64,000 nt of DNA from Rhizophagus irregularis (lineage: Eukaryota > Glomeromycota > Glomeromycetes > Glomerales > Glomeraceae), in contig NC_089435.1 of assembly GCF_026210795.1 (NCBI RefSeq), forward strand, positions 3,968,001 to 4,032,000. The letters are read 5' to 3'. The notes under the pieces were generated by a model that was not told the origin of the DNA, did not search any database, and saw only the letters and a list, made by a program, of their open reading frames with translations. This document shows, piece by piece, positions 1 through 64,000 of this stretch (positions within the stretch are counted from its first letter, which is position 1; each line of letters starts with the position of its first letter). Made by a program: the position numbers and the translations under genes.

Positions 1-1
1 T

Positions 2-238
2 CGCAAGAAATCGTTCATATACAAAAAATATGTAAGTCTTTTGCATGAAATTTGTCAAGCAAAAAAATGGGAGAAGCCTACTTACAATATTGAAGATGTT
101 GAAGGTGGATTTAAATGTAGTATTCGAGGAAAGGATTTTAATTTTATGTCAAACAAGATATGTTACACAAAATCAAATGCGATGGAAGAAGCTGCGAGAA
201 TGGCTTATCGATTTTTCGGTAAGGAGCGAACTAATTAA
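2..238 (+). CDS. 3' end of a gene with a dsRNA-binding motif (partial)
   Basis: An open frame enters from the left edge in frame 2 and stops with TAA at 236-238, giving about 78 residues. The translation fits the double-stranded RNA-binding fold: an N-terminal helix (SLLHEICQAKKW), then PTY, then a GFKCSIRGKDF strand pair, and a C-terminal helix with AMEEAARMAYRFF. The lysine expected in the KKxAK signature is replaced by TKSNAMEEAA, so RNA contacts may be weaker. This is probably the last exon of a longer protein, since such motifs often sit at the C terminus of RNase III, dsRNA-binding adaptors or mitochondrial ribosomal proteins. The rest of the gene lies outside the window, so the parent protein cannot be named. 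The family call is moderately safe. Confidence 0.6.
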   Translation, partial: RKKSFIYKKYVSLLHEICQAKKWEKPTYNIEDVEGGFKCSIRGKDFNFMSNKICYTKSNAMEEAARMAYRFFGKERTN

Positions 239-1833
239 ATATTAAACAAATTAATAGAACCCATTATAAATTATTAAACTCATAAATTATTTGGCAAATA
301 AACAATAAAGACGAACTGGACATAATAATTCATTATTCATGAAGTTGATGCTGAAGAATGTGAAAAAGAAATAATGTTTATATAGTATTTGGGAATGACA
401 TTGCGTCACACCACTTCGCTCTAGCAAAACCGTGAGATGGATCTGCATATGGATATTGTGAAAAATCAGAATTAGTATTGTGACATTTTACAAACAATCG
501 TTTAAATTAAATGTCTTTTACGAACATATTGAAAGATTTTTTATTTTCAAAGAATATCTTCATATTTATTGTTAAAAAGTATAGAAAAATAAGAAAATTT
601 GATATTTATTAAAGAGTATTGCTATTTGCTAAGTGGTGATTGTCACAATTCTGCCAAAATTATAATTCGGTCGGAGTTAAAATACTTGTTAAAAATTTAA
701 AAAAATTTTTAAATTGTAAATACATTGAAATTTGAAAATTTTTAATAAAAGAAGTAAAAATTGTAATTTACTTATATAAAAATTATAAGAAAACCCCATT
801 TTTCTTGTAAATTTACATTTATTAAAATTTAATCAATAAAGATCAAATAAATTAATTTAAATATCTGGAGTCTTTACAATAAAAAGAGATAAGGCTGTCA
901 GAAAAAGTTAAATTTATGTTTATATGTCAAATATGATTTTTAGGTTTGAATAAATCCAGATTTAACATTAATTCATTTTTTATTTTCCTAGCAGTTTTAT
1001 CCTTTTCTACTGCAAAGATCCCAATTTTGTAAGTATCTAGATTTGAATTTTTAAATGGAAGTAAATGTGGTAATTATTTGCTTTTATATTCTTAAAGAAA
1101 ATTTTGCAATTTTTCATTTATTGTCATACAATCAAAGATGTTTATATTACATGAAATTAAAATTCTTTGCTATTTTGAAATTATACTATTTTAAAAATAA
1201 TATAAAGAAAAAGAAATTTCTTATCCTCTTGAATTTAATATATTAAAATAACATCATTAATTCATCATTATAAAATATTTTAAAATACTTATTAAATATT
1301 TATTAATAGAAAATATTCAAATAAAAATAATGTAACTTTTGATAAAAAAAAAAAGTTCTTAAAATTATGGTTGATTTTATATAATTTATACTACTATTTA
1401 TTATTTCTATAATTTAAAAACTTAAAATTTTGTATACTAGTCTTTAAATTATAATTTATAGATAATTTTACCTGTTCTATAAATTTACTTAATATTTTAA
1501 AAAAGGTAAAAAATATTATTTAAGAAATATCAAATTTTACTTAAGTTAAAAAATAAATTTACTTTAAAAAAAAATATTTTTTATTTTATTGGAACTCTTT
1601 CTAACAATCATTATATCCATTTTTTTTAGTAAAAAATAATTTTATTTTTTATATAATTTTATAGCTTAAAAATGACATTTAATAAAAAAGATTTGAGTAT
1701 AGTAAAGTTAAATAATTTACTCAATATAAAAAAATACAGAAAGATTCTTTTATAATATACTATTGCTACCTTTAAAAGACTTCAATAAACACATTCAACT
1801 ACTATTAACAAATATATTAAGAATGTCTTACCA
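239..1833. other. AT-rich gene-free stretch
   Basis: No open frame here looks coding; the small frame at 1055-1246 is AT-biased Leu/Ile/Lys/Phe sequence without a motif. A weak inverted pair at about 866-902 and 988-1023 (TGGAGTCTTTACAATA against TGGGATCTTTGCAGTA on the other strand) may be an old 158-bp TIR element, but I see no target-site duplication. Confidence 0.5.
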
Positions 1834-2057
1834 GGACTCCGCCTACTACTAAAATATGTTACCAGTAGAATTTCACTTTCATATGAAACCTTACCTTAGG
1901 ATTTGCTTAAATTCTATTGGTTAATTGACTAAAAAGGAAAAAAATAATAACAATGTAACATAAAATTTCATTTTATAGTAGGATCTTCAAAAAGTTTTAT
2001 ATTTAAACCTTACCTTAAGTCACAAGATAACCTATCTTAATAGTAGGCGGGTTTCTA
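1834..2057. mobile_element. 224-bp hAT-like MITE, copy 1 of 3
   Basis: The ends are imperfect inverted repeats around CCGCCTACTACTAA and TTAATAGTAGGCGG. The element is bracketed by the direct repeat tcttacca at 1826-1833 and 2058-2065, an 8-bp duplication as made by hAT transposases. Two relatives of almost identical length lie at 36856-37077 and 38308-38531, sharing the core AAATTCTATTGGTTAATT. No coding capacity. Confidence 0.8.
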
Positions 2058-2142
2058 TCTTACCACCTGTAAAATATAAAAGTTTCAGTAAAATGATAAA
2101 ATTCTATAAGGACAAATTTAAGGAACTTGGTATCATAAATGA

Positions 2143-2319
2143 TATACATGCTGCTCAAATTATTTTGGAATACCATAATTATAATTTGGGATGTCATAAT
2201 TCATTCAGTTTATATATAATTTATTATATAAAATGCCAAAATAATTTGGGATGTCATAATTGAATTTTGGATTTTACTTATAATTACAGCAGCCCAAAAT
2301 AATTTTGATGGCATGTATA
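2143..2319. mobile_element. 177-bp TIR element (MITE), copy 1 of 2
   Basis: The ends TATACATGCTGCTCAAATTA and, on the opposite strand, TATACATGCCATCAAAATTA form inverted repeats of about 40 bp, with further internal copies of AAATTATTTTGG. The flanks ataaatga and ataaataa match at 7 of 8 positions, fitting an 8-bp duplication. A second copy lies at 31493-31659. Confidence 0.75.
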
Positions 2320-2436
2320 ATAAATAATACTTACTTCACCTACCTGTTATTTATTATCTCCACTTTTAAAGATTACAAAACAGTTATAAAAGAAAAAACT
2401 CATTGCTAAGAACAGTTGATATCAATAAAACTCACT

Positions 2437-3204
2437 TAGTACTCTGAATAAATTGAGTCAAGTTGAGTTATATGTAAACTTAATTCAATTTGTGTTAAAT
2501 CAAATTGAATTGAGTTGAGTTAAAATTATAAAAATATAAACTTAACTCAATTTAAATTGAATTAGCCAGTTAAACTGAATTGAGTTGAATCAAGTGCCAA
2601 TTAAACTGAGTTAAATCAAGTTAAGTTAAATCACTTAATTTTCTTCAGCTATACTAATTATTTTCTTTTTTGGTAATAGCTATTTTACAAAAATCCGCTT
2701 TTGTAAATTTTAAAGATTTTTCATTTTGAATTTTATATAACATAATTTCTAAAAAAGAAAATTCTATAATTTTCAATTTAACAGAATCCCAGATATTATA
2801 TATACAACTCAGAGAGTAACTTTTTAGCAAATTGGCCTAAATTTTTTTTAAAAAAAATCACAGTTTTTGTGATTATCTTAGCATTCAGTGATCCAATTTA
2901 TGTGAATTTTTTTTGTTTTGTAGTTCTCATTAAGCTTTACAAAATAAAAAAAATTTGCATAAATCAGATCACTGAATGCTGAGATAATCGCAAAAAATTG
3001 AAAATAAAAAAATAGCAAATTGGATTTTTTTTTGGCAAAAAGTTAGTTGTAAGTTCTATAAGAGATGTTCAAGATCCTAATTTGACTCAATTTTATTAAA
3101 TTATTAACTTAATGCAACTTGATTCAATTTGATTGTAATTTTTCAATTTGACTTGATTTGACTTGACCAACTTGTAAATTAACTTAACCCATTTCAAAGC
3201 ATTA
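2437..3204. mobile_element. Degenerate TIR element with nested foldback
   Basis: The outer parts (2437-2640 and 3070-3204) are complementary runs of GAATTGAGTTGAGTT-like sequence ending in TAGTACTCTGAA and, inverted, TAATGCTTTGAA. The flanks aactcact and aacctact agree at 6 of 8 positions. The middle (about 2830-3050) folds on itself around GCATTCAGTGATC, a motif that recurs in other foldbacks of this window. Old and non-coding. Confidence 0.5.
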
Positions 3205-3526
3205 AACCTACTGGCAATGATATGCCTGTATCAGATTAAATGACTTTGGTAGAAATAGAAATTTTGGAAAATACCAATCAACAAATATATAACTGTTTTC
3301 TTCAACAAAGAATTCTGCTAAAAATTCTTTAAAAGGAAAATAATGTACAATTACCTTTGTAGAAATGGTTTTTATATAGACAGTAATTGTAATACCTTTT
3401 TAGCTCTTTTTAGTAATAAAATTGAATTGAATGTAAACAAATATATATATCAGATAGCAAGACTCAACCAGCTAAAAAAATAATAATATACTTTATTAAA
3501 ATAAATTATATCAGTTATGACTGGAT

Positions 3527-4136
3527 TATACATGAAACTGAAATTGGTTAATTTTGACCTCCGAAATGGTCAAAATGGTCGAAATGATTTTGACTTGAGC
3601 CCCTCCAAAAGTCAAAATGGTCGAAATTATGTCATAGTCATATAATTTTATAGTAAACAATAATATTAAAATTCAAAGTTAACGAACTCCGCATCCAGTG
3701 ATTCGATTTTTATGATCTTTACACAGTTAGATTCAGCTCATCGAGAGGATTCCAATGATATGTATTTCATATTTGTAGCATTAATATTGACGGAGTTATT
3801 CACGTTTAAAATTTGGTATTAAATAGTCTTATAATTTTTATAGTAAACAATAATTTTAAAATTCAAAGTTAACGATCTCTGCATCCAGTGATTCGATTTT
3901 TATGATCTTTACGCGGTTGGATTCAGCTCATCGAGAGGATTCCAATGATATGTATTTCATATCTGTAGCATCAATATTGACGGAGTTATTCACGTTTAAA
4001 ATTTTATATTAAATTATAATTATAAAAATCACATGACTATGATGTAATTTCGACCATTTCGACTTTAATTTCGACTTTTGACCTTCCCAAGTCGAAATAT
4101 TTCTACTTTTGGGCTTTAATTTCGACTTCATATATA
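3527..4136. mobile_element. 610-bp hAT-like element with internal 190-bp duplication
   Basis: The element lies between perfect 8-bp repeats gactggat (3519-3526 and 4137-4144). Its ends (TATACATGAAACTG and inverted TATATATGAAGTCG) continue into about 100 bp of imperfect inverted repeat rich in TGGTCGAAAT. The interior is two direct copies of a 190-bp unit (about 3641-3830 and 3831-4012) that each carry the CCAGTGATTCGA...GGAGTTATTCACG module. No coding sequence. Confidence 0.8.
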
Positions 4137-4144
4137 GACTGGAT

Positions 4145-5791
4145 ATGAATCAGTATTAAAGGATAATATCTGCAAATAACTTTATATAACATCCTTTCTA
4201 TTTGATTTCAACTTGATATTCTTTTGCATATTAAAAAATGAGATAACGTGATTGCTATAAAGATTAAGAGTCAGAAAAAATATGCAACAATTACAATTTC
4301 AATTGATTTTAACAAATAGGCAATAAAGTTATAAAATCAAGGAATTTGAACTGTTTCTTTAAAAAGTCTTTCTATCAATTGATATTCAGCTAACTGAAAT
4401 CTTTAACAATAAAAAGAATTTGAACAATTTTAAACAATGGTTAAAAATGTATTTGAAATTATAACCATCTCAATACTATATCTTTTAGATTCTTTCCAAT
4501 CATTAATTAATTTTCTATACAGAATGTAAAACTTTTAAGTTAGTTTAAAAAAAAAATATTCACAAACTAATCGTATACTATAAAAGTTGGGCTGATTTGA
4601 ATAGAATCAATAGTATACTTACTTTATAAGAATATAAAGGTATTTGAAAATAATATTTTTTTTTAGGTTATAATAAACTAATAAAAAGTGATCATAACTA
4701 GTGTTCTACACAAATCAAATCAGATCAAATTAATTCAAATTTGTTTGATTCAGTCAAATCAAATTTAAAAATTTTAAATCAAATTATTTAAACTTGATTC
4801 AAAATTTGATTTGATTTAATTTGATTTAGATTTGATTTGATTCAAATCAAATAAAGTTTGATAAGTTTTAGATTTGAATTAATTTGATTTGATTTAATTT
4901 GAGATTTGATTCAATATAAAAATTAATTCAATTTGACGAATTGATTTGATTTGATTTAATTTAACAATTTGAATAATTTGCTTATTATCCTATTTAAATA
5001 AATATAGTAAAAATTATCAAATACTTAATATTAGTAATAATACACTTATACTATATCATATTTATATAACTATCAAATATTCTTTTTATGTTATACCTTT
5101 TTTTTTTAGAAATGAAAATGATATTTTTTATTGTTAAATTTATTATTTTGACAGACAACTTTATTTTAAGTTTGAACTGTATATGTAATAGCATGGTTAA
5201 GTACCTCATATAGGTAATTTTTCATGAAATTAAATTTTGAGTTTAAGAAGAGATCAAAACTAAATTATTGAGTTGATAAATGATCATAATTGAAATTTGC
5301 AATAATCATATTATAAACAAGCTTATATATAATATATAAAGTTAGAAATTACAATATCTTTAAAAGAAACAATAATAAAAATAAAATACCTAACACAACT
5401 TATCTATTGTTTCAACAATATTTTTTGTAAAAAATTCAGGTACATTCTGATCTTTAGAGATCAAATTAAATTAGCCTTTTTTTGATATTTTAAGTGATGA
5501 GTTGACTTTAATGACTTCTTGCATTTTCTGTTACTGTTTTTTTTTATTCTTATTATATCTATATAATATATATTAGTTAGCTAATAATATTTTTTTTTTC
5601 TTTGTAAAGGCATGATTATGATTATTGATAATAATGTTGAAGTAATACAATATATTTACAAGTAAAATAAAATAAAGTATTCTAAATAAATTTAATTTCA
5701 GAAGGAAAAGACCGACCTGTCACCTTGAGGTCAAAGGTAACATGTCATGAAAGACCTAAAAATTTGACCAGTGACTTCTTGCATGTAAACT
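4145..5791. other. Gene-free AT-rich stretch with TTTGATTTGA repeats
   Basis: No gene is visible. Between about 4710 and 4980 there are irregular direct and inverted runs of AAATCAAATT and TTTGATTTGA, similar in style to the GAATTGAGTT runs at 2437-3204 and probably the remains of another TIR element whose ends I could not place. Confidence 0.5.
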
Positions 5792-6960
5792 AGGACCCTG
5801 AACATTATATATATAACTTAGATCTAAGGTCAAAAATTTTAATATAACTTTATACACTTAATTTTATTAAAAGCTTTATACAAAATCATCATATAAGTTC
5901 AAATTTTACTTCAAATTATACAATTTCAAATCTGAGTTTATATAAAACAAAAATTATTTTATTTATTAAATTTATGTAATTATTTCAATAATGATTTATC
6001 AATTCAAAAATTCATAATTTAAAAAAAATTTTTAAAAAACTTACTTATCATAATTCAAAAATTAGTACTGTTGTGAAAAATACAAATGTTTCCACAAGTA
6101 TTATACTAATGATTACGAAAATTTAAATCTAGGTAGTTTCGAACCTGCTGAACAACTTTCAATTAATAAAGATAGTCGATTTCATTTGATAAAGGTGCCG
6201 AAATTACACTCTGAAGTACTGATCAGATGATTAAAAAAAAATTAAAAGTGCGAAAATTGCTCGTATTCCATAAGCATTACTCTGATTACTATAAATATTT
6301 AGGTGTAGGTAATTCTGACCTCCGTGAACAATTTTCTCTTAATAAAGGAAGTCGATTTCATTTGACTAAAATGCCGTAATTACGCTCCAAAATTAATAAA
6401 TGAAAAAAGCAAATTTAAAATTAATATAATTATAAAAATATGCGCGTACTCCATAATTATTATTCCAATTACTATGAAAATTTAGATTCGAGTAGTTTTG
6501 GCATCGTTAAACAACATTTTCTTAATAAAGAAAGTCGATTTCATTTGGCTAAAATGGTAAAATTACACTCCAAAGTTTGACGAAAGTAAAAAGAAAAAAT
6601 TTAGGAATAAATGTATTATGAATTATATAAAATACCCATATCTTCACAAAATACAGGTAATAAAAACTGTGACAAAAGTATTTAATATGTGCTAATTTGT
6701 AAATTTACAAAGTTTTTAAAATTTTTTTAAAGAAAAATTTTTTATATACGTATATATTATAATTTATTTACACAAGTATCATTATACAAAATAAAAATCT
6801 CACTTGATTTAAAGATTATCACTGTTATACAAATACATATCTGATTTACCGAAAAATTACTAACAGGCTATACAAAATCAAACATATGACTTATTGGAAA
6901 ATTATATAATAAGTTTATACAAAACTGGATCCCAATGTTATATGTATTGTTTGGGGTCCT
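5792..6960. mobile_element. hAT-like element, AGGACCC family, copy 1 of 3
   Basis: Ends AGGACCCTGAACATTATA and inverted AGGACCCCAAACAATACA; flanked by a perfect 8-bp duplication tgtaaact at 5784-5791 and 6961-6968. The outer 150 bp on the left and 70 bp on the right match a second copy at 32707-33822; a third, shorter relative lies at 38821-39491. The middle differs between copies. No transposase frame remains, so it must have been moved in trans by a hAT enzyme. Confidence 0.85.
6100..6570. repeat. Three tandem units of about 175-182 bp
   Basis: Diverged direct repeats begin near 6110, 6285 and 6467. Each has GATTACTATRAAAATTTA, a CGAACctgctgAACAACTTTC-like stretch, AATAAAGRAAGTCGATTTCA and a closing AAATTACRCTCC. 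The units lie inside the hAT-like element at 5792-6960. No role is evident. Confidence 0.7.
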
Positions 6961-7212
6961 TGTAAACTGTATTTTTCTTTCTAACTACTGTTAGCTACAT
7001 GTAAATACTGTCAGGTGTAAAATGATGAAACAGGAAAAATATAAAGTTAATTCTATCTAAAAGATAAAAGAAATAATAATTGACATACAAAAAACACTTT
7101 AAGTGTAAACTCTTAATAATTAACCATTATACAATTTACGATTATTACATTTATTACATTTAGATTGATGTTTAGAATCCTTACATCTTTTCAACATTTG
7201 TAATGATTTATT

Positions 7213-7350
7213 GGGAGTCTTTATAAAAAACGTGATTGAGATTGAGATTGAGATTTCATATAGAATTTTCAATCTTAATATGTTAGTAAGATTGAAATTC
7301 TATACTAAATTTCAATCTCAATTTCAATCACGTTTTTTGTGAAAACTCCC
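7213..7350. mobile_element. 138-bp foldback element
   Basis: Near-perfect inverted arms start GGGAGTCTTTATAAAAAACG and, on the other strand, GGGAGTTTTCACAAAAAACG, continuing into GTGATTGAGATTGAGATTGAG. ATT flanks both sides, a possible 3-bp duplication. Non-coding hairpin former. Confidence 0.65.
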
Positions 7351-7620
7351 ATTATACCATTGATTTATAAGATTCATATCATATATGATATCATTTCTAC
7401 TGCATTTACTATATCTATGATCTGTAAATGCTCCACAGGTCAAAATGCTAAAAATTGGCAAAAAAAATGGTATGAAAAGCAATGGCTATTCATGGCTATT
7501 CATGGCTATTTTTGGCTGTTTTTGGCTGTTTTTGGCTATTTGTGAATTAACCTATACTATTTGTAAATAGTTTATACAAATTTGCGAATAGTTTATGCAA
7601 TTCGCACCATTTTTTTGCCT
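7351..7620. repeat. Short tandem repeat GGCTATT/GGCTGTTTTT
   Basis: Between about 7484 and 7545 the motifs ATGGCTATTC and TTGGCTGTTT repeat six times in a row, giving an open frame (7339-7545) that I regard as incidental. The rest of the stretch is unremarkable. Confidence 0.5.
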
Positions 7621-7639
7621 GTTTTTAGTCATTTGATGT

Positions 7640-8640
7640 ATGCTCGTATCATGGCGAAATCATCTTCATCAAAAGTATGATTGAGAAAGATATTTTCAGT
7701 TAATTCATTATAAGCACTATGACTATTCACTTTACTATATAGAAGCGCAAGGTCACTTGATTTAATATACTGTTCTGTTAAGATAGCAACTGTAGGTTTC
7801 TAAATATAATGTGACAGTCAAAAATGAGTTATTATTTTACCATTATTAAGAAACTTCCATTTATTCATATTATTTTTAATCCCTCTGATTTTATGTTTAG
7901 CAAATAACTCCGCTTTTTTAGTCCCAGGAGTTAATTCTGCTTCTTTATAATCTTTATAAATCACTCGATAATTAACTGATTTCTTATATTTAAGGCTAGG
8001 TCATTCATAAGATTTTCTACCTCAAAGGCAAGAAATTTGCTTTGTTGGCGTGTGAGACTTTTCTTTAAAAATACTTTTTCCAATGGAACTTTAGGTGGTT
8101 TCTGTATTACCTCCTTTTTATACTTTCAACATATTCTTCTATCTTTAAATGCAAACAAATATTATATGGTACATAAAATCTAAAATACCAAGTAGATTGT
8201 CTAACTAAAAACCATATATAGGTGGTTGTTTTATTATTTCTAGATGATTCTGATGACAACCAATTAACTATCAATTGATATTTTTTCAGTAATAAAAACC
8301 TTATTCTATTAAAGTATTTAGTTTTCATCCCTTTAAATAATGGTAATGTAAGTATTACTGCAATTAGATATTTGAATATACAAAATTTAACATTTGCATT
8401 TTTCCTGTCACTAGTAATTTCATATGGAGATTTATATTTCTCTATAATCATACTTGTAACTGCGTGTTATCTTTTTTTAAAGAGTTAAAATCTAATAAGG
8501 CGTATGACATGCCTTTATAAGTATTATATAACACATTAGCACCAGTCATCTGTTTAAGTTTTTCAGCCTTTAGATATATAATATTGATGGATAATCTCTT
8601 TTTCATGCCGATCATTTTGGGCAATATTAACATCAAAAAT
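7640..8640 (-). pseudogene. Decayed coding relic of unknown family
   Basis: Reading the minus strand from about 8636 to 7640 gives a chain of protein-like segments broken by frameshifts and stops: 62 codons from 8636 (KLKQMTGANVLYNTYKG), then a frame that overlaps its stop (8451-8107, 114 codons, SPYEITSDRKNANVKF), then PPKVPLEKVFLKKSLTRQQ and DYKEAELTPGTKKAELFAKH, ending in DEDDFAMIRAYIK with stop near 7636. The amino-acid texture (charged, few low-complexity runs) is that of a real gene, unlike the surrounding AT filler. I do not recognise the domain; a multicopy transposon-linked protein is likely but unproven. Confidence 0.45.
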
Positions 8641-9652
8641 GAAGGAAAATTGAATAACTTATATGTTAAAAGTTATAAAAGTTGTTATTAACTATGTTAA
8701 TAAATATATTTCTGATATCTTCGTTCAGTCAACTTATCGGTATAAGTGAGCCAAGCCTTGCTGTAAATTAACAAAATACCTATAACGTGGTGAGTTTAAT
8801 ACTACTACCAAGTCAGCAAAATAAAAGAAAGAAACTAATATTTCCTCAAAAAATCCCAGGTTTTTTCTGAATATTATAGACAATAAGTCAAAAGTTCTAT
8901 TTTTACAAGCAAAAATGTATTTTTTCTTATGTAATTTAGTGACAAAGTCACTTTTTGTAAAATTATTTTTTGAAAAATTTTTTGGATGTGGGATTTACCA
9001 GAAAGAATTTATTGGTCTAATTTAGCTAATATTATTAGATAAATAAAGGATAAATAAATAAACTTTAAATAATCTTGCTGATTATTTTTCTTGCATCTAA
9101 TAGATAAAGACAGTGTTGATAACAAGAATATCTTGATAGAGTTCAGTTTTATCATTAAAGAAGCTATCTTGAAGAGTCTTGCACCATTAAATTTAAGAAA
9201 GTATTTAATAAGATCATATGTGAATTGACGTAATTAGGCCCATATAAGGTGAATACGAATTTCTGGAACTATTCTGTGAACGCATTCATTAGTATAATTT
9301 GCAAGCCAGATCTTTTGAAGTTGATGCCACTTCTAATGTCTGAGATGAGTTCAGTTTGTGTTGAGAATATTTGGTAAGAAGGAATTATTATTGCTACTTA
9401 AGATCTTTCTTCTGTTTTACACTTGAAACTTATGTGTAAATGTAACTTTTTTGCATAATAAAGAAGAAGGTGGTGGTGGTGGAACTCACAATATTTGAGA
9501 CATCATAAAGTCACACACCACTAAATGCCGTTATTTTACCATTCGCAAGCTTAGAATGAAGTATACAAGAGGAAACATCAAGGATGGAAGAAGTCTGAGT
9601 GGCAGTAACAAACATTAAATGAAAAAAAAAACAAATATTTTGCAAAAGATTA
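8641..9652. other. Gene-free stretch
   Basis: Nothing convincing on either strand. A short GGT run (9470-9482) and AT-rich sequence only. Confidence 0.4.
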
Positions 9653-10053
9653 CCGTATTCTTCTGTTTTTAAGCACCACCTTTTTAGGAGAAAATTTTTG
9701 TAAAAGTTTAGGGTGGTACTTAAAATCAGAAGTTTTTTTTTTTACACTTTTTTTTTGCGCTTTTAGTTATTTTTGTAATGCAATGGATGGGTAAGAAGAT
9801 GATTTGTTTGGCAAGATGAAAAAGAGGAGGAAATTGATGAAAATGAAAGGGAAATTGTAGATATAGATAGTGATTCAGCTGATGAATTAGCTGAATTGTA
9901 AAATGATGCATCATAAAAATAAAATTTATTTTGAATAAAATATAAAAAAATTTTCAAATTTGAGGTGGTGCTTATTTTTGTTTTTCAAGTTTTTTTGGCA
10001 AAAGTTGAGGTGGTGCTTAAATTCGGGTGGTGCTTAAAAACGGAAGAATACGG
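9653..10053 (+). mobile_element. 401-bp TA-flanked TIR element holding a coding tail
   Basis: The TIRs are about 28 bp (CCGTATTCTTCTGTTTTTAA and inverted CCGTATTCTTCCGTTTTTAA, then GCACCACC), with TA on both sides (9651-9652 and 10054-10055), as made by Tc1/mariner/pogo enzymes. Inside, a plus-strand frame from about 9803 to 9901 encodes an acidic tail with DSDSADELAEL before TAA, followed by an AT-rich 3' flank. This resembles the acidic C terminus of pogo/Tigger transposases, such as the one at 61738-63252. I infer an internally deleted derivative of a pogo-like element that kept only its 3' coding end. Confidence 0.6.
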
Positions 10054-10055
10054 TA

Positions 10056-10939
10056 ATTGAATTCACTTTTTGAAAGATAGAAATTAAATAAATAATCAGG
10101 GTTAATCAAATTTATTAGTTATTTCTAAAAGCATGGTGTTACAATGGTTAATATTACTGGTTAATTAAGATAAATCTTAGAGTATCTTAATTTATTATCT
10201 GTTGAGATAAAGCTCTACAAATTTGGGCCAATAATATGAAAATCATCTGAGTTTAAATGCTTATAACTTTCTATGTAGATATTTTTTTTGGAAATCTGGC
10301 CAGTGATTTAATAGTATTCATCATGAAGAATAAATTTATTATTTTTAATGTATTTGAAGTGTTACAATTATTGTCTAGTATAGATATAGTATAAGGTTGA
10401 CCTTTCATATTTTGTATCATACCCCGACAAAAAATTTTTTTTTTTAATATAAAAAATTATCTACGTGAGACATCTTCCCGATTTATAATTTTTCAGTGAA
10501 TTTATCCAGTCAAATATTAATAGAACAAAATGAAATGAAAGAATTGGTCAGCGAAACCAAGAAAGAATAGATGATTTAAAATACCCTGGTTATTAAGATG
10601 AGAGCTGATAGAAGAATCATCAAAAAAAAATTGGATATTAAAATCCATCTTACTAAGAGAGGAATATCAGGACACAGAAACATAAAGAAAATTAATTAAC
10701 ATGGCTCGTTTTTTATAACTAGATTGTTGGTTAATCTTATGGTTTCGATTAAATGATTTATTTCGCGACAAATGAAATAATGTATGCACAACTTTAACAT
10801 CAAAGGTTTAAATTATGTTTGGCGTTCGAGTTGTTTTATTAAAAATTAAGCAACAAAAGGGCGATTTTAATAAATTAGTTTATTACAAAATTATTATGTT
10901 TATCTTTATTTAAGAACAACAAATGAAGCCAGAAAGAAG
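10056..10939. other. Gene-free stretch downstream of SKI2
   Basis: Contains the 3' flank of the SKI2 gene. No open frame with protein-like content and no repeat shared with the rest of the window was seen. Confidence 0.4.
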
Positions 10940-13900
10940 TTAAAAATACTAAAGAAAAGAACAAAAGTTTATTTAGTGACATAAAAAAGTTAATGAAAAC
11001 GAAAATTTCTTATCACTTACCAAACTTTTAGCAAATACAATGTCACGTTTAATACGTTGTTGAGCTTCTTCCATTTTATTAAATAATGAAGAATCCCCAA
11101 TAATTCTAGCGGCACTTTTAACTTCTCTGCAAGTTTCATCTAATCTTGTAATGCATCTTACGATAGATCCTTCTGATACATCAGTTAATTCTTTAATCTT
11201 TATAAATTCCTAATGATTAAAAATCAAAGGTTAATATAAAAGTTATGATGTTTATTATGTTTGTGTGATAAAATCATTAATTATTACCGTTTTTTTAGCC
11301 CATTCATGAACAACTTCAACAAGTCCATATTTTATATGCTTATGTCTAATATTTTTAATTTCATCATCGACATCTTTAGAATTTTTAGGATCTTTAGGAT
11401 CTTTAGGATTTTTAGGATCCCTAGGATCTCTAAAATTTTTAGAATCTTTAGGATCTTTAGAATTTCTATCATTAAAATCTCTAAAATCTTCGTCTTCAGA
11501 AGGGGAAATGCCAAATTCAAGCTGTACATTATCAACACGACATGCAATATCATATATAGTTTTTAATCCCTATAAATTAATTTAATTGTATTATTATTCT
11601 AAAATTGTATGATATTATAATTAACTTTATCATAATACATACTTTCTTTAACCTTGGTGTAAGGTTTGGCGGGGCAACACTTTTATTTTTCTCTTGGAAT
11701 ATGAAACATGATAACAAAGCAACAATCTCCTCAGCTTCATAATCTGCTAAAACATTTTCAAATATTAATTCGGTAACAATCAATTCGTCGGCTGAATTGA
11801 TCTAAGTTAATTAATTAGACATGTTAATATATTTATTCTCTATATTCAACTATAACGTTAGAAATGATATGATTTTACCCCACATGCAACACGTCCTTTT
11901 AGCTGTAAGATACGATCCTCATCAATATAATTGAGTTTTTGTAATACACCTATTCTTTGTTCAAAATCCGGGTATAATTCTAGATTTTGTTCTGATATAG
12001 TATTTTTTAAATCATCCAAGTTTCTTTTAAGTAATCGTTCTTTATGTATATTTTTATACTTAAAACATAAAAATAAAATAAACCAAAATAAAATAAAAAT
12101 AAGTAAAATGAGATATTAAACCCATAAAACAATATAATATAATATACAATATTATTTACATGTTCAATAAACTCTGTACACATTATACACTGAAATAAAA
12201 TTAATTTTTCCATTAACTTATCTCTTTCTTCCAAGTTAATTCTAAAATCCAACTCAGATATTCTTGACCAATCATATTCAATTATTCTGCCTATAGAAAT
12301 TCATTAAAAGTTAATTCCAATACAAGTTGAATTTTGTAAAAATGTGATCTTTTCTTACCTTTTTGTGTTGTATCTGCATACCGCAATAACTCTTGAGATA
12401 TTCTAGAAATTTCACCTTTATCACCCTTATCAATATTATCGGAGTTTATCTATAATTTAAATTTATATTTAAGTAAGTAATATCACAATATGAAATGATA
12501 AATAGCAGAGCATACTTTGATAGAAGATTTCGTTATAAAAGCAATATCTCTGTAAGGTATAGAATCTATTTTGTGTGTATATGAATTTGGATTAGGAATA
12601 GATAACTTTGTGACAGGAAGCGGTGAACTCTCTAGTTGGATAATAGGATACGAATTTATTCAATTAGGGTTTAGTTAAATCTTAAAATTACTTAGATAAA
12701 TAGAAGGCTAACCTCGTTCAGACATGTTGTTATCCTTGTCTAAAAGCGTAAAGACTTTATATGTTTTGTCATCAGGAACAATTTTAGAGCCTGCTGATGC
12801 CAAAAGAGTCTTATTTTTAGGTGGTTGCCTCAATATAACAGCCGCTACATTCCTATAAGCCTATATGACCATTGATAGACATATTATATATATTCACGTA
12901 CAATTTATGCGTTAAAATATATGGAAATAAATTAACTTACGCCGTTATTAATAATAACTATTCTTCCCGGACTTAAAGCTTTATATACTAGGTGCGAATT
13001 GGACGAATTCATGAGTTTATTATAAAGAGAAGAAGTCAATCTAACAATATCCGCCGAAACATCATAATAATCATTTATATCTCGAGTACATATAGAGCAT
13101 TCAAGTTTTTGAAATGTGCTAAGCCTGTTTTCACTCTGCCATTTTAACATATTTGTAAGTCAACATAATATTTGCATAATGAATAAGAGAATAACTACTA
13201 TTGATAAACTCACTTCCGCAAAACTTTTTTCATGCATCGGCAACATTTTCTGACTTTTATTCTCAGAAAAACTTCGTTTAATCATGTCTTCAACTTGCAA
13301 GGCCTCAACACGTAATAAATTAAGTATCATATTATAAGTGAGACGAAATTTGGACTCCAATTTCGTAGGCTTACCCAATATCATCTCATCAAGTAAAGAT
13401 GGCTGTGAAAAAAAATATATTAAAATTTGCATTAATTTAGATTGTTATTAAAACAAATAATAGATTTTCTACCCACATTAGGAACTTCGCCATTTTTAGG
13501 AGTAATAATGACATAACCAAATTTATCTATATCACGTCTTCCCGCTCGTCCAGACATTTGTGTATATTCTCCCGGCAACAAATCACGAAAATTTTTTCCA
13601 TCATGTTTTCTTATTTCAGAAAATACAACTGTACGTGCCGGCATATTTATACCCTATCGAGTTAAAATGTTTTAAACAGCGTAAAGCAAAATTGCAATCT
13701 TTTTTTTGAAAAGAATTCAAGTTACCATAGCGAAAGTTTCTGTGGCAAAAAGAACTTTAACCAGCTTTCTTCCAAATAGGATCTCTACCATCTATTTTAA
13801 GTAGACTATATTTATTAAATCTTCCTTCAATTACTAATAGTAAGCATCTTTACAATACTAACCTCTTTAATGATTGGAAGTAATCCACCATGATGTACAG

Positions 13901-16900
13901 CAATACCTCTTTTCAATAATTCTCTAATTCTCAATACTTGAGGTAAACTCTTGTCAGATTCTAACATTAAAGAACAAACGATACATTACCATTAGTTTCT
14001 CATTTTCCTCAAAATTGAAATTAAATTTTTACAAAACTACAATTTTTATCCGAGTCTTACCGTTTAGACGAGTCAAACTTTTCTCGATAAAAACGTGTAT
14101 CTCACTTTTCTCGGAGTTAGTACAAAGATCCAAATTACTGAGAGCCGCAGCAAAATCATCACATCTCTTTTTCGAGAAAGTAAAATTTATTACTGGCAAT
14201 AAATCTCTCTTTTTCAATAAATTAATAATATTTGTCCATAAATTTTTATTTTGCTTTAAGATTGAAAGTATTTATTATTAGTAAATTATTGAATATTATA
14301 AAAATAAAAAAATCTCAGATGTAAAAAAAAATACCTGTTGCTGAGCTCTAGGATCTCCCCCACCCCCACCTCTACCTCTTTGCCTGGTACCATTGCGACC
14401 ACTTCCACGTCCACGTCCTCCACGTCCTCCACGTCCTCCACGGGCGTCACTAGCATTTCCTTTCGATTCTTTCTCTTTGTTTAATGCATTTTGAGCTTTC
14501 TTCCATCTGTAATAATTTAAAAGTCAGATATCTAAAACATTTATAAGCTTTCCCTACGTGGTGGTATACGTACTCTTGATCTGAGAAGACTTTTTTCGCA
14601 TCAACAATTTTATAAAGTTCATTTTCAGCATATAAATAATGTTCAAGTGGTACGGGACGTTTATATGTACTAATTACATAAATTTCTTTCTTTTTTGTTC
14701 GCCTATTTAAATTAATTTACAATTAGAGTTGAAAAAAACAAATTTTTCTTAGATCGTAAAATATCACAATGAATATTATACCCAATCCAATCAGCAAATT
14801 CTTTTGTATTCGGTACAGTAGCCGATAAAAGAACAAGATTTACGTGAGCAGGTAACATGATAATAACTTCTTCCCATACCACACCACGCTATGTAAAAAT
14901 ATACAATCGAATACATTAATATGACTAATATCAATCTTTAACTAAAATAGATTTTTACCTCTGAATCATTAATATAATGAACTTCATCAAATATAACAAA
15001 TTCGACATCTCTGATCAAGTCGGCTCCTTTATATAACATTGACCTTAAAATTTCTGTTGTCATAATCAAACAAGAAGCTTCAGGTCGAATTTGTATATCT
15101 CCTGTTAATATACCAACATCATCAAACTTAGTTTTAAAATCACTATATTTTTGATTTGAGAGAGCCTTAATCGGGGATGTATATATAGTTCTAAAAAAGA
15201 AAGAGGACTTAATATCAATGGTTGTGTAAGAATAATATAAATGTATTGTATTAAGAACTACCGTGTCATATGTTTTGAAGCTAAAGATATAGCATATTCA
15301 GCGACTGCAGTTTTACCGGCTGAAGTATGAGCAGCCACAAATACTGAATCCCCATTTTCCAGATGGTAAATTGCTTGTTTTTGAAATATATCCAATTCAA
15401 ATTTGAACTATAATTGAAAATATAAGTCAATATTAACTTCATTTTTGTTTTTTTTTTGTTGTTTCTCGTTACTCAATATACATACCTCATAAGCAAGCTC
15501 TGGAACAAGTTCTTTAAAATTCTCCATATCCATTTTTACCTCATGAGCCCACTCTTGCTTTCGAGAATTTGCTTTACTTACTTTACTTGCTACACTTGAG
15601 CCTTCAAGTGGAGGCGGCTGAAAGTAAATGAATATATTATACATGGCAACTTTTGAATATTTATTATACAACACTAAGACATGATTTTCATACCTGAGTT
15701 GGTAAAAGGTTATCAACAGAGTCTTCGTCTTTTATATCTTTACTTGTTACTTCTGTTTCTTCATTTTTCTCCACTTTCACGAGTTCAATATCCTATTTAG
15801 GTAAAACAATATATTATTAATTCAATATTATTAAACATTTAACATATCTTGCAATAGCGTGTTATCCTAACTTCTTGTACTTTATTATCCCGAACATCTT
15901 CCGTTTCATACAAAGGTTCAAGGAATTCGGTCAGTTCATCCTCGTCATGAGTAATCATATCAGTAATATTTAATCCCACATATTTATTTGTAGATCGAAT
16001 TTGACGGTCTTTTTCATCTATTGAGTGTACGTTAAATTAAAAGATTCGGCGTGTCTAAACATATTATGAACTATTGCAACAATTAAAATTTTTAGAATTA
16101 AAAAAGTTGTCCATCTAGTACCTTCAAATATTAAACCACGGTCAAATCCTGGAGGTATCGATAAAATTTCAACTTGATAAAGTTCAAATTGAACGAAAAA
16201 GTATATATGTGTATTTAAATTTAATGGGAAAAAAAACGTAATATTATATTATATAACGCTTTAATAAAAGAAAATTCTCTTACGTTACATCATATTATAG
16301 AATAATACAAACCATCTTCGAAACTCAACGGAATTTCCTTATCAATAATATCATTTATCACTTCTGCGTCAACCATCACTTCAGGTTCCAATCCACCTAG
16401 AAAAAACGATTTTAGTCAAAATGTTTTTATTTAAACTAATATAATTTAAATAGTTCATACCAGGAGTGAATGGAAATTGACTAGAAGCTCCTCTGACAAA
16501 ATGATTTATAGATCCAGGTTCACGTAATAATGATGTTGAATTTTTGACAGTCAAATTCAAATCAGTAACCACAACCTTTAACCACGAACAAATTAATTAG
16601 AATCTTAAAAAGTAACTTTTTTTCAAGCTTCAAAATATATAAATATATGCAGTTACTTCTTTATATCCAATAATTTTTCCATCAGGACCATCTCGAGCAA
16701 TTTCCAAAGTAGTTCGTGGTTTTGATGGTTCCAATACAGTTAATGAAATAAAATCGGGCTCACGTTCCAATAATCTTATAAAGAAATATTTAAATAAACA
16801 GAATTTCTGTCATATTTTAAATATATTCATTAAAACAATTACTAACTGTTGACATTTGAATAACCACGAAGTTGGGAATGAAGTACGAGGTATTAAATAT

Positions 16901-17247
16901 CTTTCTTCTATGTCTCGTTGTACTTCTTCTCGTGACAAGGGTCTTCCAAGTCCAACTGGTAGCTAGTTAAACAGAACTTAACAATAAATTAACTCTAATA
17001 ATGAGATATAATTAAAATTATACTGTTAATACATACTACAAGTAATTCCTCATTCAAAATATCATTTGTGCTAACTGGAATATTATTTAAATAACTAATT
17101 AGGAAAAATATACACTAAAGAAAACGACGAAATTAAAAAACAAAAGGGTTTAATGATTAAACCTGATACTGCAATATCATCCATTTGCTTAATTCGTGTT
17201 AATAAGACAGAACTGAAAATAATAGTTTTGGATTTCAAGCCCCCCAT
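10940..17247 (-). CDS. SKI2: SKI2-type RNA helicase of the cytoplasmic Ski complex
   Basis: A long minus-strand gene of about twenty exons with GT-AG introns. In order the exons give an N-terminal region ([20 protein letters not shown], later [14 protein letters not shown]), the ATP-binding P-loop AAHTSAGKT (about 15330), [12 protein letters not shown], the DEVH box in [10 protein letters not shown] (about 14980), LLSATVPN, an RGG-rich insert (14340-14450), then PARTVVF, the motif VI region [13 protein letters not shown] (about 13590) and a C-terminal DSHCT domain ([41 protein letters not shown]). The last exon is only Tyr-Phe-stop (10940-10948), matching the usual Ski2 C terminus. The first ATG (17247) opens a short exon [10 protein letters not shown]. 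Ski2 unwinds mRNA for the cytoplasmic exosome with Ski3 and Ski8. The two odd points are the RGG box, also known from related helicases, and a DPK-rich insert in DSHCT. No inactivating lesion was seen. Confidence 0.93.
11360..11490 (-). repeat. In-frame DPK/NSK repeat inside SKI2 DSHCT region
   Basis: The plus strand shows about ten imperfect copies of GGATCTTTA. On the coding (minus) strand these encode DPK, DSK, NFR and DPR triplets in one uninterrupted frame between [14 protein letters not shown] and [13 protein letters not shown]. The run keeps the frame and is exonic, so it is a species-level insertion in a loop of the helicase rather than a lesion. The open frame on the plus strand over this repeat is a shadow. 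Confidence 0.8.
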
Positions 17248-17619
17248 TATTTTACGATAATTTATCCGGCCATTATACCCGATATAGATAATCCTATCAA
17301 GTCGATCACGAATTTGTTTTTATTTTTTCTTTTCCATTTTATTTTATGTCGAGTACAAGAAAAACTTTCATATAAACCTTTTGTATAATAAGTATTTTTT
17401 ACATTCCCTGCAATTTTACTTATGTATTTTTTAGTTTACAAACTGTCTGTACTGTCTGTACATTTTATAGGGAGTTATTGTCTGTATTCTCCAGCGGAAA
17501 ATGAAACGTGATGGTGCTTTAAATAACCCTAGCTCTTGGTATTAACTTTATTACGAATAATAATGAGGCATTTATATCGTAGTATCACGTGATTAATTAA
17601 AAACATTATATAATTTGAA

Positions 17620-18845
17620 CTATGCATAGTTTTCAGTTTCTATATCGGAATCATTTTCATTACTAATTGTAAGACTGTCATTCAAAGGATTAGTAGAATT
17701 ATTAAAAATTTGAGTTTGTTGAAGTGGTGGAATTATAGAAGGATAAATAGCCGAATTAATATTTGAACTATTAAAACTAATTGGTTGATTAGGTGACCAA
17801 GGAATACACAATAGTGGAGTTTCGACTGTCAAATTTACAGCACCATATTGATATGGAACAAAAGTGCTAGTAGATGGTATAATATTATCATTCACATATA
17901 TTTGATCGTTATTTAATGCGCCGCCTAAAAGTGTACTTCCTAACGAACTTCCTCCAATAATGCCAGTTTGATAATAAAGTTGATAATTCGGTTGTCGTTG
18001 ATCCGTTTGAGCCAATAAAAATTGTTTCGATAGATATTGTATTGGTTGTTGTTCATTTCTCTTTTTTTGAATTTTTTTTGAATAATTTCTATTTATCTTT
18101 GGCATCTTTTCCGAATTTAAAATATCTTCTCCAGGCTGAAGGTATCGAAGTTCTTCAAACGCCCGAGGAGGTAAAGATGATTCTGGTGAAATGACGGCAT
18201 CTTCATAAATAATCATATGTTGATATTCTTCGTTAAATTTAATGCTTAGGGTTTTCTTTAATAAACCATCTTTCCTCAATAAAAACGTTCCTTTGCTACA
18301 TTGATGTACTTTAAGTCCTTCAGTGGTGATTCGTTTTTGTAACAAATCGTCCAAAGGTTCATGACGTTTGATGTTTAGATCACGTGTTGCTAATTCACGA
18401 TAAACTAGGAAATCTTTGATAATCCTACTTGGGCTCCATAATCTCCCATCTGTCCATCGTTTTATTCCTGATTCAATTTCATCAAACACATAACTAGGAG
18501 AGAAAAAAAAGAAATATTTTTTAAAAAAAGTAACTACAAAGTTCTTACGATAAAATACTTACACTTTTCCACCACGTAATTCTTCTTTCTCCTTCTCCAG
18601 CAATCGACGTGTGGTCTTATGAAGGATTCCCTGCCGGCACGCTTCTATTATATAATAAAAAAATTACGTAACTTGGCGATTGGGAACAATTTATTTATTT
18701 TAAACTTACCAAAAATAACCAATGCATCATTTAAAGTTTCAACTCTCCCTGGAAAGTAGTCAAATGTGAAAACAGTCTTCTTTTTAAATAAATTACGCGA
18801 GTATAAGTTCGAACGATTAATTAACGAACCTCGATAAGTTTCCAT
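17620..18845 (-). CDS. WOPR-domain (Gti1/Pac2/Wor1 family) transcription factor
   Basis: Four exons can be joined: 18830-18845, 18710-18748, 18563-18644 and 17620-18493. The joined start reads METYRGRVETLNDALVIF then EACRQGILHKTTRRL, a standard WOPR opening; the 81-bp intron at 18749-18829 is in frame, so a reader ignoring it would add 27 foreign residues. The fourth exon holds the family signature SGIKRWTDGRLWSPSR and FLVYREL. The C-terminal part is Asn/Ser/Pro/Gln-rich and ends DSDIETENYA. WOPR proteins bind DNA in the nucleus and control morphological switching, gluconate or stress responses and host interaction in other fungi; the target here is unknown. The gene looks intact. Confidence 0.9.
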
Positions 18846-19289
18846 TTTTTTTTCTGGAGAAAAAAAGGTGCAAAAAAGGAGATTAAAAGATTTAAAATAA
18901 ACAAGAAAATTTCTGTGATTATTTTATACTTTTTTTTTGTATCATGAAAAAAAAAAGAGTCTAAATAGACTTCTTCAAGTGTAAAAAAAAAGTTTGATAA
19001 AGTCTATCTAGATCACACATATTTGATTAATAAGTGAGAATTATATTTTTTAATACATCAACGAAAATATATAACACTAAATGTATATATGTCAAGATTT
19101 ATGATTAACTATAAATCACTTTCAGCCATATGTGACAAAATAAGATAAATTTATCGTAAACATTTTATTAACATTTTATCAATTATATAATTAAATTAAT
19201 TAACTACAAACCACTTTATAATTAAATGATCAATTAATCAATTATCTATAAATAGTCCTACTCAAAATATAACGAAGTTTTATATTTAT

Positions 19290-19738
19290 TCATTTATTTA
19301 ACATTTCACGTTGTTTAATCTCCAATTGTCTACGTTTATTAAAATATTCGACCTTTTACGAATTCAAATTTGAATTATACCAATTATATCATCATTCAAT
19401 GATTAAATTATATATAAATTTAAATTAAAATTATAAATATTAATGAATAATAAAATCATCAAAATAATTAAAGTTTCTTCGATTTTATCTTCACTTACCC
19501 AACTTGTAATACAAGATTTTTCATATTCTTCCTTCTTTTTCCAACAATTAAATTTTTTTACCAATTTTTGCATGTTTTCATCATTTTGTACTGAAACTGG
19601 GTCAACAAATAATTTATCATCATTATTCGAATTATTGATATTATCTAAACATTCAAAATATTCATCTCGTAATTTCCAACAGAGATCTCTTTGGGAGCGT
19701 AAAGGTGGTATTGATTGAGTGTTTGTTGATGAAGTCAT
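19290..19738 (-). CDS. COA6: COA6-like cytochrome c oxidase assembly factor
   Basis: Two exons: 19499-19738 and 19290-19352, joined at a GTAAGT donor and an AAAAG acceptor, giving about 100 residues. The protein opens MTSSTNTQSIPPLRSQRD and has the twin-cysteine pattern of COA6: CWKLRDEYFEC (Cx9C) and CWKKKEEYEKSC (Cx10C), followed by the family tail SWVEYFNKRRQLEIKQRE encoded across the intron. COA6 acts in the mitochondrial intermembrane space in copper delivery to COX2. The uninterrupted frame runs past the donor into AT-rich sequence, so an annotation without the intron would give a false tail. About 30 extra residues lie between the two cysteine pairs. Confidence 0.88.
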
Positions 19739-22008
19739 TTTATTTTATGAAAACAAATTTGAGTATGTAATGTGTGAAATTAAAAATTTTTTTTTTGACT
19801 CTGCTTTTATTAAAGATCAGCGATTTGTTGATATTCACGTGATGAGTACTTCATTAATGGTATTAACGAAGAATCAACTGCGCACGTAAGAAGCAATCAC
19901 GCATGTGTATTACTTTCCACGCTATAGGTCATAAGAACACTAGATATCGTTCATTAATTATGGCAAAATATCACCTAGGAAAGCTGCAAGACACTTTCTG
20001 AGAGACCTCGCATTCTCCAAGTAGTTTTATAATTAATAATCCACAGACTTCTTCATTTCGAGATCGTTGAACAATTCATGGGGAGATCTCCAGTATTGAT
20101 GAATAACAACTCAATATTTTGATATTTTCACGGAGAACCGAATTTCTTATTCTTGCATAGCACGTAATTCTAAAAAAAACCAAATTTTAGTAAAAATTTT
20201 TTTGATTGTAATGAAATAATATATGTAATGGTTTCTTTATTTTGGTCTCCGCAGCTTCAATGTGGTTCTGTCTTCGTTCCACTCTAGTTAACTTATGATT
20301 AATAGATGAAAGTTGTCTTAGAATCAATTTTATATATTACTATAAATTTGAAGAAGTTTTATTCAAGTGTAATGGAATTACATAGAATAAAAATGAAAAT
20401 TGATAATTCAATTGGAAGATTTAAATGTTATAAACAACAGATATTCATATTGATTACAAATACTGTATAATTTTTTAGTCTTAAATGAATTATTTAATAA
20501 AATCAAATAGTTAATAAAAGGAAGAACTAATGTTTTAATGGCTTTAATTTACCATATATAAGCAACCTTTTTTTATTATAGGATTGCCTATTTTCAAATA
20601 CAACTATTTTTCAATATTACTAATAATCATCTGATTTTTTTGTATTATCATTTAGCCACATAGAACATCCTATCCATTTATTTTTATGCAGACATACAAT
20701 AATCCATATATGATTATACGATAATTAAAGTACATACTAATGAATATATTACTTTATGTAATTAACTACTATAATTATTAAAATAAATGTTAATATTAAC
20801 ATTTTGAGTACTGGATCCTTTAATTAGATTATGTATTTGTTGCAATTGAGGTGTAACTTCTTGAGAGTTTAAAGAACTAATAAACTTTTTTTAAACTTTT
20901 ACATATAATTTTTTTTAAAACTAATATATAAACTTTTTTAACTCTCAATATGAACTAAAAAAAACTAAATAATAATATAATTATTGTATGTGATATACTT
21001 AACAATAAGATAAAATGGCTGTGCCATTTTATTTTATTATCAAGTATACTCCATAGTCCATACAATAATATGTAAGTATAATATGACCTTTATCTCATAT
21101 GTAAACCTGATTTAAACTTACTTTATTTTCTATTTTTACAAGAAAAAATGCCACAAAAGTATAAAATAAGTTAAATATAAAAAGTTGTTAGATGGACTTT
21201 ATACCTAATAAGATAAAAATAAAAGTTGTTAATTATGCAAAACAATATAGCAAAAGTGCAAAACCTTCAGCATGCTAAAATAAGCAATATATAATAATTA
21301 AATTAAGCAATTTTGAAGAAAATTTCTGATGAAATTATTATTAATTCTTTTAAAAATATGGTATAACAATTTTATCAGTAAATTCTAATAAAGATAGTGA
21401 AAAATCAGAAATTAATAAAGAGTTGAAAACAGAAATTAAAAATTAATGAAAAACATAAATTATTAATAAAAATTAATATCATTTATAGTATACTAATTAT
21501 AGTTTACAAAATATAGATTATTAAAAAAAAAAAAAAATTATAGATTACAAAAAAAAATAACAAATTAGTGTAATAATTATAATATTTAAGAATAATAATG
21601 TTTAATTACTATATTTATTATTTAGATAGTTAAATTATATATATTAGTTACTTTATTACTAGTTAATTAAATTAAACTATTAAAGACATTAACAGAAGCT
21701 GTCAAAATGGTATATTGTGCATATAGATTTTACACACTGTAAGAAACATTTTTTTTATTATAATTAATTTAAAAAATGGTAAGAAACGTTTTTTTTTTAT
21801 TATAATTTTAAAAAACATTAAGAAAATGTTTCTTAACGTTTTTTTATTATAATTAATATTTTTTTATTATAATTATTTTTTTATTATTTTTTATTATAAT
21901 TAATATTTTTTTTTTATTATAATGTTTTATTATAATTAATTAAAATAACATTTTTTTTAAATGGCTAACTAAAAAATTATTTTTTTTTGAACGGGTTTAG
22001 TTAATATA
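19739..22008. other. Long AT-rich gene-free stretch
   Basis: The first few hundred bases are the 5' flank of COA6. From 21,500 to 21,960 the sequence is mostly TTTTTTATTATAATTAA-like runs. No gene. A near-perfect hairpin lies at 20,982-21,066 (separate entry). Confidence 0.5.
20982..21066. repeat. 85-bp near-perfect hairpin
   Basis: Arms TATACTTAACAATAAGATAA and TTATTTTATTATCAAGTATA meet around AAAATGGCTGTGCCATTTT, with outer arms ATTGTATG and CATACAAT. It may be a tiny foldback element; a hairpin RNA is possible but unsupported. Confidence 0.6.
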
Positions 22009-22176
22009 CTGTATTTTTCCAAAATTAGTCACTTCTTTTTTACAAGGATTTTGATTAAAAAACTTGGGAAGGTGCTTAATTTTTACTAGTATTTTATATA
22101 AAAATCTTTTTATCAAAGTTCGAAAAGTTGGTAGAGGTGCTTAATTTCAGAAATGACTAATTTTGAAAAAATACGG
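22009..22176. mobile_element. 168-bp TA-flanked MITE
   Basis: TIRs CTGTATTTTTCCAAAATTAG and inverted CCGTATTTTTTCAAAATTAG, with TA on each side. The interior repeats GGTGCTTAATTT, reminiscent of the TIR of the element at 9653-10053 (GGTGGTGCTTAA), so the two may be related. Confidence 0.65.
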
Positions 22177-22420
22177 TAACTATTATTTGATAACAGACTA
22201 GGTAAATTTTAATCTAATCTGTTTTGATCTATTTAACTCATTAATAATTTTATTTATTTTATTAAATAATAAATATAAGAATAAGTTTATGTAATGTTTG
22301 TATAATTTCAGATTGTATAACATTTATGTGTGATTTCTTTTTTTTCTTTAAAATTTCTTCAGTTACAATTAAATTTACATCGTAAAGAAACAATAAGCAT
22401 AATTAAATTTACATCATATA

Positions 22421-24274
22421 CAGTCAACTCCCTCTATAGTCACTTCCATTATAGTCACATTCTACTATATAGTTATACCAGTTAAATGTTCAAAACACTT
22501 TATTATTAAAATCTATCCTATATAATCACAATCTATCTATAGTTATTATCACACCTATCCTCAAAAATCTTATATTAAAAAGAACCGTTTATAATTACAG
22601 TTATATAAAGAACATATTAAATAACTTAATATCTAATAATTGTACAACGCAAAGATGTACCATAGCTTGTTAGAATTATCTTACTGAAATGAATCAAATG
22701 GTAATAGTTTTATCCTTTTACTTTGCTAGTATTTACTTTGCTAGTATTTACGATTAGGTCTCCCTTTACCTCTTATGAGACATCATCAGACCAGTATTTT
22801 ATCATCCTTAAGGGATAACTATTCAACTGAGTACTTAATTCCTTAGGTAGACAGCATCATATATGAGGACTTCCTCCATTGAGCCACTTTTAAGGCTGAT
22901 CTGAAGCTAAAAATATGCTGCCTACTCATTCTTTACCCATTGCATGATACTAGTACTCAATTTATTTTACAACCTTTAGAAAGCACCTACTCTCATGGAG
23001 GACTTTTGACAGGTAACATTAACCATCTAGTATCCTCCCATACTACCATTTTAGGTATAAGGTTTTCACTCAAAGCAGCCACTATGGCCTGTGATTCACC
23101 CAGTACGGATGGGCATGTACGAACCTTAAGTGGTATACTTTATAGCGACTATTCAGACAGAAAGTAGCAGGCATCTGTTCAGAATCACCCCTTATGGTAA
23201 GCATCAAATACCAGGGATCACTGACCAGGATCTAAAGAATAAGAAATTGAATTCATAACCATGCTACCTATTCTGTACATAAATATCCCTTTGTGGTTTA
23301 TCACCTATTAGAAGGCTAAAGGTCTATACTGAAACTACCACAATGTAAGACACCTGCATTGGCTGCTATATGTGTTGAGATGAAGAAGGAACTAGGATAA
23401 CCATTTGGCCATATTGGATCCAGGCGATATCATGCTAAAACGACTACCTAAACCGAAGCAAAGTCCCAATTCCCTTAAGATATATATTTAATAACCTCAA
23501 AGACAGAACTGCACACATACCAATGGCTTTATAGGGAACATTAGAAGGACACTATAACCTTTAGTTGAAATGTGCAGTCTAACTGTATACACTAATTCAC
23601 TATGATGCAATCTAACTATACTAATCTCTATATCTTCACGTTATTACATAAGATCTGCAGTAAAATTTGTTTAATTTTCATGATCAGTGGAATTGAACCT
23701 GTAACTTCATCATACTCAGACTATATGAGGGAGTGCCACCTTAATGACTGCACTAGGGTGATCAGCCCTAAAGTTATTCAATGAAATGTTTAATATTGGC
23801 ATTATAATATTTCTTAATTTACGTTTACTGTGCCATTTAACATTTTGCTAAATTTCTCAGTATCTAGTGATTATAAAAAGACGATTAATAGCTTGTTGGA
23901 ATCGTTTCATCAAGATGAATCGAATGGTAGTAAGATTGTCTCTCTAGGATCAATATTGGCAGAGTTATTACACAAAAATCATTAATATTTTTTAATTTCA
24001 AAAATTAATCTAGTAATTGGATTTTGATGTATTTTATACCATTAGAACTGTCTCATCAAGACGAATTGAATAGCGGTAAGATCATCTCTCTACAATTAAT
24101 ATTGGTAGAATTACGATACAATAAAGTTTTAAGTATAATTCTGGCTAAAATTTATGTTAATTTTTGGCCGGAATTATAATATACAAATATAAGAAATTTT
24201 TTATATAGCCACATCTCTTTATAATCACCAAATATAGGCTGTTTCAAATGTGTGACTATAAAAAGAATTGACTG
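22421..24274. mobile_element. 1.85-kb TIR element with pogo/Fot1-like ends
   Basis: Ends CAGTCAACTCCCTCTATAGT and inverted CAGTCAATTCTTTTTATAGT, then CAC, flanked by TA at 22419-22420 and 24275-24276. CAGT termini with TA duplication fit the pogo branch of Tc1/mariner. No transposase remains. The interior has several copies of the TCATCAAGACGAAT module and is split by a less AT-rich 1.08-kb block (22,711-23,795). Confidence 0.7.
22711..23795 (-). mobile_element. Candidate tRNA-headed retroposon inserted in the TIR element
   Basis: This block is clearly less AT-rich than both flanks and interrupts a repeat module that continues on each side (left GGTAATAG, right AATATTGGCA). On the minus strand its 5' part has TAGTGCAGTCATTAAGG, similar to a Pol III A box, and 56 nt later GGTTCAATTCC, an exact B-box form; that spacing suits a tRNA with a long variable arm. 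The minus-strand 3' end is a tandem AAATACTAGCAAAGT repeat, as many SINEs have. I found no flanking duplication and no reverse transcriptase. The open frame 22940-23167 is probably fortuitous. Confidence 0.4.
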
Positions 24275-24369
24275 TATTTGCAATAATTACAACTAATAAT
24301 TATAGTAATAACTAATAAACAATTATAATTTAAAATAATATTATAATAGTTCTAAAGAATAAGATAATG

Positions 24370-25135
24370 CAAAGTGTTCTCGTCAAGAAGAAATAAATAA
24401 TGAAATAAATAATGAAATAAATAATGATGTAATTGATGAAAAAGAATCAGAAAAAGAAATCAATGATCATAAAAAAAATGAAAAAAGAAAAAAATTTGAG
24501 GTATTAGGTTCTAAATTAAATAATAAAAATAAAAATAATAATGAAAGAAGTTTGTATAGATCTATTTTGAAAAATATAAGGATAATAAAAATGTAATATG
24601 AGCAAAGTGTCACTACTATAGGTATGTGTATAATTTTATAAATAAGTAATTGTAATTTTTACAAAATTTATTGTATATTAAATCTTAAATATTTAATTAG
24701 TTATAAAAAGTATAAAATACAGATTCAGGTGGTTCAACAGGCAATTTAAATCACCATTTAAAAGTACATTTAGACAAAGTTGATTCTTTGGTATAAAGAC
24801 AAGCCAAGTTTATAAGAAATTTTCTTGATGATGAAAATAAAAATTCTAATATGTAAGTCCATTTATTATTAACTTAATATTAGTTTGTTTTTTATAAAAA
24901 ACTTATTTTTATTTTTTTTACAGGTAGTATTTTCTAATGATATTTTTAAAGAAAAGCTAGGCATATAGATAGCCATTGATAATCAATCATTTAAAGTAGT
25001 CAAATATCCAGAATTTCGTCAATTTATAAATTTATGCAATCCAAATATTATTATACCATTTGTTGATACCATTCAAAATGATATTTTTAAACTATACAAT
25101 AATTGTCATCGAGATATTAAAAATAAATTGCAGGT
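24370..25135 (+). pseudogene. hAT-family transposase relic with BED finger
   Basis: Broken plus-strand exons: a charged Asn/Lys/Glu-rich lead (24,390-24,560), a BED-like zinc-finger start (FEKYKDNKNVI, stop, AKCHYY), then after an AT-rich gap SGGSTGNLNHHLKVHLDKVD (about 24,724-24,785), the typical BED ending with its paired histidines, and IDNQSFKVVKYPEFRQFI with NPNIIIPFVDTIQNDIF (24,970-25,130), the conserved region before the hAT catalytic core. Stops at several points and loss of the downstream RNase H-like and dimerisation domains make it a dead fragment. It is the only hAT transposase trace in the window, where hAT-like MITEs are common. Confidence 0.75.
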
Positions 25136-26914
25136 AATTTATTTTATAAACTTTTTTTTTAAAAACACAATTTTACAATAAGTTTAATATAAACTTTTAT
25201 AATTTAATTAATAAAGAATGCAATAGCAAAGTACCATCATTCTTAACCATATTCTAGACTCATTTTATTTATGTTTCAGGTCTCGACTTGAAAGCTCTCC
25301 AAGCTCATTGAACAACTTTTGCACTATCAATTAAATGATTTACAATTCTTTTTCTATCTTCATGTGAACAATTATAACTATAATGAGCCAAAACTTTACT
25401 GTATATAATTCAATATATTTGATAAATCTTATCAATTTCATCAGAACTGAACAATGATACATTTTCTCTTTTTATCGCATTCTTTCGTACAGAATTAAAA
25501 TGCATTTTATTTAGCAGTTTTAGTAATACATTTTTCAGATGATCATTGTCACATTCAATGGTATTTTCACAGATAATTACTAAGGAGTTGCATATAATGC
25601 AATAAATATAAAATAAGTATTTCCTAGCTTTAAATTTTCATCTTTATATGATCTTTCAATCATTTTAAAGAAGTATTTGGATTATATTCAAGAAGTTTCT
25701 TAAATGGATAACAAACACAAGGACACCACATTTCTGGTATTTCACCATTATACCTATATTGCAGATTGTTTAATGCCTGTATTATTACAGAATTCAAACC
25801 ATTATAGTTGCTAGATTTAGCCATTTTACAGATATAGCAATTTATAGCTGTTTAGTGATTTATAGCATTTTTAGCAACTTTAAAGATTTATAGCAATTTA
25901 TAGCAAGTATATTATAATAAAATATCATATTCATTTTTATTTAATTCTTCAGGTGAAAAACAGATTCATGATTTGGCTAAATTGACTCGATCATCATGGT
26001 CGGCTAAACTATACATAGCTAAAATTTGTATTACATATGATTTCCCTAGTTTCCTGCCAGTTCTTCAATAGTTCTAGGAGGATTTTAGGAGCTGACAAGT
26101 TTCTATAAATCATGAGATGATCAGCCAGGAGGGTATTCAATGAGCAGTCACACAACATTTATAAGGATATATATAGTATTACGTCAATTATGATGATTTT
26201 ACAGAAGTACACTTACAAATTTTGTAATATAACTTGAATTTTGCAAAAATTATCTTAGTCCACTTGATCATTCAACTCCGTGATTCTAGAGAAATTTGCG
26301 CACCATTTTTTTTGAATTTTGTCAAGTAGCGTGAAGGAATTTAATAATTAGAATGGATGAGGAATATCAGTAGTGTTGAAATATAACATCAATCTATAAA
26401 TAATATTACCGAAGAGTATTCTAGAATTACGCTATTAGCTACAGATGATAAACTTTAAAGTGGTTGTCTTTGGCAAATTGTATTCCAATCGTTTGATTTG
26501 CAAGTAAAATATGATGGTTTCGTCTGTTCAATCATCATTATATTTGATGGACATCTATTTTATTACAAGAGAATTATAAATATAACGTGAAGTAGCCATG
26601 AAAACTCTTTAAAAATGACATACATTATGTCTTTCACTTTAGAAGCTAAAGAATCCCGGACACTATAATGTTTAGCTAGAAGATAAAAGAAAAGAACTCA
26701 TGATCTTTAGATGGAATGTGAACTTACAAAATTTTTTGGACATCAGTTTTTATAACACAAATATGGATTTACCTTGACTTGCCTATTGAATTATTTGTTG
26801 TTAGAAGTTCCGAAACTCGTCAGAGAGGTTATAATCTTGCAAAATTCACTGAAAAAACGCGTAGGTTGTTAGTGTACCGGTGAATGCAATTAAGTATTTA
26901 CCAAATCATATGCT
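25136..26914. other. Mostly gene-free; scattered coding debris
   Basis: Apart from the fragment at 25660-25824 I see no sustained frame. Short AT-rich direct repeats of TTTATAGCAATTTATAGC occur at 25,840-25,910. Confidence 0.35.
25660..25824 (-). pseudogene. 54-codon protein fragment of unknown family
   Basis: From ATG at 25824 the minus strand reads MAKSSNYNGLNSVI then EMWCPCVCYPFKKLLEYNPN before TGA; further frames beyond (LKDH) suggest the protein once continued. The cysteine pair and lack of AT-run residues mark it as former coding DNA. No family assigned. Confidence 0.4.
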
Positions 26915-28320
26915 CACATCCTTTTTGGAAGAATCTCTAAAATTGACTTTTTCAATGACATCCTTCCATGAATAATGAATTTTATGACGTTTTCTGGTAT
27001 CATAATATTCGGGTTCGATATTTAATATATATAGGAATTAAATTCACATTTCAAAAAATATTAATAAATGCACAACTAACATTACCTTCTTCACAGTTAG
27101 TGTGGTCATGATTAAAATCAGAAGGCAAGACGAATGGTGAGCTATGATCCTTGCATTCGCAGATGTTAATATTGTACGCTAACATTGCATATCAAACATC
27201 AGCAATGACGTAAAAGCAATAGTTAAAATTAAGTATTATACTAACTTTACTTGGTGGGTAACCATCTGTACTTTTTCTTTTTCCTACTATAATTTTATCG
27301 CTTTCAATTATGTGTTCATTTAACGCATTAGATCTTACGTGGCAAATTTCTGTTCCTAAATAATTTAAATTAAACAAGTTAAATTAATAGTCTTGCTAGC
27401 TCAAGACACAGATGCATATACTCAGGGTTGTGGTAGTACACCTGTACTAGCAAAATTCTAGTACGTACTGTACTAGTAAAAATTTCGTACAAGTACTAAG
27501 TACACTGTACTAATACAATTATTACTTTTTAGGATATAATTTAACCATTTTAGGTAGATATCATGTGATCAATATTGTTTATATTTATAAAATTAACCAA
27601 TAAAATTTATTAATAGTATGTACTAAAATTGTATTTGTACTAAATTTTCAAGTACAAGTACAGTACTTAGTACTGTACTATACTGTACTAGTACTGTACT
27701 AGTACAATTCCCAACCCTGCATATACTGACTTCTTTTTCTTTCGTTAAATGTTGCATAATCTGTGTTTCATTTTTCTCATTTCAAATACGAATGCTATTC
27801 CAATAGTCTCTTACTGAGTTAGAATTAATAAGTTCGTTAAAATTTATCAGAAGCTTCATAGCTTTCATGGACTGTTTATTGTTTTCAGACTCTATAGTTT
27901 TTAATGCATTATATAGGACGTTTTTCGCTGGTTCCTTTGAATGAAAGGAAGATTTATCTTCCTAAAGAATTTAATAATGGTAAAATTTTCATCTAGTATA
28001 ATTTCTTTTAATGATTCTACATAAGCCTGGATAAAAAAATAAATATATTAATATAATGAACCAATTCAATAGTGATGAATAATAATTGTGAATTTGACAC
28101 AAACCATGATGTCTAAAAAAAGCAATATTAAAAAAAAACACGGATAAGTAAATCCTTGATTAACTTTGAACCGCCAATTTATTTTTAACCTAAAACTTTC
28201 TTCAGATAATATAAGATCACTACAGTATATAGCTGTTTTGCCAACCAAACCAGAGTAAGGTGTACTACTCAGATACTGTAAAGCATCCATATGCCAAGTA
28301 TCTGATATCATTCCAGATAA
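26915..28320 (-). pseudogene. Degenerate multi-exon gene of unknown family
   Basis: Several minus-strand segments look like exons with splice signals: DTWHMDALQYLSSTPYSG with LRLKINWRFKV-type sequence (28311-28140), a block with KEPAKNVLYNALKTIES and INSNSVRDYWNS then an in-frame stop (27960-27740), GTEICHVRSNALNEHIIES with KRKSTDGYPPSK between a TTTAG acceptor and a GTTAGT donor (27250-27355), NICECKDHSSPFVLPSDF with DHTNCEEG before GTAATG (about 27087-27175) and DTRKRHKIHYSWKDVIEKV (about 26,915-27,010). The order is collinear, so this was one gene. A hAT-like MITE (27423-27719) sits inside it, within what would be an intron or exon edge. I do not recognise the protein. Confidence 0.5.
27423..27719. 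mobile_element. 297-bp hAT MITE with CAGGG ends
   Basis: TIRs CAGGGTTGTGG and inverted CAGGGTTGGGAATTGTAC; perfect 8-bp duplication catatact at 27415-27422 and 27720-27727. The interior is filled with GTACTAGTAC and GTACAGTAC palindromes near both ends, likely transposase-binding subterminal motifs. CAGGG termini and 8-bp duplication are textbook hAT. Confidence 0.88.
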
Positions 28321-28502
28321 ACTATCAAAAGTATGGCCAGATGTATTGTATTAATAAAGCTAATTGAAAAAGAAGTAAAAGCGATAGCTAAAGTTTTAAT
28401 TGTAACATCCTTTAACTTTATCACTATCACATCCCATTTTAGTAAACTTTGAAGAGAGTTACAGAAACTTAATATTCCAGAAAAATAATCTTTGCTACAT
28501 TA

Positions 28503-28942
28503 CAGCTATTTTCTAAATTATTGACTCCCCCTGTTATTTTTAAAAAATTTTTCAAACACAGTCAGACGCAGTCAGACACAGTAATTCGGGCTGACCGGCC
28601 GAGATTATGAGTCATATGGTTACACAAATTCCAAAAAAGGAAATTTTTGAATTTGCAAAAATCACAAAAAATATTTTTTGTGAAATGGGTATCGCCAAAA
28701 AAGGATATCTAACATGATATTATTTCCTTTTGGGGGCGATACCCATTTCACAAAAAAATATTTTTTGTGATTTTTGCAAATTCAAAAATTTCCTTTTTTG
28801 GAATTTGTGTAACTACATGACTCATAATTCCAGCCGGCACTATAAGTCAGCCTGAATTACCGCTGGTCGATTGCGTTTGATGCGCTTCTGAAAAATTTTT
28901 TAAAAATAACAGGGGGGAGGTCAATAATTTAGAAAATAGCTG
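28503..28942. mobile_element. 440-bp foldback element, TA-flanked
   Basis: The two halves are inverted copies from end to end: CAGCTATTTTCTAAATTATT outer arms, then TTATTTTTAAAAAATTTTTC, then GTTACACAAATTCCAAAAAA, meeting near 28,720. TA lies immediately outside both ends. Arms of about 190 bp would form a long hairpin. Non-coding. Confidence 0.75.
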
Positions 28943-29085
28943 TAAATGACAAAACAACCTATGCATCTAACAAGATTCAAAAGAAACATAAAGTTCAATG
29001 TGAAAATGAAGGAATCAATTTTCCAGATCACTTCTTGTTAGAATCAGTTAAAGAAAGATTAAATGAGTATGATTAAAGCTCTGAA

Positions 29086-29470
29086 TGGTTCGATTCAGTT
29101 CCATTTTTTAGTTTTTTTCTGATTAATCAAAATCTGTTTTACACAATAACTCGCCATCTAGTGATTGTAGAAATTTGATCAATAGCTCGTTAAAATCGTC
29201 TCATTAAGACGGTTCAAATGGTATCAAAATCATCTTTCTAGCATTGATAAATAGCAAATTATTTTTTGAAAATTGGCAAAATTAACTTTTCATTTATTAA
29301 TGCTAGAAAAATAATTTTGGTACCATTCAAATCGTCTTGACAAGTTAATTCTAATGAGCTATTGATCAGGTTTTGTGATCACTGAATGGTGAATTATTGC
29401 GCAAAACGGATTCTGATCAATCAGAAAAGAACTAAAAAATAGAACTGAACTGAATCATCCAAAGTTTTGA
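29086..29470. repeat. Foldback element with the CAGTGATC module
   Basis: Inverted arms of about 170 bp (29,090-29,255 and 29,300-29,465). Shared words on opposite strands include TTTTCTGATTRATCARAATC, CACAATAACTCGCCAT and GATCAATAGCTC. Each arm carries the recurring module with CTAGTGATTGTAG and AGACGGTTCAAATGGTA. Non-coding. Confidence 0.65.
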
Positions 29471-30039
29471 GTATGACATATCCAATACATCCAATCCACA
29501 AGCTTTAGCAAATGTAATGATAATACTCTACATCCACTCCACTGAAATTAAAGACTTATGCATTTTTAATGGAAGTGTAACTGAATATTCAAAAAACTAA
29601 AAACAGTAGAATAATCTTCAGAAATTTAGATAATTAAATTACTAGTAAAAAAAAATGAGGAATGAGCTAAGCAATTACTTACTTAGATTTGAGGTGCAAT
29701 TTCTTCTGAATAGTTGAAAGATTCAGGAGTACAAGAAGTTAAATAGTTTAATACATTTCTAAAAAAAATAGAATTCTTTTTAAAACTGATAAACCACTAC
29801 TCCTTAGTTCTTTGCGTAAATTAGAAGTAGTATTTGCAGTCATTTTAAACAGTATGAAGAATTTATTAGAGGCTATGATAGAGCTCCGCAATCTGACTCA
29901 ACGGATCGGGTGACCCGATGGGTTGATCTAAAATATTCAGGTCAGGTCATCAAATTCATGACCTGACATGGGTCAGGTCAATGCTGATCAGTACCTGACC
30001 TGACCTGTTGACCTGACATATATTTGGGTTAAATAAATT

Positions 30040-30720
30040 AAAAAATGCTGAAACCAATAATGATTCTGGCATTTTTACATGTAAAATCAAAAAGAAAAAC
30101 ACCAGAACTAATGATTCTGGTGTTTTTACATGTACAATTGAAAAAAATGCTGAAACTATGATCAGTTTTGATGTTTTTACATGTAAAATCAAAAAGAAAA
30201 ATGCTGGAACTAATTATTCTGGCGCTTTTACATGTAAAATTGAAAAAAAAATGCTAAAACTAATAGTTTCAGCATTTTTATATGTAGTTTTGGCATTTTT
30301 ATATGTAAAATTAAAAAGAAAACTGCCAGAACTAATGATTCCTGTATTTTTACATGTAAAATCAAAAAGAAAAATGCTGGAACTAATAATTCTGGCATTT
30401 TTACATGTAAAATCAAAAAAAAATGCTGAAACTATAACCAGTTTTGGCATTTTTACATGTAAAATTAAAAAAAAAATGCCAGAACTAATTATTCTGGCAC
30501 TTTTATATGTAAAATCAAAAAAAAAATGCCAAAACCATTAGTTTCAGCATTTTTACATATAAAATCAAAAAAAAATGCCAGAACTAATTATTCCAGCGCT
30601 TTTACATGTAAAATCAAAAAAAAATGCCAAAACTATCAGTTTTGGCATTTTTACATGTAAATAAAAAAAAATGCCAGAACTAATAATTCTGGCATTTTAA
30701 ATCAAAAAAATGTTAAAACT
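30040..30720. repeat. About 14 palindromic units of roughly 48 bp
   Basis: Each unit has the form AATGCCAGAACTAAT-loop-ATTCTGGCATT followed by the second palindrome TTTTACATGTAAAATC. Units differ, yet some differences are matched on both arms (CCAGAA with TTCTGG, CCAAAA with TTTTGG, ACCAGAA with TTCTGGT). The open frames on both strands across this array (30158-30541 and the reverse ones) follow from repeat periodicity and are not genes. Confidence 0.8.
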
Positions 30721-30721
30721 A

Positions 30722-31163
30722 TGGTGGTCGTCACCTATAAATAACAATATTAATAATAGTCCGAAATTTAAAATTTTATTTATTTATATTGTCTAACTTA
30801 TTTTTAAAGTACTTTGCTAAAATATAATAATTGCCGCGTGAGTGGCAAAATTTTTTTTGCTATATTACATGGAATTCTTGTGGATTTCCATAAAATTTTT
30901 GTAAAATCCATAAAAATTACATAAAAACTAGTCCAAAGTTTTATGTTTTTATTATGGCTATTTATTAAAATTATCTAACTTTAACCCATAATGATATTAA
31001 TTAAAATTCTTATTAAATTCTATAAAATAACCTGATAGAAATGTTCAGTACATGTTGTTCTATCATTTTATCAGTTTAGTTTTTTCTTTTTACTATTCAA
31101 TTTACAATTTATAAAAATTTGAAGTCACATAATATTAGTGTGGTTTATAGGTGACAGCTACCA
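30722..31163. mobile_element. 442-bp TA-flanked TIR element nested in the hAT-like host
   Basis: TIRs TGGTGGTCGTCACCTATAAA and inverted TGGTAGCTGTCACCTATAAA, TA at 30720-30721 and 31164-31165. It interrupts the palindrome array, with array-like units resuming at 31,166. No coding sequence. Confidence 0.8.
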
Positions 31164-31492
31164 TATCAGTTTTGATGTTTTTACATATAAAATCAAAAGG
31201 AAAAATGCCAAAACAAATAGTTTCAGCATTTTATATATAAAAACAAAGTTACAAAACGTTTTTTTACAATATTTAATAATAAAACTTCAGGTAACTCGAA
31301 TTATCTGAAGTGATCTGAATACTTTTGGGTCAAATGAGTCAGATTGGATCAGAACGGTTTATCTGATCTGATCTGACCTGAAAAAAAATTTTGGTTCAAG
31401 TTAACCAGGTAATCCAACCCAACCTGATCTGTGCGGAGCTTTAGGCTATGACCATCATTGCCAATCAAGTTTTTTAATATTTACCAGACAAC

Positions 31493-31659
31493 TATACATG
31501 CCACCCAAATTATTTTGGGTTGCCGTAATTATAAGTAAAATTCCAAATTCAATTATGACATCCCAAATTATTTTGGCACTTTACATAGTAAATTATATAT
31601 AATTACGACATCCCAAATTATAATTATGGCATCCCAAAATAATTTGGGCAGCATGTATA
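31493..31659. mobile_element. 167-bp TIR element (MITE), copy 2 of 2
   Basis: Ends TATACATGCCACCCAAATTA and inverted TATACATGCTGCCCAAATTA with a perfect 8-bp duplication cagacaac (31485-31492 and 31660-31667). The interior matches 2143-2319 in inverse orientation. The identical duplication suggests a more recent jump than copy 1. Confidence 0.85.
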
Positions 31660-32289
31660 CAGACAACTATCATCAGTAAGATTTTGGGCGGTGTATACTA
31701 GTGTTAATTAATGCCAATTGACACTAGTGTTGTTTAACGCTCTAAAATATAGAAAAACTAACCCTATAATTAGTTGAAAAATGCATAAAAAAGTGTTGAT
31801 TTATACATTTATTTATATGAAAATACGCATTGTTTATTATTAAATTATCTAATTATTTAACTAATGTAAATATCTAATGTAAATCTATATACATATAATG
31901 AAATAAAAAAATTAAGTTTTCGGAAGTACCAATTTCCAGGTACCCGATTTAAAGCCCTTTTGCTAGATAATTGTTTTCACGTTTTTACTGATTTTTGTAG
32001 ATTGTTGGAACAAATCGCACTAATCAAAAAATATCTTGCTAAAAATTCTATTTGAAACCTACAAAGAAAAAAAAACATTAAAAATAATAATAAAAAAAAT
32101 AAATAAAATAGTCTCATAAAGAAACTTACGGTTTCAGTTCCAATACACTGATTCGAAACTTCAGAACCTATAATAAAAATAAAAAAAAGAAACATTGAAA
32201 AAGTTTCTTATAAAAAAAATAAAATAAGTTTTGTTTTAAAATTCAAAACTTACCATCCTGAAGGCGGAACTAATTATAATTCATTTCGC

Positions 32290-32446
32290 CTTGCTGGTAT
32301 CTCTTCTATGCTTGGTGCCATAAACTTCATAACAACCATCTTAAATATGCGAACTCTGGGTATTTTATACACCGTATGCTTCTGTTTACATGGGCTGTAT
32401 TAGTGACAGTCATTCTATTATTATTATCTTTACCAGTTCTAGCAGG
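32290..32446 (+). pseudogene. cox1: Nuclear copy of a mitochondrial cox1 fragment (NUMT)
   Basis: The plus strand encodes LAGISSMLGAINFITTILNM then RT, a one-base frame change, and MLLFTWAVLVTVILLLLSLP then VLAG. This is the conserved helix pair of cytochrome c oxidase subunit 1 (family form LAGISSxLGAINFITT...). Only about 55 codons are present; the start, heme and copper ligands are missing, and the frame breaks near 32,371. It lies within a cassette of the micro-exon array, antisense to it. I infer a mitochondrial DNA insertion. Confidence 0.9.
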
Positions 32447-32706
32447 TAGCTATTTCTGCCTCTTTCGCAACGAAATTTGCAGTTCAAGCATTCCCAATGC
32501 GTTCCAACGCGTTCCAGATTTGAAACCTACAAAAGAAAGTAAAATAGAAACGTTAGCTAGCGTTTCTAATTAAATAAATGAAAAAAAAAAACAATTACTT
32601 CACAATGGGACGTTGTGAAACTTACATTTCAAACATTTTCAGCACGTTCCTGATCCGAGGTAACATTCCGATCTGATCCTACAAAAAAGATAAAGGAGAC
32701 GTTAGT

Positions 32707-33822
32707 AAGACCCCGAAGAATACATATACAACTCAAATCCAGACCCAAAATATTAATATAACTTTATACGCCTAATTTTATTAGAAGCTTTATACAAAAT
32801 CATTACATAAGTTCAAATTTTATTATAAATTATACAATTATAAATCTGAGTTTATATAAAAAAAAATTTTTAAAGAAAAATTTCAAATAAATTTTATTGA
32901 AAAATTCTAATAAATACTTAAAAAATTTCTTAAAAAAACAACTATTAAAAAATAACTTAAATAAAATTTTTAAACAAAATTGCATGTTAAAATTTTAAAT
33001 ACCTTATAGATATTAATGCCCAATATGTATAATATAGTAAGTTTTATGCAAAAATTTGGGTGTATACTACAAAATAAAAGAAAATACATTTTGTTATGTA
33101 TCTTACCACCCAGTGATCGTAAAAAGATGAAACACAGCTCGTTGGATTCGTCTTGACAAGACGAATCGAATGATAGTAGTTTCGTGTTTCTAGGTGTGAT
33201 AGGTGTTGAGCTATACCACACATCGGCACTTTGTATTTTCGTCCACTGTGCATTTTTACATTTTATCACATAACTCGGCATCTATCGCACCTAGAAATAT
33301 GAAACTACCACCATTCGACTCGTCGTATTGAGACGAATCTAACAAGCTGTGTTTCGTTTCTCTACGATCACTGGATGCCGAGATATGTAATAAAAAGTAT
33401 TTTTTTTTTTTAATTTTGTAAATGAATTTTAAAAAAATTTCATCATTTTTATTAAAAAAATGTTTTTAAACGAACCCCTAAAAACTTCTCAAACAAAAAA
33501 CAATTTCTATTAAAAAATATTTCAAGTGTTTTTTAAAACAAATAAAAAAACTCTTTATTAAAAAATATCTTAAAAATTTCTTAAAACAAAAAATAAAAAA
33601 AATAAAAAATTTTAAACATATATAAAAAAAATTTTAATATCCGTTATATAAAATGAAAATCTTACTTATAGTAAAAATCATTATTGTTATACAAATAAAA
33701 ATCTGACTTTTTGCGTAACTGCTATTTGGTTATACAATTTCAAACATATGACTTATTAAGAAATTACATAGTAAGTTTATACAAAATTGGATCCCAGTAT
33801 TATATGTATTCTTCGGGGTCCT
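32707..33822. mobile_element. hAT-like element, AGGACCC family, copy 2 of 3
   Basis: Ends AAGACCCCGAAGAATACATA and inverted AGGACCCCGAAGAATACATA, perfect 8-bp duplication acgttagt at 32699-32706 and 33823-33830. Terminal sequence matches 5792-6960 closely. It is inserted in the micro-exon array and itself contains a foldback (33,100-33,382). Confidence 0.87.
33100..33382. repeat. Foldback with the GACGAATC module
   Basis: Inverted arms of about 110 bp carry CCAGTGATCGTA, an AAACACAGCTCGTTGGATTC-type stretch, GTCTTGACAAGACGAATCGA and a TAGTTTC...TTTCTAGGTG end. The two small frames 32970-33281 and 33044-33253 lie over it and are not credible genes. Confidence 0.65.
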
Positions 33823-34990
33823 ACGTTAGTAAACGTTTCCTAATAAAAATTTAAAAAAAAATAGATTTTAAAAGTTTTGAAGTGAATCTCTTCGAAACTT
33901 ACCATCCGATACTAAACCAACGAATTCTATTGTATACCTAGATAAATAAAAGAAAAAGGAAATGTTAGTAAACATTTCCTAATTTTTAAAAAAAACAAAC
34001 AAACAACGGTAGTTTCGTAACGAAATGTATGAAACTTACCGTTTCAGGACCCGTATCCAATACCGGATATTCTCGAACTTACAAAAAATAAAGGATCAGT
34101 TAGAACGGTTCTTAATAAAAATTCTATTTTAAAAAGTTATTTAAGTTTTGTAACGAAATGAAACTTACCCAACTGTTCGTCCGTTCCGAACACACTCCGA
34201 TCCTACAAAAATGATTAAGGGACGTTAACAAATAAAAATTAAAAAAAAAATCAATTTTAAAAGTTTCAAAGTGAAACTTTTCGAAACCTACCATTCCACT
34301 ACTATATCCAAGATCTGAAGTCGAACACCTACAAAAAAAATTATAGGAAACATTAGTGCCGTTTCCTAAAAGAAATTAAAAAAATTTTTTTAAAAAAGTT
34401 TACCATTTCATTTTCCAATCGAATACGTCGAGTCTTACAAAAAAAATTATAGAAAACGTCAGTTTCCTAAACTAAAAGGATTGAAAAAATATAATTTACA
34501 AAAGTTTCAAAGCTTTCGAAACTTACTATTTGGAAAACGGGAAAATGAAAGGGAAGAGAAGAATGAAAAGGGAAGGGAGTAATGAAAGAGAAAGAGAAGG
34601 GAGGAGGGGAAACGAAAGGAAAGGGAGGAGGAAAAACGAAGGGCGAAAAAAGAAATTTTTAAAAAAAGTTTAAAAAAAGTTTCGAAGCAAATGCTTTGAA
34701 ACTTACCATTTTGGAAATGGGAGGAAGGGGAGAAAGCGAAAAAGAAAGGGGAGAACGAAAGAGAAAGGGAAGGGGAGAACAAAAAGGGAAGGAGGAGCGA
34801 AAAGGGAAGGGGAAACAAAAGGGAGAAAAAAGAAATTATAAAAAAAAGCTTAAAAAAAGTTTCAAAGCAAACGCTTTGAAACTTACCATTTGGGAAATAG
34901 GAGAAAAGGGAAGGGAATAACGAAAGAGAAAGAGAAGGGGAGAACGAAAGAGAGAAAAGGAAAGTTGTGAGAAAAAAATTAAGCTTTTGC

Positions 34991-36003
34991 TAAAAAAAGC
35001 TTAATTTTTTTTTTCGCAATACCGCAGCACTGCAGCAGGCGCAGCGGTAATTATTAATCCAGTATCACGTGATACACGTGATATGTAGATTTATATAAAT
35101 AGGAGGCTTTTCCCTGAAATTTTTTTTTATATTTTTTTTAATAGATGTATATATGTGCTTATATATACACATATATATATCTATTAACTTTAATACTTTA
35201 CGAAAAGCCCCTTCTCTATAAATAGGTAGAGGTTATAAAGTACCTATAAAGGGAGAGTCATTGCTGCTCCCTCCGCCTATTTTATAGTGATAAAAAGAGG
35301 GAGTCTTCAGTAGTAAGTTTTGATGTGTATTTATATACATTAATTATTAATATTAAACAACACAATATACATATTAAATTACACCTGATATTAAAAAATA
35401 TGTATAATGTTAAAAAACACTAATAAAAATGGGTGTATTTTTATACTAAATTGCAGTATAACAAACTTTGTATTTATATATATCGCTTATTAGCATTTAA
35501 CAATATGTTAAACTACATTATGTGTTGAAAAATATGTATAGTATTAATAAATAGAAATAACAACTAGTGTTTTTTTATACTAAATTTTAATAAAACAACA
35601 TTTTGTGTTTGTTTACATTGATTGATGCCATTAAACTACATTGCATATCATATTGAACTATACTTGACATTAAACAACATAAAAAAACTTGTAAAATTAT
35701 ACGTATATAACAGCATTCAGTGTTAATCATTACAGTATACAGTATTAAACAATAGGATGTATCGTATTAAACAACTTCTTAATGTTAATTAACACTAAAA
35801 TTATGTAAAGCAACACTTTTAAAACTTGCTGATGTATGCCTTTCCAGTACAAAACTATACAATATATAGTAAATTACTGAAAAAGAGGATAATCTTATGA
35901 TTAGAAAATGCAATCAAAATCTTTGATGAAAACTAATTATATATATAGATTAAAAAATTGGGATATTATTTATTAATTTTATTTTTTCATTTAAGACAAG
36001 ATA
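34991..36003. other. Gene-free stretch with TATTAAACAACA repeats
   Basis: No gene. A short GC-richer spot (GCAGCACTGCAGCAGGCGCAG, read 35,023-35,043 in part) is followed by palindromic ATCACGTGATACACGTGAT near 35,065 and a TATATACACATATATA run. From 35,300 to 35,830 irregular copies of ATTAAACAACA and AATATGTATA occur, suggesting a decayed tandem repeat. Confidence 0.4.
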
Positions 36004-36005
36004 TA

Positions 36006-36177
36006 CAGTCAACTCTTGTTATAACGAACCCTAGGTTTCAGACCCCAACTTCGCTATCAGGCTATAGTGAAGATTTTAAGAGATTTGATTGGTTAATTCG
36101 TTATAGCAAGGGGAAATTTATTATAGTTGTCTGAAAAATTCACTATATCAAGGGTTCGCTATATCAAGGTTTGACTG
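36006..36177. mobile_element. 172-bp pogo-like MITE
   Basis: TIRs CAGTCAACTCTTGTTATAAC and inverted CAGTCAAACCTTGATATAGC, then GAACCC, with TA at 36004-36005 and 36178-36179. CAGT plus TA duplication matches the larger element at 22421-24274 in type. Confidence 0.82.
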
Positions 36178-36806
36178 TATAAAATATCACAATAGTAACC
36201 AATCAAAAACATTTATCTGATAGTGACAGGAAGTTATTAGACATACAGAAAAAATAGCTAAGTTATTAGAGCTGGATTGGCTATAATGATACAAATTGCA
36301 CTTTTAACTTTGAATACAAAATTGGCATACTTATATTGACAACCAAGTTGAATTGTAAAATTGATGCAATAATTACGATCACTGGACATTACGTAGTATA
36401 TTTTCGTTCAATTTTAGCCAGAACTTTAGGTATAATTAAACTGACCTGAAATTGGTAAACTAATAAAAATACTTGGGTTCCATGCCAGTTCTATGATAGT
36501 TTCAGGAGAATTTCAAGCACTACTAAATCATTACTATGGCATCAGCTTGGATTTTTCAAATCATATGCCTTAAAGATTAGTCTAAATAATGCCATAGTGC
36601 TGATCAAATTTAAACACAAATTTACATCAAATTACTATGCCACTTGATACAATATTTTTTTACCATATTTTGGTATTTAGAAAGGTAACCAAATAGGTAC
36701 AAATTCTTAATATAGAACTAATATCTAAACTAGTATAAAGACTAGTACCCTCATTATAAAATCAGGTATTCAAAGAAGACTGGAAAGCTAGAACTAGAAT
36801 TCTAAA

Positions 36807-37580
36807 TAGAGTTCCGAATAGGTTAACCAAATTCAGGTAACCTGACAGGTTGACCAGGATCCCGTTTACTTATAATAAAAGTCACTGTAGAAAATTGGCT
36901 CTTTACTAATAGTTTTTACCTTACTTTTTTCTTAAATTCTATTGGTTAATTAGCTAAAAAGGAAAAAAATCATAACAATGTAACATAAAATTTCCTTTTA
37001 TAATAGGATCTGCAAAGAATTTTATATATGATTTTTACCAGTACTGGATGACCTATCTTATAAGTAAGCGAGGTCCTGGTTGACCTGAATTTATCAGGTC
37101 AGGTTTAGCAATTGCAATTTAGCATCAGTTCAGGTTGTAACATCAATATAACCTGAATGACCTGTTGATCTGAAACTATGATTTATATAATATAAGTGAT
37201 AGTATTATAATTCACTTTTTATATTAATTTATATAATAAAAGTGAGTTGCAATATTGAGATTCCCTTTTTATATTGATTTTATATAATAAAAGTGAGTTG
37301 CGATATCAGAATTCACTTTTTTATGTTAATTCTATATATAAAAGTGAGTTACGATATCGGGATTCACTTTTTTATATTGATTTTATATAAAAAAAGTTAG
37401 ATGCGATATTGCGATTCACCTTTTTATATGATTTTAATATAAAAAAGTGAATCGCAATATTTTCAAAAAAAATGGTTTACACCATTTTTTTTTTTTTGAT
37501 ATTTTAATAAAAAGCCTGAAAATTTTCAGATTTCAGTTCAGGTCAGGTTAAACAGATAATCTGATATAACCTAATCTGAC
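36807..37580. mobile_element. hAT-like TAGAG family relic carrying a younger MITE
   Basis: Left end TAGAGTTCCGAATAGGTT with AGGTAACCTGACAGGTTGAC subterminal words; right end AGGTCAGGTT...CTGAACTTTA. The two sides of the MITE at 36856-37077 rejoin cleanly. The part 37190-37500 consists of about 58-bp units alternating TATTGATTTTATATAA and AAAAGTGAGTTGCGATAT, also seen at 40080-40170 and 63610-63720. I could not define the duplication at the outer ends. Confidence 0.55.
36856..37077. mobile_element. 222-bp hAT-like MITE, copy 3 of 3
   Basis: Perfect 8-bp duplication ggttgacc at 36848-36855 and 37078-37085. The core AAATTCTATTGGTTAATT and AACAATGTAACATAAAATTT match the copies at 1834-2057 and 38308-38531. 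Its ends have diverged (CCCGTTTACTTATAATAA). Confidence 0.82.
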
Positions 37581-37800
37581 CTAACCTGAACTTTAGTTCA
37601 AAGCAGTTGATGGTAAAAATTTCTAAATGGCCAAGTTAGTCATATTGAGGATGATTGCCAGAGTCATTAGACCAAAAAATTACTTCATTTCGGTCTGATT
37701 CAGATTATGTTAAAAATTCAGTTTAGTCCAGTCCTATAATGAAAAATCTGAAATTCTGATTGGCTGTTATAATATCACGTGACCAAAATTAAAATTTTTA

Positions 37801-38040
37801 CCAAAATTATAACTGTATTCTAATTCCATAATTCTGGTTCTATAGCAATCTATCTAATATGTGTAGCTTCAATTTAAGCCTATATTCGATTTGTGTAATG
37901 TATATACCATATAAGGAAATTATGCATCTTTATGGACTAATATTATACAAAGTAAACATAGGCTTAAAACGAAACTACATATGTCAGGAAGATCACTATA
38001 GAATCAGAATTATAGAATTAGAATACAGTTATAATTTTGG
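37801..38040. repeat. Inverted repeat with about 50-bp arms
   Basis: Arm 37801-37850 (CCAAAATTATAACTGTATTC onward) and arm 37991-38040 (ending GAATACAGTTATAATTTTGG) are near-complementary. The frame 37859-38131 spans the loop and one arm and is not a convincing gene. Confidence 0.6.
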
Positions 38041-38212
38041 CAAATTTTTAGTCCAGTCTAGTCTCAACCTGTTTAATTCAGTCCAGGTTACATTTATAAT
38101 CCTACCAAAATGGAAACTGGGCCAGTACTAAATATTTCAGCCTGGATGAAGATTAACCCTTGTACCGAACCAATCCTAATTTTCAATCTGGATTGCCAGA
38201 TTATCGCACCGG

Positions 38213-38592
38213 TTAGAGCTTTAGGTTGCAGGTAATCTTATAGGTTGACCTGAATTTTTCAGGTTAGGTTTAGCAATTGCAATTCAGCATTAGTTCAGAT
38301 TGTAACAGAACCTGCCTACTACTAAGATATATTACCGGTAGAAATTTTACTTTCATATGAAACCTTACATTAAGATTTGCTTAAATTCTATTGGTTAATT
38401 GACTAAAAAGGAAAAAAATTATAACAATATAACATAAAATTTCCTTTTATAGTAAGATCTTTAAAGAATTTTATATGTAAACTTTACCTTAGGCTATAGA
38501 GTGACCTATCTTAATAGTAAGTAGGGTTCTGTTGTAATATTAATATAACCTGAATGACCTGTTGACCTGAAACTATGATTTTATATAATAAG
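38213..38592. mobile_element. TAGAG-family relic split by a MITE
   Basis: Starts TAGAGCTTTAGGTTGCAGG, continues with GGTTGACCTGAATTTTTCAG and TAGCAATTGCAATTCAGC, matching the left part of the relic at 36807-37580. A MITE sits at 38308-38531. The right end is lost next to the element at 38593. Confidence 0.55.
38308..38531. mobile_element. 224-bp hAT-like MITE, copy 2 of 3
   Basis: Ends GAACCTGCCTACTACTAAG and inverted AGAACCCTACTTACTATTAAG; flanks ttgtaaca and ttgtaata match at 7 of 8. Interior nearly identical to 1834-2057. Confidence 0.82.
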
Positions 38593-38778
38593 TAAAGTTG
38601 CTTGTCAAAATTAGTGAATTTCGTCATGTCGAAATTGTCAAAATTATTTTTCCATTTCGTCATTTGCATTTTAGTTAATTTTAATAATAAAATAATTTCG
38701 TCATTTCATCATGTCAAAATGTCGAAATTATTTTTACCATTTTGACAATGGCCTTTTTATTTTCGGCAAGCAACTTTA
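38593..38778. mobile_element. 186-bp hAT-like MITE, TAAAGTTGC family
   Basis: TIRs TAAAGTTGCTTGTC and inverted TAAAGTTGCTTGCC; perfect 8-bp duplication ataataag at 38585-38592 and 38779-38786. The interior is built of TTTCGTCATTTC and GTCGAAATT words. A relative lies at 39722-39965. Confidence 0.85.
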
Positions 38779-38820
38779 ATAATAAGTACTAAATTATAGT
38801 ATTACTAGGAACAGTCTTTC

Positions 38821-39491
38821 AGGATCCCAAACAATACTAATATAGGTAGGAGCTGAAGATGCGTCATCATCTTAGTAGCTCTCAATATGTTAGAATTTGG
38901 GAATGCGTACAATCATCAAAAAATTTTGATAAGGTTAGAATTTGATTTTGCGTAATTTTGATTTGATTTTAGGATGGTATGATGTTGGATTTGCTTATTT
39001 TTGATATATTTTTGGAAATAAGGTAATAATAATTAATTTTATTTAACGATCATCTTAAAATAAAATTTTTTTTTTTTTCGAAAAAAATCTTTTCTGTATT
39101 GCATAAATAATGTTTCATTGGAAATATGGTAAAGAGTGATTGGCTAACATAAATACGTTACTCATATTATTAATGCAAAAAAAGTAAGTATGTATATGTG
39201 GGAAATAATCAAATTAAACCACAAGTATGAAGAAGATTATTTAAATAGATATGTAGCATGTTCAGGATGTAAAGCAGACGAAGACAGAGAACAATTTGAT
39301 ACAACTAATAAAAGAGCCAATTAAAATTTTAAAAACTGACTTGAAGTTAGAGGATTAAAATGCGTATTTTGTAAAAATTTCAGGGGTTAGGAACTATAAA
39401 TGCGTACTGATCATAGTCAAAAGTGCTGCGTACAGCTAATAGTAAATTTTTTTTTCTGGACCTTACCTATATCAGTATTGTTCGGGGTCTT
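38821..39491. mobile_element. hAT-like element, AGGACCC family, copy 3 of 3
   Basis: Ends AGGATCCCAAACAATACTAA and inverted AAGACCCCGAACAATACTGA; perfect 8-bp duplication agtctttc at 38813-38820 and 39492-39499. A short frame at 39190-39324 encodes 44 residues with ACSGCKADEDREQF, followed out of frame by RGLKCVFCKNF; the paired CxxC motifs look like a broken zinc-ribbon exon, possibly part of an ancestral gene of the autonomous element. Confidence 0.8.
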
Positions 39492-39629
39492 AGTCTTTCT
39501 TTATAAATAAACATTAATTACATAAATTTATAGAAATCATTCCAGACGTATATTACTAGGAAATGGGAACCGTTGCAAGTCTAAAGTGAGGTATAATAAA
39601 TAAAAATATAGCGATATTCTACTAATTAG

Positions 39630-39720
39630 CAGCATAATGCCTTGGAATTCCAGTAATTTCTGCTGATTAACAGCATAACATCTTGGAATTCTGGTAATTT
39701 TCTGCTGATTAGCAGTATAA
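39630..39720. repeat. Tandem units of about 50 bp split by a MITE
   Basis: Copies of TTAGCAGCATAATGCCTTGG followed by AATTCCAGTAATTTCTGCTG repeat at about 39,627 and 39,667; the third unit is interrupted at 39,721 and resumes at 39,966 (AGTATAACACCTTGGAATTC). Confidence 0.7.
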
Positions 39721-39721
39721 T

Positions 39722-39965
39722 TAAGGTTGCTTATCTAAACCTCTTCAAAATCCTACAATTAGTTTCGTCAAAATTTTACTATAGATTTATTATAGTTTCG
39801 GCAGAGTTTTGGCAGTTTCAGCATTTATAATAAGTTTTGGCAGTTTCGCCTTTCTCCAAAGTTTTGCCAGTTTTTTAATATAACTTTAATATAGTTTTGG
39901 CAGAATTTCGCTTTTCAGCAAAATGCCATCTTGCCTAAACTCCTAGGTTTCGGCAAGCAACCTTA
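39722..39965. mobile_element. 244-bp hAT-like MITE, TAAGGTTGC family
   Basis: TIRs TAAGGTTGCTTATC and inverted TAAGGTTGCTTGCC; flanks agtataat and agtataac match at 7 of 8. The interior has AGTTTTGGCAG and AGTTTCGGCAG repeats. Related at its ends to 38593-38778. Confidence 0.8.
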
Positions 39966-40230
39966 AGTATAACACCTTGGAATTCCTAGACAGAGAAACT
40001 CACGTAATTGAAATTTTACACATTATTTCTATAGATCATCATAGTGCATAGACATATATAGTTCTTCGCTTCGCTCTGGACAATAATTCACTTTTTATAT
40101 TGATTTTATATATAAAAAGTGAATTGCAGTATCAAAATTCACTTTTTTATATTGATTTTATATTTATTGCTATTTGCGATCACAGCTAATACTTCTATAA
40201 AAATATGATTATCATAATTTTGTGAATACC

Positions 40231-42312
40231 AGCATAGCAAGCATAGCGAACATGCTTTTATCACTTTGCTGATCATTCATCGATATCATGTCACATTAAT
40301 TTTGAAGCTATGGTTAAAGCCATAAAATTCTTAGCCAAACTATACTAATGTCTTTTTAGTAGTATAATTTATGAAAAATAAAAAAAAATTATATTGTTAA
40401 AGTTAACTTTAAACTGAAATTTTCAATAATTTGATATTTGCCTATATTTGCCGATCATCTGCTAATTTGACTTTGGAGCTTCAGGCGAAGTCACAGATTT
40501 ACGGGCGAAACTTAAAATTTTTAAAATATATTATTTAGGTATTCAAGAATCAATAGCCAAAATAATCATGTAGAATTTTAGGTAATCAAAAAGTTATCAT
40601 TGAGCAAATGTTTATGAATATTATTAAAAACACATATAAACAAAATTTGTAAAACTTTATTAACTGTTTAAAGAATTTTTTTTGATAAATTTAATATGCA
40701 GTAAATTTAAATGAATGTTAAATTGTCTGTAAAATTATTATTATGTAGGATTTTCAACCAAAGTAATTATAACGAAATGATAAAATTGAATAAATGATCG
40801 ACAAATGATTGATAAAATTGTGATAAAGTAAAGATGTCCGCTATGCTAGCATATATAGCAGGCTTTTGATTTTATCACACAATTTTTTTCGATTTTATCA
40901 TGTGATATACAATTCCGATATGAAACATTGTTTAATTTTTTAAAAAATTCAGCATATTAATATATCCTTAAATTCTATCAATATATATGTCCTATATTAA
41001 ATTTTAATTATACCAATTTTTATTAAAATCAGATTATTATTGGCCAACTTTTATATGTAACAACTTATTAATTTAACGTGATCAATACATTTTTTTGATA
41101 TAAATATTTGGTGAATTCAAAATTCTACATAATAATTATAACTCAAACTTTCCAAATTAATAAATAGCAACTTGATATACTTGTATTCAAAATTTTACTG
41201 AATATGGATGTAAAATAAAGAACTTTAATATATATCATCTGTATAAAATTAAAATTGAACATAATTCTTATAAAAAAAATGCAAATAATTTAACTTACAT
41301 ATAAACTAGGCAGATATTTTTATATTCACTTTAAAGAATAGACCAAGACCTATCCAATAAATTAAAAATTACTTTGGTTGAATCATTGGTTGATGAATAA
41401 ATGCATTCAACACATTTATTTCTAATTATGAATTTGATTGTCAACATTTCTATATGTAGTGAATCAATTGGAAAGATCTTTGATTCCAAAATTAGAGTGT
41501 GATTTAATCTTTTAAAATGTAAAATTATTTGTTTAGCCAATATACTCACTGAGAAAATAATACCATATTACTAATATTACATCATAAAATTTCTTACCAA
41601 TAAGTTATTTTTAAGATTTTGTATTTTATTTAAAGAAATGAAAAAGAGTCATTCACTATTCAAAGAAAATAAAATTTTAGAAAGATCAGTTCCTAACAGA
41701 GAAAAATTATGTAAATAACTTATTATAAAACCCAAAAAAAATTTTTTAAGAAGTTGTTAAATATACAAAAAAAAGAGCTTCTTCAAATGGGTTCTTCCAT
41801 CATAAATTTCAATAAACATATAGTAAATTAAAAAGCTTAAGTAAAAACAAATCTTTGAATATGTCTGTTTCCATTGTTGTAAATAGATCTCATATTTCTT
41901 TGTTTTTTTAGCTTATTACAATTTGAAAGAAAATGTACTATGCTTATTTTCGTTTTATAAGAAGTTTTCAAGTATTTATAACTTCTGGATTCCGTCTCCA
42001 ATAGCCAGATTCCTTTGTAATACGTTTAAACATAACCTGAAGAATCGATTTTTTTTATTGTTCTTCGCTATTAAATTTTTTGTGACACAATTAAAATAAA
42101 TTAGTACAATTATCATATGCCAATACATTTGATATCCAGCCAATAAAATACATATCTATATAACAAACAATTACATCAGTGTTATGACTGTTACGTCATT
42201 TAAAATTACTTGAAAACTTGATGATTTATTTAAATTTTATTTGTTATTTAAGCAAAAATCACATTTGCCAATCATCATGTGATTATTCGAAAATCGGAAA
42301 GCCTGCTATGCT
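40231..42312. mobile_element. 2.08-kb hAT-like element with decayed interior
   Basis: Ends CAGCATAGCAAGC and inverted AGCATAGCAGGC, with a perfect 8-bp duplication gtgaatac at 40223-40230 and 42313-42320. Subterminal words (TTATCACGTGAT-like, GCTATGCTAGCATATATAGC at 40,840-40,860) repeat inside. Only a weak 72-codon minus-strand frame at 41331-41549 (NKCVECIYSS) could be a coding remnant; I do not count it as a gene. Confidence 0.75.
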
Positions 42313-42394
42313 GTGAATACCTATAATTTTTCTAAAAATCATTTAGAAAATAGTTGATAACCTGTGAATACCAATGGAAATTATAAAAAAATCT

Positions 42395-42480
42395 CAATGT
42401 TTCAAGTAGTTTACTTATAAGCAAGTTTTTTAACTTTGTGTAATAATAACAGTTTTTTATAAGTAAACTACTCAAATAAT
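42395..42480. repeat. Hairpin GAGTAGTTTACTTATAA
   Basis: AGTAGTTTACTTATAAGCAA and TTTTTTATAAGTAAACTACT are inverted around a 30-nt AT-rich loop. Confidence 0.6.
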
Positions 42481-42827
42481 TAGGAATTTCCATGATTTCC
42501 TCCAGTAATCATAGGTAATCAATCCTTTTCTAGCAGATTATTTATTGCCATTTTCAAAATAGTATGCGCAGTATCGATCATTTGATTAAAAAAAACCCCG
42601 ATTTTTGCTAAATATTTTAAATCCAATATATATGTCGCATTATTTTTTAACGATACCTAAGATTTCCCAGCATTATTTGCACTAGTAGGTTCACCTACAG
42701 CTTTTTATAGAGTTATAGACCAAGTTATTACGTAATATTTGAAAGTTTTTTTCATTCAAAGTTTGCGATTATTCGCTGATTATTAAGATTATTCAAATTT
42801 TTCAACTTTAGACGTTGTTTTTTCCCA

Positions 42828-44017
42828 ATGGCTCGTGCTTTTAGTGAGGATCTAAAGTGGAGAATTATTTACCTTCATCATGATGGATATAGTCGAATAA
42901 AAATTGCCAGATTATTACACATTAGCAAATGCACTGTTGATAATATCTTGCAAATATATGTACAATGGGGAACGGTAGTAAATCCATGGCAAAAACCACC
43001 AGGACGTCATAAAACACTAACTCAAAATGAAATGAAGCTAATTTATAAGTAAAATAGTGTATTAATTTACTTTTGAATATTACTAATTGTATTATCAATT
43101 TAGATATTACGAGAGTTAGTTAAGGATAAGGTGGATTGGTATTTAGACAAATTAGTAGGAGAACTTGAGTAACAGACAGGAAAGTTGGTTTCTATTCCAA
43201 CTCTTTGGCGATCTTTAGTTTACTGTGGAATTAGTAGAAAGAAAGTATGTGCAAATTTATTATTATTTATTTATTTGTAGTTTTCTTTTTTTATTATTTT
43301 TTTTGTAATTTATTTTTATTGTTTTTGTATAGTTACATCAAGTAGCTTATGAACAGAATGAACTTCTTAGAAGCACATTTATTGCAAAAGTTGGACGTGA
43401 TTATAAACCTGAACAGCTTATATTTATGGATGAAGTTTCTAAAGATGAACGCACTTTATCTCGTGGATATGGTTATTCTTTAAAAAATACTTTTGCAATT
43501 AAAAAGAATGTATTTGTACGTGGAGTTCGTTATACAATATTGCCTGCATTTTCTTTACAAGGCATTATTGCTGTAGACATCATGGAAGGTAGCTGTATAA
43601 AAGAAATTTTTAAAAATTTTGTTATTTCAAATGTGGTAAGTTTAGGAATTGTTATAATAATTATTATCTTACTTATTTTACCTGTAATATTTATTTTTTT
43701 TTCTTGTATTAGGTTCCTCAAATGAATTCATATTCTGGTGAACAAAGTGTTCTTGTACTTGATAATGCGTGAATTCACCATGATCAAGATTTTGTAGAAT
43801 ATATTGAAGCATTTGGTGGTCGTGTTGAGTTTTTACCTCTTATTCGCCAGATCTTAACCCAGTTGAAACTTGTTTTTCCATTATAAAATCATTTTTAAAG
43901 AAATACAGGGACTTTGTCTATTCATGTAATGATCCTAAATATCCTCTTTTAATAGCATGTTCTCAAATTACTCCGGAGACAGCTATGAAAGTTTTTAAGG
44001 ATTCAATTTATATGTAA
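42828..44017 (+). pseudogene. IS630/Tc1-like transposase, left copy (broken)
   Basis: Four exons can be traced. Exon 1 (MARAFSEDLKWRIIYLHHDG) is a helix-turn-helix DNA-binding head with RIKIARLLHISKCTVDNIL. Exon 2 has DWYLDKLVGELE then a TAA at about 43,169 where the right copy has CAA. Exon 3 contains the first catalytic Asp in LIFMDE with LSRGYGYSLKNTF; exon 4 has VLDNA (second Asp), a TGA shared by both copies, and SPDLNPVETC (catalytic Glu) ending at TAA 44015-44017. The donor of intron 1 is CT here against GT in the right copy, and a base is missing in the LPxYSPDLNP motif. The enzyme is a DDE transposase of the Tc1/mariner-IS630 superfamily, inactive here. Confidence 0.88.
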
Positions 44018-44144
44018 TAGAACTTATAAATAAGAAATTTTGTAAAAACTAGAGTATATAGAAATTTTATTTTCATATTAGTCAAACTGTAAAATGTGAA
44101 TTTATTATATTATAAATGAAAATATAACATGAATTTTCTTGAAA

Positions 44145-45673
44145 TTATTTGTAACGTTTTGCTGCAGCTCTAAATGTTTTTCGCCACCCAATTTTATTTA
44201 CGCCTAACTGGTCAAATTCTGCATCTGTAAGATCATATATTTGATCTACAGTAATCCGTTCATTTTCAAATATATTTTTAAAATCAACTAATTTTTCTGT
44301 ATCACCATTCGCACCCAATTTAGTAAAGAATTCGTTAAGGGAAGGAACTGCTAGCTTTGGAGAAGACAATGGTGTATTAGAAGTATTAACCATATTTGAA
44401 TTTTGTGCAAGTGAAATCATTTGAGGTGTCATAGTAAAAAAAATTGGTGTCATATTAGAGCTTAAAAGTGTTTCTGTAGGTGTGGGTGGCTTGAAATTTC
44501 CTTTCGTACTGCTAGATTGTGAGAAAATCGGCAAATTCAGTGTTTGGAGTATCATCTGTAGACTTCAATGTAAAATAAAAAAAACTTATTAAAAAAATTA
44601 TTAGTTTTTTGATTGGTCAATAATAATTTATAAACATAATTACAATTTCTTTTGCCCAGCATTGCAAGTGCATAGCTGTAAGTTTTATATGTCTTTCATC
44701 GCCAATAAAACATGATGCATCATGCTGATTGCATTTGTATTTCTCTCTCAATTCACGAATTATATGGCCTTTTTGTTGTAAAATTGTACTGCACTTTTTT
44801 TTTTATTCAACTTGATATTCTCACTTTTGGATTCTTCAGAATTTGAGATTTCCTAAAACAATAAAAATAAATAAAAAATAGTTTTCTGTATAAAGAAATA
44901 TAAAGCAAATTACCTTTCTCTTTTGCCTTTTCTTTTTAAGAGAAACTATAATTGACATGTTCTTTTTTTTATCTACCAGTTTTTTGTAATCTGAGAGGAA
45001 CTTTTTATAATCTTATATGTCTTCTAATTGCGCTCCAGCCCCTCCTGATTTTTTTGGCTTAAATGATACTGAATAATCAGAATGCATAATTTCTCTATTA
45101 CCGGTTAATTTTCTAACATAATGGTGAATGTCTGCAAGTATATCATCTAATGATAAAGTCTCAATTTCTAACCATTTCGATGGTAATGATGGGCCAGCTG
45201 AGGGTTTTATGACCAAATTAAATGATATAGTAATTTGCTCAGTTTCAGATTTTTCATCCACTTCAAATTCATGCTTAGTATTATCATCAGATTCATCTAA
45301 GATAATACAATCATCATTTGTTTTATTATTTTCTAAAGAATTTGAAGTGTCCTTAGTAATAATGGATTTTCTCTGCCTTTGAAAATAACTGTGACATGAA
45401 GAGCAAAGAGTAAAGTTGAACTTTGTAGTAAGATCCAAAGAATAGTTGAAACGAGTGACATTATCTTTGATATATTCATATTGTTTGGAAAATAATTCAG
45501 ATGCAAAAACCTGAGAGTATGCAACCTTTACTTTGTTTGTCCTATTTTTTTTTACTTGGTTTTATAGTTTTGTCACATGAGCACATTCTTTTTCGAATAC
45601 TTAATTCATCTCCACAGTATAAACATTTCTTACAGCCAAGGCATATACCAATGAGATATTCTTTAAGGATCAT
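44145..45673 (-). pseudogene. Zinc-ribbon and SAM-domain protein, left copy (broken)
   Basis: From ATG 45673 the minus strand reads MILKEYLIGICLGCKKC then LYCGDELSIRKRMCSC, a cysteine-rich ribbon, but the nine-A run after KPSK throws the frame into TAG. The next frame continues with YSRVFASELFSKQYEYIKD, CSSCHSYFQRQRK, an acidic linker, KWLEIETLSLDDILADIHHY and a TAA at 45013-45015 where the right copy encodes Gln. After two introns the last exon (44145-44555) ends in a SAM domain: PSLNEFFTKLGANGD...NIFENERITVDQIYDLTD, EFDQLGVNKIGWRKTFRAAA. SAM domains mediate protein or RNA binding. The gene lies convergent to the transposase inside the same arm, suggesting it was mobilised as cargo or an accessory gene. 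Confidence 0.8.
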
Positions 45674-45731
45674 TATTCAAGTTGAAACACGAAAAAACAC
45701 AAAACTAAATTATTATAAAATCTAATAATTT

Positions 45732-45834
45732 ATCACCATTTTCAAAATGGTATGCGCAGTATCGATCATGCATTAAAAATGAATACCCGCTAAGAATACC
45801 AGGGGGTTGTTATCACGTGAACATTATCCAATTA
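45732..45834. repeat. Central 103-bp block between the arms
   Basis: Reads TTATCACCATTTTCAAAATG then GTATGCGCAGTATCGATCAT and ends CACGTGAACATTATCCAATT. The same block, inverted, is at 61404-61510 beyond the outer end of the right arm. The two blocks therefore bracket the right copy as terminal inverted repeats; the left copy lacks its outer block and has only the inner part of it at 42549-42590. Confidence 0.8.
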
Positions 45835-45889
45835 AATTATTAGATTTTATAATAATTTAGTTTTGTGTTTTTTCGTGTTTCAACTTGAA

Positions 45890-47442
45890 TAATAACACTT
45901 AAAGAATATCTCATTGGTACGTACCTTGGCTGTAAGAAATGTTTATACTGTGGAGATGAATTAAGTATTCGAAAAAGAATGTGCTCATGTGACAAAACTA
46001 TAAAACCAAGTAAAAAAAAATAGGACAAACAAAGTAAAGGTTGCATACTCTCGAGTTTTTGCATCTGAATTATTTTCCAAACAATATGAATATATCAAAG
46101 ATAATATCACTCGTTTCAACTATTCTTTGATCTTACTACAAAGTTCAACTTTACTCTTTCCTCTTCATGTCACAGTTATTTTCAAAGGCAGAAAAAATCC
46201 ATTATTACTAAGGACACTTCAAATTCTTTAGAAAATAATAAAACAAATGATGATTGTATTATCTTAGATGAATCTGATGATAATACTAAGCATGAATTTG
46301 AAGTGAATGAAAAATCTGAAACTGAGCAAATTACTATATCATTTAATTTGGTCATAAAACCTTCAGCTGGCCCATCATTACCATCAAAATGGTTAGAAAT
46401 TGAGACGTTATCATTAGATGATATACTTGCAGACATTCACCATTATGTTAGAAAATTAACCGGTAATAAAGAAATTATGCATTCTGATTATTCAGTATCA
46501 TTTAAGCCAGAAAAATCAGGAGGGGTTGGAGCGCAATTAGAAGACATACAAGATTATAAAAAGTTCCTCTCAGATTACAAAAAACTGGTAGATAAAAAAA
46601 AGAACATGTCAATTATAGTTTCTTTTAAAAAGAAAAGGCAAAAGAGAAAGGTAATTTGCTTTATATTTCTTTATACAGAAAACTATTTTTTATTTATTTT
46701 TATTGTTTTAGGAAATCTCAGATTCTGAAGAATCCAAAAGTGAGAATATCAAGTTGAATAAAAAAAAGAGTGCAGTACCAAAATTAGAAAATTTTTCTAC
46801 AATTTTACAACAAGAAGGCCATATAATTCGTGAATTGAGAGAGAAATACAAATGCAATCAGCATGATGCATCATGTTTTATTGGCGATGAAAGACATATA
46901 AAACTTACAGCTATGCACTTGCAATGCTGGGCAAAAGAAATTGTAATTATGTTTATAAATTATTATTGACCAATCAAAAAACTAATAATTTTTTTAATAA
47001 GTTTTTTTTATTTTAGATTCGAAGTACCACAGATGATACTCAAACACTGAATTTGCCGATTTTCTCACAATCTAGCAGTACGAAAGGAAATTTCAAGCCA
47101 TCCACACCTACAGAAACACTTTTAAGCTCTAATATGACACCAATTTTTTTTACTATGACACCTCAAATGATTTCACTTGCACAAAATTCAAATATGGTTA
47201 ATACTTCTAATACACCATTGTCTTCTCCAAAGCTAGCAGTTCCTTCCCTTAACGAATTCTTTACTAAATTGGGTGCGAATGGTGATACAAAAAAATTAGT
47301 TGATTTTAAAAATATATTTGAAAATGAACGGATTACTGTAGATCAAATATATGATCTTACAGATGCAGAATTTGACCAGTTAGGCGTAAATAAAATTGGG
47401 TGGCGAAAAACATTTAGAGCTGCAGCAAAACGTTACATATAA
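45890..47442 (+). pseudogene. Zinc-ribbon and SAM-domain protein, right copy (broken)
   Basis: Counterpart of 44145-45673 with different lesions: the start ATG is lost (AACACTT replaces ATGATCC), a G is missing before the second cysteine block, and TGC (Cys) has become TCC there, while the shared nine-A frameshift remains. From 46,300 the frame is open through KSETEQITISFNLVIKPSAG, HHYVRKLTGNKEIMHSDYSV and DYKKFLSDYKKLVDKKKNMS, across two introns, to the SAM domain and TAA at 47440-47442 (AAKRYI). Gln replaces the left copy's stop. Both copies descend from one broken ancestor. Confidence 0.8.
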
Positions 47443-47566
47443 TTTCAAGAAAATTCATGTTATATTTTCATTTATAATATAATAAATTCACATTTTACAG
47501 TTTGACTAATATGAAAATAAAATTTCTATATACTCTAGTTTTTACAAAATTTCTTATCTATAAGTT

Positions 47567-47876
47567 CTATTACATATAAATTGAATCCTTAAAAACTTTC
47601 ATAGCTGTTTCCAGAGTAATTTGAGAACATGCTATTAAAAGAGGATATTTAGGATCATTACATGAATGGACAAAGTCCCTGTATTTCTTTAAAAATGATT
47701 TTATAATGGAAAAACAAGTTTCAACTGGGTTAAGATCTGGCGAATAAGGGTAAAAACTCAACACGACCACCAAATGCTTCAATATATTCTACAAGATCTT
47801 GATCATGGTGAATTCACGCATTATCAAGTACAAGAACACTTTGTTCACCAGGATATGAATTCATTTGAGGAACTTA
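47567..47876 (-). pseudogene. IS630-like transposase, right copy, last exon
   Basis: Encodes VPQMNSYSGEQ, VLDNA, the shared TGA, then SPDLNPVETCFSIIKSFLKK and the end KVFKDSIYM. It is separated from the rest of the gene (60241-61121) by the 12.4-kb insertion, which fell at the acceptor of the last intron. Confidence 0.85.
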
Positions 47877-48059
47877 CTTTACAGAAACCTTGAATTTTTA
47901 AACAATACCGAATTGATATAATAATGATGTTAAATAAATATCGTGGCGATATCGAATTGCAAATGATATCATTATGATATCGCAATGATATCATTTCAAT
48001 ATTAATTCAATATATCGAAATGATATCGTAAAGATATTTGTTTGAAAAAATATCAGATC

Positions 48060-48850
48060 GATATCATTTCGATATTGTTATAACAACAATGAATTTTTTG
48101 AAAAATGGGAAGTAAATACGATATTAATATGATATCGTTCCAACATTAATTCAATATCAATATGATATCGTAAAGATATCACTTTATAATTATCTAATCG
48201 ACATCATAACGATATTGACGAAACATCAAATCGATATCATATCGATATTTCGATATTGTTATAACAATAATGAAAAATAGAAAGTAAATACGATATTAAT
48301 ATGATATCGTTCCAACATTAATTCAATATCAATATGATATCGTAAAGATATCACTTTATAATTATCTAATCGACATCATAACGATATTGACGAAACATCA
48401 AATCGATATCATTTCGATATTGTTATAACAATAATGAAAAATAGAAAGTAAATACGATATTAATATGATATCGTTCCAACATTAATTCAATATCAATATG
48501 ATATCGTAAAGATATCACTTTATAATTATCTAATCGACATCATAACGATATTGACGAAACATCAAATCGATATCATTTCGATATTGTTATAACAACAATG
48601 AAAAATAGAAAGTAAATACGATATTAATATGATATCGTTCTAACATTAATTCAATATCAATATGATATCGTAAAGATATCACTTTATAATTATCTAATCG
48701 ATATTGACAAATAACGAAACGATATCATTTTGATATTGTTATAACAATAATGATTTTTTTTAATAAATGCAATATCAATATAATATTATTTTAATATTAA
48801 TTCAGTATCAAAATAATATCAAAATGATATTATCTATAAAAATATCAAAT
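48060..48850. repeat. Left subterminal array, about 164-172 bp units
   Basis: Four close units start with AGTAAATACGATATTAATAT at 48111, 48283, 48447 and 48611, plus a diverged fifth. Each contains several ATGATATCGT, ATCGATATCA and CGATATTGTTATAACAA words, so the unit itself is partly palindromic. Later units are more alike (164-bp spacing twice) than the first. Confidence 0.88.
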
Positions 48851-50533
48851 CAATCAAATATCGTTAAATTCAATTTTATAATATTTTAATAATTTGTAAT
48901 CTAATTTAAAAGTTAATTTCAATAGATTTAAGTTACCGGTTATTTATTACAATAACAATTTTAATTACAGATAAAGTATACATTAGTTTAAATATTATAT
49001 AACAGATAAAAAAAATATCAATAAATCTATAATAAACTAATTCAATAAATTAGAATTATGAGTTAAATTAGTGATGTAAGTCAAAACATTATGCCTTAAT
49101 ACTCCAGAATCATAACTCATCAACCCAAAGTTGAGGATTAACCGGGTACCTTGCTTTAGATTCAGCGACACTGCCCAAGTTGGATGGGGTGTCACAGGTA
49201 CGCTTTAAGAAGACTCGCTACGACTCTATTGCAAAAAGGATAAGTATATTCGAAAACACCAGACATAAATTCACCTCAGAAGTTTGGCGGGAAACCCCTA
49301 TAAACAACTGCAGTTTCATCATTACCAAAATCATTGAACTTAGGGATACAATGAAAAAGTTCATGAGAATGACGGCTTTAAAAAAAAAATACAAATATAT
49401 TCTCAACTTTGACAATGCACCCTTATTCTTTGGCCTGGAATTCTCATATGACTAAATTATTATTGTTTGTAATTTGATCCATTGAATCCACTATAAATTG
49501 CCAGGCAAAGCGAACTTTTATTAGACAACCATAGCTTCATCAACAAACGTTGCAATGTGTTTGGACGGATGACATCCTGTTTAATAAATTTTAAATGGGC
49601 AAACGTGGACCTAAAACCCATTAGAAGATAGGCTGCAAGAAGTGCAAAGCAACCTACCTAACCCACAAGTGGGTCTAAGGGTTAGGGAATAAATTAACGC
49701 CCAAACACATACAAGTTGGTATGGAGTTAAAGTCTTACAAACTAAAAATTATTTTTGCCACTTAATTCTCCAATAATCAATGTTATAAAAAAGTTACTTA
49801 CGACTTAAGCCTACTTAATTATATATAAAATGACACTTCGAACAGACAGAGCTCATGATATATGAGAATATCCCATCATGCCTATTTTAACCCTTGATTA
49901 AAGGATTTTTGTTGCGTTATCAAACTGATTATATAAGTTTTACGCCTATATAACATAAGCTTATGCCCATATAATCAATCAAATAAGTCCGCCTTTTCCT
50001 ATAACACACTATGCACGACGGCAAACGGTATAGGAGGAAGACTCTAATTTTCAGAAAGAAAGTTTTTTTTTTTCAAAAAAAAAAAACGTACAAATAAATA
50101 GCGGTTAAATAAAATGGTGGTTGAATTGACTTTTTAGGAATTAATAGGTCTTATACGTGATCATTTAATATACGCGATCATTTAATTACGTGATCATTTA
50201 ATCAGACAATTTTATAAATTTGGTATTATACGAACTTGATCAACCAATAATTGTTTAGGTAATACACAGATGAGTTCTTTATAGGTGGATATTATCAAAA
50301 TAGAGCCAAATTAACTTTACACAGTTTATATAGATAATTGATTATTTAATGGTAATAACACAACAAGTTAAAGAAATTCAAATATGATTGAATCTCAACA
50401 GATATTCAAAACTTTTAAAACTTTTTGTGATTTTTCGATTGAAGCTAATTATTATTAAAGTCTATACCATTAAAAGAATATAATTAAATAAACTAAAAAG
50501 AAATACTCAATAAAACTCAATTTTATTTTTTTA
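48851..50533. other. Left internal spacer of the transposon, one doubtful frame
   Basis: The segment 49,080-49,740 is less AT-rich than its surroundings. A 91-codon plus-strand frame at 49180-49455 (TTG start, FENTRHKFTSEVWRETPINN) has mixed residues but no motif I know. The segment may be a coding relic. A phrase with GGGTCTAAGGGTTAGGG at 49,672-49,688 is not telomeric repeat. Confidence 0.35.
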
Positions 50534-51868
50534 TTAAAATTTTATAAAATCATTTATTAATGATTCTTCTTCATCATATAATTTTATAAGAACGCACCTA
50601 AATCTATAATTTAATTTTATTAATATATTATTATCAAAGGCGTGATGTGCGAAATAAATAAAATAACTTACTTGTTTTAGGGTATTTACTATATCACTTC
50701 CACTTCGGGAAGGGATAATTATATTTTTAGTCATGGTATCCAACTCCTTTATACCAGGTAAGTTTTTACCGTCCCAAGAAACGCGGACGGCTTCCTTAAC
50801 AAACTCAACTAACGTATCCATGCCTCCATTATTTGTCAATTCCAAAATATTGACAGCTGCGAGTTGACGGTTTAGAAGTTTCTGCACCACGTTTTCGTCA
50901 ACGTAATCTTTAATTTCTTTTTGGGAAAGATTTCCAGTCGTACCCCTATAATTAATTAATTAATAATTATACAAATAGCACTATTTTGTTGACTATAAAA
51001 CAATAAAATAAACAAATACCTGCTCTTTCTGATTTCTTTGTATTCCCTCACTAAATTTAGAATATTTTGGTTGAATTTATTTCTGAAGTCTGTTAAAGAC
51101 TTACGAGTTTTATCTAGATATCCTCTAGCTTTGCTAGTGTAAATTTTAAACCGAAAAATTTTCACAACTAAATTGTCGAGTGCTTCACTACTCGGATTTC
51201 TCACTCATAAAAATAAGCACTTTACCGACTCATCCCATAGTCGTATTTTATCCTAAAATATTGAGATACGTTATTTGAGATTTAGACATAATAAATATTA
51301 TCATATTGTATTAATACTAACTTCAGTATTCTTTGAACTAACAACATAAGATGATTCGTTCATCTCATTCGCTAATCGTAAGATTTCTGGATTTTTTACA
51401 AGCCAGTTACATATGTCTAATTTGGTACAAAACTGAAACGGATCTGGAATTGTTTTAGCCGCGCATAACTTGTCGTTATCATCATCATCTTCTTCTTCTT
51501 CCTCCTCCTCTTCTTCTTCACTTTTATCCCTTACATCCTCTTCTACTATTACTTCCTTTTCACTTTCGTTATGTTTTTGCCTGGTATTCATATCTGTATG
51601 TAATATATTATTTCAATTATTTCAATTAAAAATTAATAGAATAATATTAAAGAGCCAAAGCCTATATAAATTAATATTTACCTAATAATAATTGATTAGT
51701 TTCTTCAATATTTATTTCTCTCCTCTTTCTCGGTAAGGTCCTTTGATTTTTTTTCGATCCTATTATACATATTTCGGTTATTATTCTTACATATAAGCAA
51801 AACTTTTACGGAAGAGTTACATATATACCTATTTCGATTTCTATTTTTTTATTATTACGTTTAGTCAT
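50534..51868 (-). CDS. Acidic, helical accessory protein of the transposon (one stop)
   Basis: Five exons join in frame: 51829-51868, 51682-51759, 51322-51593, 51020-51252 and 50672-50945, with reading to TAA at 50534 either through or after a last intron. The protein starts MTKRNNKKIEIEIGSKKNQR (basic), then an acidic run of Glu/Asp (about residues 60-80), FCTKLDICNWLVKNPEILRL, a helical stretch with KARGYLDKTRKSLTDFRNKF, and LAAVNILELTNNGGMDTLVE. In exon 4 a TGA interrupts VKCLFL-stop-VRNPSSEAL; a Trp codon at that place would restore nothing else, so it is a single nonsense change. I recognise no family. Position and orientation (divergent from the other two genes) suggest an accessory transposition protein. 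Confidence 0.6.
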
Positions 51869-53643
51869 AATATCGTAATGAGAGAACAAGAAAAAATGAG
51901 AGAACGAGAAAAAAAGTGAAGTAAACTTCTCGCAAGATTGTCATGATATAAATGAGATCTCCTTGATCAAAAGAGCGAGATTGTCGATATAACCCCTTGA
52001 TCAAATATGGGATATAAAACGAGGTTGTCACAATATAAATGAGATCTTGGTTACTGTAATTTTAATTATAGAATGTAATTGGAAAGTATGCAGGATCTCA
52101 ATATCGTTGTGTACCGTATAAATTGAGGGGAATGCGGGATCAGTTGAAAATGTTGAAAGATGGAAAAAAACTATGATTTCTAGAGGATCGGAAATTAAAT
52201 TTAGTTTATATAAATAAATAATTACAATATCGAATTTCATTCAGTGACATTTTTTTTTATATGGAAGATTACCTCAAATCGATTTTACGGTTCCAAATTT
52301 TATTATATTTTCAGGCTATACGTGGAATGAGAAGAAAAATAATGGAAAGGGGTGAGAAGAAAAATGATCGGTAGAAGAAAAAGGAGTGAGAAGAAATTAA
52401 TGGAATATTATGTTTTGAATTTCCATTTTTATGTGTGATACGATGACATGCAAGAAAAATTAAATTTTTAAATAATTATACTCTTGACAATAAAATATAA
52501 AATATGATCGGAAAAAAACCAATCAATAAAAAAGATCGATTATTTTTAAACTGAACCATGTGATGATCCTATCTAACTAAGCCATATCTAAGCCTTATTT
52601 AGTGTAAGCCCCTGGATTGATTACATAAAAGAATTTTTTAAATAGATAGATGGGATCTACAGTAGTCAACTTACAACGATATTTGAAAAATACCGATATA
52701 TTGATATTTTATACTGTAGGAAAGAGTTTTAATACATATTGGTGTAATCAAATATCGGTATATAATGTATCAACTATACAAATAATGCATGTCATGTGCA
52801 ACTAATCATTTGTCTAATTGTTCGGTAATATTCTAAAACGGAGTAAATTAAGATCGAATTAAGTTCCTTACGGTGTAGATTAAGGTTAGCTTAAAATTCA
52901 GTATAATTGTAATATATCATCGCAGTGTAATATGAAATATAATCAAGGAAGGACATGCGTGGTTTAAAATATTACATTTTCTTTTACCTTAAATATAATT
53001 TGCAGATTACTTTCGTCTTCTTTATTGCTTTTTTTAATGTATAATTATAAATAACATTTTTAACTCACTTTTTATTAATAGAATTTGTTTATTTATTTTT
53101 ATTTATATATATTAATTAATGCCGTGATGCAGTATTACTGTAACTATATTTTTAAAATAAATTAATAAATCAAAAAATTATGTGTGTATTCAATGTTAAA
53201 TAAATTAATTAAAGATGATTGCATTAGAACTAAAAAATTTAGACAAGATCATAAAAATAAACTCAAAGAAATCAAAAAAAATATGTGTGTATTCAATATT
53301 AAATAAATTAATTAAAGATGATTGCATTAGAACTAGACAAGATCGTAAAAATAAACTCAAAGAAATCAAAAAAAAATTATGTGTGTATTCAATGTTAAAT
53401 AAATTAATTAAGGATGATTGCATTAGAACTAAAAAATTTAGACAAGATCGTAAAAATAAACTCAAAGAAATCAAAAAAAAATTATGTGTGTATTCAATGT
53501 TAAATAAATTAATTAAGGATTGCATTAGAACTAAAAAATTTAGACAAGATCGTAAAAATAAACTCAAAGAAATCATAATAAATTTATTATAAATATAGAG
53601 CCTTTTCTTGACATTTTCCCCATCAAACTAATAATATTTAATA
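51869..53643. other. Divergent spacer between the element's genes
   Basis: Holds repeated words such as AAATGAGATCT and CGAGATTGTC (51,930-52,060) just upstream of the minus gene, then AT-rich sequence and the minisatellite at 53,177-53,590. It must contain both promoters, but I see no definite element. Confidence 0.4.
53177..53590. repeat. Minisatellite of four units, 96-105 bp
   Basis: Units start TGTGTGTATTCAATGTTAAA at 53181, 53284, 53380 and 53485. Each includes TTAATTAAAGATGATTGCAT and TAGACAAGATCGTAAAAATA. A 125-codon frame (53215-53592) runs through three units because two spacings are multiples of three; the reverse strand is also open, so I treat it as repeat rather than gene. It lies just upstream of the SANT gene and may be 5' regulatory or untranslated sequence. 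Confidence 0.7.
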
Positions 53644-54209
53644 ATGGCAGCATTAAACTTAAACGCAAATCTTCCAGTATACATTCAATGGCCCGATGAC
53701 GCTGCTTTGACCTTAATTCAGCGTCGTCAGACCTATCAGCCCTTATTCACCACAACGAGGTTACATGACCAAAAACAATTATGGCGTGGAATTGCTCGTG
53801 ATATACGAAACAACCACACATTCAGGCCAACTAGAAAACAATGCAGAGAGAAGTGGAATGCACTAAAGGCGGGATACGAGAATCTAGAGAGGCTAATCAA
53901 TAGAAATCCTGATGATTACCTACTCGTACCCTGTCTTTGCATGACGAGAGGTTCCACCAAGAACTCTCAGACGAGTTCTGGAGAGTTGAGCGTAAGTATT
54001 TATTATTTAACTGATTTTTTCATTAATTCATTGCATTTATATTAATAATTGCTTTGTTTTAAGCATTAGTCCGGTCCTCCCGGAGAAATAGGGTGGATCG
54101 TAGGACATACGAGTATAGAGAGCGCAGGCGCTCTAGGCGCTCTCGCTCCCGATCCCCCTACCACCACCGAGAGCGCGGGCGCTCTCATTCTCGATCTCAT
54201 CGTCACTGA
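53644..54209 (+). CDS. Myb/SANT-like DNA-binding protein with RS-rich tail (frameshifted)
   Basis: Start ATG 53644. Residues about 35-90 form a Myb/SANT-like helix bundle: LWRGIARDIRNNHTFRPTRK then QCREKWNALKAGYENLERL, the tryptophan-spaced pattern of trihelix/Myb-like domains. Around 53,935 the frame shifts by one base; the next frame gives LHDERFHQELSDEFWRVE, then an intron (GTAAGT at 54,016 region start, TTTTAAG acceptor before 54,063) and RSRRSRSRSPYHHRERGR, an Arg/Ser-rich tail to TGA at 54207-54209. Without correction the frame runs to 54045 and would lose the tail. In Harbinger and CACTA elements such small proteins bind transposon ends; the subterminal arrays are obvious candidate targets. 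Confidence 0.72.
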
Positions 54210-54219
54210 CGTCATTAAT

Positions 54220-54415
54220 ATTTTTATTTCATTTTATTTTTTATTTTATTTTATTATATGTTTTATTTTATTTTATTATTATGTTTTATTTTATTTTATT
54301 ATTATGTTTTATTTTATTTTATTATTATGTTTTATTTTATTTTATTATTATGTTATATTTTATTTTATTATTATGTTTTATTTTATTTTATTATATACTT
54401 ATTATTTTATTCAAT
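54220..54415. repeat. 27-bp tandem repeat TTTTATTATTATG
   Basis: ATGTTTTATTTTATTTTATT-like units follow each other about six times with little variation. It directly follows the SANT gene and could form its 3' flank. Confidence 0.85.
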
Positions 54416-54658
54416 AAATGACATTATTCGATAATATTATTTGTCATACCAATTGTCATTAACCATATACAGTATAATTGACCCTAAATTTTGTGTATCC
54501 ATTAATAGCCAAATCGGCATTAATTTAACCGAAGTGATTATTTAATTGGCAATTGCATTTTTTTTTTTTGCCGACACGCTTAATAAATTTAAAGTTCTAA
54601 TTGAATTAATAAAATTCTAGTTAAATTTAAATTAATTTAAATTGTAATTGTTATAAAG

Positions 54659-57600
54659 ATGAGGAGACGATATAGTCACGCCAAACCAATAAAACCAATT
54701 CGAATTCGAAATCGGTTTTCTTACAGCAATCTTGGTGAGACAACTACTTCCGGTGAGAGACGTTCACCTGTACGTTCACCTGATAATGATGACGATAACA
54801 TGGACTTTCAGTATAATCACGAAGATAATGATTTAAGTTTTCAGGACATTAATAATGATGATAATGAATATGGATCAATTGGTCCTCAGTATTACAATGA
54901 TGAGATGGAAGATGATGATCAATCATTTGATAATGAAGAGGAAGAAGAAACTGACAATGAATACAATAGTGAAGAGGAAGAGGAAAATGACAATGAATAC
55001 AATAGGGATGAGGAGGAAGATGATGATAATGGAGACAATAATGAAGAGGAGGAAGAGGAAGGTAATAATGAAGAGGAAGAGGAACGTAACAATGACGAAG
55101 AGGAACGTAATGACAACGAAGAGGAAGAAATACATCAAATTGTTGAAGCTTTGGATGAAGACAAAATACCGTCCTGCAATGGTGAATTTGCACCGTACTT
55201 TGATAATTATACAACTACGGCACTATTTTGTTGGCTTCAGAAGCATAATGTTTCTACAAAAGCATATGAAGACCTTGTTGATATCATTCACAATCCTCAA
55301 TTCGAACCTACTCATGTAGTAAAAAATATCCGTAGATTCCAATCATGGAGAAAACGTCTTCCTCTCCTACCAATAATAACAAAGCCTATTCAAATTTTAC
55401 CAAAAAAAACTCCGTCAACTTCGCGAGATTCGAAGCTTTTATATCAACTCTCAATTAGTGATATTATATTGCGTGTTCTCAACAATCCAATGCTGATGAA
55501 GCATATGTATTTCGGACCCGGTGTTAATTCTGAAACAAAGTCAGAATATTGGCATAGAACTTTATGGGGAGAATCACCACTTTTTGGACAACATGAAATA
55601 ATAATATCAGAAGGTAATAGGACAATATACTTTGGTATAATTATAATTTGTTAACATTAAAATATTTATTTTAATAAAATAGTAATATATCAATCTGGTG
55701 ATTTTGTCTACTATCATGATAATGGTCTTAAAAAACGTGGAAGGTTGAGAGCAATTTTAAAAGATGAAAATGGAAACTATGAGTTACGAGTTCAACTAAT
55801 TTTAAATTATGATGATTTACCTGGAAATATAAAAGGGCTATCAAGACGACGTCGTTCTCTAACTGGGGAAGTATGGTTTCAGGATGAACCATTTATAACC
55901 ATAATTACCTCTCAAATTTTAGAGAAAGTAACTATAATGATGACGTATAAACACCAAATTATTCCAGAAGGTTCATTACGAATTACTGAAATAATTTATA
56001 AATGTAATGACCGTTGGCACGTTCGTGATGCAAAGCTTTCATACCAACATCCTTCAGATTACATTTCTGTCAGAAATCCACCGTCGTCTATGCCAGTTTA
56101 TAAGCTGTTTTTAGATCTTTACTATGATGATTTTGGTACATTTAGAAATGTATACCATTCCTTAGGTGGCGTCTATATACAGTTTGGTAACATGCCAACG
56201 CATCAGAGAAAGCTAATCAAGAACCATTTTGTTCTTGGATTTATTCCTTTTGGTGGAAATTTTAACGAGTTTATGGTACCATTTGTTTCAGAAATAAAAA
56301 AAATTTGAGAAAGGAAAGATTATGACTGTTCAAAGACAAGATGCATGGGTTATTGCTGGGTTGGGCCTTGTTACAGCAGATCTACCTCAAGGTAATGATA
56401 TGGCAGGAGTACTGAGGTATTTTTCAATTTAATTATTAATCTTAATAATATATTTTCGTAATAACTATTAAAATGATTTAAATTTAAAAATCAATTTAGA
56501 CATAATGCAAATAAAGGTTGCCGTACTTGTACAACTAAAAAGGAATCATTGAGTACCTATAATCAGGATAGTGTGACAACATTACGTTATCATCATATCA
56601 CAGATGAAGAAATTTCAAAAATTTCTCAAGAATCTGTAAGTTCAAAAAGAGGACAACTTTGTACAGAATATGGTTTAAGATCATTACCTAGTATTTTGGA
56701 TAAATTAAAACGTGAGAGACATTTACAGACGCCACAGGATATTTATCATGCCACCGCAGGAAAGATTGGGCGGCTACTAAAACTAACCTGTGAATTATTT
56801 TCACAAGAAGGAGAGGATGATTTTGTTAAAATTTGGAAAAATTTTGAAATTCCAAAAAAGTGGTCTCGTCTACCAAATCCAATTAGTCATTACAATAGCT
56901 TTATGATGTCTGATCTTCTTAGACTAGCTATAATTATGCCATTTTTATTAAATCGATTTTTAAAGGAATCAAGCCTCAAAAATAATGAAGCAGCCACTAT
57001 TCGACAAAGGATTGATGTGGCTCGAATTAGCTTAGTGCTAAAAGCTATTATATCTTGTTGGGTACAAGTTGCAAAGACTATGAAAGCAGTTTTTAATAAG
57101 GAATTTACGTTAGATAGCTATGAGGAATTACAGCTATGTCTTAAAGAAGAGTTTTTAATTCTTCCAAAGGTATAATTATAAATTTGAAATTCAGAACATG
57201 GAATAATTTAATAATTAACAATATTTTGTTTTTTTATAGGTTTTTGCAAGTTTTGTTAACTTACCAAATATACATATTAATATGCATCTTTTGATGCATG
57301 CTAAAACTTTTGGTACACTTGTCAACTCTCAGGTTGGTATAAAAGAGATGGTTCATCGTATCTTTAAAGGAATGGTACCAAAAACTAATTGCAAAACTAT
57401 AGACCTGGATTTATTAAAACGTTACAATACTTTATTTGCAATTCGACATTTAGCAGATGGAGGTATAGATCCAAGATTAAATAGATCTTGTACTGGGTTC
57501 ACAAGTTCAAATTTTGATCAATTATTTTCGAATTGGTATGTTACAGAAGATAAATATTTAATTGAGGAACAAATTCAAAATGATGACGTAAAAGGTAAGA

Positions 57601-58243
57601 TAGCAAAATATTATAGTACTTCATATTTATTTTTTCACATATGCATAATATTTACTAAACTTTTAATTTAGTTACTTCACCAGTAAATTTTATTTCCAAT
57701 ATTTCCTTAAAAAAAAGAATGTCAAAGTAGGAACATGATAAACTTCTCTTGACTTTGCATAATTTTAAAATTGAATTGTTTTTATCTTATGTGGATATGA
57801 AGTTTGAGGCGGCACTTATAAATTCTTCAATTAGTTGGTACAAATTAGCATCATATACAATTGAAGAAAAAAATGGTATTCTTTCAAAAGTTCACCTACA
57901 TCTCGGTGATTTTATCACAATTTATGAAGAAGATCATGAAGAATCTTATGCAATAATCAAAGGTATCTTTCAACATAAGGGTAATAATAACAAATATTAT
58001 GCATTTATTGTTGTAGATTGGTTTGAAGATACTATGGTTGAACATTCAGTATTAAAATGTCCACTTTACCGTCTTCAAGCAACAGGAGATAAATGGAGAC
58101 GTATTTTTCCAATTACTGTAATAGATAATGTTCAAAAAGTACATTTTATTCATAATTGTAATTCAGAAAGGTGCCAACTACCAAATCATGATACTACAAA
58201 TAGAATTTGGATAAAAAATAATTTTTATTTTACAGCCATATAA
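54659..58243 (+). CDS. CACTA/Plavaka-like transposase (one frameshift, one stop)
   Basis: Five exons: 54659-55613, 55683-56416, 56500-57169, 57240-57594, 57672-58243, all with GT-AG borders, about 1,090 codons. The N-terminal part is basic, then an acidic Glu/Asp/Asn run (residues 80-165), then FDNYTTTALFCWLQKHNVST, a region usual in fungal CACTA-like proteins. Exon 2 has LFLDLYYDDFGTFRNVYHSL with GGVYIQFGNMPTHQRKLIKN and HFVLGFIPFGG, the likely catalytic Asp region, then GLGLVTADLPQGNDMAGVLR; exon 3 opens with HNANKGCRTCTTKKES, a CxxC. The C terminus carries KVHFIHNCNSERCQ and KNNFYFTAI. An eight-A run at 56,294-56,301 shifts the frame (KKI, stop) and TAG at 57,728 interrupts MSK-stop-EHDK. 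DDE-type chemistry is inferred from family resemblance. Confidence 0.75.
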
Positions 58244-59399
58244 TTATATTAATTATATAAATATAATAAAATAATTATTTAATTTGTATCGTATAAAATT
58301 TTGGTTAAAATTAACCAATAAAATCATATGCATGATGTAATAATAAATTAAAATTAACCAATTAAAATCACTTTAATTACATGCATGTGATATCTAAAAA
58401 TAGCTAAAATTCGCGTTTATTAATGAGATTTTTTTTGTTTATTTTCAAAAATACACTTTTCTCTTGTCTTTTATATTAACACTTTACGGTATTTTGTTCG
58501 TCTCTTCTTTTCTCTTTTTAAAGTATACTTTAATTATCTTTTTACAATATTAACAATACTTTGGGACACTTTAGTTTATATATTCAACATAGTAAAACAC
58601 CCACATACGAAAAGCAAGAATAAAAAAAGAATAAAGAAAAGAAAATGTACCCACCACTCACATACGAAAGAAAAGAATAAAAGAAAGGAAAAATGTACCC
58701 ACTTAACCACATACAAAAGAGAAAAAAGCCATTTTTTAAATAAATAGTGGAGCTGTTAAGCAAGGTATGAAAATAGGATATACGCGTATTTTTCATATTT
58801 TTTTTACAATATGTTGTGATTTGAGTATTTTTTTGTTAGACTGTGGTATAAATGTGAATATATTTTTCAACGGCCATGTATCTATTGCTTGTTAAATATA
58901 TTTGCAATTTCTTTTGTAATATTTGCTTTAGCCTGGAAGAAAATGTTGTAAAATAGGGCTGGATATTTATGGCATTTTCCGCCTTCCAATTACTTTGTCC
59001 GGGGGTAGCCTGACAATTTGTCGTTGTCCGTCAGTCGTAGCAACCAGCATTTTTTTACAATATTATGATTTTAAGAAACAAAACACTCTCAAAAAAATTT
59101 AAAGAAAGAACTAACTTAAAAATATTATCATTTTTATTATTCTTTACAAAATCCCGGAATTACCTGCTCTAACTATTATCCCAAGGTTATGTATTAAATT
59201 TTAAATATATTTTACAAAGAATACATTTTATTAATCATGATTGTTTTTTTTATATATATATATATTTTTTATCCATCCACTCACATACGAAAAGAAAAGA
59301 ATAAAAAAGAGAAGAAAAAGGAAGAAAAGAAACGTACTCCACTCACCCATAATAATTCACTAATAAAAAATTATTATTATTAATGTATAATAAATAATA
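58244..59399. other. 3' internal spacer with CACATACGAAA repeats
   Basis: No gene. Three to four copies of CACCCACATACGAAAAG followed by AAGAATAAAGAAAAG and ATGTACCCAC occur at 58,590-58,740, and again at 59,275-59,350. A GC-richer patch near 58,990-59,040 has no recognisable content. Confidence 0.45.
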
Positions 59400-60200
59400 A
59401 ACATATATTACAATAAAAATATTTTTGTGATGTTAATTCAGTGTTGATATAATATCATTACAATGTAGTTACGATATTAAATAAATGTAAAACATTTTTT
59501 GTAATATTAATTCGATATTAATATGATATTATTATGATGTAGTTACGATATCAAATAAAATTGTAATATTAATTCAATGTTAATACGACATCACTACGAT
59601 GTGGCTACGATATCAAACAGATGTAAAATATTTTTGCAATATTAATTCGATGTTAATATGATATCACTACGATGTGGTTACGATATCAAATAAAATGTCA
59701 AATATTTTGTAATATTAATTCAATGTTAATACGACATCACTACGATGTGGCTACGATATCAAACAGATGTAAAATATTTTTGCAATATTAATTCGATGTT
59801 AATATGATATCACTACGATGTGGTTACGATATCAAATAAAATGTCAAATATTTTGTAATATTAATTCAATGTTAATACAATATCACTACGACATGGTTAC
59901 GATATCAAATAAAATGTCAAATATTTTGTAATATTAATTCAATATTAATATGACATCACTACGATGTGGTTACGATATCAAATAAATGTCAAATATTTTT
60001 GTAATATTAATTCAATGTTAATACGACATCACTATGATGTGGTTACGTGATAATATTTATATCGCATAATGATCGCAGCGATATCGCAGAGATATCGAAC
60101 TAATCAATATCGAATAAATACAGTTACGACTAACTTAACGATATCGAATCTATATTTTATCAAAATATCGTAATGATATCGTAATGATATCATTGCGATA
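59400..60200. repeat. Right subterminal array, about 73 bp (146-bp dimer)
   Basis: Units read AATATTAATTCAATGTTAAT then ACGACATCACTACGATGTGG and CTACGATATCAAA; alternate units are more alike, giving a 146-bp higher-order period (59,581 and 59,727). The word TTAATTCAATRTYAATAYGA is shared with the left array in the same orientation. Confidence 0.85.
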
Positions 60201-60240
60201 TCTAATCAATATCGATTGTAAACTCCAAGTTTCAGCAAAG

Positions 60241-61121
60241 TAATACAAGAAAAAAAAATAAATATTACAGGTAAAATAAGTAAGATAATAATTATTATAA
60301 CAATTCCTAAACTTACCACATTTGAAATAACAAAATTTTTAAAAATTTCTTTCGTACAGCTACCTTCCATGATGTCTACAGCAATAATGCCTTGTAAAGA
60401 AAATGCAGGCAATATTGTATAACGAACTCCACATACAAATACATTCTTTTTAATTGCAAAAGTATTTTTTAAAGAATAACCATATCCACGAGATAAAGTG
60501 CGTTCATCTTTAGAAGCTTCATCCATAAATATAAGCTGTTCAGGTTTATAATCACGTCCAACTTTTGCAATAAATGTGCTTCTAAGAAGTTCATTCCGTT
60601 CATAAGCTACTTGATGTAACTATACAAAAACAATAAAAATAAATTACAAAAAAAATAACAAAAAAAGAAAACTACAAATAAATAAATAATAAATTTGCAC
60701 ATACTTTCTTTCTACTAATTCCACAGTAAACTAAAGATCGCTAAAGAGTTGGAATAGAAACCAACTTTCCTGTCTGTTGCTCAAGTTCTCCTACTAATTC
60801 GTCTAAATACCAATCCACCTTGTCCTTAATTAACTCTCGTAATATCTAAATTGATAATACAATTAGTAATATTCAAAAGTGAATTAATACACTATTTTAC
60901 TTATAAATTACCTTCATTTCATTTTGAGTTAGTGTTTTATGACGTCCTGGTGGTTTTTGCCATAGATTTATTACCGTTCCCCATTGTACATATATTTGCA
61001 AGATATTATCAACAGTGCGTTTGCTAATGTGTAATAATCTGGCAATTTTTATTCGACTATATCCATCATGATGAAGGTAAATAATTCTCCACTTCAGATC
61101 CTCACTAAAAGCACGAGCCAT
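60241..61121 (-). pseudogene. IS630-like transposase, right copy, exons 1-3
   Basis: Exon 1 (61121 down) has MARAFSEDLKWRIIYLHHDG and a correct GT donor after NEMK. Exon 2 encodes the Gln lost in the left copy but has TAG for the Trp of TLWRSL at about 60,741. Exon 3 (60,630 to about 60,300) has LIFMDE and RGYGYSLKNTFAIKKNVFV. The last intron is interrupted by the 12.4-kb element at 60,240. Together with 47567-47876 this is one gene broken independently of its partner. Confidence 0.87.
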
Positions 61122-61403
61122 TGGGAAAAAACAACGTCTAAAGTTGAAAAATTTGAATAATCTTAATAATCGGCGAATAATCGCAAACTTTGAACGAAAA
61201 AAACGTTTAAATATTACGTAATAACTTGGTCTATAACTCTATAAAAAGCTGTAGGTGAACCTACTAGTGCAAATAATGCTGGAAAATCCTAGGTATCATT
61301 AAAAAATAATGCGACGCATATATTGGATTTAAAATATTCGGCAAAAATTGGGGTTTTTTTAATCAAATGATCGATACTGCGCATACCATTTTGAAAATGG
61401 CGA
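61122..61403. repeat. Outer end of the right arm
   Basis: Inverse of 42,549-42,827: the transposase 5' flank with ATTATTTGCACTAGTAGGTT on the opposite strand, closing with the TIR word GCCATTTTCAAAATGGTATG. Joined to 60241-61121 it completes the second arm. Confidence 0.85.
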
Positions 61404-61510
61404 TAATTGGATAATGTTCACGTGATAACAACCCCCTGGTATTCTTAGCGGGTATTCATTTTTAATGCATGATCGATACTGCGCATACCATTTTAAAAAC
61501 GGTGATAAAA
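61404..61510. repeat. Outer terminal block of the IS630/SAM element
   Basis: Inverse of the block at 45732-45834, including CCCCCTGGTATTCTTAGCGG and GCATGATCGATACTGCGCAT. This marks the true right end of the composite. Confidence 0.8.
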
Positions 61511-61522
61511 AAATCACAAGTA

Positions 61523-63537
61523 CACAGGCAATCTCGATAAATCGGATCAGTTGGTTCTAGTAAAAATATCCGATATATCAAGACATCCAATATATCAAAA
61601 AAATCTCGCCAAACCGGATTTATATAAAAATATATGAAAAATCCGAAATACCAAGAAATCACGTGATTTTTCGTTCAAAATTTTCAAAATTTTATTCAAA
61701 AATGAATATGATTTTATTATTATAAAAGAACTATCTGTCATACATTAAAATCAAAATATTCATTTAGTTTACTTTGCCTTTTTTCATTTATATTATCAAA
61801 AAAGATCCTTTTTTTCAATTTAATTAAATTTTTCATTTCTAAATTACCAATTTCTAAATCTTTTTGTTGAATATATTTAATTACATTTTCAATGCTATTT
61901 AACGCAACTATTGTAGAGATTCCATCTTGCTCCTCTTCCTCTTCAATTTCCCTTTCATTTGTTCCCTTTACAACGTCAACAATTTTTTGTAATGATAATT
62001 CCTGTTCAGCAGATGCTCTATTATCAATATTAATATAGTCATTCACAGCTAAAGGATCTACGAATCCTAACTCATCAATTAATGATTGTAATTCATGTCC
62101 AATATTATCTTCTTCATAATCGGAATTGTCTGAACATTCAGAATCTTCCATATTATTATTGGGAAGGATCCAGCTTTAGCCCAACTGTTAAGAATTGTTT
62201 TTTGAGATACTTTTTTCCAGGCATCAGCAATTAAATTGATTGAATCAAAAATATCAATTGGGGTCTCCCTCTTCATAAAAATCATAAGCTTGAATACGAT
62301 TTTGACATAGCAATTTGCGATATTGTGCTTTTAAACTATAAATAATCGCCTTGATCTAATGGTTGAAGAAATGATGTTGTATTTGGTGGTAAAAAATGAA
62401 CCTTAACATTTGAAAGACTATTGATGTTCTCAGATTCATGACATCTAGCATTATCTATTAGTAAAATAATATGCCGATTTTCTCTAAGCATTTTGGAATT
62501 TAATCTTTCAAGATAATGTTTGAAAATACTTCTTTGCATCTAAGCTTTAGAGTTCCAATAATACCAAACAGGAGAGATCTTTTTTCAATTCCCTTTAATG
62601 CACGTGGTGTTTCATATTTATGAATAAAAACTAAAGGCAATCTTTCATCACCAGAAGCATTACAAGTTGCCAAAATACTAACATGTTCTTTAGGGACATT
62701 TTTTACCAAGTACAGGGATCGTGTGCTATTGTTTTGGATGGTTCTAAACACCAAAAAAAGAGCAGTTTCATCACAGTTCCAGATATCTTTCAGTTCATAT
62801 GCTTGAAGAATTTCTCGTAATTCAGCTCTCATTTGTGGAAGTTCATCAATAGGAGCACTGCCAGCTTCTCCTTTTTTTTATATGTATGCAAATGCAAATT
62901 ATTTCTCTGTTTAAAGTTGCTTAACCATCCTGCAGAAACTGAAAAGTTGGTGATATCAAGTAAGTTAGCACACTCTACTGCTTTTTGTTGGATAATAGGC
63001 CCATTTATAGTTAAATTTCTTGAAACTAGATTTTTCACGAAAATTATTTGCATTTGGTAAAATGGTATCAATGGAAAGCCGATGTTCTGATCTTTTTAAA
63101 ATATCAGAAACTGTGCTAGTGGAAATTCCATATTGTGCTGCTAATTGAACACCACTAAGTTTTTGATCTCTTCATTTTTCGCAGAGTTCTTTCTTTTGAG
63201 CTAATGTTAAAGATTTCTTCTTTTTATTATTCGTATCTTTGTTTTCTCTCATGCTAAAGTATAGTTTGAAAAAAAAAACAGTGAGAAAAATTGTTTGCCT
63301 AATTAATAAATGATTGACATAATTATTTCGGACTCCGAAAAAATTAATACGTCATATCAAGATTTTTTAATTATAGTTGATCTAGAATAAAATCCGATTT
63401 ACGAAATATTGAGATTTTACTAATAAAGTCCGATATATCAAGACTGTTTTAATATAGATGATTTGGTTCCAGAAGAAAAATCCGAAATAGTGCCAAATCC
63501 GGTTTATCGAGGATCTGATTTATCGAGATTGCCTGTG
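61523..63537 (-). mobile_element. 2.0-kb pogo/Tigger-like transposon
   Basis: TIRs CACAGGCAATCTCGATAAAT and inverted CACAGGCAATCTCGATAAAT, with TA at 61521-61522 and 63538-63539. Subterminal repeats of ATCCGATATATCAAGAC and TCCGAAATA lie at both ends. The single gene (61738-63252) is a pogo-type transposase. It landed about 10 bp from the end of the IS630/SAM composite. Confidence 0.9.
61738..63252 (-). pseudogene. Pogo/Tigger-like (CENP-B-type) transposase, broken
   Basis: From ATG 63252: a Psq-type helix-turn-helix (LTLAQKKELCEK, stop, then SGVQLAAQYGISTSTVSDIL), a CENP-B-type second DNA-binding domain (NGPIIQQKAVECANLL, SAGWLSNFKQRNNLHLHTYK), then the DDE core: ELKDIWNCDETALF (first Asp), VSILATCNASGDERLPLVFI, HIILLIDNARCHES (second Asp), HFLPPNTTSFLQPLDQG (third Asp). 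The tail SKTILNSWAKAGS-like region (about 62,170) and an acidic end (EDSECSDNSDYEED) follow. At least four frame changes (for example an A run near 62,872 and at 62,345) and stops at the HTH and before MQRSIFKHYL inactivate it. The catalytic residues themselves are still present. Confidence 0.9.
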
Positions 63538-63599
63538 TATTTACAAATTTTTAAAAATTGATTATTTTTAGAGGTGTTATGCTATAATCGCACTAAATT

Positions 63600-63792
63600 G
63601 AAAATAGCGATAAAAAGTTAATTGCGGTATTGCAATTCACCTTTTTATATGATTTTAATATAAAAAACTAAATTGCAATATTTCAAAAAAAATGTTCGCA
63701 TCATTTTTTTTTTTGATATTTTAATATAAATTCTGAAAATTTTCAGATTTCAGTTCAGGTTAGGTTAAACAGATAACCTGATATAACCTGAC
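63600..63792. repeat. Tail of a TAGAG-family hAT-like relic
   Basis: GCAATTCACCTTTTTATATG and the end ACAGATAACCTGATATAACC match the right part of the relic at 36807-37580. It is cut at 63,792 by the next member of the family. Confidence 0.55.
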
Positions 63793-64000
63793 TAGAGCTC
63801 CGAATGGGTCGGGTCGGGTCGGGTAATTGACTTGACCCGACCCAAGGCAAGTCATGAATTTGGTGACCCGACCCGAATATCACGGGTCAGTTCGGATACC
63901 CGACCCGACCCATTGACCCGATATATTTTGGGTCAAAAAAACGTTTCGGCACTTTTTATTACGCCAAAACGTCTTTTTTTTTGTTTCTTCTAATGAAAAA
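63793..64000. mobile_element. Left end of a TAGAGCTCCG-family element (runs off window)
   Basis: Begins TAGAGCTCCGAATGGGTCGG and continues with GACCCGACCC words in both orientations, then TTTTGGGTCAAAAAAACG and a start of palindromic ACGTTTCGGC...GCCAAAACGT units. The layout equals the left 180 bp of 29879-31443, but with a GC-richer version of the subterminal words. Confidence 0.7.

What the first reader, a model, noticed from the sequence alone, without database searches (positions are those of the whole stretch)
47877..60240. A 12.4-kb three-gene transposon with paired satellite-like ends
Comparison with the unbroken left arm (43,713) fixes both borders to the base: TA duplicated, TIR CTTTRCWGAAACYTKGARTT. 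Between large subterminal arrays sit a CACTA/Plavaka-like transposase, a Myb/SANT protein with an RS-rich tail and an unrecognised acidic protein. I know of CACTA elements with two proteins and subterminal repeats, but the ends here are not CACTA and the duplication is 2 bp. This may be a distinct lineage with its own accessory genes.
Basis: partly seen in the sequence, partly recalled or inferred. Interest (0 to 1): 0.85.

Follow-up and report, generated by a model that had tools for sequence, protein, structure and literature searches.

The report
Fungal transposon with swappable gene cassettes
This is a real, multi-copy 'jumping gene' whose well-conserved ends carry a constant pair of genes plus an exchangeable DNA-binding gene, of a kind also found in unrelated jumping genes of the same genome, which suggests that transposons trade helper genes.

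Summary
The element is real: 12,364 bp, 47877-60240, between imperfect 20-bp inverted ends. The genome holds 58 left and 63 right exact ends. They form 41 facing pairs, all left-right, 27 of them 12.0-14.1 kb. In 34 of 41 pairs the flanks repeat 2 bp: TA in 22, but also TT, AA, AT, GG, GT, so TA is preferred, not required. Unbroken sites exist. The transposase carries C(2)C, H(3)H and a following E, the mark of the CACTA/Transib/Plavaka (CMCT) clade, and is remotely similar to Plavaka; CTTT..AAAG ends and the lack of a significant Pfam match set it apart. I call it a new variant of a known kind.

(1) The acidic gene is the transposase's standing partner: in 41 of 41 pairs, and beside 27 of 58 relatives away from these ends. 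(2) Copies are mosaics: ends mostly 95-100% identical, inner genes of different types. In 5 of 41 pairs another Myb/SANT gene, on the opposite strand, replaces the usual one. Relatives of these two SANT types sit beside a hAT and a DUF4218 transposase. The window copy is broken.

The parts
47875..47876 (.). left target site duplication TA
47877..47896 (+). left terminal inverted repeat CTTTACAGAAACCTTGAATT
   Evidence: 58 exact copies in the genome
47948..48830 (.). left subterminal array, 164-bp unit, rich in GATATC / ACGATATCA; outer limits approximate
   Evidence: TRF; 22 GATATC in the first 1 kb
50534..51868 (-). acidic protein gene (A), at least four exons by reading; coordinates approximate, 3' end of the gene not resolved; type A2
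   Evidence: ORFs; junctions read in copy C19; A found in 41 of 41 pairs on this strand; no Pfam match above cut-off
53172..53587 (.). 105-bp tandem array just upstream of the SANT gene
   Evidence: TRF
53644..54209 (+). Myb/SANT gene with RS-rich tail (type SA), two exons by reading; frame broken in this copy compared with C19 and C31
   Evidence: PF13837 1.5e-10; copies C19, C31
54222..54411 (.). 23-bp TTTTATT-rich tandem array between SANT gene and transposase gene
   Evidence: TRF
54659..58243 (+). transposase gene (T), five exons by reading; C(2)C and H(3)H-E motifs; type T2 in exons 1-4; frame broken in exon 2 and a stop in exon 5 compared with C31
59400..60218 (.). right subterminal array, 73/146-bp unit, rich in GATATC / ACGATATCA; outer limits approximate
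   Evidence: TRF; 15 GATATC in the last 850 bp
60221..60240 (-). right terminal inverted repeat CTTTGCTGAAACTTGGAGTT
   Evidence: 63 exact copies in the genome
60241..60242 (.). right target site duplication TA

Best explanation
The feature is a copy of a large DNA transposon family of the CMCT clade (CACTA/EnSpm-Mirage-Chapaev-Transib with Plavaka, ESTA, Lanisha), in a lineage with CTTTRCWGAAAC ends. Its core is a divergent pair: the transposase T and the acidic partner A. Most likely T cuts at both ends, recognising an asymmetric left and right end, and inserts with a 2-bp stagger into AT-rich sites, TA preferred. A most likely plays the part that TNPA plays for maize En/Spm: a helper that binds or bridges the subterminal arrays. 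The Myb/SANT gene is an exchangeable plug-in, replaced at least twice between nearly identical ends, and related to SANT genes that sit downstream of a hAT and of a DUF4218 transposase. Recombination between copies keeps the ends alike and lets gene modules of different age circulate. Shown: ends, duplication, empty sites, copy number, gene order, mosaicism, SANT replacement, linkage of SANT relatives to hAT and DUF4218 transposases. Inferred: the enzymatic roles of T and A, the route and direction of exchange, the function of SANT, current activity.
For: Ends and duplication. Gene order: A minus in 41/41 pairs, SANT type SA plus in 34/34, type SB minus in 5/5, T plus in 32/32 pairs where listed. 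Clade motifs: C(2)C invariant in 14 of 14 aligned transposases; H(3)H and an E 20 residues later invariant in 6 of 6, two of the six from this family. Plavaka profile comparison 88.7%, reversed controls 0.1%. A is T's partner: 75 of 114 T places have A within 16 kb, 67 divergent, 6 tandem, 2 convergent, 2.3 by random placement; of 58 T places over 20 kb from any exact end, 27 have A, 22 divergent and 5 tandem, 1.2 by chance. Mosaic: window and C19 differ by 0-4% in the noncoding blocks inside the arrays (window 48877-49876 and 58377-59376), but at 54 of 229 fourfold sites in T exons 1-4 and 26 of 40 in A exons; T exon 5, next to the right end, 2 of 50. SANT replacement: C16 carries a different PF13837 gene on the opposite strand. 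Linkage: 56 of 78 SA relatives lie near a hAT transposase, 24 of 59 SB relatives near a DUF4218 transposase, all same strand and downstream.
Against: T has no Pfam match above cut-off in copy C19 (best: Lin-15B, E 0.058). Among 14 members one touches Plavaka at 0.022, and an unrelated model, Lin-15B, scores better (two members, best 0.0065). No solved structure is matched (best E 1.2 and 0.7). A has no recognisable domain (best E 0.0057 for a DUF), so its TNPA-like role rests on linkage alone. 39 of 114 T places had no A detected. 7 of 41 pairs lack an identical 2-bp flank. GATATC is absent from both ends of the 8.3-kb relative C18:832019, so the arrays are not lineage-wide. Protein identities misled: copies C19b and C26b proved ordinary by DNA. 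Gene structures are my readings, without transcripts; hit lists from the genome are capped.
Confidence: 0.74

Rival explanations
1. It is simply a Plavaka element, the group already reported as prevalent in Rhizophagus irregularis, with unremarkable accessory genes.
For: Profile comparison with four Plavaka loci of the same genome gives 88.7% against 0.1% for reversed controls. PlavakaA makes 2-bp duplications (PMC12730594, passages).
Against: No PF18759 match in copy C19; 123 PF18759 places and 96 T places are never within 2 kb; ends CTTT..AAAG, not TGT..ACA or CATCA..TGATG.
Confidence: 0.2
2. The Myb/SANT protein, not the acidic one, is the subterminal-array binder (the TNPA analogue), and the acidic protein is a regulator or a second transposase subunit.
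For: The SANT-like domain of this Pfam type is named DNA-binding; the Nuwa group of Harbinger elements encodes a Myb/SANT partner (PMC12730594, passage). 40 of 41 pairs hold a SANT gene. The C18 relative lacks both a SANT gene (ORF reading) and GATATC arrays, which fits this rival.
Against: Different SANT genes sit between similar arrays; C3:4290300 also shows A and T without a SANT gene; the hAT piece carrying an SA relative shows no ACGATATCA motif in the 5 kb read.
Confidence: 0.25
3. The mosaic reflects only gene conversion that homogenises the ends, plus one or two old gene replacements; no ongoing exchange of cassettes.
For: Ends and T exon 5 are alike while inner genes differ. Few combinations were seen among the 16 copies read: A1-SA-T1, A2-SA-T2, A1-SB-T1, A2-SC without T.
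Against: The SANT region of the window (A2, T2) is 91-98% identical to that of nine A1/T1 copies whose A gene differs by about 30%; SB and SC are further replacements.
Confidence: 0.35
4. Assembly chimera or chance array of repeats.
For: AT-rich, repetitive region; the element sits inside a large palindrome.
Against: 41 pairs with the same order and strands, duplications at 34 of 41, unbroken paralogous sites.
Confidence: 0.02

Closest known systems
Plavaka (CMCT clade, fungi)
   Same: Transposase motif order and C(2)C, remote profile similarity; 2-bp duplication in PlavakaA (PMC12730594, passages)
   Different: No PF18759 match in C19, CTTT..AAAG ends, divergent acidic partner gene, Myb/SANT plug-in
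CACTA / En-Spm of plants (transposase TNPD plus array-binding TNPA)
   Same: Large element, short inverted ends, asymmetric subterminal arrays, two-protein core (PMC2613891, passages)
   Different: Ends not CACTA, 2-bp instead of 3-bp duplication, genes separate and divergent instead of alternatively spliced, third exchangeable gene
ESTA (EnSpm-like with TA duplications, Puccinia)
   Same: CMCT transposase with a 2-bp, TA-rich duplication (PMC12730594, passages)
   Different: Here TA is preferred only; ESTA sequences are not held, so kinship is untested
TET/JBP dioxygenase genes carried by several fungal DNA transposon lineages (Kojima 2025, PMC12730594, passages)
   Same: An accessory gene passed between transposon lineages
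   Different: Here a Myb/SANT gene, replaced by non-orthologous versions between nearly identical ends of one family
PIF/Harbinger (transposase plus Myb/SANT protein in the Nuwa group)
   Same: A Myb/SANT accessory protein
   Different: Transposase, ends and duplication differ; SANT is additional to the A-T core

Membership tests
CMCT clade | C(2)C and H(3-4)H between second D and last E of the transposase | tested here: met
   C280/C283 invariant in 14 members; H12/H16 and E36 invariant in 6 members; definition from PMC12730594 passages
CMCT clade | 2-5 bp target site duplication | tested here: met
   identical 2-bp flanks in 34 of 41 pairs against 37.5% for non-partners
CMCT clade | CA..TG termini (in most cases) | tested here: not met
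   ends are CTTT..AAAG; the paper says 'in most cases', so not strictly defining
CMCT clade | placement in the transposase tree | not tested
   sequences of the named lineages not held, apart from Plavaka loci of this genome
Plavaka | match to PF18759 above cut-off | tested here: not met
   no match in C19 at E up to 10; 1 of 14 members at 0.022; no shared places
Plavaka | termini TGT..ACA or CATCA..TGATG | tested here: not met
   ends read directly
Plavaka | remote homology of the transposase | tested here: inconclusive
   hhalign 88.7%, E 2.6e-6 for one pairwise comparison; reversed 0.1%
CACTA/EnSpm | CACTA (CAC..GTG) ends and 3-bp duplication | tested here: not met
ESTA | TA duplication and ESTA transposase | not testable with these tools
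   duplication TA in 22 of 41 pairs; ESTA sequences not held
Tc1/mariner | obligatory TA duplication (recalled) | tested here: not met
   TT, AA, AT, GG, GT in 12 of 34 matching pairs; an AT site confirmed against an unbroken copy, 80 of 80 bases
PIF/Harbinger | Harbinger transposase with a Myb/SANT partner | tested here: not met
   Myb/SANT gene present, but no Harbinger match for T in Pfam

The most novel reading that the evidence does not exclude
Transposons of different superfamilies in one fungal genome (this CMCT lineage, a hAT and a DUF4218 group) draw on a common pool of Myb/SANT helper genes. The genes move between them as cassettes, one type with its RS-rich tail, and are replaced within one family while its ends stay nearly unchanged, so helper genes evolve like the modules of phage genomes.
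Probability: 0.5. Interest if true: 0.78.

Novelty: new variant of a known kind. Interest (0 to 1): 0.64.

Why it matters
CACTA-group elements such as En/Spm need a second protein that recognises their subterminal repeats, and it has been asked how rapidly that protein and the repeats co-evolve (PMC2613891, passages). Here nature has swapped one candidate protein between similar arrays and kept another, which turns the question into a direct test. It would also show that transposons of unrelated superfamilies share and trade accessory genes, as reported for TET/JBP genes (PMC12730594, passages), and would give an anatomy to a large family whose common type is 98-99% alike between copies, in what is probably a genome with two-thirds of its transposons unclassified (PMC11075540, abstract).

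Tried and rejected
Rejected: strict TA duplication. Not found: short non-autonomous copies with both exact ends; the shortest pair is 8,178 bp, but copies with altered ends were not sought. Rejected: copies C19b and C26b as recombinants; protein identities suggested other types, DNA showed the common one. Rejected: the left-right rule as proof of a pairing rule; copies inherit both ends from one ancestor. Considered: structure prediction of T; its stated rule names window sequences and loci from three tools, not from the fetch from genomes, so I sent none. Led nowhere: Pfam and PDB searches with the transposase and the acidic protein. Literature searches (listings only, passages of three papers) showed no description of the element, but the library holds open-licence papers only, and supplementary files, where a R. 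irregularis transposon library (PMC11075540) might list it, could not be read. I cannot say that it is unpublished. Not followed: SANT places 54-60% identical to SA outside the listed ends.
Full report
WHAT IS THERE. The window lies at C7:3968001-4032000 of a 146.7-Mb genome in 32 contigs; size and low GC (19-32% per 2 kb of window) fit Rhizophagus irregularis, which is my inference. The element runs from 47877 to 60240. Its left end CTTTACAGAAACCTTGAATT and right end CTTTGCTGAAACTTGGAGTT occur 58 and 63 times exactly in the genome; the patterns read backwards never. The combined pattern has 135 hits; of the other 14, nine were listed, all CTTTGCAGAAACCTTGAATT. Of neighbouring ends that face each other within 45 kb there are 41 pairs, each one left and one right end. 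Sizes run from 8,178 to 44,478 bp; 27 of 41 are 12.0-14.1 kb. The longest probably hold nested insertions or are wrong partners. No shorter pair of exact ends was found.

INSERTION SITES. In 34 of 41 pairs the two bases outside both ends are identical: TA 22, TT 5, AA 3, AT 2, GG 1, GT 1; non-partner ends agree in 37.5%. The seven exceptions include the 37.6-kb and 17.5-kb pairs and two whose left flank is array sequence. So the duplication is 2 bp, with TA preferred. For copy C14 an unbroken copy of the site lies beside another element, 80 of 80 bases identical, with duplication AT. Two weaker cases: copy C8 sits inside a tandem repeat (93 of 118), and the C18 pair looks inserted into an array of another family member, where only some 30 bases agree (62 of 118).

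GENES. Three genes are read in the window: acidic gene A on the minus strand, Myb/SANT gene and transposase T on the plus strand. The window copy is broken: against copies C19 and C31 its SANT frame is shifted and T exon 5 has a stop, and against C31 T exon 2 is shifted. C19 (C19:408779-421255) reads as intact; of three splice choices for its exon 4 I took the one giving a 1,120-residue T. Over the 41 pairs, taking hits, whose lists are capped, A is found in 41 (always minus), a SANT gene in 40 (34 type SA, plus strand; 5 type SB, minus strand; 1 type SC, plus strand), T in 32 (always plus). The one pair without a listed SANT hit, C16:2691200, is 97% identical over its first 6 kb to the SC copy C15:3240369. 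SC is weak: PF13837 at 0.0016, below cut-off.

MOSAIC COPIES. Eleven full copies, the window's and ten others, were aligned. The common type is 98.3-99.7% alike among nine of them, C16 about 91%. Against the window, blocks near both ends are mostly 95-100% identical (the last block of the right array 92-95%), but the A gene 66-74%, T 83-90%, and the stretch between them with the SANT gene 91-98%, except C16 with 52-57%. Fourfold sites between window and C19 differ at 54 of 229 in T exons 1-4 and 26 of 40 in the A exons, but 2 of 50 in T exon 5, which adjoins the right end; 4 of 29 in SANT, part of it compared out of frame. Selection on ends would hardly make noncoding flanks that alike while synonymous sites diverge; recombination or conversion can. 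C31:1222101, whose exact right end was not found, is a second copy of the window's type (96-98% alike). Copy C16:2061096 matches C19 at 92-94% on both sides, but between them a 2.4-kb stretch is replaced by a different 2.9-kb one with another PF13837 gene (5e-8) on the opposite strand. Two copies of 8.2 and 8.8 kb carry an A2-like gene and lack nearly all of T. Types among the 16 copies read: A1-SA-T1, A2-SA-T2, A1-SB-T1, and A2-SC without T.

WHAT THE TRANSPOSASE IS. Pfam gives nothing above cut-off for the C19 protein (best Lin-15B, 0.058). Fourteen transposases of this genome, C19 and 13 relatives, 34-60% identical to the first of the alignment, share an invariant C-x2-C; both D residues are conserved in at least 80%. 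In six, two of them of this family, H-x3-H and an E 20 residues on are invariant. Kojima 2025 (PMC12730594; [quoted passage not shown] The spacings 19 (D to C) and 20 (H to E) agree with those of RAG1 as I recall them. Against four Plavaka loci of the same genome hhalign gives 88.7%, E 2.6e-6; with either side reversed 0.1%. Yet of 123 Plavaka places and 96 T places, those I had transcribed, none lie within 2 kb; of 14 T members one touches PF18759, at 0.022, and two touch Lin-15B, best 0.0065. I place T in the CMCT clade by motif, outside Plavaka by Pfam, with no tree.

THE ACIDIC PROTEIN IS THE CONSTANT PARTNER. A has no Pfam match above cut-off in C19, and its relatives only weak ones (best 0.0057). 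A distant A protein (L095, 37% identical to that of C19) found A genes beside many distant T genes. Of 114 T places transcribed, 75 have an A place within 16 kb: 67 divergent, 6 tandem, 2 convergent; uniform random placement gives 2.3 on average, at most 7. Many of these are the family itself; of the 58 T places over 20 kb from any exact end, 27 have A, 22 divergent and 5 tandem; chance 1.2, at most 6. 39 T places lack a detected A and 30 of 104 A places a detected T; both lists are capped and the queries miss remote forms. One complete relative, C18:832019-840288 (8,270 bp, TA duplication, ends CTTTGCAGAAAC...), shows A and T and no SANT gene among ORFs of 85 residues or more. C3:4290300-4300200 likewise shows A and T only (ORFs of 95 or more), its ends not found.

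THE SANT GENE HAS RELATIVES IN OTHER TRANSPOSONS. From I took 78 of 150 rows, 34-48% identical to SA, leaving out the family and closer or fragmentary rows. The one read with its surroundings (C1:1997944) lies downstream of a hAT transposase (DUF659 2.1e-14, hAT dimerisation 2.5e-5) and has the same order, SANT exon then RS-rich exon. Aligned with the family's protein (C19) it scores 254, against at most 63 for 200 shuffles. Of the 78 places 56 lie within 6 kb of one of 83 hAT places, all same strand and downstream; chance 0.4. Of 59 SB relatives (weaker rows and SA-like rows dropped), 24 lie within 6 kb of one of 71 places, of 150, of a DUF4218 transposase, all same strand and downstream; chance 0.3. 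That DUF4218 marks CACTA-like transposases is recalled. Cross-checks: SA near DUF4218 2 of 78, SB near hAT 0 of 59. 22 and 35 relatives have no such neighbour listed. Who gave to whom is not resolved.

HOW IT LIKELY WORKS. T, alone or with A, pairs the unlike ends, cuts and inserts with a 2-bp stagger (inferred from duplication and motifs). The GATATC/ACGATATCA sites, dense in both arrays and rare between them, are natural binding sites for a helper. En/Spm needs such a helper, TNPA, besides its transposase (PMC2613891, passages read). A is the better candidate because it is constant while SANT varies between similar arrays. Against this, the C18 relative has A but no GATATC array and no SANT gene, as the rival would predict, so A would have to have changed its site. 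SANT may act on transcription or on host silencing instead; that is a guess.

NOVELTY. The clade is known and Plavaka is reported as prevalent in R. irregularis (PMC11075540, passages read). The combination of CTTT..AAAG ends, a divergent acidic partner and a replaceable Myb/SANT gene was in none of the passages or listings I saw; supplements and most subscription papers were out of reach.

Noticed in passing
window 42589-47874 and 60243-61360: The insertion target is one arm of a large palindrome (arm pairs 94-99% complementary, 100 nt at the centre, 45733-45832) whose arms carry a Tc1-like gene (HTH_23 1.2e-9; DDE_3 0.0025, below cut-off) and a gene with a weak SAM domain match, below cut-off.
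   Followed up: partly
L110 (C1:1995700-2000700): A near-identical multi-copy hAT family with a SANT gene and RS-rich tail downstream, followed by many copies of a GTTTCGGCA-like motif; beside it lies a family-B DNA polymerase fragment (DNA_pol_B_2 7.5e-7).
   Followed up: partly
L108+L097 (C16:4047700-4064600): A relative with about 76% identical transposase core and some ten listed copies, a likely right end CTTTGCTGAAATC, an 88-bp GATATC-bearing array near it, and an A gene; no left end found in the piece read.
   Followed up: partly
window 53172-53587 and 54222-54411: The SANT gene is bracketed by two tandem arrays (105-bp and 23-bp units), possible recombination points for module replacement.
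   Followed up: no
window 30058-30698 and 37182-37461: Separate tandem arrays of 49-51 bp units (TRF), not examined.
   Followed up: no
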